This document shows positions 1-64,000 of a stretch of 64,000 bases of DNA, piece after piece (position 1 is the stretch's first letter; each line of letters starts with the position of its first letter). Origin of the DNA: Chitinophaga sedimenti (GTDB lineage: Bacteria; Bacteroidota; Bacteroidia; Chitinophagales; Chitinophagaceae); assembly GCF_023156195.1 (NCBI RefSeq), contig NZ_JAKUKA010000001.1, positions 5,146,001-5,210,000 of the forward strand. Reading direction: 5' to 3'. The translations under genes were made by a program, and so were the position numbers. The notes under the pieces are model-generated. The model saw nothing but the letters and a program-made list of their open reading frames with translations, made no database searches and was not told where the DNA came from.

Positions 1-22
1 AATACCCAGTCCCCATGGATTT

Positions 23-1044
23 TCATCTCGTATGTTTTAATCCGCTTAGGTTGTGTGATGTTTTTACATCCAGCACATCCAGCTGATTGGCGGTGCCCGT
101 ACAAGTGTTGCCATTGCGCAACGTCACATAGGCCACATCATTTTCTACTACCACCGGATCGCATGCCCGCATATGTTCAAAGCGGCCTTTCAGTACCGGC
201 GCTTTAGGGCTGGCAGCATCCATGATGTACATGCCCGTTGAAGCGCCTACGAACAGGTATTGTTTGTAGGGGAACAGTGTTTCAATGCCGAACGGCATAG
301 GCGTACTGGTCGACAGTACCGGGTTTTGCGGTTGTGCAATATCAAAGGCGTGAATCGTATGTTGGTCGATGGTGTATAATGTTTGGTTCATCACCGTAAA
401 CCGCGCCATGGAACCGCCTTTGGTAATGCCTCCACCGCCGCTATTGCTGCTGGCGCTGTTCAGTGCCTGTCCGCCGCTGGCGCTGGAATAATAAAAACCA
501 TCGTAACATACGTACACAAGCGGGCCTGAACATTCTTGTTCGTACGTTGTATCACGCGGTGCGTAGCCGGTGATTAACGTATCGCGGCTGTCGGTGAACC
601 GGTACTGATACGCGGTCGTAAAGGCAAAGTCTGACCGGTTTTTCAACTGCGGTGCAGCAGGGTTGCTGATGTCAAAGACCAAAAGATCCATGTAACTGTC
701 TGCATACAGGGTATTGCCCGTAATGGCCAGATCTACGTTTCCAGGGATGTTAATGAATGAAATATTTCTTGGCTTCGAAGGATTACTGTTATCAATAACG
801 TGGATACCCTTATTCAGCTCGTTCAAAAAATATAGTTGCCTTTCATGTAAATTTTCCCCGGCGCAGCTATTTCCGCGGGAGCCTGAATCTGGTATTCCGC
901 ACGGACATCGGCGGTAGCCTTCAATACCGGCGTGTACATCGTGAGCGTAACGGTTGTCTTGCACTTGTCTTTTACACATCCCTGGTGACTAATCCCAATT
1001 GCGACTGCTGCAAAAAGCAGCCATGATTTGTAAAGAGCTTGCAT
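23..1044 (-). CDS. LVIVD-repeat secreted protein, probable lipoprotein (one frameshift)
   Basis: About 340 residues once one frame break is repaired. The N-terminus (MQALYKSWLLFAAVAIGISH) is a hydrophobic export signal followed by QGC at residue 23, so lipidation is possible, although the lipobox is poor. The rest is a beta-propeller-like array of LVIVD repeats: HVIDNSNPSKP, LLVFDISNPAAP, IHAFDIAQPQNP and MYIMDAASPKAP. The family is common in Bacteroidota, extracytoplasmic and of unknown role. The frame breaks at an A6 run (825-830); a seventh A joins GNYIF to LNELNK. Stop TGA lies at 23-25, so the gene is complete. Function is not assigned beyond the fold. Confidence 0.8.
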
Positions 1045-1119
1045 GAGGGGATAATTTGCTTGTTAAACGGGGGAGGAGAAGTAAAAGTTACAGGTAGCGA
1101 AAAAATCCCGTTCTGTATG

Positions 1120-1174
1120 AGGATCTTAAGAGGATCTTAACTGGATGGTTACTGGATTGTTACTGAAATCGACC
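1120..1174. repeat. Tandem 11-bp degenerate repeats
   Basis: Consecutive 11-mers are visible: AGGATCTTAAG (1120), AGGATCTTAAC (1131), TGGATGGTTAC (1142) and TGGATTGTTAC (1153), followed by a weak TGAAATCGACC (1164). Units 1-2 and 3-4 are near-identical pairs, and all keep the 11-bp spacing. The tract lies upstream of the LVIVD gene, which is on the minus strand. A second, longer tract with the same period is at 44157-44299. Confidence 0.75.
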
Positions 1175-1346
1175 TGTTTCAGTAGTAAACAGCCGGATTT
1201 TAGTTACAGTTAGTTACGATCCCCTGGGGATGCTCTTATTATTGCCTTCATCAAAGAGGTAACGAAAGGGGAGAGAACAACTGCCGTGGTTTGGCTGAAG
1301 GAGTGGCTCAAAGGTGTCTAACTGCTTAATCAACAGCGAGTTAGTT

Positions 1347-1378
1347 AAAAAAGCCCCGGTCATGAACTGCCGGGGCTT
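1347..1378 (-). terminator. Rho-independent terminator of gpmI
   Basis: AAGCCCCGG (1351-1359) pairs perfectly with CCGGGGCTT (1370-1378). On the minus strand the hairpin is followed by a T-run. It lies 23 bp after the gpmI stop. Confidence 0.85.
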
Positions 1379-1400
1379 TACGAACGTATTTTTGTAAACG

Positions 1401-2924
1401 TTATACGAGGATGTTACCGGTCATTTCTTTCGGAACCGGCAAGCCCATGAAGTGCAAAATGGTGGGTGCGATATCGCCCAGTTTGCCGCTTTTTACAGGG
1501 CCTCTGAAGTCTTTGTTGATGATGAACAGCGGCACCAGGTTCAGGGAGTGCGCGGTGTTCGGCGTACCGTCTTCGTTTACCATGAAGTCGGCGTTGCCAT
1601 GGTCGGCGGTGAGGAACACGGTGTAGTCGCTAGCCAGGGCGGCGGTTACAACGCGCGCTACGCAGGCGTCTACGGTTTCAACGGCTTTTACTACTGCCGG
1701 CCAAACGCCGGTATGGCCCACCATGTCCGCATTCGCGAAGTTAAGTACCACGAAGTCAGCGCTTTTGGCTTCCAGCTCGGGTACAATCATGTCGGCGATC
1801 TGGTTGGCGCTCATTTCGGGTTGCAGGTCGTACGTGGCCACTTTCGGAGAAGGCGCCAGCAGTCTTCGTTCGCCCACGAATTCCGCTTCGCGGCCGCCGG
1901 AGAAGAAGAACGATACGTGCGGGTATTTTTCAGTTTCCGCGATGCGGATCTGTGTGCGGTTATTTTGTTCCAGCACTTCGCCCAGCGTCATGGTCAGGTT
2001 GTCGTTCTCAAAAATAACGTGCACGCCTTTGTACGATTTGTCGTACTCGGTCATGGTAGTGTAGTTGAGCGCCAGCGGGTACATGCCGAAGTCGGCAAAC
2101 GGTTCCTGCGTGAGTACCTGCGTGATTTCGCGGCACCGGTCGGTGCGGAAGTTGAAGCAGATCACGGCGTCGCCGGGCTGTATAGTTGTAAGTGGCTTCT
2201 GGCCGTCTTCTGAAACGATGATCGGTTTGATGAACTCGTCCGTAACGCCTTCGGCATAAGAGGCTTTAACGGCGGTGATCGGGTTCTGGGTGTAAGTACC
2301 GGTGCCGTGTACCATGGCATCGTAAGCCAGTTTTACGCGCTCCCAGCGTTTGTCGCGGTCCATCGCGTAGTAACGGCCGGTAATGGTGGCCAGTTTGCCG
2401 GTAGTAGCGGCGAGGTGGGGAAGCAGGTCTTCCAGGTAGCCCAGGCCGCCTTTGGGATCGGTATCGCGACCGTCGGTAAAGGCGTGTATAAATACGTTGG
2501 TGAGGCCTTTTTCCTTCGCGATCTGCGTAAGGGCCTTCAGGTGATTGATGTGCGAGTGTACGCCGCCATCGCTCACAAGGCCTATCAGGTGCAGGGCTTT
2601 GTTGTTATTAAGTGCGTAGTTAAGCGCGTTTTGCAGCTGCCCGTTGGCAGCCAGTTCGCCGGTGCGTACGGCCACATTGATGCGTTGCAGTTCCCGGTAA
2701 ACAATACGGCCTGCGCCCAGGTTCAGGTGGCCCACTTCGGAGTTGCCCATCTGGCCTTCCGGCAAACCTACGTCTTCGCCGCAGGTGATCAGGGTGCTAT
2801 GCGGATATTGTTGGTATAAAGCGCTTACAAAAGGCGTTTTCGCGTGTGAAATGGCGTCGGCGGCAGGCACTTTGCCCAGGCCCCAGCCATCCATAATGAT
2901 CAGGATTGCTTTCTTATTTTCCAT
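1401..2924 (-). CDS. gpmI: 2,3-bisphosphoglycerate-independent phosphoglycerate mutase
   Basis: Interconverts 3- and 2-phosphoglycerate in cytosolic glycolysis/gluconeogenesis, using two Mn ions and a phosphoserine intermediate. The protein is 507 residues, the usual family length. Visible signatures are the N-terminal IIMDGWG metal motif, the catalytic serine in GQMGNSEVGHLNLGAGR (about residues 57-73), HAFTDGRDTDPKGG, FNFRTDRCRE and the C-terminal metal motif TADHGNADFM. The reading frame is intact, unlike many neighbours. It is a single-gene unit with its own terminator. Confidence 0.97.
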   Translation of the reverse strand: MENKKAILIIMDGWGLGKVPAADAISHAKTPFVSALYQQYPHSTLITCGEDVGLPEGQMGNSEVGHLNLGAGRIVYRELQRINVAVRTGELAANGQLQNALNYALNNNKALHLIGLVSDGGVHSHINHLKALTQIAKEKGLTNVFIHAFTDGRDTDPKGGLGYLEDLLPHLAATTGKLATITGRYYAMDRDKRWERVKLAYDAMVHGTGTYTQNPITAVKASYAEGVTDEFIKPIIVSEDGQKPLTTIQPGDAVICFNFRTDRCREITQVLTQEPFADFGMYPLALNYTTMTEYDKSYKGVHVIFENDNLTMTLGEVLEQNNRTQIRIAETEKYPHVSFFFSGGREAEFVGERRLLAPSPKVATYDLQPEMSANQIADMIVPELEAKSADFVVLNFANADMVGHTGVWPAVVKAVETVDACVARVVTAALASDYTVFLTADHGNADFMVNEDGTPNTAHSLNLVPLFIINKDFRGPVKSGKLGDIAPTILHFMGLPVPKEMTGNILV

Positions 2925-3179
2925 ACAATATCCCAGGCTTTTTATATTTTAATATGAGGTCGTGAAATTAGAAAAAAAAACAGCGTTCATCACGTGAATG
3001 TTTGCCTACGCTAAAAAATATGAGGCTTTCACGGCCCTGATCTATTACATGCCAAATAGTTTCTATAAATTGAACGCTGATTTATATAGCACAATAGTGC
3101 TATTTTGTAAGCTGATGCTGTGTTTGGCATGCTTTTGGCGTCTCAAGTAACCGATAAAAAGTATATTAAAAGAACGGAC

Positions 3180-3575
3180 ATGAAAAAGATATTTTTTGCA
3201 CTGGCTTCCCTTCTGGTAGTAGGAATGTTCTCCGCATTCACACTGTTCGCAGGGCCATTCGACGATGTGGTCGGTGCAATCAAAAAGAGCGACGCGGCTG
3301 GATTGTCCCGTTACATGGATAACTCTATTGACATTACCATCGGTGGTAAATCCGCCTCTTACAGCAAGGCGCAGGCGGAAATTATCCTCAAGGATTTTTT
3401 CGGTAAAAACCAGGTGAAAACAGTCGAAGTGATCCATAAAGTGGAAAGCGGCAATGGCTCCGTGATGGCAGTAGCCAACGTGGCCAGCGGCGGCGGTAAT
3501 TACCGTACTACCATCTACCTGATGAAAAAGGGTAACAACACCGTACTTAACGAGCTTAAATTCGAGAATAAATAA
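3180..3575 (+). CDS. DUF4783 secreted protein
   Basis: 131 residues from ATG 3180. The in-frame upstream extension to 3120 lacks signal-peptide character, whereas MKKIFFALASLLVVGMFSAF is a clear export signal. The mature part (DDVVGAIKKSDAAGLSRYMD ... TTIYLMKKGNNTVLNELKF) matches DUF4783, a small NTF2-like family of Bacteroidota often found just before nadC, as here. It is presumably periplasmic. The biochemical role is unknown. Confidence 0.85.
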   Translation: MKKIFFALASLLVVGMFSAFTLFAGPFDDVVGAIKKSDAAGLSRYMDNSIDITIGGKSASYSKAQAEIILKDFFGKNQVKTVEVIHKVESGNGSVMAVANVASGGGNYRTTIYLMKKGNNTVLNELKFENK

Positions 3576-3608
3576 ACCAAAAGTTGAAATTAATTGTAAA
3601 AGCCCCGG

Positions 3609-3640
3609 GTGCTTCGCTTAAATTGCGGAGCACTTTTTAT
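3609..3640 (+). terminator. Rho-independent terminator after DUF4783 gene
   Basis: GTGCTTCGC (3609-3617) pairs with GCGGAGCAC (3625-3633; one G-T pair) around the loop TTAAATT, followed by TTTTTATTTTTG. It separates the DUF4783 gene from nadC. Confidence 0.8.
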
Positions 3641-3645
3641 TTTTG
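3638..3645 (+). promoter_or_regulatory. Possible nadC -7 box
   Basis: TATTTTTG matches the Bacteroidota -7 consensus TAnnTTTG and lies 23 bp before the nadC ATG, overlapping the tail of the preceding terminator. No convincing -33 TTTG is seen at the expected distance, so the call is tentative. Confidence 0.3.
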
Positions 3646-3668
3646 GGCCCGCGATCAAAAGAAGGATT

Positions 3669-4516
3669 ATGAACGAGCAAGCACTCAGCGCTTTTATTAC
3701 GGCCGCACTGGCCGAAGATATTGGTACCGGCGATCACAGTACACTGGCCTGTATTCCCGCCGCCGAAAGGGGCAAGGCCGTATTAAAGATTAAGGAAGAT
3801 GGCGTACTGGCCGGTATGGAAGTGGCTGAGGCTATTTTCCGCCGCCGGATTCAGAAGTAGTGTTTACGCCCTTTAAGAAGGATGGCGATGACATGAAATA
3901 CGGCGAAACTGCGTTTGAGGTGAGCGCCACGGTACATGCGCTGCTCTCCGGCGAGCGCCTGGCGCTGAACTGTATGCAGCGCATGAGCGGCATCGCCACG
4001 CTTACCCGCACCTATACCGATAAGCTGAAAGGTTATCATACCCGGATCCCGGATACCCGCAAAACCACGCCCAACTTCCGCATGCTGGAAAAAGAGGCCG
4101 TGCGCATCGGCGGCGGCGTTAATCACCGGATGGGATTGTACGATATGGTAATGCTGAAAGATAATCACATCGACTTCGCCGGCGGCATTACTGCGGCGGT
4201 AGAGCGTACAGTGGCGTACCTGAAGGCGAACAACCTGCCCCTGCAAATCGAAGTAGAAACCCGTACCCTGGCCGATGTGGAGGAAGTGTTGAAGGTGGGA
4301 CAGGTGCAGCGCATTATGCTCGACAACTATCCGCCCGCCCGCATTACGGAGGCGCTGGCGTTAATCCAGGGGCGTTACGAAACGGAGGCTTCGGGCGGTA
4401 TTACGCTGGCCAACCTGGAAGACTACGCCAAAACCGGGGTGGACTTCATTTCCGTTGGCGCGATCATACACCATGCTGTAAGCCTTGACCTAAGTCTGAA
4501 AGCGGTTACGCAATAA
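3669..4516 (+). CDS. nadC: Nicotinate-nucleotide pyrophosphorylase, carboxylating (one frameshift)
   Basis: Quinolinate phosphoribosyltransferase: makes nicotinate mononucleotide from quinolinate and PRPP in de novo NAD synthesis (cytosol). Restored length is about 282 residues, normal for the family. Motifs include EDIGTGDHS near the start, TRKTTPNFRMLEK, HRMGLYDMVMLKDNH, IEVETRTL and ASGGITLANLEDYA. The frame breaks near 3846, where GCCGCCGGATTC probably stands for CCTGGATTC; a lost T restores AIFRRLDSEVVFTPF. Without the repair the protein would stop at 3860. The next gene begins 16 bp downstream. Confidence 0.93.
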
Positions 4517-4532
4517 ACGCAAACCTATTTTC

Positions 4533-5408
4533 TTGAAAAAGATCCTCATCATTATTAACCGTAAGGCTGGTACCGATCGCGAAAAGCGGATGGAGCAGCA
4601 CGTACAGCGTTACCTGCCCGAAAACCAGTTTGAAGTAAATACCCGTCACCTGGAATACCTGGGCCATGGCGCCGACCTGGCCCGGGAAGCCGTGCGCGAC
4701 GGCGTGCACGTGGTGGTGGCTGTAGGTGGCGACGGCTCCATTAACGAAATTGCGCAGGGGCTGGTAGGCGGATCCACGGCACTGGCTATTGTGCCCCGCG
4801 GCAGTGGTAACGGGCTGGCCCGCGCCCTGAAAATTCCGCTGGATGTGCCGAAGGCGCTCCAGCTGGTGGCGGCTAACAAGCAGCTGCCCATGGATGTGGG
4901 GTATGCTAATGAATACCTGTTTTTAAGCAATGCCGGCGTGGGTTTTGATGCCTTGATCGCAGACCGGTTCCGGCACAGCAAAAAGCGGGGCCTTGTGAAC
5001 TACGCGCGGCTCATTCTTAGCTACTTCCGCCGTTACCGGCCCGAGGCGTACGATATGCAGATCGATGGCAGCGCGCAGAAAACACCTGCTTTCCTGCTAA
5101 CAGTAGCCAATGGCAACCAATTCGGCTACGAGTTCAAGATTGCGCCACCGGCAAACGTGTTCGATGGGGTGCTGGATGTTTGTATTGTAAAGCCCGTTCG
5201 TTTCTGGGACCTGTTGCCGATCAGTATCCGGTCGCTGGCAGGGAATATTCATAAAAGCCGCTACATGCAGCATGAGCGCGGTAAGGAGATTGTCGTGAGC
5301 AGTCCCGGCCTCGATAGTTTGCAGGTTGATGGCGATGCCGTGGAGCTGAAAGGACGGGAAGTGCGCTTCCATGTTGTTCCGGCGGCATTGCGTATTATTG
5401 TACCATAA
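4533..5408 (+). CDS. Diacylglycerol kinase-family lipid kinase (YegS-like)
   Basis: 291 residues with a DAGK catalytic domain: IINRKAGT at the N-terminus, the nucleotide loop VAVGGDGSINEIAQGL (about residues 61-77) and PRGSGNGLARAL. The C-terminal half (FKIAPPANVFDGVLDVCIVK) is typical of the YegS/BmrU group. These enzymes phosphorylate diacylglycerol or related lipids with ATP at the membrane face; the exact substrate cannot be told. The start codon is TTG (4533), giving the expected MKKILIIINRKAG start. It lies in line with nadC (16-bp gap) and the SUI1 gene (10-bp gap), likely one operon. Confidence 0.85.
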   Translation: MKKILIIINRKAGTDREKRMEQHVQRYLPENQFEVNTRHLEYLGHGADLAREAVRDGVHVVVAVGGDGSINEIAQGLVGGSTALAIVPRGSGNGLARALKIPLDVPKALQLVAANKQLPMDVGYANEYLFLSNAGVGFDALIADRFRHSKKRGLVNYARLILSYFRRYRPEAYDMQIDGSAQKTPAFLLTVANGNQFGYEFKIAPPANVFDGVLDVCIVKPVRFWDLLPISIRSLAGNIHKSRYMQHERGKEIVVSSPGLDSLQVDGDAVELKGREVRFHVVPAALRIIVP

Positions 5409-5418
5409 ATAAAAGGTA

Positions 5419-5751
5419 ATGAATAAGAAGAAAAATAACCCTGGCGGGATTGTGTACTCCACCAACCCCGATTTCTCATTCGATAACGGTCCCGAAGAGG
5501 AGCAGGATACGCTGGCGCCCGGTCAGCAGCGGCTGAAAGTGTTGCTGGACAAGAAGCAGCGTGCCGGTAAGGTGGTGACGTTAGTGGAAGGCTTCGTGGG
5601 TAAGGCGGAGGATCTTGAAAAGTTGGGTAAAGACCTGAAAACCAAGTGTGGTGCCGGCGGTAGTGCTAAAGACGGTGTGATACTGGTGCAGGGCGATTAT
5701 CGGGAGAAGGTGATAAAATGGCTGCAGGATTGGGGATATCACGCGAAATAG
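5419..5751 (+). CDS. SUI1/eIF1-family translation factor (YciH-like)
   Basis: 110 residues. The SUI1 fold occupies roughly residues 35-108, with GKVVTLVEGFVG, LEKLGKDLKTKCGAGGSAKD and the conserved end VILVQGDYREKVIKWLQDWGY. Bacterial members bind the small ribosomal subunit and influence start-codon selection, but the role is poorly defined. It is the last gene of the nadC-lipid kinase group, and a terminator follows at 5778. Confidence 0.9.
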   Translation: MNKKKNNPGGIVYSTNPDFSFDNGPEEEQDTLAPGQQRLKVLLDKKQRAGKVVTLVEGFVGKAEDLEKLGKDLKTKCGAGGSAKDGVILVQGDYREKVIKWLQDWGYHAK

Positions 5752-5777
5752 TCAATAAAAAATATTTGAAGAAAGAG

Positions 5778-5805
5778 GGGGTGATCCGTTCGGGTCGCCC
5801 CTTTT
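5778..5805 (+). terminator. Rho-independent terminator
   Basis: GGGGTGATC (5778-5786) pairs with GGTCGCCCC (5793-5801) through nine pairs including two G-T, loop CGTTCG, then TTTT. It ends the nadC-lipid kinase-SUI1 unit. Confidence 0.8.
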
Positions 5806-6123
5806 GCGTTCCGGCGGATGAGTATGGTACTTGTTATCGGTGTGTGATTTTATGTAATGTGTGGTTGAAGTGCATCTGTTTTTTGTTTTTGTGATGACTG
5901 GCCGATTTTTTGCAAAAATCCATCGAACTGTTCCGGTTACCGGACTTTTTCTTTAAAAAACTAATATTATTAATGATAGTAATAAATCAATGTTGTTAAG
6001 GCATTGTGATGAAATCGTTAACAAAAATGCAAAAATGTTGCAGTTTTTGATTTGTAAAATTTAAAAAGAATGGGCATCTTGGAAGTCCTTCCACTTTATC
6101 AACCAAAATTTATAACGCCCCTA

Positions 6124-6165
6124 CGCCTGAAAACTTTGGAGAAGCATGCTTCTCCAAAGCAGGCG
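6124..6165 (-). terminator. Long palindrome, probable birA terminator
   Basis: A perfect 26-bp palindrome at 6134-6159 (half-site CTTTGGAGAAGCA) is flanked by CGCCTG (6124-6129) and CAGGCG (6160-6165), with AAAA bulged on one side. Read on the minus strand the hairpin is followed by TTTT, and it lies 11 bp beyond the birA stop. It could act as terminator, but the loopless inner palindrome is unusually long. Confidence 0.55.
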
Positions 6166-6176
6166 GACCAAATAAA

Positions 6177-6920
6177 TCACTTCGTAAATACAAATTCAAT
6201 CTCACCAAACCCGGGTTCAAGTATTTGTTGATCGTTTTTTTCGAGGCGCAGTCTTCCGTCGAGCAATACGTCCGTGATGGTGGCTTCGAAAAGCTCTCCG
6301 TTTTGCCGGTACAGGGCGGTTTCATTAAAGCGCAGCAGTTTGCTTTTGTATTCGCTAAGCAGGTCGTTGTAACGGGCAGGTTCCAGTTGGCGATAGCGGC
6401 GGTCGAAACAGCGGCAAAGGTCCTTTGCCAGTTCGATCGCGTCCCATTCGCGGCCGGTGATTTGCCGCAGTGATACGGCTTTGGTGAGGTGTTCGGGGAA
6501 ATGACCGGTGTTAATGTTGAAGCCGATGCCTACAATGGCATATTGCCAGATGTTGCCGCGGAGTACATTTTCGATGAGCATGCCGGCTGCCTTTCTGTCA
6601 CGCCAGTAAGTATCATTGCTCCACTTAATGCGGGTTTCGTCACCTGCATATTTCGAAAAGAAATCGCAGGCGCCCAGGGATATGGCCACGCTCAGCATAA
6701 ACTGGTCGGTAAGCGGTATAGCGGGCTGCAACACGGTTGTGAGCAGGAGGTTTTCGCCGGGCGCACTATGCCATACCTTTCCGCGTTGTCCTTTTCCGGC
6801 GGTTTGCTCCATGGCAAACCAGGAGGTGCCTTCTGCCACGGGGCCTTCGTTCAGACGGGCCATGGCATAGTTATTGGTGCTGTCTACACTGGCTAAAACA
6901 TGAAAATGATCTCCTATCAC
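6177..6920 (-). CDS. birA: Biotin--[acetyl-CoA-carboxylase] ligase
   Basis: Attaches biotin to the carboxyl-carrier protein via biotinyl-AMP (cytosol). 247 residues, catalytic and C-terminal domains only. There is no N-terminal winged helix, so it is a ligase without the E. coli-type repressor function. Motifs: VDSTNNYAM, the biotinyl-AMP loop GKGQRGKVWHS, KWSNDTYWRDRKAAGML (the KWPND equivalent) and GIGFNIN. The frame is intact. It is divergent from rsfS, with about 170 bp between. Confidence 0.93.
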   Translation of the reverse strand: MIGDHFHVLASVDSTNNYAMARLNEGPVAEGTSWFAMEQTAGKGQRGKVWHSAPGENLLLTTVLQPAIPLTDQFMLSVAISLGACDFFSKYAGDETRIKWSNDTYWRDRKAAGMLIENVLRGNIWQYAIVGIGFNINTGHFPEHLTKAVSLRQITGREWDAIELAKDLCRCFDRRYRQLEPARYNDLLSEYKSKLLRFNETALYRQNGELFEATITDVLLDGRLRLEKNDQQILEPGFGEIEFVFTK

Positions 6921-7042
6921 TGAGGTCGTTTGTTTTGTTAAAAAGACAAAGTAAGTGAATTTAACATTTCCGAAAGTGTGGCCGGGGGCTGATTGAATGT
7001 TTTACCCCATTACGCATACCACTATTTCAGCTATTGTTTTAG

Positions 7043-7050
7043 TAATTTTG
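7043..7050 (+). promoter_or_regulatory. Possible -7 box of rsfS-ftsH
   Basis: TAATTTTG fits TAnnTTTG and lies 38 bp before the rsfS start. I see no clear -33 element, so this is a weak call. Confidence 0.3.
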
Positions 7051-7088
7051 GTAATTAAAGATTATTTTTAACGAAAACAAGGAATTTA

Positions 7089-7489
7089 TTGGCACCCTTA
7101 ACCATTCTGAATACGAGGAAAAAGGCGGGTAACCGCATCACAAGGAACAGTAAGATTTTTACAACCATCATAAAGGCCATCCAGAAAAAAAAGGCGAGAA
7201 CATCGTGTCTCTCGATCTGCGCAAAATCCCTGAAGCAGTCGCCGATTTCTTTATCTTATGTGAGGCCAACTCCACTAACCAGATTAAAGCAATCGCAGAC
7301 TTTGTTGAGGATGAAGTGCAGAAGCAAACGGACGAATCTCCTTACAAGCACGAGGGGTACACTGGACAGCAATGGATTATCGTGGATTATGTAAACGTTG
7401 TTGTGCACGTATTTCAGCCGGAAACGCGGAAATTCTACAATCTCGAAGAGATGTGGAGCGATGCGGAGCGGATGGAGCACCTGGGTTAA
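7089..7489 (+). CDS. rsfS: Ribosome silencing factor RsfS/Iojap (one frameshift)
   Basis: Binds uL14 on the large subunit and blocks subunit joining when nutrients are scarce. About 133 residues restored. A TTG start at 7089 is preceded by AAGGAA, and the N-terminal part reads NRITRNSKIFTTIIKAIQ. The frame breaks in an A8 run (7185-7192); nine A give QKKKGENIVSLDLRKI. The core shows EANSTNQIKAIADFVED, WIIVDYVNVVVHVF and FYNLEEMWSDA. Immediate ftsH downstream is the usual Bacteroidota order. Confidence 0.9.
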
Positions 7490-7572
7490 TGGCTGCCGGT
7501 TGAACAAAATAGCCTTAATATCATTTATAATAATACTGATTGCATAAAAAAACGCGCTAAGGAGCGAAGCAC

Positions 7573-9607
7573 ATGGAAAAAGGAGGCAACAATTACTCAA
7601 AGGGATCAGAAAAATCTCCAAAAAAAAGGACCAAAGTTCAATATATACTGGGTATATGCCTTTATTGGTATTGCCTTTCTTGCAATGAACCTTATATATA
7701 ACTCGCGCAGCGGCGTCGAACCGATCAGCTTTGAGCAGTTCGACCAGAAGTACCTGAAAGCGGGTGATGTAGATAAGCTCGTTGTCGTTAACAAGCGATA
7801 TGTTGAGGTATATATCAAAAAGGATAAGCTGAAAGACCCCAAATTCGATAAGGTGAACAAAAACCGCTTCGGATCTGAAAACCCCGGTCCTCACTTTACC
7901 ATCAGCATTGGTTCTATAGAAGATTTTAATAAAAAGATGGACCGCGCGCAGGAAGCCCTGCCGCCCGGTACCGCCCCTGTAGATATTTTTATGATGACAA
8001 AGCGAACTGGTTCGATCAGTTTGCCCCCTTGTTACTGCCGCTTATCCTCATCATTGGTTTGTGGATACTGCTGATGCGTAAAATGGGCGGTCCCGCAGGC
8101 GGAAGCGGCGGTCCGGGCGGCATCTTCAACATCGGTAAATCTAAAGCCACCCTGTTCGATAAAGGCACCCGTGTTAACATCACATTTAATGATGTTGCCG
8201 GCCTGGACGAAGCAAAAGTGGAGGTAATGGAAATCGTGGACTTCCTGAAAAATCCGAAAAAATACACCTCTCTGGGTGGTAAAATACCAAAAGGCGCGCT
8301 GCTGGTAGGTCCTCCGGGTACGGGTAAAACCCTGCTCGCCAAGGCCATGGCCGGTGAAGCGCAGGTGCCCTTCTTCTCTATGTCCGGTTCCGACTTCGTG
8401 GAGCTCTTCGTAGGTGTAGGCGCCAGCCGTGTACGTGACCTGTTCAAACAAGCCCGTGAAAAAGCACCCTGTATCATCTTTATTGATGAGATAGATGCGA
8501 TTGGCCGCGCCCGTGGTAAAAACGTGATGATGAGCAATGACGAGCGCGAAAACACGCTGAACCAGCTGCTCGTGGAAATGGACGGTTTCGGTACCGACAG
8601 CGGGATCATCATCCTGGCTGCCACCAACCGCCCGGATGTACTGGATAGCGCCCTGCTGCGCCCCGGCCGTTTCGACCGCCAGATCTCCATCGACAAACCC
8701 GATCTGAACGGTCGCGAACACATCTTCGAAGTACACCTGAAACCGATTAAGAAATCGGCTAACCTCGATATTAAAAAACTGGCTTCCATGACCCCGGGTT
8801 TCGCCGGCGCCGACATCGCGAACGTTTGTAACGAAGCCGCGCTGATCGCTGCCCGTAAAGGCAAAACCGAAGTGGAAATGGATGACTTTAACGACGCGAT
8901 TGACCGGGTAATCGGTGGCCTGGAGAAAAAGAACAAGATCATTTCCCCGGAAGAAAAGGAAATCATTGCCTACCACGAAGCCGGTCACGCTATTTGCGGC
9001 TGGTACCGGAGCATGCCAATCCGCTCGTGAAGGTGACCATCGTACCGCGTGGTGTTGCTGCGCTGGGTTATGCGCAATACCTTCCGAAAGAACAATACCT
9101 CTATAACACCGAACAACTGATGGACGATATCTGCATGACCCTTGGCGGCCGCGCGGTAGAAGAGATCGTATTCGGTAAAGTGAGTACCGGTGCACAGAAC
9201 GACCTGCAGGTAATTACCCGTATGGCTTACGCCATGGTAACCGTGTACGGTATGAATGATAAAGTAGGTAACGTATCCTTCTACGATCCTAACAGCGACC
9301 AGGCCTTTACCAAACCTTATTCTGAGGAAACGGCGAAACTGATCGATGAAGAAGTGCGTAAACTGATCGACGAGGCCTACGTTCGCACCAAAGGCATGCT
9401 GACGGAAAAACTGGGCGATGTGAAGAAACTGGCGGAAGAGCTGCTGAAAAAAAAGAAGTACTCTACAAAGACGACCTGGAGCGCCTGATCGGCAAACGTC
9501 CTTACGATACACACAAAGAACATCAACTTGGAAAAGAAGGGCTGACCACCGATGGTGTACATCCTTCGGATATCATCAATCCTTCCCCGGTTAACGTAAC
9601 TGAATAA
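7573..9607 (+). CDS. ftsH: ATP-dependent zinc metalloprotease FtsH (four frameshifts)
   Basis: Membrane-anchored AAA+ protease that degrades misassembled membrane proteins and regulatory substrates. About 678 residues restored. Two membrane segments ([35 protein letters not shown]) flank a periplasmic domain. Then come Walker A GPPGTGKT, Walker B IIFIDEID, the arginine-finger region [10 protein letters not shown] and the zinc site HEAGH. Frame breaks: A8 at 7620-7627 (one extra A), T5 at 7986-7990 (one lost), CCTGG read as CCGG at 9006-9009 and A8 at 9447-9454 (one lost). All repairs restore family-conserved sequence, so this is not a pseudogene. The stop overlaps the next ATG (taATG). Confidence 0.95.
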
Positions 9608-10242
9608 TGAAAGTATCCCCGGCCAAGGAAAATATATTGAAGAAAGTCCGGAATGCGCTGAGCCAGCCGGTTCAGCTGCCATTCCCGAACGCGGAGGGTA
9701 ACAGTTCCGTATTTGTTACGGAACACGACGGCCTGGAGCTGAAATTTGCTGAAGAATTTAGTCGCCTGCAGGGTAAGTTTGTCTATTGTCCGTCAAGGGC
9801 AGAACTGGCAGATAACCTGCAGGCGCTTGTTGATCATAACGAGTGGAGCAATATTATTTGTGCTACTCCCTCGCTGCTGAACATGTTGGCGCCATATAAC
9901 CCGCCGTTTCTGAACGCGGGCGAACTGGATGATATGGATGCGTCGATTACCGACTGCGAACTGCTGGTAGCCCGTACCGGCAGCATTATCCTTACTTCTG
10001 CACAGCCATCCGGACGGGTACTCCCCGTGTACACACCGGTGCACATCGTCATCGCTTTCACCCATCAATTAGTATTCGACATTCGCGACGGCATCCTTAA
10101 ACTAAAGGAACGTTACGGCGAAAATCTGCCCTCGCAGATCACGCTGGCAACAGGCCCGAGCCGCACGGCGGATATTGAAAAAACGCTGGTAGTCGGTGTA
10201 CACGGCCCAAAAGAAGTATACGTATTTCTGCTGGACGAGTAA
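9607..10242 (+). CDS. LUD-domain protein (LutC/YkgG-like)
   Basis: 211 residues, intact. It matches the LUD (lactate utilisation) family: SPAKENILKKVRNAL at the N-terminus, CELLVARTGSIILTSAQPSG in the centre and TGPSRTADIEKTLVVGVHGP near the end, the last being the most conserved family block. The classical LutC works with LutA and LutB iron-sulphur proteins in lactate oxidation, but neither is present here. Translational overlap with ftsH suggests co-expression. The actual substrate is unknown. Confidence 0.85.
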   Translation: MKVSPAKENILKKVRNALSQPVQLPFPNAEGNSSVFVTEHDGLELKFAEEFSRLQGKFVYCPSRAELADNLQALVDHNEWSNIICATPSLLNMLAPYNPPFLNAGELDDMDASITDCELLVARTGSIILTSAQPSGRVLPVYTPVHIVIAFTHQLVFDIRDGILKLKERYGENLPSQITLATGPSRTADIEKTLVVGVHGPKEVYVFLLDE

Positions 10243-10272
10243 ACAATGGGTACTTCCGCTATCTTTGCACGC

Positions 10273-11048
10273 ATGCAAATCGAACTTCCTTTAAACAAAC
10301 GTGTTTATTTCGCATCTGATTTTCACCTCGGCGCACCTACGCCGGAGAAAAGCCGTGCGCGGGAAAAATACATCCTGCAATGGCTGGAAATGGTGGAGCA
10401 GGATGCTGCTCACATTTTTTAGTGGGAGATATTTTCGATTTCTGGTTCGAGTATAAAACCGTCATTCCTAAAGGATATACGCGCCTGTTGGGTAAACTCG
10501 CGCAGCTGACCGATAAAGGGATTGGCATTTCGGTATTTATCGGCAACCACGACATGTGGATGGACGGGTATTTTGAAGATGAACTGAACATTCCTGTATA
10601 TTACGAGCCGCAGACGTATAATATTGGCGGAAAGAAATTCTACGTTGGTCACGGCGACGGCTTAGGCCCCGGCGACCATGGTTATAAATTCCTGAAAAAG
10701 GTTTTCCGTAATCCCGTTTGCCGCTGGATGTTTTCTGCCCTGCACCCCAGCTGGGGCATTTCTGTGGCTAATTATTTCAGCCGGAAGAGCCGTGCGAAAA
10801 CGGGCATGGAGCTGGAAAAGTTCTTAGGGGAAGAGAATGAATGGCTGGCCATTTATTCAAAGGAGCAATTACAGAAAGAGCATTTCGATTACTTCATTTT
10901 CGGGCACCGGCATTTGCCGCTGGACCTGGAAGTGGGCGCAAACAGCCGCTATATTAACCTCGGCGACTGGATCAATTACTTCACTTATGCCGTGTTCGAT
11001 GGCAATACTACCGAATTAAAATACTACAAGGAAGGAGCCCCGAGCTGA
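10273..11048 (+). CDS. lpxH: UDP-2,3-diacylglucosamine diphosphatase-type phosphoesterase (one frameshift)
   Basis: Metallophosphoesterase that cleaves UDP-2,3-diacylglucosamine to lipid X in lipid A synthesis, at the inner membrane face. About 258 residues restored from ATG 10273; an in-frame ATG at 10246 is an alternative, and TATCTTTG at 10260-10267 is a possible promoter box. Metal motifs: ASDFHLG, LVGDIFDFWFEYK, GNHDMWM, GHGDGLGPGDHGYKFLK and FGHRHLPLD. The frame breaks in T6 (10415-10420); seven T give HIFLVGDIFDF. It converges on recO with 3 bp between stops. Confidence 0.9.
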
Positions 11049-11051
11049 CGG

Positions 11052-11784
11052 TTAATCCAGGATTTCGTGGAGGATTGGCGGCGAATTGAGTTCCGTAAAG
11101 TCCGGAAGATGCAGGCGGAAGAAATCGAGGTACGCATACAGCAGGAAGCGGCGGCGCTCTTTGTTCATGGCCACCTGGTCCAGATCCGTGGTGTTGGGGA
11201 TACTTAGCAGCCTGTCGGTCAGTTCGCTGTTGGTGGGATCCAGGTGATAGTTATGGTGGGGGGAAGGTCGGTGTATATGCCTTCCTGTAAATCGAGGAAC
11301 GGCGTGTATTCCGAAAAATGGCCGTTGATGCGGAAGCCCAGCTGCTCCGCGAGCTTAAGCGTAAAGTACAAGGGGATATTAGCCGCCACGGCGGTGCTGG
11401 AGAGATCGAGGGCCTGTAAGGTAGTGCTGGTAAAGTAAAACAATGCAGGTTGATGTTCCGGCTGCCGCAACGATTTCTGTAATAGTTCAATGATAAACAG
11501 CGCCACCGTATTTTTACGATGTTGGTGTGAAGCGCCGTATATATATAGGACATTTTGTACTCGGAAATCCGCTGGATGTTCTTTGTTTTCCGGTGATACA
11601 CCACCAGGTCGAGGATGTTGCCCGGTTGCAGCAGGTTGCCCTTGCTGGCTTTGGGTTTGGACGACCGCGCCCCGTTTACGATGTAGGATTGCACGCCGAA
11701 CAGCTCCGTGAATATGTTCACGATAACGCTGGTTTCGCCGTACTTCACGACGCGTAATACAATGCCGGGTGTTTTATGCAACAT
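11052..11784 (-). CDS. recO: DNA repair protein RecO (two frameshifts)
   Basis: Loads RecA with RecR in gap repair. About 244 residues restored. The N-terminal OB fold is clear: MLHKTPGIVLRVVKYGETSV, FTELFGVQSYIVNGARSSK and LLQPGNILDLVVYHR. The helical C-terminal region follows after two repairs: T5 at 11511-11515 (one lost; restores NIVKNTVALFIIELLQ) and G6 at 11238-11243 (one lost; restores DLPPHHNYHLDPTNSEL). It ends LNSPPILHEILD. It lies 15 bp after porZ on the same strand, a conserved Bacteroidota arrangement. Confidence 0.88.
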
Positions 11785-11799
11785 GGTGAAGCGGCAAAA

Positions 11800-14015
11800 T
11801 TAGTGAATGAACACAATTTTTGTAACGAGCTTTTCTGCGCCTGTATCGTCGGATGAAAATACCAGGTATACGCCGCTCTGTGGCCGGTGTCCTGTATAAT
11901 CCTGCCCGCTCCATACGGCCTGCCCGCCCTGGGCCCTGGTTTGGAACACCAGTCGTCCGCTGATATCCGTGATTTTTACGAGCGCATTGCTCACCAGTCC
12001 CCTAATCGCGATGGTGCCGCCGTAGCCCGGTGGTACCGGGTTCGGAAATACCAGTACTTCCTGTTTATTATGCGTGGTGCCGCCTTCGGTGGCCGTACCC
12101 CGGTAACTGAGCAGGCCTGCGCCGGTAGCAAAAAGACTTCGCCGGTACGTGGATGCACCACAATTTTCCGCACTTCGTTGGAAAGCAGCGGACTGTTCTC
12201 CATGTTAAAATGTTCAATGATTTTATCGCCAGCCGGACTAATCAGCCATACGCCGTTTTGTGTGCCTACCCATTTGCGGTCAGCGCCGTCTACGGCGATT
12301 GTATTTACCTGCTCGTTGCGGAATAAATAGCCCGCGAAGTTACCCTGTTGAAGAATGGGAATGTACGCCTCGCAGCCCTGCGCCGCCGTAGCCTGCTGTG
12401 CGCACTGCACCACCGCCACGCCCATCGCCGTACCGATCCAGATATAGCCACTTTTATCTTTAGCCACGCAGCGCACATCGTCGGTGGGCAGGTTGCCGCG
12501 GCCCGCGCCGCTTTGATAAATGAACCATTTGTCGTCCGCCGGGAGGTCTATGTTCGCGCCGTGGTTGTATACGATTAGGCCGTTCCCCCGGGGGCTACGA
12601 TCCATTTTTGATTGTAATCATCGACGAGTACCTGTCCTACGGCATTGGAACCAAGAAAATAGGGGATGATAAAGTTTTGCCAGGAACCGTCTTTTTGCGC
12701 AGCGCCAGGTTGCGGTTGGCGCCGTAGCAGGCCAGCCAAAGGTTGCCGTCGTTATCTGCCACTGCGCCGCTTACGCGGTAAGCCGTGAGGTCGTTAAGGG
12801 CAGCATCTATGTAAGGTTGTTTAAAGATGGTTTTATCGGGCATGGATACCAGGCCACCGCCGAAAGAGCCGGCCCACAGCTTATTGTCCCGCGGGGTGTA
12901 AGCCAGCGTGACCAGGTCGGCGGGGAGGTCGTTGTAATTCGTCCATTCTTCATTTTCCAGTTTGAAGAGTTTCCCGGTCCTGCCGGTCGCCTGCCAGTTG
13001 GCCGTTACCGCGCCTGCACTGCCCCAGAGCGTGTTCCCGGCAACGAGCAGGTCGCCCAGGGTTATATCGTCGGGCGCATTGGGATAAATGGGCGTATAGT
13101 TATCGTCGTGAATCACGAGCCCGCGCGTACTGTCAGCGATGTATGTGATACTGCCGTTGCTGAGCGCCTGTAACGGCGTGCCCCCGGGCTGCAAAGTAGA
13201 TTGCGCTATGCCGGCGGTGTTTGTAATCATTACCTGGTTGGCAGCGGTAATGGTGAACAGGTTGCCACTGACACTGATGTCATGGTACATGCCGCCCGGC
13301 CCCCATGGCTGCCAGGCAGTTTGCTGCCAGCGGTATAGCGCCCCGTTTCGCAGACCAATGACGGTATTGCCGACGGCGGCAATATCGCTCACCGGCATAG
13401 CTTCCATGGCCTGCCAGCTTTCGTAGTTCGCGAGGTTTGCGCCTTGCAGCGGTGCGCGTTTAAGCCCTTCGGCCGTGGCGGCGTACCACCAGGTATCATC
13501 GTGCGCCAGGGCGCTCACTTTGGTAAAATTGCCGCCGTTGCCGGGATACCAGGTCGCCGCAATTTGCTTCTTGCCAAGGTCTAAGACCATTACGCCAAAA
13601 CCGGTGCATAGCAGGGCGTTGTCCTGGAAAAAGCTGATATGGTAGATAGATTTATCACCATTGACTTGTTTCCGCAGTAAATCGGGGATATTAATGATAT
13701 TTTCGCGCTGCAAAATATCAATGTTACCGTTGCGGTAACCGACGACCAGGGCGGCGGAATTATCGTGGTAAGCAATTGTGGAAATGCCCGCATCGTGTAA
13801 GCCGCTCAATTTGCTGTACCGGGTGATTTCATGACTGGTACCGTTACCGAAAAAAGACCGTAATTCGCAGCGCAGTACACCGTGGCGGGCGAAACGGCGA
13901 TGGCGGTCACCTGGTGGTAGGGCAGATGCTCACGCCAGTGGCCTACCGGTACGGTTTGTGCGACAGTGGTAAGATGCGCCGTAGTGAGGAGAAGCAGCAA
14001 AAGGGTGCGGTACAT
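11800..14015 (-). CDS. porZ: Type IX secretion protein PorZ-like beta-propeller protein (four frameshifts)
   Basis: About 739 residues restored. Signal peptide MYRTLLLLLLTTAHLTTVAQ, then VGHWREHLPYHQVTAIAVS and propeller-type repeats (VYCAANYGLF, LWLACYGANRN, KWVGTQNGVWLI). It ends in a type A sorting domain (VLVFPNPVPPG ... VKITDISGRLV ... SGVYLVF). In characterised systems PorZ sits on the cell surface and helps deliver anionic LPS to the PorU sortase. Breaks: A6 at 13851-13856, T5 at 12692-12696, C5G5 near 12588 and A5 at 12130-12134, each one base short. The neighbouring recO supports the assignment. Confidence 0.85.
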
Positions 14016-14128
14016 GTATCAAAAATATTCATTATTGTCTGAGTTTCGCATTTGTTTGACAACTTGGCGATAGTATATAATCATTTTCTTTAATTACCTT
14101 TACGGAATTACAAAACTGTAGAAACCTT

Positions 14129-16482
14129 ATGTGGCAGCGCTTAGCAGGTCTCGTATTAAAATTCAGGTTAACATTATTGGCTTTGTTGATCATCAGTACC
14201 GGAATTATGGCCTGGTTCGCCGTAAAGGTGCAACTGTCGTACGACTTCACCGGTGCGGTTCCCAGGAGCAACGAGAAATACCAGCAATACCGGGAGTTTA
14301 AAAAGAAATTCGGGGAGGATGGTAATATGATGGTGGTGTCTGTAGAAACAGACAGCCTGTTCACCTTATCGTTTTTCAAGGATTACGTAAAACTGAACGA
14401 CGATATCCGGAAAATACCTGCAGTAGAAAACGTGCTCAGTGTGCCCATTGCGGTGAACATGGTCAAAAACGACAGTACCCGCAAGCTGGACGCGCGTCAG
14501 ATCTTTTCACCCATCCCGCAGGACCAGGCTACACTCGATAGCCTCAAAGATGTGTTCTTCTCACTGCCCTTCTATAAAGGATTGCTTTATAGCCCGAAAG
14601 TAAGCGCTTTCCTGATGGCGGTAAACATTAATAAAGACACGTTGAACTCCAAAGCCAGGATCAATGTGGTACAGGCGATACAACGGGTAGCCGGCGATTT
14701 CGGCGAGCGCCATAAAATAGATGTGAAGCTGAGCGGCCTCCCGCTGATCCGTACGATCATGGCCACCAAGGTAAAAGATGAACTGGTGATGTTCCTCGGC
14801 ATTTCCCTGGTGCTTACCGCGGTGATCCTGCTGTTGTTCTTCCGCTCGATCAGCGCCGTGCTCATGTCGATGATCGTGGTAATTATGGGTGTAATATGGT
14901 CCGTGGCCACGATTTACCTTTGTGGATTTAAGATTACCCTGTTAACCGGCCTTATTCCGCCATTGATCGTGGTAATTGGTATCCCGAACTGTGTATACTT
15001 CCTCAATAAATACCATACAGAATACGCCATTCATGGCGATAAAATGAAGGCCCTCACCAGAATGGTGCAGAAGATGGGGATCGTGACACTGTTTACGAAC
15101 CTGACCGCTGCCATTGGTTTCGGCGTCTTTTACTTTACAGACAGCGCCATCCTGAAAGAGTTTGGTATCGTGGCAGGTATTAATATCATGCTGATCTTCC
15201 TGATCTCCTTTATTTTCCTGCCTGCTGTATTAAGCTACCTGCCGCCGCCGAAGAGCAAGCATACCAGCTACCTGGACAGCCCCCTGTTTAACAAACTGCT
15301 GACGATGCTGAATACCCCGGCCTTCAGGCACCGTCCGGCCATCTATACGATCACCGCCGCCATGGTGATTGCGGCTATCCCGGGAATGATGCGTTTGAAG
15401 CCTGTCGGTTTTATCGTGGACGATATCCCGAAATCAGATAAGCTGTACAAAGACTTAAAATACATTGAGCAGAATTTTAAAGGCGTAATGCCGCTGGAAA
15501 TCGTGCTGGATACGAAGCGTAAGAACGGTGTGGTAAACCTGAAAACCCTGGAGAGCATCGATAAATTCACTGCGGAAATTGCCGCTAAGCCACAGTTTGC
15601 CCGCCCGCTTAGTGTGTCGGAAGGTATCAAGTTTGCACGCCAGGCGTACTACAATGGCGACAGCACCAGTTACTCCGTTCCGAACCAGTTCGATATCGGT
15701 TTCCTGGCGCCATACATGCGCATGAAAGCAACGAGCGATAATCCGACCGCCTTCACCAAGCTGGTTACGTCCTTTATGGACAGTACCCGCCAGGTGGCGC
15801 GTATCAGTGTGAACATGGCGGACGTAGGCTCACAGGAGTTGCCGAGGTTGCTGGACAGTCTCCGTCCCCGCGCCGCACAGATTTTCGACACCGCACAGTA
15901 TAAAGTGACCTTTACCGGTACCAGCGTGATCTTCCTGGAAGGTAGCCGCTACATTATCAACGGTTTGCTGGAAAGTATCGCCCGGCGTTTGTGCTCATCG
16001 TGTTTTGTATGCTGTACCTGTTCCGTTCTGGAGAATGCTGATCATCTCCATCGTGCCGAACATCATTCCGCTGATCGTTACCGCTGGCGTAATGGGCTGG
16101 ATGGGCATCGCTATTAAGCCGTCGACCGTACTGGTATTCAGTATCGCCCTTGGGATAGCCATCGACGTAACCATCCGTTTCCTTGTCAATTTTAAGCAGG
16201 AATTGGAGCACCACGAATCCAATATTTCTGATACCGTAAGGCAGACCATTAACCACACCGGTTTGAGTATCATTTATACCTCTATGATCCTGTTTGCCGG
16301 TTTCATGATCTTTAGCTTCTCCGAATTTGGTGGCACCAAAGCCCCTGGGCTGGTTAACTTCACTGACCCTGGTAATGGCGATGGTGACAAACCTGACCAT
16401 ATTGCCGGCCATGTTGTTGTGGATGGAGAAGGCTTTGTTGAAGAAAGCGCGTAAAAAAGAATTATGGAAAACCCCTGGATGA
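14129..16482 (+). CDS. RND/MMPL-family exporter, HAE3-like (three frameshifts)
   Basis: About 784 residues restored. A first membrane helix (LTLLALLIISTGIMAWFAV), a large periplasmic loop and a block of helices (LGISLVLTAVILLLFF, MIVVIMGVIWSVATIYL) are repeated in the second half (SIALGIAIDVTIRFLVNF, IIYTSMILFAGFMIF). This is the SecDF/MMPL-like single-chain RND layout; substrates could be lipids or hydrophobic compounds. Breaks: one base lost near 15983, CCTGG read as CTGG at 16027-16031, and one C gained at GCCCCTGG (16342-16348). The stop falls at 16480-16482 as read. Divergent from porZ. Confidence 0.85.
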
Positions 16483-16768
16483 GGAGTAACTAGCTGTCCA
16501 GGTTAATAATACTAGCAGGCTTATGGCGTACAATGCCATGCCTGCTTTATTTTTCGTATATATCTATTCCGGGTCTTGATAAATATAGATGTTAAAAACC
16601 GATGAAAATCCAATTCCCTGTTGAGTTTCTCCCTTTTACTAAAGTTTTAGTAGTAAAGTAATCTAGTGGCAATCATTCATCATATATTTATCGCCGCTTG
16701 TATAAACCCCTGTGGACACAACTGAAAAATTTGGAGGTTTATAATGCCATTCTCAACCTCTTAGTCCC

Positions 16769-17446
16769 ATGAAAAATAAGTACTTAAAGGGCGCTCACTT
16801 GTCCGAGCGGAAATTTAAGGAGATTCTGAAGCTATTTTCAGAAGATCTCACTGCTACGCAGATAGCTAGTATCAGCGGTGTTAGCAGGGTAACGGTTAAT
16901 AGCTACCTGAAGAAGATCAGGATGCAGATCGTTAAATTTTGTGAAACTGTAATGCCGGAACCGGCCGGCTATCCGAAAGTTCAGCACAGGAGCGGTCACG
17001 ATACCATCGTGGCGGTGAAGAGTGAGGTGGACCGGATAGTAAAGCCTGTGATATTCGGTATTTACAAAGCTGACGATAAGGTATATACGGAAATATTACC
17101 TGAAGTCAGCCGTTCTATGATCCAGGCCATTGCCCGGGGGCGGTCTGTACTGGAAACAGTAGTTACAGTAGATCGCATCCGCAGATTCCACGGGGTGGTG
17201 GACCTTGGACAGTACCGCTTATATAACCTGAGCGGGAATAGCCACGGTGAAAACGGAAAACAGCTGGACGACGTTGACGGCTTCTGGGGCCTTACCAAGC
17301 ACAGGCTGGCCAAGTTCAAAGGACTCAACCGTAACACAGCTTATCTCCATCTGAAAGAATGCGAATTCCGTTACAACTACCGTAACGAGGACCTTTTCCA
17401 GGTTTTATTGACATTATTAAAGAATTATCCGCTCAACTTATCTTGA
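16769..17446 (+). CDS. IS1595/ISXO2-like transposase-derived protein, catalytic residues degraded
   Basis: 225 residues, one open frame. An N-terminal helix-turn-helix (LTATQIASISGVSRVTVNSY) is followed by a DDE-fold segment: KPVIFGIYKADDKVYTEILP, then DGFWGLTKHRLAKFKGL and TAYLHLKECEFRYNYRNEDL, which are hallmarks of IS1016/IS1595 enzymes. Family members carry VDESYFG where this one has VKSEVDRI, and an Asn before EGFW where this one has Asp, so the active site looks lost although the frame is intact. No terminal inverted repeats or target duplication are visible. It may be a decaying insertion sequence or a domesticated DNA-binding protein. Confidence 0.7.
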   Translation: MKNKYLKGAHLSERKFKEILKLFSEDLTATQIASISGVSRVTVNSYLKKIRMQIVKFCETVMPEPAGYPKVQHRSGHDTIVAVKSEVDRIVKPVIFGIYKADDKVYTEILPEVSRSMIQAIARGRSVLETVVTVDRIRRFHGVVDLGQYRLYNLSGNSHGENGKQLDDVDGFWGLTKHRLAKFKGLNRNTAYLHLKECEFRYNYRNEDLFQVLLTLLKNYPLNLS

Positions 17447-18164
17447 CCCGGACTGAATTGGCATGTGAAATTGCTATCCAGGACATCGGTCAGGGGCATT
17501 GGTTGACGCCATGCAGAAGCGGGCGGGTGTGACTTTAACAATGGCGCGTTTGCGCCCGTCCGGATTTTGCGGGGCAGCCAGGCTGCTTTGAACGAAGAAT
17601 TATGTGAAGTTAAAGAGCCCCGGGCCTACGCCAGGTGGTACCTTGACAGAACTGTATAAATTATTAACAGGTTGGTGGAAGCTGACCTCATATTTTTTCG
17701 ATTTAGATTTTGGTTGATGACAAGCGGGCGATTTTTATTGCCTGCTTTTTTTTTTATTGAACCTTCTCCCCAAATATTTGTTAAATATAATAACATGATT
17801 AATCCGCGATATACTGCAAAATGGGCGCAGCAAGTCCCCCATCGAGCTTTGTATCGACTTAAAGAGAATAGTGACCAAAATCTTCCTCAAAATGGATATA
17901 AATAGCTTTCGACAGACCGGAAACGAGTATCTTGATAAGAATAGGCTGAAAATGCCCTTTTCTTAGTCTCCTGGTCATCAGTTACCCAAGGCTCTACTAA
18001 TAGCTCATTATAAGCGATTTAGTCATTTTGACAGATATTTTTTTCAAGTATGTTAAAGAAACGTTAAAACTGGTAAGTAATTTGTAGACTTAATGGCTGT
18101 TGAATGATCCTGTATCATAACTTAGCTGTTAAATTTTCGTTAAACGTTAAACCAAACTTTGCTT
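17447..18164. other. Intergenic stretch before SusC gene
   Basis: No supported gene. A frame open from about 17502 to 17659 (QAALNEELCEVKEPRAYARW) has no start or recognisable family and may be a gene remnant. A terminator-like hairpin sits at 17722-17756. The last 200 bp are AT-rich and presumably hold the SusC promoter. Confidence 0.5.
17722..17756 (+). terminator. Terminator-like hairpin without an adjacent gene
   Basis: AAGCGGGCGA (17722-17731) pairs with TTGCCTGCTT (17738-17747; two G-T pairs) and is followed by a long T-run. The nearest upstream gene ends 275 bp earlier, so it may close a transcript covering the gene remnant. Confidence 0.65.
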
Positions 18165-21100
18165 ATGAGGAAAAGTCTATTGGCGCTTTTCCTGTCCCTG
18201 GTGTGCATTGTCGCCAGTGGTCAGGTATTCGCGCAGAACCGTACCGTTACAGGGACGGTAACAGCAGCAGAAGATGGTTCTCCCATCCCCGGGGCGACCA
18301 TTATCGCTAAAGGAACTAACATAGGAACGGTAACAAATGTGAGCGGTGTTTTTACGCTTAACGTTCCTCAGGGTACTACGGCCCTGCTGGTGAAATTCGT
18401 GGGCATGAAAGACCGTGAAGTGGCACTTTCCGGCGCAGGTCCTTACAATGTTGCACTCGCAGCAGACATTACAACACTGAATGAAACGGTGGTTACAGCA
18501 AACGCAATCCGCAGGGAAAAGAGCTCCCTGGGCTATCGTCGTCCCCTACCGTAAAAAATGAAGAACTTACAAAAGGCCGCAGCAACAGTGCGTTGAACGG
18601 CCTCGTGGGTAAAGTGGCAGGTGTGAATATTACTACCACGGCCTCTGCTCCGGGTAGTTCTTCGCGTGTGGTACTGCGCGGTGGTTCCTCTATCACCGGT
18701 AGCAACCAGGCGCTGATCGTAGTCGATGGTGTGCCGATCGATAACTCCAGCATCATAGGTGGCGCCGACAGCCGCTCCAGTATCGACTTCGGTAACCGCG
18801 GCAACGATATCAACCCGGAAGATATCGAGTCAATGACCGTTCTGAAAGGTCCGGCCGCTGCGGCATTGTACGGTTCCCGTGCATCCAACGGCGCTTTGAT
18901 CATCACTACTAAATCAGGTAAAAAAGGCGCTAACCAGAAAAACGAAGTGACCTTTAACACCACCACAACCTTCTCCAACATCCTTAAGTTCCCTGAGTTC
19001 CAGACGCAGTTTGGCCAGGGCGGCGACGGTGAACCCGATCCCCGTGAAAACTGGAGCTGGGGTCCCGCTTTCGATGGTTCTATGAAACCATGGGGACAGT
19101 CGATCAACGGCGTACAACTCGAAAAGCCTTACGTTAACCAGCCAGACAACGTGAAGAAGTTTTTCGAACTCGGCACAGCGCTCACGAATAACCTGTCGCT
19201 CTCCGGCGCAGGAGAGAAAACCACTTACTACCTGTCGCTGAACACGCTGAACTCCGACGGAGTGATGCCAGGTAACTACGACAAGTATGCTAAGTACGGT
19301 GTTCGTTTCAACGCTGCTACACAGCTCTCGCACAATATCACCTCGTCCATTAACGTGAACTACAACAAGATCCAGTCGAGCATGATCCAGGGTGGTCAGG
19401 GACCGGGTTCTGTGTACGATAACGTGATCCAGACACCAAGGGATATTCCATTGCACAAAATGGGCGACCTGAACAATCCTTACTACAGCTTCGGCGGTGT
19501 GCTGTTCGATGCTGATGGTAACGATCAATATGGTTACTACGGTGCATATACCAACAGCCCTTACTGGGTGTTGAGAAACTACAAGAACCAGAACGAGGTG
19601 GATCGTATTACCGGTAACTTCTCTATCAGCTATCAGCCGGTTAAATGGTTGACATTGTCAGAGCGTTTAGGTATTGATAACTATGCGGACAGGCGTCGTT
19701 ACAAATATCCGAAGTTCAACTTTGCGCCGGCAGATGATGCAGGTAATTATGATCCCGACCAGGTGCATACCGAAGTGGGTAAATATGAAGAAGGCAGCTA
19801 TAACCTGAGCGAAATTACCCATGACTTCATGATCACCGCTCAGCACCAGTTCAGCCCGGACTTCAACGCCAGCCTGATGTTGGGTAACAACATCCGCCAG
19901 CGTAACTTCTCATCTGTGAGCGCCGCTACGAACGAGGCGAATGGTCTGGTAGTGCCAGGCTGGTATAACCTCGGATAACAGTAACGGTCCAGTATTGGCC
20001 TCCAACGAAATCATCAACCGCAGGCTGGTGGGTTTCTATGGTGAGTTGAACCTGGCGTATAAAAACATGTTGTACCTGGGTGTAACTGCCCGCCAGGACT
20101 TATCATCTACGCTGCCTCAGAGCCAATACGCGTTTTTCTATCCGAGTGTGAACGCATCATTTGTGTTCTCCGAACTGCTGAAGAACTCAGGTACGGCTAA
20201 CTTCCTGAACTATGGTAAACTGCGCGCCAGCTGGGCTTCTGTGGGTAACGATGCGGATCCTTATCTGCTCGCTACTTATTTTGTTAAAACAGATATCATC
20301 GGTGGCTTTGGTAGCACGACCTTCCCCTTTAACGGCATTCCAGGTTATTCACTGAGCGATCGTATCGGTAACTCCGATATCAAACCGGAAAAAACACAGG
20401 CCTTTGAAGTTGGTACAGAACTGGGTTTCCTGAACAACCGCATCTCCTTAGACTTCTCTTACTACCAGAACAGGTCTAAAGACCAGATCATCGCCGTGCC
20501 GATCGCTGCATCTTCCGGTTACGCCAGCAAAGTGATCAACGCCGGTGAAGTGGAAAACAAAGGTGTGGAACTGACGCTGCGTGGTACACCGATAAAAACT
20601 GCGGACTGGACCTGGGAAGTGTATGGTACTTACACCCATAACCGCAATAAAGTGATCTCACTGATCGACGGTGTGGACCAGCTGGTAATCGGTGGTTTTG
20701 GTGGTATGAGTATCGTTGCTGCTGTAGGCAAGCCCTATGGTACTTTCTATACGACAGATTTGCGTAAAGACGCAGAGGGCCGCGTAGTGATTAACCCGGA
20801 CAACGGTTTGCCTTATTTGTCTGAGCAGGCGCAATACCTTGGCTCGTACAATCCTAAATGGCAGGGCTCACTGGGTACCAACGTTACTTACAAATCTTTC
20901 TCCTTTAACGTACTGTTCGATACTAAACAGGGTGGTAAATTCTATTCCCGTACGAAAGACATCATGGACTTCGTAGGTACTGCGAAAGAAACAGCGGTAG
21001 GGAACCGTGAAGAGCAGATTTTCCCGAATTCAGTGTACCCGGATAATGATGGCAAATCAGTGGTGAATACGGAGTACCTGTACTATCCGCAAACTTATTT

Positions 21101-21386
21101 CTCCAGCCAGATTCCTGCAGGCCAGCACGTGCTGGATGCTTCTTACATCAAGCTGAGAGAGGTAAGCCTTACTTATCGCATTCCTAAACAAGTATTGAAC
21201 AGGACTTTCCTGGGTGATGCTTCCGTTGGCGTATTTGGTAATAACCTTTGGTTAAAAACGGCCAGCAACAATAAGTATGCGGATCCTGAAATTAACTCTG
21301 GCGGCGCAACAAATGAGCAAGGCCTTGATTTTACCGCGCAACCTTCGCTGCGCAACTTTGGCTTTAACCTGCGCGTAACATTCTAA
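18165..21386 (+). CDS. SusC/RagA-family TonB-linked outer-membrane protein (two frameshifts)
   Basis: About 1073 residues. Signal peptide MRKSLLALFLSLVCIVASGQ, a carboxypeptidase-D-like domain (GTVTAAEDGSPIPGATI), the plug (ALNGLVGKVAGVNIT, GNDINPEDIESMTVLKGPAA, YGSRASNGALIITTKSG) and a 22-strand barrel ending LRNFGFNLRVTF. It imports oligomeric nutrients with its SusD partner. Breaks: a lost T near 18535 (restores GYSSSPTVKNEEL) and a net +1/-2 change near 19970 (WYNL to DNSNGPVLAS). No glycan-degrading enzyme lies nearby, so the substrate cannot be guessed. Confidence 0.92.
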
Positions 21387-21432
21387 TGTGAAACGTGCAT
21401 TACCATCTGGAGTTAACTAAAAAGAAAAGAAA

Positions 21433-22915
21433 ATGAAAGTATTACTAAATATGAGAAACATTCTTCTGGGACTGGCGATTACAGCGGTGGCTTTACCGGG
21501 CTGTAAGAAGTACCGGATGTAAATGATAATCCGAACGATCTGAAAAATGCGGATGTGGCGTTGGTGTTGCCTGCAGTGCAGGCGGCCATCGGGCATGCGC
21601 TGGGTAACAACTTCCAGGTTTATGGCGGTATCTGGGCACAGTACTGGACGCAATATTGGTTGTCGTCCCAGTATAAAACCATTGACCAGTATCAACCGGT
21701 AGCGAGCAACTTTGACCGCGCCTGGGGTATTTTGTATAATGGTGCGTTGGCGGATGCTGACTACATTACCAGCCAGCCTGCCGTGGCAAAATTCAACCAG
21801 TATCGCGGGATTGCTTTTATCATGAAAGCATATGCCTTCCAGATGCTGACCGATGCTTTCGGTGATATTCCGTTGAAGGAAGCATTGAAAGGCGGTGAGG
21901 CTAACCTGAGCCCTGCATATGATGCCCAGTCTGAAGTATACGATTCGATCTTCGCTTATATCGACAGGGGTGTGGCGTTGATGGATGAAGATTCTGAATT
22001 TAAACCTGGTTCCGTGGACCTGCTGTTCGGCGGCGATCCCGATACGCAGGCTACCAACTGGATCAAATTCGGCAATACCCTGAAACTGCGCGCTTACCTC
22101 CGTATTTCCGGTGTGGCCGAAGCGAAGGCGCGTGCCGGCATTGCTGCTTTGTATGCTTCCGGCGCTGAGTTCCGGATGAAGATGCGCAAATTGAGTATAC
22201 TTCTACCGGTGGTAACCAGAATCCGCTGTTCGCAGAAATTCTCGGTTTGGGCAGAACACAAAACCTGTACGCAAGTGCTACTGCGGTAGATACTTTGCAG
22301 AAGGGCAGAGATCCGCGCGTGAAAGTATTCTATCGTAACGTAACGAATACTGATACCATTGTGGGTATTCCGCAGGGTAGCTTTGAAAGCACCCCTTCTT
22401 CCACGATTACCGGCGGTTTGCGTTCATCCGCTTCCTACCGTGTAGGTGCAAGAGGTGGTGATGATAACTCAGCACTCGCTCCGGTGAAATTCATTTCTGC
22501 TGCAGAAAGTTATTTCCTGCAGGCGGAGGCGATCGTGAGAACTTACGCTACCGGTGCTGCACAAACATTGTTTACCGAAGGTATCAATGCCAGCTTTGAT
22601 GCTTACTCGGTAGCAGGTGCCGACGACTATATTGCCACTTCTCCGTCGGCTGCATGGCCTGCTACTGCGAATGCGCAACTTCAGGCTATCCTGTTCCAGA
22701 AGTGGGTAGCGATGAACGGCAACCAGGGTTTTGAAGCCTGGACAGAATGGAGACGTACCGGTTATCCGAACATATTTAAACAATCTCAGGCATCTGTACT
22801 GGGCGCCGGTGTATTCCCTGCGCGCTTCCTGTACCCCGGTACTGAGCTGACCCGCAACCGTAACTTCCCCGGCCAGAAACTGGTAGAAGACAAGGTTTGG
22901 TGGGACGTAAACTAA
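21433..22915 (+). CDS. SusD/RagB-like substrate-binding lipoprotein, SusD_like type (two frameshifts)
   Basis: About 494 residues, the surface lid partner of the SusC protein 46 bp upstream. The N-terminus ends LPGCKKY, a lipobox. The body shows IGHALGNNFQVYGGIWAQYW, FVKFGNTLKLRAYLR-like TPR helices (WIKFGNTLKLRAYLR) and a C-terminal FQKWVAMNGNQGFEAWTEWR block typical of this subfamily. Both breaks are CCTGG read as CCGG (21513-21516 and 22172-22175); restoring T gives KKYLDVNDNP and EFLDEDAQIEYTSTGG. A terminator follows at 22941. Confidence 0.9.
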
Positions 22916-22940
22916 GCATTTCTCATTTTATTGTTATTAA

Positions 22941-22969
22941 GAGGCTGCCTTTGCGGGCAGCCTCTTTTT
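22941..22969 (+). terminator. Rho-independent terminator of susCD pair
   Basis: GAGGCTGCC (22941-22949) pairs perfectly with GGCAGCCTC (22956-22964), followed by TTTTTA. Confidence 0.9.
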
Positions 22970-22998
22970 ATTAATGGTTGGTGATGTTTTTGAGGGAA

Positions 22999-23026
22999 GC
23001 CGGCAAAGAGTTGCCAGCCGTTTTTT
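22999..23026 (+). terminator. Second, backup terminator hairpin
   Basis: GCCGGCAA (22999-23006) pairs with TTGCCAGC (23011-23018; one mismatch), then CG and T6. It lies directly after the first terminator. Confidence 0.6.
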
Positions 23027-23160
23027 CGTTTAGTAAACCCTATGTTTAGAACAGTAAAAAAACATAGGATCCCATGTTTGCTATGTAGTGTTGTTATGAG
23101 CATTTGTGTCGTTTGCCTGCCGCCACGCAGTTGCGCTTTCGCTGCGCCGCCAGTTATACC

Positions 23161-23201
23161 TGAAGCCCAACGCTATACACGTTCGTATAGCGCGTGCTTC
23201 A
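23161..23201. repeat. Two-part inverted repeat
   Basis: TGAAGC (23161-23166) pairs with GCTTCA (23196-23201), and inside it CGCTATAC (23171-23178) pairs with GTATAGCG (23185-23192) around ACGTTC. That is fourteen perfect pairs with a small internal loop. No poly-T follows, so it is not a simple terminator. Confidence 0.6.
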
Positions 23202-23689
23202 TGGTAACAACAAACAAGATCGTTAGCCGTACACGGTTCTTTTAACCCTTAACGCTGCAGGCTTTTCCGCAACAATTGCTGCCTCATTCATTACAGCGTC
23301 GTCCGCGGATTGGCCCGCAGGTTAAAGGTTCACATCAAGTGCTTATCGGGTGCACAAGTGCCCCGCCGACAAGCGTTTATACTCTCCACCACAAGTATTT
23401 CTTCTCAAAATCTCTTACGGGCTTTGCCTTTCATGGGCTTCTGCAATCGTTATTCATGTAAATACCATTGAAAAATGAATAGGCTTCCGAAGGCCGGCAC
23501 AGATAGCCACTCCTGCCACCCAGGAGCATACTTAAGCATGCAAATGACTACTGTACCGGCGTTCGGAACATACAAGTAACTTACCCCTCCCGGAGAGGGA
23601 AAGAATTTTTTGAGGGTAACATGCTATCCAGTCGGGATTACCGGGCAACAAAGTGATGTAACTATGTCTTTGGGTAGGGCATGCTCCTG

Positions 23690-23706
23690 CCGGTTTGTCA
23701 AACCGG
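23690..23706. repeat. 17-bp palindrome
   Basis: CCGGTTTG-T-CAAACCGG is a perfect dyad with a one-base centre. It lies 38 bp beyond the stop of the XRE regulator gene, on its 3-prime side. It could be an operator or a recombination site; no partner copy was noticed. Confidence 0.45.
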
Positions 23707-23744
23707 ACATCTCTGACTTAATGCTATTGGAAAATTTGTAATCG

Positions 23745-24199
23745 TTATTTTTTATCCCTGATCAGTAACAATAATTCCTGCTGCTGTTCGGCGATCAAGG
23801 CCAGTTGTTTAGTATGTTCGGCCATACTGTACGCCAGGCGTGTGTTGGTTTCCGCATCCCATTCAAAAGATTGATCATGGCCTTTTTGTCCCGGATGCTT
23901 TGCTCAACAACCGCCATTATGCACGAGGCATAAAATTCATCCTCATCTTCCGTTCTCCCATCTTCCGGCTCCATCGAGGAGATGCGGTACGGCTTCCTGA
24001 GGTCGTAATTGATGATCTCTGAAAACTCGATCTCCAGTACCTGCGCGATCTGCAACAACCGCTCTACCGTCAGGTCTTTAACAGTACCCCGCTCTATATT
24101 CCCATAAGAACTAACACCCATCTTCAGGCGATTCGCCATGTAGTCCTGTGTATAGTCTTTGAGTTCTCTTAACTTCTTGATCTTCGCACCAAGCCGCAT
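23745..24199 (-). CDS. XRE-family helix-turn-helix regulator (one frameshift)
   Basis: About 151 residues from ATG 24199; the longer frame to 24223 adds residues ahead of the HTH without support. The HTH is MRLGAKIKKLRELKDYTQDY plus SSYGNIERG. The C-terminal part is acidic, then helical (MAEHTKQLALIAEQQQELLL), possibly a dimerising coil. The frame breaks at A4 (23875-23878); five give NLFEWDAETNTRLAYS. Its target is unknown. Confidence 0.78.
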
Positions 24200-24438
24200 A
24201 ATAATGATGACCTTGATCGTCATTTGGTTGGATTTAAAAGTAGAGCAATAATTAATCGCCGAAAAAAATAAAGTGGCGATTCTGAGAAATTGTTAGAATG
24301 GCTGTAAGAGGGTTGCAGAAATTCTGACATTTTAGGGGTAATGATGCACTTTTGCTTCCTCAAAAAGATGGATATTGGAACAGAAATGCAAATGCAGCGG
24401 ATCAAATCCGCGCATAAAAAGGGGTAATGAAGTGAAGG

Positions 24439-24827
24439 CTAAACGTTTTTCTGAAGAAATCTTTTTCTCACAAATTTGAATACAAGGATACCTGCAAACG
24501 CGCCGGCAGCATCGGCCGCTACGTCCCACATATCAAAGCTCCTGCCTACTACCGGTACTTCTGCATGTATTCTATCGCCAATCCGTAAGCCGAGGCCAGT
24601 AATGCGATCAGGATAAGCATCCCATTGCTGATATGGCCTTTCTGGCGATAATAGCCTATGCTCAGCCACAATACAATGCCGCCGAATAAGCCAAAGTGTA
24701 CAATCTTATCTACGTGTAATTGATCAAACAGCGAAGCCTGGGGGATATCTTCGCCCGGGAGGGCACATAGAAAGAGAATGAGGGCAATCCAAACAACTGC
24801 GGGTAAATAAAATCGGATAGTCCTCAT
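24439..24827 (-). CDS. VanZ-like membrane protein (one frameshift)
   Basis: About 129 residues, four predicted membrane helices: FYLPAVVWIALILFLCALPG, IVHFGLFGGIVLWLSIGYY, LILIALLASAYGLAIEYMQK, and a last one around AAGAFAGILVFKFVRK. The VanZ signature DKIVHFG is followed by GRSFDMWDVAADAAG. The family is common and its role is undefined outside glycopeptide-resistance clusters. The frame breaks near 24559 (one base lost); repair gives EYMQKVPVVGRSFD. It lies 37 bp upstream of gcvH on the other side of the gap, with order vanZ then XRE on the minus strand. Confidence 0.8.
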
Positions 24828-24864
24828 TCTCTCTGTGTATTTCGTTAATTAATGTGTCTTATTG

Positions 24865-25244
24865 TTATTCGCCAACCAGCTCTTTATAAGCATCTGCGCT
24901 CAGCAGGCCTTCTACGTCTGCAGGGTTGTTAACGGTTACTTTCACCATCCAGCCTTCGCCGTAAGGGTCGCTGTTTACGAGTTCAGGGGAACCATCCAGC
25001 GCAGGGTTTATCTCACTAACCGTGCCAGCTACCGGCAGGAAAGGTCTGAAACAGTTTTTACTGCTTCTACAGTGCCGAAAACTTCTTCCGCAGCCAGTGA
25101 TTTACCAACTGTAGAGATGTCCACAAACACGATATCGCCCAACTCACGTTGCGCAAATTCAGTAATACCAATTGTAGCCGTATTACCTTCAAGCAGGACC
25201 CACTCGTGATCTTTGGTGTAACGGAGATTTGACGGAAAATTCAT
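24865..25244 (-). CDS. gcvH: Glycine cleavage system H protein (one frameshift)
   Basis: Lipoyl carrier shuttling the methylamine group from P to T protein of glycine cleavage. 126 residues restored, the usual length. Lipoyl-lysine site [13 protein letters not shown]-terminus [14 protein letters not shown]; end [20 protein letters not shown]. The frame breaks at A3 (25040-25042, TTT on the coding strand); one more restores [15 protein letters not shown]. GcvT and GcvP are not in the window. Confidence 0.95.
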
Positions 25245-25343
25245 GGTTTTTTGATTTTGAGCCGTAAAATTAAAGATTACCTATAGAAAAATAAAACTTC
25301 TATCGACAGTTAACTTAAATATGAAAAAGCATCATATCTCCTT

Positions 25344-26005
25344 TTAGAAGATGAGCATCTTTTTCACCACTTTGACCTTGAAAGGAACATCCGTTAGCGG
25401 ACGATTGTTTTTATCTGTTTTAACTGCCGCTATTTTGTCAATCACCTCTATGCCTTTTATCACCTCCCCAAACACGGTATAACTCTGGTCCAGGTGCGGC
25501 GTGCCGCCTGTTTTTTTGTACACAGCCCGCTGGTCTACCGGTATTTTCCGGCCACCCAGGCGATTCTTTTCCACTTTATCCAGCTCTTCGTCCGTGAACT
25601 TTTTGCCTTGTACGATATAAAACTGGCAACCGTCAGAGGCTTTCGCCGGGTTATCGTCCCGTGCCGCGGCCAACACTCCTTTCTTGTGAAAGAGGTCCAG
25701 CTGGAACTCCGGCGCGATGGTATATCCCACGCTGCCATTGCCCAATTCCGCACCCGGTTTGGCCTTGCGCGAATCCGGATCGCCCCCTGGATCATAAAAT
25801 TGTTGATCACCCGGTGAAATAACAGGCTGTCGTAAAAGTGGCTCCTCGTTAGTTTAAGGAAGTTGTCGCGGTGCTTCGGTGTTTGATCGTACAGTTTAAT
25901 GATCATCGTGCCGTAAGGCGTGATCACTTTCACTTTGCGGTTCTTTTCGGCCATGGCAGGTTGTATGGCCAAACAGAAACAAAGCAGGAGGACAAGGTTA
26001 CGCAT
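25344..26005 (-). CDS. Cyclophilin-type peptidyl-prolyl isomerase, exported (one frameshift)
   Basis: Speeds proline isomerisation during folding, probably in the periplasm: signal peptide MRNLVLLLCFCLAIQPAMA. About 220 residues restored. Active-site strands: KLTRSHFYDSLLFHRVINNF, MIQGGDP, CQFYIVQGKKFTDEELD and SYTVFGEVIKGIEVIDKIA. The break is at C5 in CCCCCTGG (25783-25787); a sixth C gives IQGGDPDSRKAKPGAELG. Confidence 0.92.
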
Positions 26006-26025
26006 GGAATAGGTCGGTTTGGTTG

Positions 26026-26358
26026 TTAAATTTCGAAATATGTGAGTACATGTTCTTTGATGAAGTGCTCCTGTTCTAACAGCTCCATCTTGGGCACCGC
26101 CTGTTTTTCCGTAAAATGCGGCCAGCCGTCCTTATCAACTCCCGCAAATTCAAAATAGCCGCTTTGCGACAACAGGGTGCACATCGCAATATGCATTAAA
26201 TCCTGCTTTTGCTCTTTGGTAAATTTTTTCTTGGTATAGTTCCCGAGTTCCCGGATACCTATAAGGAACAATATCGCCTCCATATTGGGCGTTTTTCCGA
26301 AGCGTTCTTTCAGCATTGTTTCCAGCTGATTCCATCTATATTCAAAGTCTTCCTGCAT
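26026..26358 (-). CDS. Conserved hypothetical protein, small soluble
   Basis: 110 residues from ATG 26358; the longer frame (to 26400) starts with an unlikely MQTPVSHPPKKK. Mostly helical and charged: DFEYRWNQLETMLKERFGK, MEAILFLIGIRELG, KEQKQDLMHIAMCTLLSQSG. No signal peptide or membrane segment. I recognise no characterised domain. It lies 20 bp upstream of the cyclophilin on the same strand, so the two may be co-transcribed. Confidence 0.7.
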   Translation of the reverse strand: MQEDFEYRWNQLETMLKERFGKTPNMEAILFLIGIRELGNYTKKKFTKEQKQDLMHIAMCTLLSQSGYFEFAGVDKDGWPHFTEKQAVPKMELLEQEHFIKEHVLTYFEI

Positions 26359-26666
26359 AATATTTTTCTTTTTAGGTGGATGGGAAACCGGCGTTTGCAC
26401 ATCCTACGTTCGTCTTTTGCCGACCGCTTTCCCGCTACTGACGGCAAATGTACGGTTTAAGTAGCGCCGGCCATAAATGGGGCTTTGAAAAAATGTTGCG
26501 TAATATCAATCCCCTTTATTAAATTGAAATTTTTTATAAACCATATCCTGCCTTGAGGGAAAGCCGTTCATATATCATTTAACAGCATTTTAACGGGCTA
26601 ACCCCGCCATGGCAGGCGGTTTTGAAAAGAGAATGTTTATTTTAGCAACCTCGAAATGTAAAAATA

Positions 26667-27668
26667 ATGGAAAATACATCGTACGATATTCGCCAGTTAA
26701 ACGAAAAGATCCACCAGGCCAGCTCTTTTGTCGATTTGCTGCAAATGGAGCTGGGGAAGGCCATTGTTGGACAAAAATACATGGTTGAAAGGCTGCTGAT
26801 CGGTCTCCTTGCACAGGGGCACGTGCTCCTCGAAGGTGTACCCGGTCTGGCTAAAACGTTATCCATCAAATCGCTCTCGCAGGCAATCAACGCCAAATTC
26901 AGCCGTATCCAGTTTACACCGGACCTGCTGCCGGCCGACGTGGTGGGTACGATGATCTATAACCAGCAGAAAAATGAATTCGTGGTACGCCGCGGTCCCA
27001 TCTTCGCCAACTTTATCCTGGCGGATGAGATCAACCGCGCCCCCGCCAAAGTGCAAAGCGCCCTGCTCGAAGCGATGCAGGAACGCCAGATCACCATCGG
27101 CGACACTACTTTTAAGCTGGAAGAACCTTTCCTGGTATTGGCTACTCAAAACCCGATCGAACAGGAAGGTACGTATACACTGCCCGAAGCGCAGGTCGAC
27201 CGCTTCATGCTGAAAGTGGTAATCGGCTACCCTACCAAAGAGGAAGAGCGTATGATCATCCGCCAGAACCTTAACCCGGAAGGCATGACCAGGATTTCGC
27301 CGATCATTGATCCGGCCGATATCATGAACGCCCGGAAGCTGGTGCGCGAAGTGTATATGGACGAAAAAATTGAACGTTATATCCCGGATGTGGTATTTGC
27401 CACCCGTAATCCGGAAGAATATAAATTGCAGAAACTGAAGCCGCTGATCGCCTACGGTGGTTCGCCCCGTGCGAGCATCAACCTGGCGCTCGCCTCCAAA
27501 GCATATGCATTTATGAAGCGTCGTGGTTATGTAATTCCCGAAGACGTACGCAGCGTATGTTTCGACGTAATGCGTCACCGTGTAGGTTTAACATACGAGG
27601 CGGAAGCGGAAAACGTAACCAGCGAAAACATCCTCAGCGAAATCCTGAACGCAGTAGAAGTACCATAA
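26667..27668 (+). CDS. MoxR-family AAA+ ATPase
   Basis: 333 residues, intact. Walker A is GVPGLAKT (about residues 58-65), Walker B FILADEINRAPAK, sensor ATQNPIEQEGTYTLPEAQVD, then a lid domain. MoxR ATPases act as chaperone-like partners of VWA proteins. It is the first gene of the MoxR-DUF58-BatD-VWA set, resembling the Bacteroides Bat (aerotolerance) operon. The spacing to the next gene is 11 bp. Confidence 0.93.
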   Translation: MENTSYDIRQLNEKIHQASSFVDLLQMELGKAIVGQKYMVERLLIGLLAQGHVLLEGVPGLAKTLSIKSLSQAINAKFSRIQFTPDLLPADVVGTMIYNQQKNEFVVRRGPIFANFILADEINRAPAKVQSALLEAMQERQITIGDTTFKLEEPFLVLATQNPIEQEGTYTLPEAQVDRFMLKVVIGYPTKEEERMIIRQNLNPEGMTRISPIIDPADIMNARKLVREVYMDEKIERYIPDVVFATRNPEEYKLQKLKPLIAYGGSPRASINLALASKAYAFMKRRGYVIPEDVRSVCFDVMRHRVGLTYEAEAENVTSENILSEILNAVEVP

Positions 27669-27679
27669 AGCGCAACGCC

Positions 27680-28544
27680 ATGGACACCGCAGAAATTTTA
27701 AAGAAGGTACGGCAGATAGAGATCAAGACTAAAGGACTGACGAACCACATTTTCGCCGGGGAGTACCACAGCGCCTTTAAAGGTCGTGGTATGTCGTTCA
27801 GCGAAGTGCGCGATTATACCGTGGGCGACGATGTGCGCGCCATTGACTGGAACGTGACGGCGCGCTTCAACCACCCGTTTGTAAAGGTGTTTGAAGAGGA
27901 ACGCGAGTTAACGGTGATGTTGATGGTAGACGTGAGCGAAAGCGGTATGTTCGGTACGGCAAAGCAGACCAAACGCGATCTTGTAACGGAATTGTGCGCG
28001 GTACTGGCTTTCTCTGCCATCAAAAATAATGATAAGGTAGGCGTGATTTTTTTTAGTGATGGGATGGAAAAATACATTCCACCGAAAAAGGTAAATCGCA
28101 CATCCTGTTTATTATCCGCGAACTGCTGTCGTTCCAGCCGAAACGTAAAGGCACCAACATCGCGGAAACGCTTCGCTTCTTCAATAATATGAATAAGAAG
28201 CGCACCATCGCCTTTTGATGAGCGACTTCTTTTCCGGCAACTACCAGGACGCGCTGAATATTGCGGCGAAACGCCACGATATTATAGGCATACAGGTATT
28301 TGATCCGCGCGATAAAGAGTTGCCGAATGTGGGCCTGGTCCAGATGCGCGACGGAGAAACCGGCGCCATGCAGTGGGTAGATTCGGGCGACAAAAGGGTG
28401 CGCGAGTACTATACCAACCAGTTCGCGCAACATTCTCAATATTGTAAAACAGCTTTCGTAAAGAGTGGCGCAGAGCTCGTAACCATTCGTACCAACGAAG
28501 ATTACGTGAAGGCGCTGCAAACGTTTTTCCTGAACAGGGCATAG
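27680..28544 (+). CDS. DUF58 protein of the Bat/MoxR operon (two frameshifts)
   Basis: About 288 residues. VWA-like fold with the DUF58 signatures RQIEIKTKGL, GRGMSFSEVRDYTVGDDVRA, IDWNVTARFNHPFVKVFEEE and LMVDVSESG. Cytosolic partner of MoxR. Start MDTAEILKK at 27680. Breaks: A5 at 28085-28089 and T4 at 28213-28216, each one base short; repairs give IPPKKGKSHILFIIREL and TIAFLMSDFFSG. Confidence 0.9.
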
Positions 28545-28557
28545 CTTAGTAGCAATT

Positions 28558-29561
28558 ATGCAAAAACACATCAGAGCGATAAAACAAGTCTTTTTATATT
28601 GATGATGGGCGTGTTGGCTTCCCCGCTAACACTGTCTGCACAAGACTACATGTCTATCAAAGCCGTGCCGGATACCATGGCGATCCGTATTGGCGAGCAG
28701 TTTAAAGTGATGCTGGATGCGCGGGTGCAAACATATGCCATCCCCGGCGTTCACTTTAAAATAGTGTTCCCCAGCCTGCCCGATTCCTTCAATCATTTTG
28801 AACTGATCGGACAATCGGAGATCGACACTACCGGTAGTAATAATGTAGAAAAGGTTTTTCGTCAAACCGTTACACTGACCAGTTTCGATAGCGGCCGCTG
28901 GGAAGTACCGCCGATGAAGTTCGAAGTGTTTTCGGCAACGGATGGTTCTTACGATTCTGTGTTTACCAAACCATTCGCCATTGATGTAAACACGGTGGCG
29001 GTAGACACCAGCAAGGCTTTTAAACCGATCAAGCCGCTGCGTACCGTAAAATGGCTGTGGACGGATTACATCCTGTACTTCGCTGCCGGCCTTACGTTAT
29101 TAGCTGTTATTATTATATTGATATGGTTTGCCCGACAGAAGAAAGTGCCGAAATACGTGGCGCCTCCGCCGGCAGAAACGCCCTATGATGCAGCTATGCG
29201 CCAGTTGCGGCAGCTGCAGAACGAAAAGGCGTGGAACAACGGCGATATCAAAACTTACTACACACAACTGACGGATATATTAAGGGTATATATCGAAAAG
29301 CAATTCCGCATCCCGGCGCTTGAGCAAACCACGGCGGAACTCTTGCAGAATATTAAACCCATTACGATCCTGAACCAGCAACGCGACAAGCTGAGCGGCA
29401 TCCTTACGCTGGCCGACCTGGCAAAGTTCGCCAAGTTGCAACCGGCGCCGCAGGAGCATGAGCAATGTTTGCAAACGGCTATCGAAATTGTGGAATGGAG
29501 CAAGCCGAGAGCGGTGGCCGAGGAAGCAAAGCAGGAGGGAACCGAAAATCCGAAAGCATAA
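28558..29561 (+). CDS. BatD-like membrane protein (one frameshift in signal peptide)
   Basis: About 334 residues. N-terminal export signal (restored VFFILMMGVLASPLTLSAQ), a periplasmic beta domain (PDTMAIRIGEQFKVMLDARV, FRQTVTLTSFDSGRWEVPPM), one membrane helix (ILYFAAGLTLLAVIIILIWF, about 170-190) and a cytosolic helical tail (AMRQLRQLQNEKAWNNGDIK). The arrangement fits the BatD/DUF4381-like component of the operon. The break is in T5 at 28591-28595, one base short. Confidence 0.8.
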
Positions 29562-29579
29562 GATAAAGCATTAGAAAAG

Positions 29580-30589
29580 ATGAACCTGGATACCTGGAAA
29601 AGTATAGAATTTGCCCAACCCGGATTTTTCTGGCTGATGTTGCTCATCCCGGTCATGATCTGGTGGGAAATTTCAAGGCGCAAAAAACAGCAGGGCGCTA
29701 TGAACGTGTCGTCGCTGCAGGGTTTAAAAGGCCTGCCCGTTTCCTGGAAAGTGCGGCTCCGCCCGGTGCTGCTCGCATTACGCCTCCTCGCGCTCGCCGC
29801 GCTGGTAACAGCCCTGGCGCGTCCGCAAACGTCTAATACTTCTGAAAATATTAATAGTGAAGGCATCGATATCGTACTGAGCATCGATATTTCGGGCAGT
29901 ATGCTGGCCGAAGACCTGCAGCCCAACCGTATGGAAGCGGCTAAAAGGTGGCGCAGGACTTTATCGACAGTCGCATCAGTGACCGTATTGGCCTGGTGAT
30001 TTTTTCGGGAGAGAGCTTTACGCAGTGCCCCATCACCACAGATCATGCGGTGTTAAAATCGCAGCTTTCTCAAATACGCAGCGGTATGCTGGCCGATGGT
30101 ACGGCCATTGGTATGGGCCTGGCCACTGCGGTAGACCGCCTTCGCAGCAGCAAGGCTAAAAGTAAGATCATCATCTTACTCACCGATGGTGTAAACAACA
30201 TCGGGGCTGTGGATCCGCTCACCGCGCTGGAAATTGCGAAAGCATTTAAAGTACGCGTGTACACCATCGGAGTAGGTACGTACGGCAAAGCACCGTCGCC
30301 CGCCACGCTGCCCGATGGCACAGTGGTAATGCAAATGCAGGATGTGCAGATCGACGAGCCGCTGATGAAACAAATGGCAAAAGAAACCGGCGGTCAATAC
30401 TTCCGCGCTACCGATAATAAATCGCTGGCCAACATCTACCAGGAGATAGACAAACTGGAGCGTACCAAGGTCGAAATCACTTCCTATAAACGTTTCGCGG
30501 AACACTTCTTCCCACTTGCCATGTTGGCACTGGCCTGCATATTGCTCGAAACAGTACTGCGCTACACGGTTTTCCGTCGCCTGCCATAA
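29580..30589 (+). CDS. VWA-domain membrane protein, BatA/BatB-like (one frameshift)
   Basis: About 336 residues. N-terminal membrane helices (FFWLMLLIPVMIWWEI; LLALRLLALAALVTALA), a VWA domain with MIDAS DISGSM and IILLTDGVNNIGA, and a C-terminal helix (FFPLAMLALACILLETVLRY). This is the Aerotolerance/BatA layout. The break is in A4 at 29943-29946; five A give EAAKKVAQDFIDSR. The operon is thought to act in envelope stress tolerance; no target is known. Confidence 0.9.
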
Positions 30590-30624
30590 TAAAATCCGCT
30601 ACCTTTACGGCATTTTAATGGCAG

Positions 30625-31552
30625 ATGCAGGCACTCATATACAAATCAACGGGTAGCTGGTACGTGGCTAAAACCACCGAAGGTGAAACCTTACAGGCCC
30701 GGATGAAGGGCGTTTTCAAAATTGATGAGGACATTACCTCCACCAATCCTATCGCCGTGGGCGATGAGGTAACGCTTGTGCGGGAGGAGGGAGAGGCCGG
30801 CAATGCCATTATCACCGCTATAAGTGACCGCCGTAACTACATCGTGCGCAGCTCGCCGCATGGTAAGCATAAAAAGCATATTATTTCCGCTAACCTCGAT
30901 CAGGCTGCACTGGTGTGTACGGTGAAAGAACCGCGCACTTCCCAGGGCTTTATCGATCGTTTCCTCGTAACGGCCGCAGCCTATCATATTCCCGCCATAC
31001 TCGTCTTCAATAAAAAAGATCTGTACAAAGCGAAGGAAAGAGAAGTTCGAGCATTGGAAGGAGGTGTATGAGGCCATGGACTACAAAGTATTACTTGTAT
31101 CTGCCGAAAAGAAGGAAGGGATTGAAGAGCTGGTGGCATTGATGAAAGGCAAAACCACCTTGATGTCCGGCCACTCTGGCGTGGGTAAATCCTCGCTCAT
31201 TAACCAGATCATGCCGGGAAAGGAACTGAAGACCAAAGCTGTAAGCGGTTGGAGCGGTAAAGGTTTGCATACCACCACGTTCGCGGAAATGTTTGATTTG
31301 CCCTTCGGTGGCCGTTTAATTGATACGCCGGGCGTACGCGAGTTCGGGATCGTAGATATTGAAAAAACGGAACTGTCGCACTATTTTTTGGATATGCGCC
31401 CATATATTACAGCATGCCAGTTCAATAACTGTCTTCACATTAATGAGCCGGGGTGCGCGGTGCAGGTAGCGGTAAACGAAGGTAAAATTGATGTGGATCG
31501 CTTTGTGAGTTATGCATCCATGTTGGAGTCGATCGACGAAAAGCAGTATTAA
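30625..31552 (+). CDS. rsgA: Ribosome biogenesis GTPase RsgA (one frameshift)
   Basis: Circularly permuted GTPase in late 30S maturation. About 308 residues. OB-fold N-terminus (IVRSSPHGKHKKHIISANLD), G4 NKKD, G1 GHSGVGKSSLINQI, G3 DTPGVREFG and the C-terminal zinc site (CQFNNCLHINEPGC). The break near 31038-31043 needs a net +1/-2 change to join KEREK to FEHWKEVYEAMDYK. Its stop overlaps that of the small lipoprotein on the opposite strand by 4 bp. Confidence 0.93.
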
Positions 31553-31728
31553 TAACGACTCTTCCTTTTAAACAGGCCTTTTTTCGGTGGCCTGCTCATC
31601 TCATCTAACACTTTTTCCGCGCCCATGTTACGTTTTGGAGTAGGACAACCCGTTTTGGGCGTACGACAGCCGGCAGCCATTAACAATACGGCGGTCACTA
31701 TCAGCATATGTCGCATGCGGATTCTCAT
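31549..31728 (-). CDS. Small lipoprotein, 59 residues, basic C-terminus
   Basis: Signal peptide MRIRMRHMLIVTAVLLMAAG with lipobox MAAGC, then RTPKTGCPTPKRNMGAEKVL and a basic tail (PPKKGLFKRKSRY). ATG 31728; an internal ATG at 31716 also works. The TPKTGCP segment resembles SQKSGCP in the next small gene, suggesting a related pair. Mature length is only about 39 residues. No function known. Convergent and overlapping with rsgA. Confidence 0.65.
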   Translation of the reverse strand: MRIRMRHMLIVTAVLLMAAGCRTPKTGCPTPKRNMGAEKVLDEMSRPPKKGLFKRKSRY

Positions 31729-31750
31729 AGCAAATCTTATGAATAACGCG

Positions 31751-31900
31751 CTAAAACAGCTTATTCATATGTTTGGCGGCGCGTTTATTTTGTTTGGCGT
31801 TGTCGCCCGAGTAAAAATTATTGCCGGGACAGCCTGACTTCTGCGAAGCGCATCCTGTCGCCAGGAACGCGATCCATATTACTAGCAGCCACTTTTTCAT
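31751..31900 (-). CDS. Small lipoprotein, 49 residues
   Basis: Signal peptide MKKWLLVIWIAFLATGC (lipobox LATGC), then ASQKSGCPGNNFYSGDNAKQ and a short basic tail (KRAAKHMNKLF). Mature length about 33 residues. It shares the GC-x3-K-x-GCP pattern with the gene 22 bp further along on the same strand. Annotation pipelines would often miss it. Function unknown. Confidence 0.6.
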   Translation of the reverse strand: MKKWLLVIWIAFLATGCASQKSGCPGNNFYSGDNAKQNKRAAKHMNKLF

Positions 31901-31950
31901 AGGTGCAGGGAAGTTTAGAACTGCAATATAACGTTTTTTTATAACGCATC

Positions 31951-32465
31951 TTAGTCTTTAAACCAGCTGCTATACATCAGGTAGTTATTAGCGATGCGGT
32001 TAATTTCTCCACTGATCAGTTCTGGCTGATTTCTTTCACTTTCTTTGCCGGTACGCCTGCATAAATGCAACCTGCTTCTACTTTGGTGTTTTCCAGTACC
32101 ACGGCGCCCGCCGCAATAATGGTATTGCTGCCGATGTGTGCATTGTCCATAATAATGGCGCCCATGCCCACGAGTACATTGTCGTCGATAGTACAGCCGT
32201 GTACAATTGCGTTATGCCCGATAGACACATTATTCCCAATGATCGCCTTGGTTTTTTCGTACGTGCAGTGGATAACGGCGCCGTCCTGTACGTTCACTTT
32301 GTTGCCCATGCGGATGCTGTTCACATCGCCGCGCACCACGGCGTTGAACCAGATGCTGCAGTCATTGCCGGTAACTACGTCGCCTACGATAGTAGCGTTG
32401 GGGGCGATAAAACAGTTTTCTCCCAGCTGGGGATGTACGCCTTTAACAGGTAAAATAACGGGCAT
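31951..32465 (-). CDS. Gamma-carbonic-anhydrase-family protein (one frameshift)
   Basis: 171 residues restored. Left-handed beta-helix of hexapeptide repeats (APNATIVGDVVTG, IWFNAVVRGDVNSIRMGNKV, LVGMGAIIMDNAHIG). The zinc-ligand histidines are present: VIHCTYE, SIGHNAIVHGC. The family includes carbonic anhydrases and YrdA-like proteins of unsure activity. The break is at 32020-32024, where CCTGG (CCAGG on the coding strand) lost one base; repair gives EISQELISGEINRIANNYL. Divergent from the aminotransferase. Confidence 0.88.
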
Positions 32466-32530
32466 GTTTCTTTTTTAGATGGATCAAAGATAGGAACTAA
32501 CTTCGCATCCAATTAATGTAGTGTAGTGAA

Positions 32531-33719
32531 ATGAATAACAGGCAGCTTTTTTGCAGCACGTAGCGCAAACTTCGGACGCTCCGCTGGCGATTGAAATGGT
32601 GAAGGCGTCCGGCATGTACATGACCGATGCAACGGGTAAACAATACCGGATCTGATCGCGGGTATCAGCGTTTGCAACGTCGGGCATTGTCATCCTGCGG
32701 TGGTAACGGCGATCCAGGAGCAGGCGGCGTCCTATATGCACCTGCTGGTGTATGGAGAGTTTGTGCAGAGTCCGCAGGTAGCGTATGCAAAATTGTTGTC
32801 CGATCATTTACCGGAAGCGCTGAATTGCGTGTACTTCACCAACTCGGGCAGTGAAGCGACCGAAGGCGCCATGAAGCTGGCTAAAAGGCATACCGGCCGA
32901 ACGGAGATCATAGCTTTTAAAAACAGTTACCATGGCTCTACGCAAGGCTCCCTGAGCATTATGGGCGATGAATACTGGCGCAATGCCTACAGGCCGCTGT
33001 TGCCCGATGTGCAGCATTTAGATTATAATTCGTTTGATGCGCTGGAGCAGATCACTACACGTACTGCCTGCGTGATCGCTGAAACCGTGCAGGCTGAAGC
33101 CGGTGTGCGTCCGCCGCAACACGATTGGATGCAGGCACTGCGTAAGAAATGTACCGAAACAGGCACCTTATTAATTCTTGATGAAATTCAATGTGGGCTG
33201 GGCCGCAACGGTAGTTTATGGGCTTTTGAGCAATTCGGTGTAGTGCCGGATGTGCTCCTGCTCGGTAAGGCGTTGGGTGCAGGAATGCCGCTGGGCGCCT
33301 TTATCGCTTCAAAAGAAATTATGTGGAGCCTGACCAATAACCCTGTATTAGGACATATCACCACGTTTGGCGGCCATCCTGTAAGTTGTGCCGCGGGCAT
33401 GGCAGGTATGAAAGCCTTGCTGGAAGAAAATCTTATTGCTACCGTACATGCCAAAGGGCAGCTGTTCGTGCAGCAACTGCAGCATCCTTCTATTAAAGCG
33501 GTACGCTGCCCGGGCCTCATGCTCGCCGTTGAATTCGAAGATTTTGCATTTAACAAAAAGGTAATTGACTACTGCATCGCGCATGGCGTAATGACCGATT
33601 GGTTCCTGTTCGCGCCGGAGTGCCTGCGCATTGTGCCGCCGTTGATTATTTCAGAAGATGAAATAGGTAACGCCTGCAACATTATCCTGGAAGCCGCAAC
33701 CGCTTTGGCTAGCGCATAA
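32531..33719 (+). CDS. Class III PLP-dependent aminotransferase (two frameshifts)
   Basis: About 396 residues. Fold type I: NSGSEATEGAMKLAKRHTGR, LLILDEIQCGLGRNGSLWAF (PLP-ring Asp), the Schiff-base lysine in LLGKALGAGMPLGAF, and THFGGHPV-like TTFGGHPVSCAAGM. It resembles acetylornithine/4-aminobutyrate aminotransferases; the substrate is not determined. Breaks: T6 at 32547-32552 (seven restore NNRQLFLQHVAQTSD) and CCTGG read as CCGG at 32646-32649 (GKQYLDLIAGISVCN). Confidence 0.9.
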
Positions 33720-33746
33720 AAAAGCCCCCGAAAAATCAGGAGGCTT
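33716..33746 (-). terminator. Rho-independent terminator of the OmpA gene
   Basis: On the minus strand AAGCCTCC (33746-33739) pairs with GGGGGCTT (33729-33722; one G-T), followed by T-rich sequence from the A-run at 33718-33723. Confidence 0.75.
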
Positions 33747-33773
33747 ATCAAACGCTTATGAAGAATTAATGTT

Positions 33774-34456
33774 TTATTGCTTACCGGCGTCGTTCTTCGC
33801 GTCGGATTTCATTTTCTCGTTCGCGAAAATCGAGAACTCTACACGACGGTTCTGTGCGCGGTTTGCTTCAGAATCATTCGGTACTTTAGGCTGTGTTTCA
33901 CCATACCAGAACGTTTGCACCCTGCCCGCAGCTACACCCTGACCTTTCAGGAAAGTGGCCACTGCATTCGCGCGTCTTTCAGACAAGCTGTAGTTGTAGG
34001 AGTCGGTACCTTTGTCGTCGGTATGACCTTCTACACGAACGTAAGTGTCCGGGTATTTGTTCAGGATGTCGGCCAGTTCTTTAATATTGGTTTTCGCTTT
34101 GTCGGTCAGGTCCGATTTATCGAAACCAAATAAAACGCCCGAGTCGAAGGTAACGTTGATGCCTTCACCTACCCGTTCAACGGTGGCGTTGGGCACCTCG
34201 TTCTTTATCTCTTCGGCCTGTTTGTCCATTTTTTACCGATCAATACACCGGCTGTGCCACCTACTGCAGCACCAATAATAGCGCCGAGTGCAGTGTTACC
34301 TGCTGCACGACCAATTGCCGCACCGGCAGCCGCGCCACCGCTTGTACCGATTACCGCACCTTTGCCCGTGTTGTTCATACCGTTCCAGGTGTTACAGCTG
34401 CTGAACACGATTGTTCCCGCCAAAGCCGCTACCACCATAAGTTTCATTCGTTTCAT
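33774..34456 (-). CDS. OmpA-family lipoprotein with glycine-zipper domain (one frameshift)
   Basis: About 227 residues. Lipoprotein signal MKRMKLMVVAALAGTIVFSS then Cys, a glycine-zipper segment (GAVIGTSGGAAAGAAIGRAA), and a C-terminal OmpA peptidoglycan-binding domain (VRVEGHTDDKGTDSYNYSLS, ERRANAVATFLKGQG, NRRVEFSIFA). It tethers the outer membrane to peptidoglycan. The break is at T6 (34229-34234); one more base gives LIGKKMDKQAEEIKNEV. Confidence 0.9.
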
Positions 34457-34599
34457 CTTGGATGTGTTTTTTATTAAATGCTGCACTACGTATAGCCGCG
34501 CAAAGGTACAAAACAAAATCTTTGCCAGTTTCGGTTTTTAGTCACAATATGTTGATAAGCAAAACCTAAAAAATAGCAATTTGTAGTAATTGTTGGTTT

Positions 34600-35166
34600 T
34601 TAGTTGAATAAACCACCCAGTAATCCACCAAGGTCGCCACCGCCGCCTTCTTTCTGTTGCTTTGCGCCTTTGCTCAGCATCGCGGTCAGGTCCTGGAAAT
34701 CAACATCGCCATCGCCATCTTTATCCAGGCCCATTTTACCCAGCATGCCGCCCAGGCCGGATGCATTGCCGCCGGTAAGAGAGCTGAGGATATCGGGCAA
34801 ACTGAAGCTGCTGTCGCCCGGATCGTTGGTTTTTTTCACCAGCTTACCGAGCACGGCGGGGATCAGTGAGCCTGCCAGGGCAGATGCTGCACCGCTGTTC
34901 AGGCCAAATTTCTGTACCAGGCTGCCTACGAGGTTACCGGAAATGTTATTTACTACGGGATTGTGCTCGTTAGCCTCGGTTTTGCCGCTCAGCAGGCTCA
35001 ATACGCCCCTGGGTGTTTCCGTTGGCGAGCTCGTCCTGAGTCCGTTAGCTACCGCGCTGGAGGCTTCCCGGATAACCGCTTCGTTGTGTTCGTTGGGAAC
35101 GGCGGGGTTAGCTACCACCGACTCGCTGGCGGAGCTTTGCACCAATTGTAATAATTGATCTAACAT
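34600..35166 (-). CDS. DUF937/YidB-like protein with EF-hand-like loop
   Basis: 188 residues, intact, no signal peptide. The helical DUF937-like body is glycine/serine rich (NNISGNLVGSLVQKFGLNSG, AASALAGSLIPAVLGKLV). A calcium-type loop DKDGDGDVDFQDL lies near residue 150, before a glycine-rich tail (GGGGDLGGLLGGLFN). The combination of DUF937 and an EF-hand/dockerin-like loop occurs in Bacteroidota. Role unknown. Confidence 0.78.
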   Translation of the reverse strand: MLDQLLQLVQSSASESVVANPAVPNEHNEAVIREASSAVANGLRTSSPTETPRGVLSLLSGKTEANEHNPVVNNISGNLVGSLVQKFGLNSGAASALAGSLIPAVLGKLVKKTNDPGDSSFSLPDILSSLTGGNASGLGGMLGKMGLDKDGDGDVDFQDLTAMLSKGAKQQKEGGGGDLGGLLGGLFN

Positions 35167-35257
35167 AATTTTAGTATTTAGGGGGATTGATGGTGTTTTC
35201 GTATACAGTTACCGGCTTAGAAAACAACGCAGCTGTGGGGAAAGTTTACCAGGGCAT

Positions 35258-35301
35258 AAAAAAGGTTGATGTAATACCTGTTACGGTCATCACATCAACC
35301 T
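35258..35301 (-). terminator. Rho-independent terminator of prfA
   Basis: AGGTTGATGT (35263-35272) pairs perfectly with ACATCAACCT (35292-35301). On the minus strand it is followed by TTTTTTAT. The loop is 19 bases. Confidence 0.8.
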
Positions 35302-35318
35302 CAGCTATTTTGGTAAAA

Positions 35319-36383
35319 TTACTGCTGTCCTTTCATTTTTTCCGCATTCTCCGCAAACTGCAGCGCCTGAATCATATCCTGTATGTCACCGTTCATGAAG
35401 GCGTCCAGGTTGTATACGGTCATCCCGATACGGTGATCGGTTACACGACCCTGCGGATAGTTATAGGTGCGGATTTTAGCGGAGCGGTCGCCGGTGCTTA
35501 CCAGTGACTTACGCTGAGCGGCAATTGCGTCTTCGTGTTTGCGCACGGCTACTTCCCAGATACGGCTGCGCAGCATTTTCATCGCGATATCGCGGTTGCT
35601 GTGCTGGCTGCGGCCTTCCCGGCACTCCACGACCGTACCGGTAGGGATGTGCGTAAGGCGTACGGCCGATTCCGTTTTGTTTACGTGCTGGCCACCCGCG
35701 CCGGAAGAGCGGAAGGTGTCCATTTTAATGTCCGCCTCGCGGATTTCCACATCTACCTCATCGGCTTCGGGCAATATCGCCACGGTGGCGGCGGAGGTAT
35801 GTACGCGGCCGGAAGCCTCGGTGGCAGGTACGCGCTGTACGCGGTGTACGCCCGACTCAAACTTCAGGGTGCCGTATACATCGTCGCCGGTTACCTCGAG
35901 CACTACCTCTTTGTAGCCGCCCGCCGAACCGGGAGTTTCGTTCATTACCGCTACCTTCCAGCCCTTGTTTTCGCAATAGCGGAGGTACATGCGCAGCAGG
36001 TCGCCGGCAAAGAGGCTGGCCTCATCGCCGCCGGTGCCGGCGCGTATTTCAAGCTGAGCGTTACGCTCATCCTGGGGATCTTTCGGGATCAGCAGGTTAC
36101 GGATAGTGGCTTCCGCCTCCTCCTTCTGCTCGCTAAGAGACTCGGTTTCGGCCTTGGCCAGCTCCCGCATCTCTTCGTCGCCGCTTTCCAGTACTTCTTT
36201 GTTAAAGGCAATAGCGTCCAGCAGGTCGGTGTAAGCCTTATAGGCCTTCACGATCTTTTCCAGCTGGCGGTATTCCTTGCTGAATTTGGAAAACTGCTTG
36301 TTGTCGCTCACCACCTCGGGGTTGGTCAGCGCCAGCGATACCTGTTCAAAACGGCCTCTTATGGCCTCCAGTTTATCTATCAT
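35319..36383 (-). CDS. prfA: Peptide chain release factor 1
   Basis: Recognises UAA/UAG and triggers peptidyl-tRNA hydrolysis on the ribosome. 354 residues, intact. GGQ motif in SSGAGGQHVNKTESAVRL; domain 1 starts MIDKLEAIRGRFEQV; AGTGGDEASLFAGDLLRMY and HRVQRVPATEASGRVHTS are family blocks. The absence of any internal stop argues for RF1 and not a frameshift-controlled RF2. Confidence 0.97.
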   Translation of the reverse strand: MIDKLEAIRGRFEQVSLALTNPEVVSDNKQFSKFSKEYRQLEKIVKAYKAYTDLLDAIAFNKEVLESGDEEMRELAKAETESLSEQKEEAEATIRNLLIPKDPQDERNAQLEIRAGTGGDEASLFAGDLLRMYLRYCENKGWKVAVMNETPGSAGGYKEVVLEVTGDDVYGTLKFESGVHRVQRVPATEASGRVHTSAATVAILPEADEVDVEIREADIKMDTFRSSGAGGQHVNKTESAVRLTHIPTGTVVECREGRSQHSNRDIAMKMLRSRIWEVAVRKHEDAIAAQRKSLVSTGDRSAKIRTYNYPQGRVTDHRIGMTVYNLDAFMNGDIQDMIQALQFAENAEKMKGQQ

Positions 36384-36487
36384 GGTTATCTTTGATACCT
36401 GTTACGAATCCGCAAACCACTTTTCCGTTCCCGGGAAGGGGCTTGCAGGGTTGCAAAATTAACACCAATTCACGTAAATAGTACAGC

Positions 36488-37633
36488 ATGTCGGAATGGA
36501 TTAAGTTAACAGCCCCGGATATCTTTGACGGGCGCAGGTTTTAGGGCAGGATAAAGTTTTGGTGCTGCGGTCAAACGGCACGGTGGAGGCTATTATTGAC
36601 CGGTCGGAGGCAGGGGACAACATCCGGGAGTTTGGCGGCTGGCTTGGTCCCGGCTTCGTTAATACGCATTGTCACCTCGAATTGTCACATATGAAGGGCC
36701 GTATCCCGGAAAAAACCGGCTTGCCCGACTTCCTGACTACCGTAATGACACAACGCCAGCCCGATAGTCCGGAGCAGATCGCCGAAGCTGTTGACGTCGC
36801 GGAAGCAGCCATGTTGGATGCCGGCGTGGTGGCGGTCGGAGATATTTGTAATACGACCAATACCCTCCTCCAGAAACAAAAAGGAAATTTGTATTATCAC
36901 TCTTTTATAGAATGTATGGGCTTCGGGGATGCCAGCGCCGCCGCGCGGTTCGCGCCCATGCAGGAGGTGTATTCGGCCTTCCGCGGGCTGAACATGCCCG
37001 CTACACTGGTGCCGCACGCGCCATATTCCGTGTCGGCCCCTGTTCGGCATGTTAGCCGGTCTTGCTGAAACCAGCCCCATTACCATCCACAACCAGGAGT
37101 GTTTCGCGGAAAACATGCTCTACGAAACCCGTACCGGCGCCTTCCTCCAGTTTTATCAGAATTTTGGGATGGATATCAGCGGCTTCCGGGAAAGCGGGAA
37201 AACCAGTTTGCAGACCTACCTGCCTTATTTCCGGTCGCCGGGTAATATGCTGCTCGTTCATAACACCTTTACTTCGGAAGAGGACATCCTGTTCGCACAG
37301 TCATCAACAAAAAATATTTACTGGAGCCTTTGTCCCAACGCCAATATTTATATCGAGGACACACTGCCCTATCTCGCGCTGTTCCGCAAACATGGTTGTA
37401 AAATGACCGTGGGCACAGATAGCCTCGCCTCCAATCATCAGCTATCTGTCTGGGAAGAAGTAAAAACGCTGCATGAGCACCATATGGAAATTCCCCTCAG
37501 CGAGATTTTAAACTGGGCTACGCTGAACGGCGCGGAAGCACTGGGTATTGCAGACACCTTCGGCAGTTTCGAAAAAGGGAAACGTCCGGGTGTGGTAAAC
37601 GTAGACAAAGAGAGCAAAAGCGTGCGGATTTAA
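36488..37633 (+). CDS. Amidohydrolase-family deaminase-like enzyme (two frameshifts)
   Basis: About 382 residues. TIM-barrel metal hydrolase of the chlorohydrolase/deaminase group: NTHCHLELSHMKGRIPEKTG (HxH metal site), PHAPYSVS, ITIHNQE, LCPNANIYIED and GTDSLASNHQLSVWEEV (metal Asp). Possible substrates are adenosine-like or guanine-like compounds; none can be chosen. ATG 36488. Breaks: T4 at 36539-36542 (one lost; FDGRRFLGQDKVLVL) and a net +1/-2 change at GGCCCC (37035-37040; SAPLFGMLAGLAE). Confidence 0.85.
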
Positions 37634-37661
37634 GTTAATTTGCACCGGCATAACTACTACT

Positions 37662-38796
37662 ATGAACGAGTTTTTGAACAGAGATTTTTTCGGCAACCCT
37701 ATACAGGATTACCTGATCGTGGCGGGCGTTGTTTTGTTGGTATTGATTATCCGGCGTGTACTGTCCAAATGGGTGGCGTCGTTATCGTTCAATTTCATTA
37801 AAGGCTGGACGCCATCGCTCAAACGTAGCGACTTCGTAGACCTGCTGGTGCGTCCGCTGGAATATCTACTGGTGTTCGTGGCCTTTATGCTCACCATTAA
37901 CCGACTGCATTTTCCGCCGCAGCTGGACTTTACGATCTATCGTAAAATGCACTCCGTTACGGTAAACGGTACGGCCGTGCAGCAAATGAACACACTGACC
38001 ATTCACGATGTACTTACCACTTTGCTGGAGCTTACCGTAAGCCTGTGTTTTATCTGGATCTTCTTACGACTGATCGATTTCGTGGCGTTGGTGCTGGAAG
38101 CAAAAGCAGATCTGACGGAAGATAAAACCGATAACCAGTTCGTCAGCTTCTTTAGCGATTTTTTTAAGGCGATTGTGATGATTATCGGCGCGCTGATCGT
38201 GATCCGCGTACTGTTTGGTCAAACACTGGTAGAAAAGCTGGTGGCGGGCCTGGGTATCGGTGCGGCGGCGCTTGCACTGGCCGCCAAGGAAAGTATCGAA
38301 AATCTTATCGGTTCCTTTATTATCTTTTCCGACCGGCCTTTCCGCGTAGGTGATTTTGTGAAGGTAGACAGCTACCAGGGCACGGTGGAAAAGATCGGTT
38401 TGCGCAGCACACGTTTACGCACTGTGGAAAAAACATACGTGACCGTGCCGAATAAAAAGATGGTAGACAGTGTGCTGGATAACCTGTCGCTGCGCACGCA
38501 GCAACGCGCCGCAATACGGGTGGAAGCGGCTGCCGATACGCAGGCCGATAAACTGGAAAGGGTGATCAAAGACATCCAGCAATACCGGAGTTACATAAAA
38601 ATATAGAACCCGATTACGTGGTGAACCTGAACGACTTCACGAAGGATTCATATGTAATTCAGGTGATCTACCTCACCTACATCTGGATGGCGGGCGTTAC
38701 AACGCCCTGCGCGAAGATGTGAACCTGGCGATCATGCGTTCGCTGGAAGAGCATGGTGTAAAGCTGGCCGCGAAGGCGGAGACATCAGGTAACTAA
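37662..38796 (+). CDS. MscS-family mechanosensitive channel (two frameshifts)
   Basis: About 378 residues. Membrane helices near residues 17-32, 68-84, 118-140 and 165-183, then the pore helix and beta domain: GIGAAALALAAKESIENLIG, SDRPFRVGDFVKVDSYQGTV, RSTRLRTVEKTYVTVPNKKM. It releases solutes on hypo-osmotic shock. Breaks: CCTGG read as CCGG at 38585-38588 (restores QQYLELHKNIEPDYVV) and one lost C near 38690 (LTYHLDGGRYNALRED). Terminator at 38801. Confidence 0.9.
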
Positions 38797-38800
38797 ACGA

Positions 38801-38835
38801 AAAAAGCTGCAAGGATTACCTGCAGCTTTTTTTTA
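38801..38835. terminator. Bidirectional terminator
   Basis: AAAAAGCTGCA (38801-38811) pairs with TGCAGCTTTTT (38821-38831), with T-runs on both strands. It serves the MscS gene (+) and the thioredoxin-like gene (-). Confidence 0.9.
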
Positions 38836-38850
38836 TGTTGATGCGATAAA

Positions 38851-39367
38851 CTATTTATCGTTGTTCCGCATGATTACCTGTGCAAGTGCATCTTCCAGGC
38901 TTCCGTTGGGCTCGCCGGAAATACGGCCAACCTCTTTACCTTCCTGGAGCACCAATACGGTGGGTGCCTTTTTCACCTTGTAGGCCTGGTCGGCATCGGT
39001 ACCACTTTGCTGGTTCTGATCTACCGTATAGGCTTCAAAGTTAGCGTCGGGCACACTGGCCAGGATCATTACCTTATAGAATTGAGGCAGCAGTTTTTTG
39101 CTGGAAGCGTCCCAGGTGCTGGCTACCGCTACGAATTTATATTTGGTGTTGTTTGCTTTAATCACGTTTACAGGTACTTCCTTTGCTTCGTACCGGTTAA
39201 TGCCGGTGTGGAACCATGCCAGCTCCCTGGTCGTTGGTCATTGTTTTCAGGTCTACCTTGCCTTTCATGATCTTAGAGCCATCCGCTGCTTTGCCGGCCT
39301 GGGTCTGCGCCATTACTACGGAAGACAGGAGTAAGCCGCAGCCTGCCAGTATTGTCTTTAATCGCAT
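38851..39367 (-). CDS. Exported thioredoxin-like protein lacking CxxC (one frameshift)
   Basis: About 171 residues. Signal peptide MRLKTILAGCGLLLSSVVMA. The thioredoxin-like fold is visible in YKFVAVASTWDASSKKLLPQ, ANFEAYTVDQNQ, YKVKKAPTVLVLQEGKEVGR (cis-Pro after KKA). The active-site position reads STWDASSKKL with no cysteine, so it cannot do thiol-disulphide exchange in the usual way. The break near 39225-39229 is an extra G at CCAGGG; repair gives DQELAWFHTGINRYEAKEV. It may be a redox-inert binding protein. Confidence 0.75.
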
Positions 39368-39380
39368 GATGTATTAATTT

Positions 39381-39986
39381 TTATAATTGGTCTTTAAGTT
39401 CAGATAAAAATCCTTTGACTTTGAGCAGCGATTGCACCATTTCAAAGTTACGGGCGGCGGTTTTACGGTCGTCGCGCAGCTTTTGTTTGGCGCCTTCTAT
39501 GGTGTATTTGCGTTCGCGCAGCAGGTGGTAAATGAGTTTCAGGTTTTGAATGTCTTCGGGCCGGAACAGGCGGTCGCCTTTACGGTTTTTCTTAGGTTGA
39601 AGAATATCAAACTCGTTTTCCCAGTAACGGATCAGGGAGGTATTTACGCGGAACATGTTAGCTACTTCGCTGATCGGGTAGTACAGTTTATCCAGTTTCA
39701 GTTTATCGATTTCCTGGATGATCTGCGGATCGTCGGCAGTGTCTTTCAGCGATTTGCGGCCTCGTTTTTTCGGCTTGGCTGCTGCTGGTTCCGGCTGTGG
39801 TGGCGGCGCGGCGGGCCGCTGAACGGTAATGCTTACCGCTACGGTGCCCGGTTGTACTGCTGCCGGCTGCTGCTCTATATGTTCGCCATCTTGTTGCCTC
39901 ACCTCCTGTTCTTTCACTTGCGGCTGCGCCTTTTCCTTAACCGGTTGCGGCTCAGGGGATCCAAAAAGGTCTAGTTGCTGGATCAT
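39381..39986 (-). CDS. MerR-family regulator
   Basis: 201 residues, intact. A low-complexity proline/glutamine N-terminal half (QPQVKEQEVRQQ, RPAAPPPQPEPAAAKPKKRG) precedes a MerR winged helix: LYYPISEVANMFRVNTSLIR, YWENEFDILQPKKNRKGDRL, REDIQNLKLIYHL-like (PEDIQNLKLIYHLL). This type, lacking a classical effector domain, is widespread in Bacteroidota near alaS and an M23 peptidase, as here. Target unknown. Confidence 0.9.
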   Translation of the reverse strand: MIQQLDLFGSPEPQPVKEKAQPQVKEQEVRQQDGEHIEQQPAAVQPGTVAVSITVQRPAAPPPQPEPAAAKPKKRGRKSLKDTADDPQIIQEIDKLKLDKLYYPISEVANMFRVNTSLIRYWENEFDILQPKKNRKGDRLFRPEDIQNLKLIYHLLRERKYTIEGAKQKLRDDRKTAARNFEMVQSLLKVKGFLSELKDQL

Positions 39987-40105
39987 GATGTTACTGTTAA
40001 GGGTAAGCTGATAGTGATTACAAAACTAATACTTAAAATCCTGCGCTCCGATCAAAGCTACCTTAAATTCACATCATTTTTCCCACGGGTGCAATAATCA
40101 TTCCA

Positions 40106-41068
40106 TTAATCCAGTGACTGGTTGCCGGAACGCGCGATCTTCAGCATCTTGTCAAATTGTTCGGCGTTAAGATCATTAAAGAAGAAGAATACAGGGTCTA
40201 CCTTACTGGTGTTTTTAATGACCTCGTAGTGGCAGTGCGGGCCGGTGGATTTACCGGTGCTGCCTACCCACCCCACTACATCGCCGCGTTTAACCTGCTG
40301 GCCGCGCTTTACTTTTATGCGCACCATGTGGCCATACAGCGTTTTGTAGCCATAACCATGGTTCAGCAACACGTGGTTGCCGTAGCCCGTTTCGCTCAGG
40401 CTTGCATCTTCCACCGTGCCGTCGCCGGTAGCGTAAATCGGTGTGCCGGAAGGCGCCGCGAAATCGAGCCCGCTATGAAACTTAACGGTTTTATAAATGG
40501 GATCCACACGATAACCAAAGCCCGAAGCGATACGGTCCAGGTCTTTGTTGGCCACCGGCTGAATGGCCGGGATGGAGGCCAGCATTTTCTGCTTGTTGCG
40601 GATAAGATCGTCTATTTGTGCGTAGGATTTTTCCTGTGCTTTAACACGGTTGGTCAGTTCGGTGAGGGTCCCGGAGGTAGCCTCGATCACTTCGCTGTTG
40701 GTCAGCGCCAGCAGTCTTTCTTCTCTTTTCTTCACTTCGCCGGCCCTTGCACTGTCAGCAATAGGCGCGGCCTCAAATATTACCCGGTAAATTTCATTGT
40801 CGCGGTGCTGCAGTTCTGTCAGCTGCCCTTTTACCTCGCTCAGGCGGTCGGTCAGCAGGTCGTATTGCTCCTTCATCTGGTCAATTTCCCTGCGCAGGTT
40901 CTTTTCCTTGGGAGAATCCAGGAAGCGGTAAGCTACGGAAAGGAACAGGATACCTGTTACAATAGCGGCAGAAAGAAAGCCCAGTATACGCAGGATTTTT
41001 ACGCGTACGGATACGACGAGCTTTTCATATTTGAGCGTTTGCGTGTTGTAGAAATACTTAACCTTCTT
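40106..41068 (-). CDS. M23-family peptidoglycan endopeptidase, membrane anchored
   Basis: 320 residues from ATG 41068 (MKKVKYFYNTQTLKYEKL); the frame is open upstream to 41122 but this start fits the family. One membrane helix (ILGFLSAAIVTGILFLSVAY, about 30-50), a coiled-coil (REIDQMKEQYDLLTDRLSEV) and a LytM domain with zinc/catalytic motifs HSGLDFAAPSGTPIYATGDG, LNHGYGYKTLYGHM and GPHCHYEV. All three LytM histidine motifs are present, so it should be active on periplasmic cross-links. Divergent from alaS. Confidence 0.92.
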   Translation of the reverse strand, partial: KKVKYFYNTQTLKYEKLVVSVRVKILRILGFLSAAIVTGILFLSVAYRFLDSPKEKNLRREIDQMKEQYDLLTDRLSEVKGQLTELQHRDNEIYRVIFEAAPIADSARAGEVKKREERLLALTNSEVIEATSGTLTELTNRVKAQEKSYAQIDDLIRNKQKMLASIPAIQPVANKDLDRIASGFGYRVDPIYKTVKFHSGLDFAAPSGTPIYATGDGTVEDASLSETGYGNHVLLNHGYGYKTLYGHMVRIKVKRGQQVKRGDVVGWVGSTGKSTGPHCHYEVIKNTSKVDPVFFFFNDLNAEQFDKMLKIARSGNQSLD

Positions 41069-41404
41069 CATTGACCAGGTGTGTCTAAAGCTGGACGCGC
41101 TCATCACTGAACGCAGGGCCACTTGATTTATTTCAGCGCGCTTCCGTCCATTCCGGGCTAAAAACGCTTTTCTGCTTCTTTTTTAATAATGTTACAGCTT
41201 TCAATATTTTTGCACCGCGCATAAAAATTGGCGGCGAAAGGATTGGGCTGGCACAGCGGGGTTAAACATAATGGAATTTCGCGAACAATCAACGTCAGTC
41301 CGGTAACCGGCTAAAAACGCAGCCGGGTTACAAATTAAAGCCAAAAATCACATAGTCGCAATTATAAAATTTAAAATAGATATTAATATATAGCAATTCC
41401 TTTT
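41069..41404. other. Divergent intergenic region, possible alaS leader
   Basis: 336 bp between the M23 gene and alaS. A -7-like TATTTTTG lies at 41205-41212, and an inverted repeat GTAACCGGCT (41303-41312) / AGCCGGGTTAC (41321-41331; one bulge) sits in the presumed alaS leader. No poly-T follows it, so it is not a terminator. No gene seen. Confidence 0.4.
41205..41212 (+). promoter_or_regulatory. Possible -7 box of alaS
   Basis: TATTTTTG matches TAnnTTTG. If used, the alaS transcript would carry a leader of roughly 185 bases. No -33 element is evident. Confidence 0.3.
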
Positions 41405-44016
<2,612 letters not shown>

Positions 44017-44037
44017 TTAACTGGTTTACAATAAGTA

Positions 44038-44068
44038 GGGCTGTAGGCATCTGCTTACGGCCCTTTTT
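44038..44068 (+). terminator. Rho-independent terminator of alaS
   Basis: GGGCTGTAGGC pairs with GCTTACGGCCC through eleven pairs (two G-T), loop ATCT, then TTTTTG. Confidence 0.9.
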
Positions 44069-44156
44069 GTTTCCCGGCATGTCGATATATGTAAACCTTA
44101 ATCCGGATTATTTAACATCGATGTACACCTATTCCAGGACTAGACCGCCCTAAGGG

Positions 44157-44299
44157 CATCTTTTAAACATCTTAGGCTCATCCTAGGTTCATCCTAGGTT
44201 CAAGGTAGGTTCAAAGTAGGTTCACGAACCTGGCTTGAACCTAATATCAACGAAGTATTAACCTTATATCAACGAAGGATGTTACCAGGATGCTGATAA
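44157..44299. repeat. Long tract of 11-bp-register direct repeats
   Basis: Thirteen consecutive 11-mers can be written without slipping register: CATCTTTTAAA, CATCTTAGGCT, CATCCTAGGTT (twice), CAAGGTAGGTT, CAAAGTAGGTT, CACGAACCTGG, CTTGAACCTAA, TATCAACGAAG, TATTAACCTTA, TATCAACGAAG, GATGTTACCAG, GATGCTGATAA. The first six and the two TATCAACGAAG units are strongest. It lies between the alaS terminator and the double-PDZ gene. It has no open frame of note, and a period of 11 is not coding. Confidence 0.8.
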
Positions 44300-44412
44300 G
44301 CAACCCCAACCATTATTTTAACATTCCCTTAGCCCCGATCCGTCGTTTTTAACTTTTTCTTTTTAACCTCCGCCGATAAATTTGTAAGCATAACCATCAA
44401 CTATTATTACCA

Positions 44413-45405
44413 ATGATGAACAAACTGTTATATGCACTCGGTCTGGCAGGCATGATCGCCGCTACTCCGGCTTTTGCGCAGGACAATCACTCCGGCAAAC
44501 TGGGAGAGTATGACGAAATCATCTTAAAAAGAAAACGGGAAAGATGGTAAAGTGACCATCGAGATTAAGGCAGGTGAAGTATACGTAGACGGTAAAAAAC
44601 TGGAAGACTATAAAGGCGGTGATATCTCCGTATTACACCGCCGGAATACGCCGGTAGACGGCAATACGTTTAACTTCCGCGGCGCCCCCGTGGCGGGATG
44701 CAATTTTACCGTGGCGAAGGTGATCCGATAGCGCCAAAGGCCCCTTCGGCGGTGCTGGGCGTTATTACGGCGAAAGAAGATGCGAGAGGGGCGACCGTAA
44801 AGCAGGTGTCTGAAGGTAGTGCGGCCGAAAAAGCAGGACTGAAAGAGGGTGACATCATCACTAAAGTCAATGATGAAGCCATCCGGGAGCCACAGGAACT
44901 GTTTGAATCAATCGGGACGAAGAAGCCGGGGGATGAAATAACTATTACCTATCTCCGGGATAAAAAAGAGAGCAGGGTGAAAGCGAAGCTGGACCAACGT
45001 CCGGAGTCACAAATACGCTCGTTTAATTTTGGTCAGGATGATGATGCGTTCAACTTCCGCAGCGTGCCACGTGGCGGCGACCTGGATGAACTCTTTGGCC
45101 GCATGGAACGCCGTGGTGGTGGTAACGAAGCGAAACTGGGCCTGTCTGTACAGGATACCGAAGAAGCCACCGGTGCAAAGGTACTGGGTGTGACAGAAGG
45201 CTCCGCAGCGGAAAAGGCGGGCTTTAAGGAGAATGATATCATCACTGAAATCGCCGGTTCGGCTGTCCGCAACGCCCGCGACGTGGTGAGCACTTACAAC
45301 GTGAATAAAAACAAAAGTGAAGTAAGCGCAAAAATCATTCGTGGCGGCAAGGCTCAAACCCTTACGGTAAAGGTGCCTAAAAAGCTGAACAAAGAGAATT
45401 TGTAA
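44413..45405 (+). CDS. Exported protein with two PDZ domains (two frameshifts)
   Basis: About 331 residues. Signal peptide MMNKLLYALGLAGMIAATPA ending AFAQ. Two PDZ domains: GVITAKEDARGATVKQVSEG with SAAEKAGLKEGDIITKVNDE, and LGLSVQDTEEATGAKVLGVT with SAAEKAGFKENDIITEIAGS. There is no protease domain, unlike DegP/HtrA proteins, so it is probably an envelope adaptor. Breaks: a net +1/-2 change at 44532-44535 (RKNGKDGKVTIEIK) and C5 at 44695-44699 (one lost; RGAPRGGMQFYRGEG). The 11-bp repeat tract lies just upstream. Confidence 0.85.
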
Positions 45406-45444
45406 GTTTTCATACAATAGATATAGTTTAAGTGTTAGCGAACG

Positions 45445-45470
45445 AAAGCCTGCTTAGCGCAGGCTTTTTT
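45445..45470 (+). terminator. Rho-independent terminator of the PDZ gene
   Basis: AAAGCCTGC (45445-45453) pairs perfectly with GCAGGCTTT (45459-45467), loop TTAGC, then T-run. It also touches the end of the convergent aldehyde dehydrogenase gene. Confidence 0.88.
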
Positions 45471-46841
45471 ATTTCAGGAAACGCTTTACCAGCGCCAGTT
45501 TATCGCCAAACGGTGGATATTTTACGGCGATATCGAGCCAGGTGCCTGTTTTCATCATGCTTTTACGATGCGAAAAAGTATCGAACCCGAATTTGCCATG
45601 ATAACGCCCCATGCCGCTGAAACCTACGCCACCAAAGGGCATCTCAAGATTAGTGAAATGTATGAGCGTGTTGTTTATGCAACCGCCGCCAAACGCGATA
45701 CTATCCGTAAATACTTTTTCACTGGCTTTATTTTTGAAAAGAGATACAGCGATAAAGGGTAGGGGTGCTGTTCTATGAGCGCCTTCGCCTGCTGCGCATC
45801 GGTGTAAGCAATGACAGGCAGTACCGGCCCGAAAATTTCTTCCGCCATCACTTTTGCACCTTCTGCAATGTTGGTTAACAGCGTAGGCGCTATGTAGCAT
45901 TGCTCGCGGTCATGCTGCCCGCCATGGACCACCGTCCCCTCTGCCAGGTAAGGCAATAGGGCATCAAATCTTTTCTGGTTGATAATGCGGGAATAGTCGG
46001 GGCTTTGCAGCGGATCGGCGCCGAAGAAACTGGTGATCGCTGCCTGCAACCCTTCGATCAATTGTTGTTTCACGCTTTCATGCACCAGCACGTAGTCGGG
46101 TGCAATACAGGTTTGTCCCGCATTCCAGAACTTGCCCCAGGCAATGCGTTTGGCGGCTACGGCGATATCGGCGGTATCGTCTACGATGCAGGGCGACTTA
46201 CCACCCAATTCCAATGTTACGGGTGTAAGGTGCGGCGCGGCCATGGCCATGATCTGTTTGCCCACGGTGGTACTGCCTGTAAACAGCACATGATCGTACC
46301 GCCGCTGCATCAGCTGTGGTATTACCACATGACCTTCGCCGGTCACCACATCAATATAAGCAGGGTCAAAATTGGCGCGGATCATATCGGTGATCACGGC
46401 CTCGGTATGCGGCGCCAGCTCCGAAGGCTTGAGCAGCGCGCAGTTGCCTGCGGCCATGGCGGCAATCAGCGGCGCCATCACCAGTTGAAAAGGATAATTC
46501 CAGGGGGCAACGATCAGGGTAAGTCCCAATGGTTCCTTTACCATCCAGCTGCGTGTGGGGAATTGCAGCAGTGGCGAAGCCGCCCGCTCCGGCCGCATCC
46601 ATTTGCGCAAATGTTTAACCGTATGACCTATTTCGGCATACAACAGGCCCACTTCGCTGCTGTAGGCCTCCACGGGGTGTTTGTGCAGGTCGGCGGCCAT
46701 GGCTTCCAGGATGCGCGATTCGTAGGTAAGAATGGCGCTTTTCAGCCGCAGCAACTGCTCCCGGCGAAATTCGTACGAACGGGTGTGACCGGCGGCAAAC
46801 CAGGCACGTTGGGCTTCATAGCGTTGGATAGTGTATTCCAT
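45469..46841 (-). CDS. Aldehyde dehydrogenase, class 3-like (one frameshift)
   Basis: Oxidises aldehydes with NAD(P). About 457 residues, the short class lacking the N-terminal extension. Motifs: APWNYPFQLVMAPLIAAMAA, FTGSTTVGKQI, catalytic Glu in LELGGKSPCIV, catalytic Cys in FWNAGQTCIAPDYVLV, EIFGPVLPV, and MPFGGVGFSGMGRYHGKFGF near the end. The break is at T5 (45731-45735; A5 on the coding strand); a sixth restores LFSKNKASEKVFTDS. Natural substrate unknown. Confidence 0.92.
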
Positions 46842-46883
46842 GGTCCTAATTTCGGAAAATTCCCAGCTTTAGGCTACTTTGAA

Positions 46884-46891
46884 TATCTTTG
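46884..46891 (+). promoter_or_regulatory. Possible -7 box of gatB
   Basis: TATCTTTG matches TAnnTTTG and lies 28 bp before the gatB ATG. No matching -33 element seen. Confidence 0.3.
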
Positions 46892-46919
46892 TACGAATCA
46901 GTCCGGACACAAAAATATC

Positions 46920-48374
46920 ATGAGCTTGAACATCGATTATAGCAAGTATGAGGCCGTAATAGGGCTGGAAGTACACGCACAGCTTCAAACGGAAAGCAAG
47001 TTGTTTTGTAACGACAGCGCAGCCTTCGGCGGCGCTCCCAATACGCACATCAGTCCAATTACCCTGGCCCACCCGGGTACGCTGCCATTCCTGAATAAAA
47101 AGGCGGTGGAATATGCTATTCGCCTGGGCCTTGCATGTCATTGTGAAATTGAGAAGGAGAATTACTTCGCCCGCAAAAATTATTTCTACCCGGATCTTCC
47201 GAAAGGTTACCAGGTATCACAGCATACCGCGCCTATCTGTAAGGGCGGCCATGTACGCATCGCCACCGAAGCCGGCGAACGCGATATACAGCTGAACCGC
47301 ATCCACCTGGAAGAAGATGCCGGAAAATCCATACACGACCAGGACCCGAACAACTCACTGATCGATTATAACCGCGCGGGTGTACCCCTGGTGGAGATCG
47401 TGACGGACCCGGTGCTGCATACGGCCGATGAAGCCTATGCTTATCTCACTGTTTTACGCCGCCTCGTGCGCTTCCTCGAAGTGTGCGACGGTAACATGGA
47501 AGAGGGTAGCATGCGCTGTGACGCCAACGTGTCTATCCGCCTGAAGGGCGATACCAGCCTGGGAACCAAGGTGGAAGTAAAAAACATGAACTCTATCCGC
47601 AACGTAAAACGTGCGATCGAAAATGAGGTGAAACGCCAGATAGAAATGACGGAACGCGGCGAACGCATTGTGCAGGAAACGCGCAGCTTCGACGCTTCCA
47701 ACGGCAGTTCATTCCCGCTTCGCTCCAAAGAGGAAGCGAACGATTACCGCTACTTCCCAGAGCCGGACCTGGCCCCGTTCAATTTCTCCGACGACTTCAT
47801 CGACAGTATCCGGGCCAAACTGCCCGCACTGCCGGAAGAACTGGTGCAGAAGTACACGCAGCAACTCGGTCTGCCGGAGTACGATGCCCGCGTGTTGTGC
47901 GATGACCGTGAAACTGTTACGTATTTTGAAGCGCTGATCGCCGCCACGCCGCACTATAAAGCCGCGTCCAACTGGATGCTTGGCCCGGTAAAGTCCTACC
48001 TGAACGAGCATAGCCTCGGCATCGACCAATATCCCCTGCCGGCAAAAGCCCTTGCCGCACTGATTGCGCTGGTGGCCGAGGGTAAGGTGAATTTCTCTAT
48101 CGCTTCTTCCCGCATCCTGCCCGAACTGATTAAAACACCGGATAAAGCGCCAATGGATATTGCCACGGCACTGAACCTGGTGCAGGATAACAACGCCGGC
48201 AATATTGCCCCTATCATCGACGAGGTGCTGGCAAAGTATCCCGATAAGGTGGCCGAGTTCAAAGCCGGGAAAAAGGGTTTGATGGGCTTATTTGTGGGCG
48301 AAGTGATGAAATTGTCGCAGGGAAAGGCTGATCCTAAGCTGACTAACCAGTTGCTGGCGGAGAAACTCCGTTAA
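46920..48374 (+). CDS. gatB: Aspartyl/glutamyl-tRNA amidotransferase subunit B
   Basis: Kinase/transamidation subunit of GatCAB, which converts Glu-tRNA-Gln or Asp-tRNA-Asn. 484 residues from ATG 46920; the frame is open far upstream (from 46005), but that part is antisense to the aldehyde dehydrogenase. Motifs: YEAVIGLEVHAQLQTESKLF, YFYPDLPKGYQVSQ, DYNRAGVPLVEIVT, NMEEGSMRCDANVS, KNMNSIRNVKRAIENE and the C-terminal YqeY-like domain ending GLFVGEVMKLSQGKADPKLT. Intact. gatA/gatC are not in the window. Confidence 0.96.
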   Translation: MSLNIDYSKYEAVIGLEVHAQLQTESKLFCNDSAAFGGAPNTHISPITLAHPGTLPFLNKKAVEYAIRLGLACHCEIEKENYFARKNYFYPDLPKGYQVSQHTAPICKGGHVRIATEAGERDIQLNRIHLEEDAGKSIHDQDPNNSLIDYNRAGVPLVEIVTDPVLHTADEAYAYLTVLRRLVRFLEVCDGNMEEGSMRCDANVSIRLKGDTSLGTKVEVKNMNSIRNVKRAIENEVKRQIEMTERGERIVQETRSFDASNGSSFPLRSKEEANDYRYFPEPDLAPFNFSDDFIDSIRAKLPALPEELVQKYTQQLGLPEYDARVLCDDRETVTYFEALIAATPHYKAASNWMLGPVKSYLNEHSLGIDQYPLPAKALAALIALVAEGKVNFSIASSRILPELIKTPDKAPMDIATALNLVQDNNAGNIAPIIDEVLAKYPDKVAEFKAGKKGLMGLFVGEVMKLSQGKADPKLTNQLLAEKLR

Positions 48375-48449
48375 AGTAAGGTTAACCTGCCTTCCGGTTT
48401 CCGTTTGAAATCCTATTTTTGAAAGATTGATCAATATAAAAGACCCGAC

Positions 48450-49604
48450 ATGAAAAAATCAATAATACTGTCTGCCGTCGCTGCTACTATAATGGTTGCA
48501 GGCTGCAATCAGCAGGAGGAGAAAGGGGAGTTCAGGATCGATGTGAAACTTGACCACGCGCCGCTCCACAGTGTAGTGCTGGAAGAGATTGCGCTGGATG
48601 GTCCCAAAATCGTGGACAGCACCAAGATCACCGATCCGGCGGGTAAGTTTACACTGAAAGGACTGGTGAACAGCCGGGGCCTCTACCGCATTCAGTTCGA
48701 AGATGGTAAATTCCTGTTGCTGGCGCTGGATGCCGGCGATATGGCCATTGACGGCGATTATAATCAGCTGGAAAAAGTGGCGATCAAAGGTTCTGACGGT
48801 ACCGTTGAGATCCGCGACCTGCTGAATCATTATAATGAAAAAGCGATTTCGCTGACCAGCCTGCGCATGCGCCTCGACAGCCTGCAAGCCCTGAAAGGAA
48901 CAGACAGCCTGGTGGGTGTGGTGAATGAGCAGTTTGAAAAAGGGGTGATGGAAATGAAGAAGAATGTAGACGACGTGGTAAACGGCACTAAAAACCCTGC
49001 CACCGCTATTTTCGCCTTGTCGCTGGTGCCCGCTGAAACGGCGGAAGAAAGAGCCGCTTACCAGGCACAACTGGCCAGTGTACGCAAACGCTTTCCGGAA
49101 AATGCTTTCGTGCTCGCCGTAGCACAGCGTGTAGACGAAGACATGAAAGCGAAACCCCGTCAGCCCGCGGCTGATGGCCCCGCAGCGATGATCGGACAAA
49201 CAGCGCCCGACTTTACCCTGCCCGATGTGAACGGCAAAATGGTAAGCCTGAGCGCGATGCGCGGTAAATATGTACTGGTAGATTTCTGGGCCAGCTGGTG
49301 CGGTCCCTGCCGCCAGGAGAACCCGAACGTGGTAGCCGCTTTCAACACTTACAAAGCGAAAAACTTCACCATCCTCGGTGTTTCGCTGGACGAAGATAAA
49401 GGCAAATGGCAACAGGCTATTGCAAACGATAAACTCGCGTGGGCGCATGTAAGCGACCTGCGTCAGTGGGAGTCTGCTGTAGTGCCGTTGTACAATATCA
49501 CTGGTATTCCTACGAACATCCTGCTTGACCCTTCCGGTAAAATTATCGCTGCCAACCTGCGCGGCCCCCAGCTGGAAGCGAAACTGGCAGAAGTGCTGAA
49601 ATGA
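48450..49604 (+). CDS. TlpA-like thiol-disulphide lipoprotein with DUF4369-like domain
   Basis: 384 residues, intact. Lipoprotein signal MKKSIILSAVAATIMVAGC. N-terminal DUF4369-like beta domain (GKFTLKGLVNSRGLYRIQFE), a helical linker, then a thioredoxin/AhpC-TSA domain (GQTAPDFTLPDVNGKMVSLS) with active site FWASWCGPCRQENPN and cis-Pro region ITGIPTNILLDPSGKI. Likely a periplasm-facing reductase of unknown partner. A strong bidirectional terminator follows. Confidence 0.92.
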   Translation: MKKSIILSAVAATIMVAGCNQQEEKGEFRIDVKLDHAPLHSVVLEEIALDGPKIVDSTKITDPAGKFTLKGLVNSRGLYRIQFEDGKFLLLALDAGDMAIDGDYNQLEKVAIKGSDGTVEIRDLLNHYNEKAISLTSLRMRLDSLQALKGTDSLVGVVNEQFEKGVMEMKKNVDDVVNGTKNPATAIFALSLVPAETAEERAAYQAQLASVRKRFPENAFVLAVAQRVDEDMKAKPRQPAADGPAAMIGQTAPDFTLPDVNGKMVSLSAMRGKYVLVDFWASWCGPCRQENPNVVAAFNTYKAKNFTILGVSLDEDKGKWQQAIANDKLAWAHVSDLRQWESAVVPLYNITGIPTNILLDPSGKIIAANLRGPQLEAKLAEVLK

Positions 49605-49621
49605 TATCAACATAAACAAAT

Positions 49622-49661
49622 AAACAAGGGGCTGACCATTTACGGTCAGCCCCTTGTTTTT
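49622..49661. terminator. Strong bidirectional terminator
   Basis: A perfect 16-bp stem, AAACAAGGGGCTGACC (49622-49637) with GGTCAGCCCCTTGTTT (49644-49659), loop ATTTAC, with T-rich tails on the plus strand. It separates the TlpA gene from the convergent SusD gene. Confidence 0.92.
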
Positions 49662-49669
49662 GCAGTGGG

Positions 49670-51078
49670 TTATTGATCGTAACCCTGGTTTTGTTCCAGC
49701 GGATTTACGTTTCGTTCCGTTTGTGGAATGGGGGCCACTACGATATTGGCATCTGCTTTAATGGTGCAGCTGCCGCTGGTGGCGGTATAAGTATTATTAC
49801 AGAAGTTGCGGACAATATCTTTTCCATTGCGGATAAGATCGAAGAAGCGGTGACCTTCGAAGGCAAACTCACGGCGCTTTTCGAGCAACACGGCATCGAG
49901 TACGGCAGCATCGGCAGGAACCGGTGTGATGGCGCCCAGGCCGCGTTGCGTACGTAAAATAGTAAGGTCGGCAAGCGCCGCCCCAAAGTTATTGCTCTTC
50001 GCATTGGCTTCGGCGCGGATCAGGTAGGCTTCCGCAAGCCGCAGTATTTTCGGACTGTTAAGGCCCTGTATGCCATTCTGCGAAATGAACTTGGTGCTCT
50101 GCCACTCCGCACGGCTGTTGGAAAAGGTGTCGATCAGTTTTTACGTACATCCGCATCATCGTAAATGCTGCGCAGATCGGGCGATACACGCACATCGCCG
50201 TAACCGGGTTTTAAATACATATTACCGATGTTGTCAGATCCCAGCGTTTCCACTTCCGGGAAGTGCAGGGTGAAGATGTCTTCTGCCGCACCCGGATCGG
50301 CAAAGTAACCGGCGAAAGAGGCAGCGGGTGTAAGGGTATAACCTGCATTGATCACTTCCGTAGCTTCGGTGATAGCGGCGGCATTGTTGCCCTGGTAGAG
50401 ATAAACCCGCGCCAGCAGTGCGGCGGCCGCATATTTACTGGGTTTCAGCTTTTCTTCGATAGTGGTGCTGGCCAGCAGTCCTTTTGCTTCCGTAAGATCT
50501 TTTATGATCTGGGCATAAACTTCAGAGAGCGGCGCCCTTGCCGGTGTAGCTACTTCAAACTTTAAGATCAGCGGCACTCCCGGTTGTGCGCCGGCTCCCT
50601 GGTTATACGGTTTTGCGAAAATGCGTGTGAGGTCAAAATGAACAAGTGCGCGAATAAACAGCGCCTGTCCTTTAGCCACGTTCTTTTCGGTTTCATCACC
50701 CGGCACATTGTCCACGTTGGCGATGAGGTTATTCGCGCGCAATATTACGTTATACGCCGTGTTCCAAAAACCGGATACATCGCTGTCCAACACGGTATAC
50801 TCACGGCGGTAACTGCTCAGGAAGCGATTACTGTTTACTTTGGAAAGATAAACATTGTCGGCGCCCAGTTCGGGAATCAGTATATAGTTGCGGCCGTAGT
50901 AATTTACCGATTGCATGCCGTCGAAAGCGCCGGTGAGCGCGGCACGGAGGCCGTCCATATCGGTAATGGCGGTACCGGAGGTCAGCGAATCCGAGGGCTC
51001 CAGGTCCAGTTTGTCGTTGCAACCCAACAGCAATCCGAGGCTGGTGGCCGCTATCATCAAATATTTAGCTAGTTTCAT
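49670..51078 (-). CDS. SusD/RagB-family lipoprotein (one frameshift)
   Basis: About 469 residues. Lipoprotein signal MKLAKYLMIAATSLGLLLGC; family blocks LTGAFDGMQSVNYYGR, NVILRANNLIANVDNV, KGQALFIRALVHFDLTRIFA, ALLARVYLYQGN and EKRREFAFEGHRFFDLIRNG. It pairs with the SusC gene immediately upstream (18-bp gap). The break is at T5 (50138-50142); a sixth base gives DVRKKLIDTFSNSRAEW. Substrate unknown. Confidence 0.93.
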
Positions 51079-51096
51079 GTTGATGTGCTTTACAGG

Positions 51097-54000
51097 TTAG
51101 AAAGTGATTTCCAGTCCTACAGTGTAACTTTTGCTTACCGGGTATTTGAAGAATTCTTCGCCTTCAATGCCCACTTCAGGATCCACGCCCAGGTATTTCG
51201 TAAAGGTGAGCAGGTTTTGTCCCTGCGCATAAACGCGGGCGCCGTTCAGCTTCAGCGCATTCAGTGCAGCTTTGGGTAATGAATAGGCGAGCACCACGTT
51301 TCGCAAACGGATATACGAAGCATCTTCGAGATAACGGCTGGATGCGCTGCTGCTTAGCTTGTTGCCGTTAACAACCGGTTTGGGACGTTCGGCAATATCA
51401 CCCGCTTTTTGCCAGAAGTTTTCACCGGCGACTTTCATGTAGTTCCAGCCAAAACGGGCGCCGTCACCGTCGGAGAAACGACGGGTATTGTTGTACGCAA
51501 CATTGCCTTTTAATGCATAAAAGAAGGTGGATAAAGTGATGCCTTTAAAGCTGAAATTGTTTGTTAAACCCACGGTATACTTCGGCTGTGTATTGCCCAG
51601 TACGCGGAAGTTTGAAGCGGCAAAGGTGTCTGTTGTTTTGCCGTCTGCGCGATACCAGAGCGGATCGCCGTCTTCCGGTGCAACGCCGGCCCATTTTTTC
51701 ATATACCAGCTGTTAAGCGGTTCACCTACCCGGATGATTTTATTACCGGAAATGATATCCTGGTTTTTATACAGCTCATTTACCTTGTTACGGTTGAGCG
51801 TATAGTTGATCTCTGTTTCCCAGCGGAAGTTACCTACCAGGTTCTGGCTGCTGAGCGTTACTTCCACACCCTTGTTCGTGAGTTTGCCAAGGTTGTCCGG
51901 GCGCGTGGTAAAACCGCTCGTAGCCGATATCGGCACGTTCAGCAACATGTCTGTCGTTACACGTTGATAAAGGTCAATGCTGGCGGAAATGCGGCTTTGC
52001 AGCACGGCCGCCTCGAGGCCGAGATCCGTCGTAGCTACCTGTTCCCAGGTGAGTTCGTTGTTACCGATCGTACTGGGACGGCTGCCCGGCGCGCCATAGT
52101 AAGAAGAACCGAATGCATACAGTTGTTTATAGCCAAAATCAGAGAAGCCCGCATTGCCCGCGGTACCATAACTCACGCGGAGTTTCAGGTCGTTAATGGC
52201 TGCCAGGTTTTTCATGAAGGGTTCATCGGAAATACGCCACGATCCGCCTACGGAACCGAAGAATTTATAACGGTCATCCGCACCGAAACGGGAGGAGCCA
52301 TCAATACGGCCGGAAGCGGTCAGGTAGTAACGGTTGTTAAACGTGTAGTTCAGCTGACCGATGTAACCCAGGAACGCATAATCACTGCCGGCGCCGCCAA
52401 CGTCCAGCGGCGTAGCGGTTACGTTCAACACTTTCAGTTTGCCGTTGACGAGGCCCTGTCCTTCTGCGCTGAAATTAAGCGAGGCCGTGGGCTGGTATTC
52501 CATCATGACAAGGAAATCAAATTCATGCCGCTCGTCTCTCTTCCATTTAAAACCGCCGGAAAGGCTGGTCTGGCTCGTAATAGCGCGGTTCTGCTGATAC
52601 CCGTCGAAGATGCTGCCGCTCTTTTCCGGTTCCTGCAAATTGATCGCATCGGAGGTGGTAGGATCATAGAAACTTTTCTGGCGCGTAAAGATCATGTCTA
52701 CCGCCGTGGTTTGTGTGAACTTCAGCCAGTCGGTGATTTTATAACCGAAAGAGATGCGGCCGAGTCCGCGAAAGTTATAATTGATGTTGGTGTTCAAAGG
52801 AGTGGAGTAAAGAAAGTTGTCGCCAATAGGTGTAGGCCACTCATCTTCCCAGCCTTTATAATAGCTGCCGTCCGGTTTGTATGGATTAATCATCGGACTA
52901 AGAGAGAATGCGGCAATCAGCGGGCTGGCAAAACGGTTGCCGGCTACGGCATTATTGGTGGTCGAGTAGCTCAGGTTCAGATTAAGGCTGATGTCGAGGC
53001 GGTTGTTTACCTGTTGTTGCAGGTTGCTTACCACGCTGTAGCGTTCAAAATCAGACGCAATAACGGCACCCTGTTGTTTCATGTAACCGGCGGAGAGATA
53101 GTATTTTGTTTTATCGTTACCACCCGAAGAAACGATTTCATATTGCTGTGTATGACCGTTTTTAAAAGTTGCGTCTACCCAGTCGAAACCGTGATCGAGC
53201 AGGGAGTCGGGGTACTCTGCATCAAGCTGTGCGGGCGTAGCGCCGGCGAGTTCACGGACCTTACGTTCATAGTTCCATGCTTCCCGCGTGTTCATCACTT
53301 TCCATTTGCCGAAGCTGGGATTTGTGATACCATATTGCGCACGTGCGGTGAGCGTAGAGGTGCCGGCCTTGCCTTTTTAGTAGTAATAACGATTACCCCG
53401 TTACCGCCGCGTGCACCGTACAAAGCCAGTGCTGTCGCGTCTTTCAGGATGGTTACATTTTCTACGTCGTTGGGATTGAGGTTGGCGAGGATGTCGCTTG
53501 TTTGCGTAGATACATCGAAGTTGAATTGTCCACGGGCTACGATGATGCCATCGATTACGTAGAGCGGTTGCTGATCGGCATTCACCGAACCCACACCGCG
53601 AATGAGTACACTTTGCCGTGCACCGGGCTGCCCGGACGGTGACGTTGTTTGTACGCCGGTAGCGCGTCCCTGCAGGATCTGGTTAATATCCGGCATCGGA
53701 ACATTTTCGATCTCCGCGCGTTTTACCTCGGCGGCCGCAGTAGCTGCTTTTCGTTTGTCTACCTGCGTGTAACCGGTGATGAGCACTTCTTCCAGCGTTT
53801 TATTATCGGCCGAAAGTGTTATGTTCAGCGTGTTGCCGGTACCTACCCGTTGTTCGTGCGTTTCGTATCCAACAAAGCGGAATACCAGTACGCCGGACGA
53901 TTGTGCGGGCAGTGTAATCTGGTAGGCGCCATCATCGTCTGTGTTGGACCCTGTGGTGGTGCCTTTAATAATAACAGTTACGCCGGGAAGTGGTGCACCA

Positions 54001-54102
54001 TCGCGGGTGTCTGTTACACGGCCGCGGATAACGCGGCCCTGGGCAAAGGTTTGCCCGTAAAGAGCAAACAAACTAAGCAGAAGTAGTAAACTTTTTTTTC
54101 AT
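51097..54102 (-). CDS. SusC/RagA-family TonB-linked outer-membrane protein (two frameshifts)
   Basis: About 1001 residues. Restored signal peptide MKKSLLLLLSLFALYGQTFA, carboxypeptidase-D-like domain (GRVTDTRDGAPLPGVTVIIK), plug (ILQGRATGVQTTSPSGQPGA, NLNPNDVENVTILKDATALA, YGARGGNGVIVITTKKG) and barrel ending YPVSKSYTVGLEITF. Breaks: A8 at the start (54092-54099, one extra) and T5 at 53374-53378 (one lost; TTKKGKAGTSTLTARAQY). It forms a pair with SusD; no sugar-degrading enzyme is nearby. Confidence 0.92.
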
Positions 54103-54562
54103 GTTCGTTCAGATTTTGATTGTGATATGTGGGATGGGTATAGCGCAAACAATAAAGGGTCACATCTTCACGGCTGGTGAAGACAATACAATAGCAGTAG
54201 CCTTTTCAGGCTATACTTTTTCAGGTTACAATAAATAAGCAATCAATGATTGAGGTATACGCGTTCACTGCCCGGCTGAATACCGGGTTGTCTTAAGCAA
54301 TCAATGACTACGGAGGCGTTTAAAGGCCCTGGGCTGCTGAAGAATGACGGATGAATAGCAAAAAGTTGTCTTACCGCTGGTTAATCATCATAGTGAAAAA
54401 ATTAGATCTGGAAATTGGATGATTTACGATTTTGGTTACTTTCTCACAAACTGGTCCGCAATGCATGGCGGTGGGTTACGGATTGTTACTAATTTAGCGA
54501 ATATTCCGTAACGAAAATCATTTTTTAAATAATTCCTTTGCGATAACTGCGTTTTAAAAGCT
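54103..54562. other. Divergent intergenic region with repeats
   Basis: No gene. It contains a direct repeat TAAGCAATCAATGA (54236-54249 and 54294-54307) and small hairpins, e.g. TAGCCT/AGGCTA (54198-54213) and CCCGG/CCGGG (about 54270-54286). It should carry promoters for the SusC gene and the nuclease-like gene. Confidence 0.5.
54236..54307. repeat. 14-bp direct repeat, two copies
   Basis: TAAGCAATCAATGA occurs at 54236-54249 and again at 54294-54307, 58 bp apart, about 134-205 bp ahead of the SusC start. Possible regulator sites. Confidence 0.6.
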
Positions 54563-55419
54563 ATGCCGACTGTTCCGAAGCAAATACTATTTCTCTGTAT
54601 CCTTTTATTGACGGCCTTTTCGGCCAATGCTGCTGTTTTCGTATGTACCTGGAACCTGCGTGACTTCGGCCGTACACGCAGCGATGAAGAAATTGCATAC
54701 ATCGCGCAAACGATTAAACATTGCGATGTGTTAGCGATACAGGAAGTAGTGGCCGGACCCGGTGGCGCACAGGCCGTGGCACGCCTGGCGCTGCAACTTA
54801 ACCGCAGCAGCGGTGGCCACTGGGACTATGTGATCAGCGATGCTACCAGCAGCAGTGCGTATAAGCGCGAGCGTTATGCCTTTATCTGGAAAACCAATCG
54901 CGTAACGAAAGTGGGCGCACCAAGACTTGAAAAGCAATATCACCTGAGGATCGACCGCGAGCCTTTTTACATTGATTTCCGGCAGGGTAAGCACACATTT
55001 ACGCTGGCCGGCTTTCATGCAATTACGGCTAAAAAGCAACCTGAAAAAGAGGTAAAATACCTTCGTTATGTATCTGCGTTAAAAGGGCCGCATCCGCTGG
55101 TGTTTTGCGGTGACTTTAATTTACCATCTACCCATACCGTGTTTAATCCGTTAAAAAAGATGGGCTATCAACCCATCTTGGAAAAGCAGAAAACTTCTTT
55201 ACGTAAACAATGCAAGGCAGATGGTTGCCTGGCGTCTCCGTTTGATAATGTGTTCGTGCCCGTGAAGCAGTTAAGGGTATTGCGCTCCGGGGTGATCCAT
55301 TTTTATAGGGACTTCCGGAATTTGAGAAGGCGCGGCGGATTTCCGACCATATTCCTGTGTTCGTGGAAATCGATTTTGTGGCGGACAGCTCCGCCAAAGA
55401 ACTTAAGAGGGCGTCGTAA
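54563..55419 (+). CDS. Endonuclease/exonuclease/phosphatase-family protein, exported (one frameshift)
   Basis: About 285 residues. Signal peptide MPTVPKQILFLCILLLTAFS ANA. DNase I-like fold: VCTWNLRDFGRT, CDVLAIQEVV, KRERYAFIWKTNRV, VFCGDFNLPST and RRISDHIPVFVEIDF (catalytic His-containing SDH). It is likely an extracytoplasmic nuclease. The break is at TTCCGG (55313-55318), probably CCTGG missing T; repair gives DFLEFEKARRISD. Alternative repair with a third C gives DFPEF. Confident family, unknown target. Confidence 0.85.
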
Positions 55420-55807
55420 ATCCGATTATAACGTGCCCTTTACGTCAGTTCGCAGTTTAATTCTTCCTCATTGCGTAAATAGATTGTCAAAATTTTCCCG
55501 ATTCGAGTAGTACGTTACAGTTTTATGACTTAGCTTTGTCCCACTCAATTACTCCGCGCCAAATACCTGAGACTTATCCGGTAACAATCCGCCGTTACCT
55601 GGTTGGCCTTTACAATTCGACCTACAAACTCATTTCGTGTGTGCTGACCGGCCTATAGCCGGAACGCTAACCTATTGCTTGAAAGATAACTTGCCGGGCA
55701 TGGCGGAGTAATTGCTCCGGTGAGCTGGTGGTTGGCCCGGTTCGCGACAGGGCCGATCATCTTTTCTAACAGCGCTTTTTGTGTTGAAATATTAAATCGT
55801 TTTTCGA
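55420..55807. other. Intergenic region ahead of the haem locus
   Basis: 388 bp without a gene. Several short hairpins: CCGGC/GCCGG (55648-55662), CGGAG/CTCCG (about 55709-55724) and GGCCC/GGGCC (about 55736-55756). No Fur-type dyad or cobalamin-riboswitch B12 box could be recognised. It presumably contains the promoter of the hmuTUVS unit. Confidence 0.45.
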
Positions 55808-56647
55808 ATGAAAGCTTTAAGGAGAGCCTGCGTTGCGGCATGGCTGGCGTGTGCGCTGTTTGCAGTCAACGCTGCAAATGCCCAAACATATAAACGGATT
55901 GTGTCGCTCAACGGCACAGTTACTGAAATTCTTTGCGCGCTCGGTTTTGAAAAGCAGATCGTGGGCACAGATGTAACGTCTACTTATCCCGCCTCCATGC
56001 AACAAGTGGCCAAAGTTGGCCACAACCGTAATATTACAGCAGAACCGGTGCTGGCGTTGAAACCCGACCTGGTCATCACTACAGCCAACTACATTTCGCC
56101 GGCTGTGATCGAACAGTTTAAAGCAGTAGGTGTAAAAACCGTAGTACTGAAGCAGGATTATTCCATCGAAGGTACCTGTGCGCTGATCAACCAGGTTGGC
56201 GAAGCATTGGGTGCAGCCGCTAAAGGTGCGGCGCTGTGCAGGCAGCTGGAAACAGAAAAGCAAAGTCTTATACCTCCTTCCGCCACCAAGAAGGTATTAT
56301 TCATCTACGCCCGCGGCGCCGGCACCATGATGGTGGCTGGTAAAGAAACCGCGCCGGACAAAATGATCGGCCTGGCGGGCGCTAAAAACGCCGCAGGCGA
56401 TTTCAAAGACTTCAAACCGTTAACTGCCGAAGCACTGGTAGCCGCCAACCCGGATGTGATCCTCATGTTCGATTCCGGCCTCGAAAGTATGGGTGGGGTA
56501 AACGGCTTACTGAAAGTGCAGGGCGTGGCGCAAACCACTGCCGGTAAGGAAAAGAAGGTTATCGTGATGGACGGCCAACTGCTTACCGGTTTCGGTCCGC
56601 GGGTAGTACAAGCCGTTAAAGAACTGACGCAGAAGATCGGAGGATAA
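55808..56647 (+). CDS. hmuT: Haem ABC transporter substrate-binding protein
   Basis: 279 residues, intact. Signal peptide MKALRRACVAAWLACALFAV, then KRIVSLNGTVTEILCALGFE, VGTDVTSTYPASMQQVAKVG, PDLVITTANYISPAVIEQF, KKVLFIYARGAGTMMVAGKE and DGQLLTGFGPRVVQAVKEL, all typical of HmuT/PhuT periplasmic haem binders. It delivers haem to the HmuU permease encoded 3 bp downstream. A related cobalamin (BtuF) role is less likely given HmuS and HmuY nearby. Confidence 0.88.
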   Translation: MKALRRACVAAWLACALFAVNAANAQTYKRIVSLNGTVTEILCALGFEKQIVGTDVTSTYPASMQQVAKVGHNRNITAEPVLALKPDLVITTANYISPAVIEQFKAVGVKTVVLKQDYSIEGTCALINQVGEALGAAAKGAALCRQLETEKQSLIPPSATKKVLFIYARGAGTMMVAGKETAPDKMIGLAGAKNAAGDFKDFKPLTAEALVAANPDVILMFDSGLESMGGVNGLLKVQGVAQTTAGKEKKVIVMDGQLLTGFGPRVVQAVKELTQKIGG

Positions 56648-56650
56648 TAG

Positions 56651-57705
56651 ATGAATACCGGATTAAAACGATTGAGCATCGTCACTATTATGAGTCTTGT
56701 GCTGCTTGCAGCTGTGGTACTCAGTACCGGCACCGGCGCTATGCACATTCCGCCTGCACAGGTAGTAGCCATCCTCTTATCTAAGATCGGTATTCATTTA
56801 CCGGTGGCTTATGAAGAAGGAACGGCGGCTGTGTTGTGGATGATCCGCCTGCCGCGCGTAGTGCTGGGTGTAATCATCGGGGCCGGACTCGCCATTGCCG
56901 GCGCGGCTTTACAGGGATTGTTCCGCAATCCGCTCGCAGATCCCGGGCTCATTGGTGTATGCTCCGGCGCATCGCTCACCGCGGTCATGCTCATTGTATT
57001 GCAATCCAGCTTTTCGCTCTTTACAGGTACGCCGCTGCTGCATTTTTATGTGATGAATTTCGTGACGTTCTGCGGCGCGATCGCAGCAGTGCTGGTCGTG
57101 TTCCGGATTTCGCTGCGTAACGGGCAGGCTGTCATGTCAACCATGTTGCTCGCCGGTATCGCTATCAATGCTTTATGCAACGCCATCACCGGACTAATGA
57201 CGTACATCTCCACCAATGAACAATTGAGGAGTATTGTTTTCTGGTTGATGGGCAGCCTGGGTGGGGCCAGCTGGCAGACCGTACTGGCCGTGTTGCCATT
57301 TGTACTGGTACCGTTGGTGTTACTGCCCCGTATTGCAACAGCGCTGAATATATTTGCGCTCGGCGAGCGGGAGGCCATGCACAGCGGTGTAAAAGTGAGC
57401 CGTTTGAAAACACAGCTGATCATTTATTCCACGCTGGCGGTTGCCGCCGGTGTAGCAGTAGCAGGGGTAATCGGTTTCGTGGGACTGGTAGTACCACATA
57501 TAGTGAGGCAGATAACAGGTCCGGATAATCGCATCCTTATTCCCTGCTCGGCTTTGCTGGGTGCGGTGTTACTTACCCTGTCCGATTTGCTGTGCCGCAC
57601 CATCGCGGCGCCCGCGGAAATACCGGTAGGTATTGTGACCGCAATTATCGGTACGCCCTTTTTCATCTGGCTCATCTTAAAAGAAAAAAATCGCTTGCCA
57701 TATGA
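56651..57705 (+). CDS. hmuU: Haem ABC transporter permease, FecCD family (one frameshift at end)
   Basis: About 351 residues with some nine or ten membrane helices (VTIMSLVLLAAVVLSTG, VVLGVIIGAGLAIAGAALQG, LVVPHIVRQITGPDNRIL). FecCD signature GLFRNPLADPGLIGVCSGAS. The break is in A7 (57684-57690); an eighth A gives LILKEKKSLAI and a TGA that overlaps the hmuV ATG (ATGA), the classic coupling. As read, the frame runs on to 57817. Confidence 0.9.
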
Positions 57706-58551
57706 TGCTGGAAGTAAACAAACTCTCTGTAGAATTGGGTGGTCGCCTTATTCTCCGCAACCTGTCTCTTCAGGCGGGCCCGGGAGCTTTGTGTGTGTTG
57801 ATGGGCGCCAACGGTGAAGGTAAAACAACATTGCTGCGCACGCTGGCCGGTGAGTATCCGCATTATACCGGCGATATCCAAATCGGAGGCCGCAATCTGC
57901 GCCAGGTCAGTATTCGCGATCAGGCGGCGCAACGCGCAGTATTATCGCAACAGTTAAGTCTGCAGTTACCTTTTACGGTGGAAGAAGTAGTAGCGATGGG
58001 CCGCTTTGTATACGGAGGTGGCAACACCGCGCATGACAAAGAACTGGTGCAATACGCGATGAAGCAATTGCAGGTATTCGATCTGAAAGAAAGAAATTAC
58101 CTCACCCTTTCGGGCGGACAAAAACAGCGGGTACAAATGGCGCGTGTGTTGGCGCAACTGCTGGAAGTACCCGATATCAATGGCAAAGATTATGCGGGTA
58201 AAAAAATGTTGTTGCTGGATGAGCCGGTTACCGGCATGGACATCCTGTACCAGCAACTGGCCCTGCAACTGGCCGCGCAGCTCGTCAAACAGGGCGTGTT
58301 GGTCGTTGCCGTGCTCCACGACTTTCAAATAGCCGCAGCCTACGCAGATCGCGTATGGATGCTGAAGAACGGGGCTGTTTATGCCGAAGGCGCACCACGC
58401 CAGGTATTTACGCCCGATCATATCGCCGCCTGTTTTGGCATTGCAGTCCAGTGCTGGAGCACCCGGACTGCGACTATCCGCTGGTAGTAACCATGGGCGG
58501 CCAACAACCCATTCCATTATCAACTGCCGCTACGGCATTAAAATCTTTTAA
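57702..58551 (+). CDS. hmuV: Haem ABC transporter ATPase (frameshift near end)
   Basis: About 283 residues if closed at 58551. Walker A LMGANGEGKTTLL, signature LSGGQKQRVQMARVL, Walker B KKMLLLDEPVTGMD, H-loop AVLHDFQIA. As read it stops at 58487 after VQCWSTRTATIRW. Adding back the G missing from CCAGG at 58448-58451 gives IAVQVLEHPDCDYPLVVTMG. That frame then runs straight into HmuS with no stop. A T lost from TCTTTTAA (58544-58551) would restore a stop just before the hmuS ATG, so separate genes are likeliest, but a fusion is not excluded. Confidence 0.85.
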
Positions 58552-58552
58552 C

Positions 58553-59583
58553 ATGAGTACTTTGACTGCCGCATCGCTGAAAGACAAATGGCTGCAATTT
58601 CGTGCCGATAACCCTAAAGTGCGCATCCGTGAAGCCGCACATCAACTCGATACGAGCGAAGGTGCACTCGTGGGTGCTTTTGTTGGCGCCGGTGTAACCA
58701 GGCTGAAAGCTGATTTTCGTGCATTGGTAAAACGTATGCCGGAAGTAGGAAAAGTAATGGTGCTGACGCGTAATGAAAGCTGCGTGATCGAAAGAAAAGG
58801 GGTGTTCGAAAAAGTAGATGTGGACAATCCACATGTTGGTATTGTGCTCGGTGCTGATATTGATCTGCGAATGTTCATGAATAAATGGGTGCATGGTTTT
58901 GCACTGGTGGATAACGACATATCCGGCTTTAAAACTTCTATCCGGTATTTGATGCGCAGGGCGTGGCAGTCGTAAAGTTTTATCCTGCAGATGCTACGAA
59001 CTTGCCAGCATGGCAGCAGCTGGTGGCTGATTTCACGGCGGATGAACAACAGGGTGAGATACCCGAAGCAGCGCCCGGCCGTAAAGCTGAATATGCGGAA
59101 GCGGTTGATAAAGCTGCGTTCCTGGACGAGTGGGCGGAGTTGAAAGACACGCACGATTTCTTTCCCCTGATCATGAAGCATAAAGTTTCACGTACACGGG
59201 CGCTGCAGCTGGCAGAAGGTCGCTTTGCGCGCAAAACATCCAACGATGCGGTAAAACAATTGCTGGAGCAGGCCTCCGCATCTGGTTTAGAAATAATGAT
59301 TTTCGTAGGTAACCATGGTAACATCGAAATTCATACCGGCCCCGTAAACAAGATCCTGGAAATTCCGGGATGGATCAATGTCATGGACCCGGACTTAAAT
59401 ATCCACCTGAAACTGGAAAACATTTCGCAGAGCTGGATCGTAGAGAAACCATCTATAGATGGCGTGGTAACTGCCCTTGAAGTATTCGACGCTGCCGGCG
59501 AAATGATCGTACAGTTCTTCGGTAAACGCAAGCCTGGTCAGCCGGAGCTTGAAAACTGGAGAGCATTGGCCGCCAGACTGTAA
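58553..59583 (+). CDS. hmuS: HmuS/HemS-family haem-handling factor (one frameshift)
   Basis: About 343 residues, the normal length of the two-lobed ChuS/HemS family. These cytosolic proteins store haem or assist its breakdown. Each lobe is seen: LKDKWLQFRADNPKVRIREA with HQLDTSEGALVGAFVGAGVT, and LIMKHKVSRTRALQLAEGRF with EIMIFVGNHGNIEIHTGPVN. The break is at T3 (58948-58950); four restore IRYFDAQGVAVVKFY. It closes the hmuTUVS unit, and a terminator follows. Confidence 0.9.
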
Positions 59584-59606
59584 GCCAGCCATTGTTATAT
59601 ATGGAG

Positions 59607-59634
59607 AATCCCGGTAGTGATACCGGGATTTTTA
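59607..59634 (+). terminator. Rho-independent terminator of hmuTUVS
   Basis: ATCCCGGTA (59608-59616) pairs perfectly with TACCGGGAT (59621-59629), loop GTGA, then TTTTTATTT. Confidence 0.9.
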
Positions 59635-59829
59635 TTTCCCTCCGGGGACAAGTTTTTCCGGATTGCGTAAATCATTTTCCCATTTACAGAAACCCATGTT
59701 TGTTTGAACATCTAATTTTGTCATTACTCCGCCCACCACAATCTCTTTATCCGTTTAAGCAAACGCCTGCACGCGTTTGCGGGGATTGTATTACCTGCTT
59801 GCTAACAATTCAACTCACAGTCCGGTATC

Positions 59830-61925
59830 ATGTGCCTGAGCAGATTTTTATATTCAGTATTGTTGTGCGCAGGTTCAACCGCCTCCTTCGCACAAACCGA
59901 CACTTCCCTGCAACAGCGTGAGCTGGGCGAGGTGGTGGTCACCGCTACGCGTACAGATAACCTGAGCAGCAAAGTACCAGTTCCCGTTACCGTGATATCC
60001 CGCAAACAGATCGATATGATGGGTAGCCGTCGGCTGGACGAAGTGTTACGCGAACAAACCGGCCTGGCGCTGGTGGGCGATGTGAGCGGCAGTGCGCACG
60101 GCTCCGGGTTACAGTTGCAGGGATTTGATCCGGCGTATACGATGATCATGATCGACGGGCAGCCGCTGATCGGCCGTACTTCCGGTAAGCTGGATTTATC
60201 GCGCATCACGGTGGCCGATATTGAGCGTATTGAGATCATCAAGGGGGCGAGCAGCTGCCTGTACGGCAGCGAAGCCTTAGCCGGGGTTATCAATATCATT
60301 ACCCGTAAACCCCTCAGCACACAAAGCATCAGCGCCAACCTGCGTTACGGCACCTATAATACGTTAGATGCGATCGTGGAAGCAGGCACGCCTTTTCATC
60401 ATAACAAAGGACATATTTCATTCGCCGGCAACTACTACCGCACTGACGGTTTCAACGCTAATCCTACAGCGCAGCAGGCCAATACCGTATTGCCCTTTCA
60501 TTCGTATACGCTGCAGGCCCGCACCGGTTATATGATCAACCCGCAAAACCGCTTAAATCTTTCTGCAAGATGGGCCCATCTGCAATCACATAATGATTAC
60601 GGTTACGCTTCCGGCATTACCACCGCCGATAAAACGTCGGAGAAAGACCTGAACATGATGGCCACGCTGGACAGCCGCCTGCACGACAGCAGCAACCTGC
60701 GCGCGCAATATTACCTGACCCGTTACGGCACGAACGAGAGCATCCGCAACAAAAGTACCGGTGCGGGAATAGCAGTCAATTTCTTTACGCAGTATATGCA
60801 ACGCGTAGAGTTGCAATACAATAAAACTTGGTTTACCGGTGGCGCCGGCGGTACGCTGGAATCGCTGGAAGCCACACGCTATTCCGCGAAGCAAAATATG
60901 CAGAGCGTCTTCGCCTATGTGCAGGCCGATTGGAAAATGGGAGAGCAGTTCGGTGTATTGGGCGGACTGCGTTATGATCGCAACAACATTTATGGCGATC
61001 AGCTGAGTCCGAAGCTGGGTATCCGTTACACGCCCAATCACTTCATCAATTTCAAGGCTTCCGTGGGGCGTGGTTTTAAGGCACCGGACTTCCGGCAGTC
61101 GTACCTGTCGTTTACCAACGCCCAGGTGGGCTATACGGTGTTAGGTGTGGAGGAATTTGAAACCGGGTTACAACAGTTGATAGCCGCCGGAGAAATTGGG
61201 AATGTATTGCCAGCGGCATCCGGCATTCATTCTTTAAGTCCTGAAAGGTCTATCTCTTACAATGTGGGCTTTATCGTAACGCCGGTAAACAAAGTGAAGA
61301 TCGAAGCAAATGTTTTCCGCAATGATGTGACAGATCTGATCAATACCATCACCGTAGCGGAAAAAACGAACGGCTGGCAGGTGTATTCCTATGTGAACGT
61401 GTCGAAGGCCCGTATGCAGGGACTTGAGGTAAATGCCAGCTGGCAGCTGCCTTATGGTTTTAGCCTCAGTGGCGGTTACCAGTTGCTGTACGCAAAAAAC
61501 CGCGACGTGATCGATTCGATTAGAAACGGTACCGGTCATATGCGTCTGTTGCCGATCCATTCGGGCATGCACGCCGCTCCGCAACCAGCGACTATTATGG
61601 TATCGAAAACCGGTCGAGGCATATGGGTAACCTGCGCCTGGCATACGAATACAGGCCCTGGGGTATTACCGCTACGTTGCGTGCGAATTATCGCGGCAAG
61701 TACGGTTACAGCGATACGAACGGTAATCAGTTCATAGATGGATATGATCGTTTTGTGAATGGTTACACGTTGCTGAATGCATCCGCAGGTAAAACATTCC
61801 TGCAAAACCGTTTATCCGCACAGCTTTCGGTGGATAACCTTACCGGGCATAAGGATCCGTTTATTCCTAACCTGGCGGGTCGCGTGTATACCGTTGGCCT
61901 CGGCTGGAAATTCATAAAACAGTAA
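59830..61925 (+). CDS. TonB-dependent receptor, probable haem receptor (one frameshift)
   Basis: About 698 residues. Signal peptide MCLSRFLYSVLLCAGSTASF, TonB box-like ELGEVVVTATRTDN, plug (SRRLDEVLREQTGLALVGDV, IERIEIIKGASSCLYGSEAL, GVINIITRK) and barrel ending VYTVGLGWKFIKQ. Size and neighbours fit the HmuR-type haem receptor of Bacteroidota: hmuTUVS before, HmuY after. The break is near 61578-61581 (one base lost in GCCGCTCCGC); repair gives SATSDYYGIENRSRHMGN. I see no diagnostic haem-ligand motif, so the substrate rests on context. Confidence 0.87.
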
Positions 61926-61957
61926 ATCCATCTTTTTCATATTCTAAACATTCAAAC

Positions 61958-62554
61958 ATGCGTATCAATTACAAGCAAGCATTAGTAACAGCATCTGCAG
62001 CAGTAGTCATCCTCGTGGCCTGTGGCAAAGACGATGAAAAACCAGCCATTAAAAATACCGGTGTTATGATCACCGACCTGGCAGCGGACACCGCGGCAGC
62101 CACCGGTGCGGGCGCTAAAGCCCCACGTTACTTTACCTTTGCAACCAAATTAATTTCCGCGGCCGATACCGGTAAATGGGATATTTCCTTCACCGGCACC
62201 TATAACGGCGACGTAACCGCTAAAAACGGCAAGATCGCATTTGTAGACTCTTCTTTTGATGCACTGACTACCGTGCCGAATGATACGGCGTTTAAATATT
62301 CGGCGTTCGGCATCAACGCCTTTATGGGTAGCGTGGGTTGGTACAACTACGATATGACCACACATATCCTGACCGCATTACCTAACCGCACAATGGTATT
62401 TAAAAACAATACCGGCCAGTATGTAAAACTGCAAATGATCTCTTTGTACAAAGGAAACCCGGTTGCGCCCACCAGGCAAACACCTGCGCCTTACCTGACG
62501 TTCCAATACTTTGTACAAACGAACGGCAGCAAAAACCTGGCAACAGTAAAATAA
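61958..62554 (+). CDS. hmuY: HmuY-family haem-binding lipoprotein
   Basis: 198 residues, intact. Lipoprotein signal MRINYKQALVTASAAVVILV ending ACGKDD. HmuY fold: YFTFATKLISAADTGKWDIS, NGKIAFVDSSFDALTTVPND, MVFKNNTGQYVKLQMISLYK, YLTFQYFVQTNGS. In Porphyromonas HmuY is a surface haemophore that hands haem to HmuR; the receptor lies 32 bp upstream here. Met-rich patches (FMGS, YDMTT) might coordinate haem, which is inference. Confidence 0.85.
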   Translation: MRINYKQALVTASAAVVILVACGKDDEKPAIKNTGVMITDLAADTAAATGAGAKAPRYFTFATKLISAADTGKWDISFTGTYNGDVTAKNGKIAFVDSSFDALTTVPNDTAFKYSAFGINAFMGSVGWYNYDMTTHILTALPNRTMVFKNNTGQYVKLQMISLYKGNPVAPTRQTPAPYLTFQYFVQTNGSKNLATVK

Positions 62555-62558
62555 ATGC

Positions 62559-62588
62559 AAAAGGCCTTCCGGGTGGAAGGCCTTTTAT
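62559..62588. terminator. Strong bidirectional terminator
   Basis: AAAAGGCCTTCC (62559-62570) pairs perfectly with GGAAGGCCTTTT (62575-62586), loop GGGT. It serves hmuY (+) and the DUF5686 gene (-). Confidence 0.92.
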
Positions 62589-62594
62589 ATGTTT

Positions 62595-64000
62595 TTAGAA
62601 AGATAATTTGAAGCTGCCGAATACCCCGAACGTTCTGTTGTATTCTTCTCCCGGCTTGCGGCTTGGTGCTACCCGCCACACAAAATCAACCCGAAGGAAT
62701 TTTAAGATGTTCTCCACACCGGTGCCTATTTCCAGGTACGGACTGCTCTCCAGTGTTTTAAATGCATAACCGTTGTTCAGGTTCAGTGTTTTATTCTTTT
62801 CAGATAACTTGCCAATTACCCCTTTCGCGGTCCAGAACTGGCGGAATTTAAGTTTGCGCACCAGCGGAATGTAATTGAAAATGCCGCTGCCGATCGTATG
62901 TTCCACGTTGAAGCCCGCATATTCATCACTCAGGAACTCAAACCGGTTCATCATGTTGAAGGCGTACTTGTTGTAATAGTAAATTTCGTTGCCCGGGTGT
63001 ATTTCCAGTAAGGGGTAGGGCAGGGCAGGACCAAATACCTTACCGGCAAACAGGTTGTAGTAAATCGTACCGAGCGCGCCCACCTTCCAGTAGTCGGATA
63101 CGGTGAGCGCAATTTTTTCATAAGAATAATTGCTGCCCGCGATACCCGGAATGCCTACAGAAAAACGGCCTTCTACTACAGGATATTTGCTGCCCAGGCT
63201 GTAACGGTAGTAGTTACCTTCCAGGAACTCTTCACGATACGCGTAACGGAGTTTTAAGGACACTTCTGAGTTGGTTAAAGGCGAGCCGCCGCCTACTTCC
63301 TTCGGATAGTATTCCTTGCCGGGAAGGGGCGCAAAAGGCATGAATTCTTTATGTGTCAATGACAGGTGATGCGAGAAGCCGTTATAGTATTCTTTGTAGA
63401 ACTCCACGCGTTTTTCGTCGATCATCATAAACTTCTGCGGCACACCCTGTTTACGGATGGCGAGTGAGAAGATGTTATCGGTGCCTACCTCATCGTAATA
63501 AGTGGCGCCGTTATCAAGGTCGCGGGTGTAAGAGGCGTACAGGTAGGTACGTGGTGCACGGTCCAGGATCCAGAGGCCGGTCATTTTGCCTTTGAAGCGC
63601 TGGTCGCCAAAGCCGTAAGCCAGGTAGCCATAGAGGTAAATATCCTTGTGCACCTGCGGGGTGGTGCCCAGGTCCAGGCGCATACGGAAACCTTCCAGGC
63701 GGTTCTGGCTGAACAGGTACCAGTAAGGACCCCATTCCAGCGGGCCGAAAGCCTTATAACCGGTGGCGATGAACTTAATGGTATTGGAATACTTCTGGAA
63801 CAGCGGCATGCGTTGCAGGGTGTCTACCATTTTGTAAATGGCCACTTCGTTTTTAGACAGGGTGTCGTGGCGGGCGCCGCTCCAGTAGTCATCGTCGCGT
63901 TTGCGGGCACTGTCGGCGACAACAATGTTCTGGGGATATTTCTTCCGCTCGTCGAATATATTGGTGGCGGCAGTGTCGTTCACAACGATCTCTTCGTAAC
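62595..64000 (-). CDS. DUF5686-family outer-membrane protein, C-terminal part
   Basis: Partial: the 5-prime end lies beyond the right edge. The frame is open to the window end (Met at 63983 is internal). The visible 460-odd residues are strand-rich and barrel-like (GYLAYGFGDQRFKGKMTGLW, LRYAYREEFLEGNYYRYSLG, RTFGVFGSFKLSF at the end), matching the C-terminal barrel of DUF5686 proteins, which usually begin with a carboxypeptidase-regulatory-like domain. Function unknown. Confidence 0.85.
   Translation of the reverse strand, partial: YEEIVVNDTAATNIFDERKKYPQNIVVADSARKRDDDYWSGARHDTLSKNEVAIYKMVDTLQRMPLFQKYSNTIKFIATGYKAFGPLEWGPYWYLFSQNRLEGFRMRLDLGTTPQVHKDIYLYGYLAYGFGDQRFKGKMTGLWILDRAPRTYLYASYTRDLDNGATYYDEVGTDNIFSLAIRKQGVPQKFMMIDEKRVEFYKEYYNGFSHHLSLTHKEFMPFAPLPGKEYYPKEVGGGSPLTNSEVSLKLRYAYREEFLEGNYYRYSLGSKYPVVEGRFSVGIPGIAGSNYSYEKIALTVSDYWKVGALGTIYYNLFAGKVFGPALPYPLLEIHPGNEIYYYNKYAFNMMNRFEFLSDEYAGFNVEHTIGSGIFNYIPLVRKLKFRQFWTAKGVIGKLSEKNKTLNLNNGYAFKTLESSPYLEIGTGVENILKFLRVDFVWRVAPSRKPGEEYNRTFGVFGSFKLSF

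What the first reader, a model, noticed from the sequence alone, without database searches (positions are those of the whole stretch)
44157..44299. 143-bp tract of direct repeats in strict 11-bp register, between alaS and a PDZ gene
Seen: thirteen 11-mers in unbroken phase, with CATCCTAGGTT twice in a row, then CAAGGTAGGTT and CAAAGTAGGTT, then TATCAACGAAG twice separated by exactly one unit. The units drift in sequence but never in spacing. An 11-bp period is not coding and matches roughly one helical turn, so it would present successive sites on one face of DNA. Inference: a regulator or nucleoid-protein array, or a slippage-born intergenic element peculiar to this lineage. I know of no named family that fits.
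Basis: partly seen in the sequence, partly recalled or inferred. Interest (0 to 1): 0.72.

Follow-up and report, generated by a model that had tools for sequence, protein, structure and literature searches.

The report
Genome-wide hairpins built of 11-base units
The repeat tract is one worn copy of a large family of DNA palindromes scattered between genes, whose arms are built from units of exactly 11 bases; related bacteria keep this geometry while changing the letters, and a jumping element uses the palindromes as landing sites.

Summary
The tract is real (lag-11 identity 0.606; shuffled 0.255, 0 of 5000 as high), but it is not an isolated direct-repeat array. It is one of 19 aligned copies, 136 columns without gaps, of a dispersed quasi-palindrome: 11-bp units, a short centre, then inverted units. 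A model of it finds 46 places in this genome and matches in 31 of 79 genomes of the genus.

In 1.34 Mb from seven of those genomes, period 11 marks 25 loci; periods 5, 8, 10, 13, 14, 16, 17, 19 and 20 mark none. Units differ between loci. In sister species many copies are near-perfect hairpins whose arms covary (45 hairpins; 0 of 500 shuffles as high).

An IS3-family element lies at such a hairpin in 14 of 14 readable copies, four or five units from its centre. Here 17 of 19 copies have an IS3-type end beside them. REP-type transposases show no association.

Best reading: a new, REP-like class of extragenic palindromes, kept as hairpins in whole 11-bp units. Origin and function are inferred.

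The parts
44038..44069 (+). Intrinsic terminator after alaS; a similar terminator precedes the array in the relative G106
   Evidence: Read by eye (stem followed by a T run); compared by eye with G106
44091..44146 (+). IS3-type end (GTAAACCT..ATCCGGATTA..GTACACCTATTCCAGGAC), terminus facing the palindrome; not found at the G106 orthologous site
   Evidence: Pattern match at 44123-44140 with 2 mismatches; alignment to the right end of the G211 IS3 element scores 47, maximum of 500 shuffles 32, and to its left end 34; best match in G106 L267 has 6 mismatches and is not at the array
44157..44167 (+). Outer left unit CATCTTTTAAA (in other copies it pairs with CTTAAAAGATG on the right)
44168..44222 (+). 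Left arm: five 11-bp units, consensus CATCCTAGGTT
44223..44226 (.). Palindrome centre CACG within TTCACGAA
   Evidence: Palindrome scan
44227..44281 (+). Right arm: five inverted 11-bp units, AACCTAnnATn / AACGAAGGATG type
44282..44292 (+). Outer right unit TTACCAGGATG

Best explanation
The tract is a degraded member of a large class of extragenic palindromes found through much of the genus. Shown here: each copy is a hairpin-forming inverted repeat whose arms consist of units of exactly 11 bp around a short centre; copies are dispersed; unit sequence differs between families and species while 11-bp phase is kept; in sister species the arms covary; an IS3-family element lies at the hairpins with a 3-bp duplication, at a distance of whole units from the centre, and ends of a related element flank most copies here. 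Inferred: arms are kept complementary at the DNA level (one arm copied from the other when the sequence folds back as a hairpin or cruciform), and arms grow, shrink and homogenise in whole 11-bp steps, so geometry is inherited although the letters turn over. The elements probably persist as REP-like, mostly selfish or weakly useful palindromes and serve as tolerated landing sites for IS3-family elements.
For: Dispersed copies: BLASTN of the tract on its own genome gives 20 distinct places at E <= 1e-8, itself included; 19 align over 136 columns without gaps; model R1 gives 46 distinct places at E <= 0.01. Period: 25 loci at 11 and none at 5, 8, 10, 13, 14, 16, 17, 19, 20 in 1.344 Mb of seven genomes. 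Form without sequence: units ATATAACCCAT, GGTCACCTCAA, AAGTTATAGTC, GCTACATCCTT and others, several palindromic. Covariation: 45 distinct hairpins, 387 cells changed on both sides against 122 +/- 12 shuffled, score 0.530 against 0.149, none of 500 shuffles as high. In 22 representatives, outer units resemble their neighbour in the same hairpin (0.64) more than the same-rank unit of other hairpins (0.50), as expected if units are copied. IS3: 14 of 14 readable copies lie beside a hairpin (26 to 30 of 30 paired, maximum 21 in 50 shuffles per flank); by the loop midpoint the terminus is 42.5 to 44 bp from the centre in 13 and 55 bp in one; 3-bp duplication in 11 of 12 copies with both ends readable. 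Here 22 of 36 IS3-end-like matches lie within 200 bp of an R1 place, 0.12 expected. The orthologous site in G106 holds a palindromic array with another unit just after a similar terminator.
Against: In this genome the arms are only 70.4% paired and show no covariation beyond shuffles, so the structure is not visibly maintained here. No copying or slippage event was seen; no strain-level data were available. The 45 hairpins were found with a model built on this family and had to pair in at least 34 of 44 positions, so their pairing percentage is inflated. Several period-11 arrays look direct only, without a palindrome (by eye), which hairpin copying does not explain. 48 of 79 genus genomes had no R1 match, and G228 had no period-11 locus in 100 kb. 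Near Bacteroidota hits outside the scanned genus genomes 11 is not special: a masked scan of 460 kb gave 23 loci at period 7, 8 at 8, 9 at 23 and 6 at 11. Period-11 arrays in the genus showed no clear orientation bias (12 tandem, 6 convergent, 4 divergent).
Confidence: 0.55

Rival explanations
1. Protein-binding array: each 11-bp unit is a site for a regulator or nucleoid protein, repeated once per turn so that all sites lie on one face; the inverted half is a second cluster.
For: Strict 11-bp spacing; in units 2 to 4 of arm A of the 19 copies the core TAGGTTCA is almost invariant while other letters vary; outer units of 22 hairpin representatives keep G, Y, T, Y at positions 7 to 10 in 40 to 42 of 44 units, though these were found with a model that favours such letters.
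Against: Variable positions are complementary between arms, which binding does not need. One genome carries several unrelated units, and no shared 5-letter anchor was found (5 of 39 arrays, 3.5 expected). B-DNA at 10.5 bp per turn (recalled) should allow 10-bp spacing too; period 10 gave none.
Confidence: 0.2
2. RNA element: the palindromes are transcribed at gene ends and act as long RNA hairpins (terminators, stabilisers or RNase III sites); 11 bp is one turn of A-form RNA (recalled).
For: Folding is far below shuffles (window copy -43.2 against -27.2 kcal/mol, z -4.5; G195 copy z -13.7). 26 hairpins: 10 convergent, 14 tandem, 2 divergent gaps against 13, 48, 20 background (convergent p 0.026, divergent p 0.09). 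At one base pair G-T outnumbers A-C 10 to 3.
Against: Outside that pair wobble is not preferred over A-C in 22 oriented hairpins (7 against 8). No Rfam family matches. No T run follows the copies in the 53 bp viewed (by eye), and the window copy lies beyond a separate alaS terminator. No expression data.
Confidence: 0.15
3. The unit that moves is hairpin plus one IS3-type end, a one-ended non-autonomous element mobilised by an IS3-family transposase.
For: 17 of 19 copies have the end, in all 17 with the terminus facing the hairpin, in 16 with 5 to 29 bp between the end pattern and the 136-bp element; 18 of 19 loci hold no IS3 transposase match within about 1.5 kb, and independent deletions would hardly leave the same end so often.
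Against: No matching second end seen; G106 has the palindrome at the orthologous site without the end; of 30 hairpins scanned, mostly from sister species, 1 had a strict end motif (L359, outside that set, has one too); in G211 the IS lies beside differing hairpins.
Confidence: 0.12
4. Neutral minisatellite born of polymerase slippage; 11 is accidental and spreads by drift.
For: Similarity decays from lag 11 to 22 to 33.
Against: The same length in unrelated units at many loci and several species, palindromic order and covariation.
Confidence: 0.06
5. REP/REPIN elements moved by a RAYT tyrosine transposase.
For: Dispersed extragenic palindromes; a TnpA-REP subclass mostly in Bacteroidetes with atypical flanking structures is described (PMC6006769, passages).
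Against: Y1_Tnp in 7 of 31 model-positive and 9 of 48 model-negative genomes, p 0.78, none in the window's genome. The 8 Y1_Tnp loci held show no hairpin (best 21 to 25 of 40 paired, shuffles 21 to 23; three IS3 control loci 36 to 40) and no 11-bp array.
Confidence: 0.03

Closest known systems
REP / BIME extragenic palindromes
   Same: Dispersed, extragenic, palindromic, many copies, targets of IS3-family elements (IS1397, ISKpn1, ISPsy8; PMC1525189, passages)
   Different: REPs are 20-40 bp (PMC3733652, passages); here 23 hairpins of five sister genomes have stems of 38 to 64 bp built of 11-bp units; no RAYT association; letters change between species while phase is kept
IS1397/ISKpn1-type target choice (IS3 family)
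   Same: IS3-family element found specifically at palindromes, with 3-bp duplications here
   Different: The insertion lies four or five 11-bp units from the centre of a long arm; hairpins of differing sequence are used within one genome
MITEs
   Same: Short, non-coding, dispersed; an IS-like end nearby in 17 of 19 copies
   Different: No pair of terminal inverted repeats around the copy was seen; target duplications of the palindrome itself were not searched for
Minisatellites / simple sequence repeats
   Same: Tandem units, neighbouring units alike
   Different: One fixed length in unrelated units; inverted halves; covariation

Membership tests
REP/REPIN with RAYT | Short extragenic palindrome in many copies | tested here: inconclusive
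   46 places in this genome, palindromic, but much longer than the 20-40 bp of REPs
REP/REPIN with RAYT | Cognate Y1 tyrosine transposase in genomes that carry the elements | tested here: not met
   7 of 31 positive genomes, 9 of 48 negative, 0 in own genome (p 0.78)
REP/REPIN with RAYT | GTAG or CGTC tag at one foot of the palindrome | not tested
   Not examined
IS3-targeted palindromes (IS1397-like) | IS3-family element inserted at the palindrome | tested here: met
   14 of 14 readable copies in G211, G209 and G230; 5 further loci viewed had no recognisable terminus, and 11 of the 30 loci were not viewed
MITE | Two terminal inverted repeats matching an autonomous element | tested here: not met
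   IS3-type end on one side in 17 of 19 copies; no second end seen on the other flank (by eye)
Intrinsic terminator | GC-rich stem followed by a T run | tested here: not met
   No T run directly after the 19 copies in the 53 bp printed (by eye)
Known structured RNA (Rfam 15) | Match at gathering score | tested here: not met
   0 matches in the window and in 9 loci with hairpins
Phased protein-binding array | Binding of a protein to the units | not testable with these tools
   Needs pull-down or footprinting

The most novel reading that the evidence does not exclude
A class of chromosomal palindromes in which geometry, not sequence, is inherited: a DNA-level process copies one arm from the other and adds or removes exactly one 11-bp turn at a time, so that species end up with their own letters in the same frame. 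This would be a self-maintaining helical-turn minisatellite, with the 11-bp step set by the turn of the folded stem.
Probability: 0.3. Interest if true: 0.85.

Novelty: new variant of a known kind. Interest (0 to 1): 0.62.

Why it matters
Extragenic palindromes such as REPs are usually recognised by sequence and linked to a dedicated transposase. Here species of one genus keep a geometry (11-bp units, short centre, covarying arms) while the sequence changes, without an association with the known REP enzyme. That makes a testable case for hairpin-guided copying in chromosomes, for why a repeat length should equal a helical turn, and for how IS3-family elements find harmless landing sites.

Tried and rejected
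RAYT/REP mobilisation: tested by family search in 79 genomes, no association. Rfam: no match. tRNA or tmRNA: none in the window. A common anchor motif (TRARC) shared by 11-bp families: 5 of 39 arrays against 3.5 expected. Covariation within the window genome's own 19 copies: not above shuffles. Wobble test for RNA against DNA: inconclusive. Spread by phages or plasmids: one hairpin-core pattern has no exact match in viral contigs, and one own copy has no BLASTN match at E <= 0.001 in plasmid or phage records. 11 as a phylum-wide rule: not supported; 7- and 8-bp arrays are commoner in the masked Bacteroidota loci, G009 has 10 at period 7 and none at 11, and G004 and G452 have none at 11. I first took the IS3-type flank for a right end; one search does not settle this (against the G211 right end the five copies score 47, 41, 36, 33, 29, against the left end 34, 46, 38, 38, 40), so I call it only an IS3-type end. 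A first hairpin scan of the Y1_Tnp loci found one of two control loci only and was repeated with a more lenient scan. A first check of the IS3 flanks (part a) cut off stems close to the terminus and was redone. The first search for the palindrome centre used a wrong pattern and was replaced. Eight literature searches, confined to open-licence PubMed Central papers and with lists cut where many papers matched (12 of 2,411, 40 of 114), listed no paper on 11-bp palindromic arrays in Bacteroidetes; PMC4060949 (passages) treats 6-11-bp repeats only in general. Gene context rests on a crude longest-ORF caller, not on annotation.

Full report
Observation. The thirteen 11-mers at 44157-44299 are as described. 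Lag-11 identity is 0.606; 5000 dinucleotide-preserving shuffles give 0.255 +/- 0.037 and none as high, and in 2000 of them no lag between 5 and 39 reached it. TRF reports 5.2 copies of CATCCTAGGTT at 44168-44224. The tract lies after alaS and a terminator (by eye) and before a PDZ gene.

It is a palindrome. Read from its centre (CACG, 44223-44226) the right half is an imperfect inverted complement of the left half, 38 of 58 positions paired. The left arm has units of the CATCCTAGGTT kind; the right arm has AACCTAnnATn and AACGAAGGATG; in other copies the outermost units form a further inverted pair (CATCTTTTAAG and CTTAAAAGATG).

It is dispersed. BLASTN of the tract on its own genome (6.42 Mb; the window is G000:C1:5146001-5210000) gives 32 rows at E <= 10, of which those at E <= 1e-8 fall on 20 distinct places, the window copy included. 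I aligned 19: L019 is the reverse-strand match to the same place as L013, and the place at 52239 came without a locus. All 19 align over 136 columns without a gap. A covariance model of these (R1) gives 93 rows at E <= 1 in the own genome (150 of 756 candidates were scored), which I count by hand as 46 distinct places at E <= 0.01, two of them abutting. In this genome the arms pair in 70.4% of cells (26 to 41% when slid), but changes in the two arms are not correlated beyond shuffles: these copies look decayed.

Eleven is special in the genus sample. I scanned 1.344 Mb from seven genomes of the genus (own 464 kb with the window, G106 400 kb, G203 80 kb, and 100 kb each of G195, G221, G228, G211) for 55-bp stretches with at least 33 matches at a given lag. 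Lag 11 gave 25 loci (two are in the window, one of them the finding itself). Lags 5, 8, 10, 13, 14, 16, 17, 19 and 20 gave none; lag 7 gave two, 22 nine, 23 one, 32 two, 34 one and 38 one. Multiples of three, expected in coding DNA, gave several each (13 at lag 33). At lower thresholds other lags appear, but 11 stays the highest of the twelve lags tried (31 against 20 at lag 22 and 13 at lag 7 in the loosest setting). G228 had none at 11. The genus is probably Chitinophaga: contig C1 of G256 has the same length, 6287533, as the record titled Chitinophaga sp. E66; this is an inference.

Form is kept, letters are not. The period-11 loci have different units: ATATAACCCAT, GGTCACCTCAA, AAGTTATAGTC, GCTACATCCTT, GAGACCAAGCA and others. 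Several are palindromic, others look direct only. No shared anchor was found. The relative with the most similar PDZ protein, G106 (74% and 69% identity in two pieces), also has a palindromic 11-bp array in the orthologous alaS-PDZ gap, just after a similar terminator, but its unit is TACGAAGGATA. Independent origin at the same spot is not excluded.

Beyond the genus the picture is weaker. In a draw of 296 genomes across the phylum the motif is in the own genome and 2 others. With those matches masked, 66 Bacteroidota loci (460 kb; I left out 14 loci of other phyla) gave 23 loci at period 7, 8 at 8, 9 at 23 and 6 at 11. Of other genomes sampled at 100 kb each, G085 had 2 at 11 but also 3 at 7 and 4 at 8, G288 had 1, and G004, G009 and G452 none.

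Near-perfect hairpins in sister species. R1 matches 31 of 79 genomes of the genus at E <= 0.01; thirteen of these had 41 to 43 rows, at or near the number of candidates scored, so their counts are lower bounds, and both strands count. Of 16 loci examined from that search, 10 are hairpins with 43 to 49 of 50 positions paired; the other six scored 23 to 40. In stretches of five sister genomes chosen because they hold R1 matches, 23 hairpins have stems of 38 to 64 bp. From loci already held I collected 45 distinct hairpins with at least 34 of 44 pairs and a loop of 0 or 6. They align without gaps: 97.4% of 1980 cells pair, 387 cells are changed on both sides (122 +/- 12 in shuffles), 30 of 44 pairs have such changes, and the covariation score is 0.530 against 0.149; none of 500 shuffles reached any of the five measures. 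The pairing percentage is inflated by selection; related copies count more than once.

DNA or RNA. In 22 hairpins that could be oriented by an asymmetric loop there are 927 Watson-Crick cells, 17 G-T, 11 A-C and 13 others; leaving out one pair (10 G-T, 3 A-C) the counts are 7 and 8. Selection on RNA should favour G-U, so this leans to a DNA-level process but is not decisive. RNA folding is strong (window copy z -4.5; G195 copy z -13.7). Rfam has no match. Hairpins favour convergent gaps (10 of 26 against 13 of 81, p 0.026) and tend to avoid divergent ones (2 of 26 against 20 of 81, p 0.09); two of the 26 share one gap. The set of 22 period-11 arrays shows no clear bias (12 tandem, 6 convergent, 4 divergent against 286, 85, 113).

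An IS3-family element lands on them. The flank of most own copies resembles the end of an IS3-family element with rve and HTH_Tnp_1 domains. A relative in G209 abuts a hairpin. Of 30 loci that match its OrfA in the genus I viewed 19; 14 have a recognisable terminus: 9 of 9 copies in G211 (a single contig), 2 in G209, 3 in G230; the other five have none, and 11 were not viewed. All 14 lie beside a hairpin: 26 to 30 of 30 positions paired, against at most 21 in 50 shuffles of each flank. Taking the middle of the loop as centre, the terminus is 42.5 to 44 bp from it in 13 copies and 55 bp in one, that is, four or five units. The hairpins differ between copies. Of 12 copies with both ends readable, 11 have a 3-bp duplication (GAT, ATC, ATA or TAT); L442 does not. 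IS3-family elements that choose REP palindromes are known (IS1397, ISKpn1, ISPsy8; PMC1525189, passages).

The same in this genome. Of 36 matches to the end pattern (up to 3 mismatches; the reversed control gave 7), 22 lie within 200 bp of an R1 place (0.12 expected), covering 17 of 19 class-1 copies and 3 of 27 other places; beside class 1 the terminus faces the hairpin in all 19 matches, beside the others it faces away in all 3. In 18 of the 19 loci no IS3 transposase match was found within about 1.5 kb; L016 has an OrfB-like gene (44% identity) next to its hairpin. From the gaps, and counting six bases from pattern to terminus, I reckon the end at 76 to 79 bp from the centre in 10 of 17 copies (seven units are 77). 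Whether the end is a left or right one is not settled (see Tried and rejected).

Not a RAYT system. Y1_Tnp is in 7 of 31 R1-positive and 9 of 48 R1-negative genomes (p 0.78) and not in the own genome; the 8 Y1_Tnp loci held show no hairpin above shuffles and no 11-bp array, while three IS3 control loci do.

How it may work. Shown: dispersal, palindrome, phase, differing units, covariation, IS3 association in register with the units. Inferred: when the stem folds (lagging strand or cruciform) one arm is used as template for the other, and slipped pairing by one unit adds or removes 11 bp. In 22 representatives, outer units resemble the neighbour in the same hairpin more (0.64) than the same-rank unit in other hairpins (0.50), while inner units are conserved by rank (0.81 and 0.86). 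That 11 bp is one turn of A-form nucleic acid is textbook knowledge recalled, not tested.

Limits. No transcription, binding or strain-level data; crude gene calls; R1-based ascertainment of the hairpins; the own assembly is 80% complete with apparent frameshifts.

Noticed in passing
window 1098-1188: A second period-11 tract (GAGGATCTTAA, ACTGGATGGTT) in the same window, not matched by BLASTN with the first
   Followed up: partly
window 41405-44153 and 44413-45405: alaS and the PDZ gene are broken by apparent frameshifts; the genome scores 80% complete, which suggests indel errors in the assembly
   Followed up: no
L060, L064, L069, L074 (own genome): Another IS3-type end (TGCTCCGTCCTGAAATAAGTTGACAC) lies next to intrinsic-terminator-like hairpins in 4 of 4 loci (by eye)
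   Followed up: no
L059, L065, L080 (own genome): A second hairpin class with 11-bp arms and a longer loop (AAAACCGCTTCCACGGCCGATTG or similar), with an IS3-type end nearby that faces away
   Followed up: partly
L055, L058, L059, L063, L070, L201, L204 (own genome); L222 (G106): An 11-bp array family with units like ACTGAACCATC, direct only by eye, beside an IS3-type end in several of these loci
   Followed up: no
L384 (11023 and 11318), L394 (2808 and 2937), L395 (4493 and 4671): Hairpins occur in pairs about 130 to 300 bp apart
   Followed up: no
L333-L337 (G009): A genome of another genus in the family has 10 period-7 loci in 100 kb and none at 11
   Followed up: no
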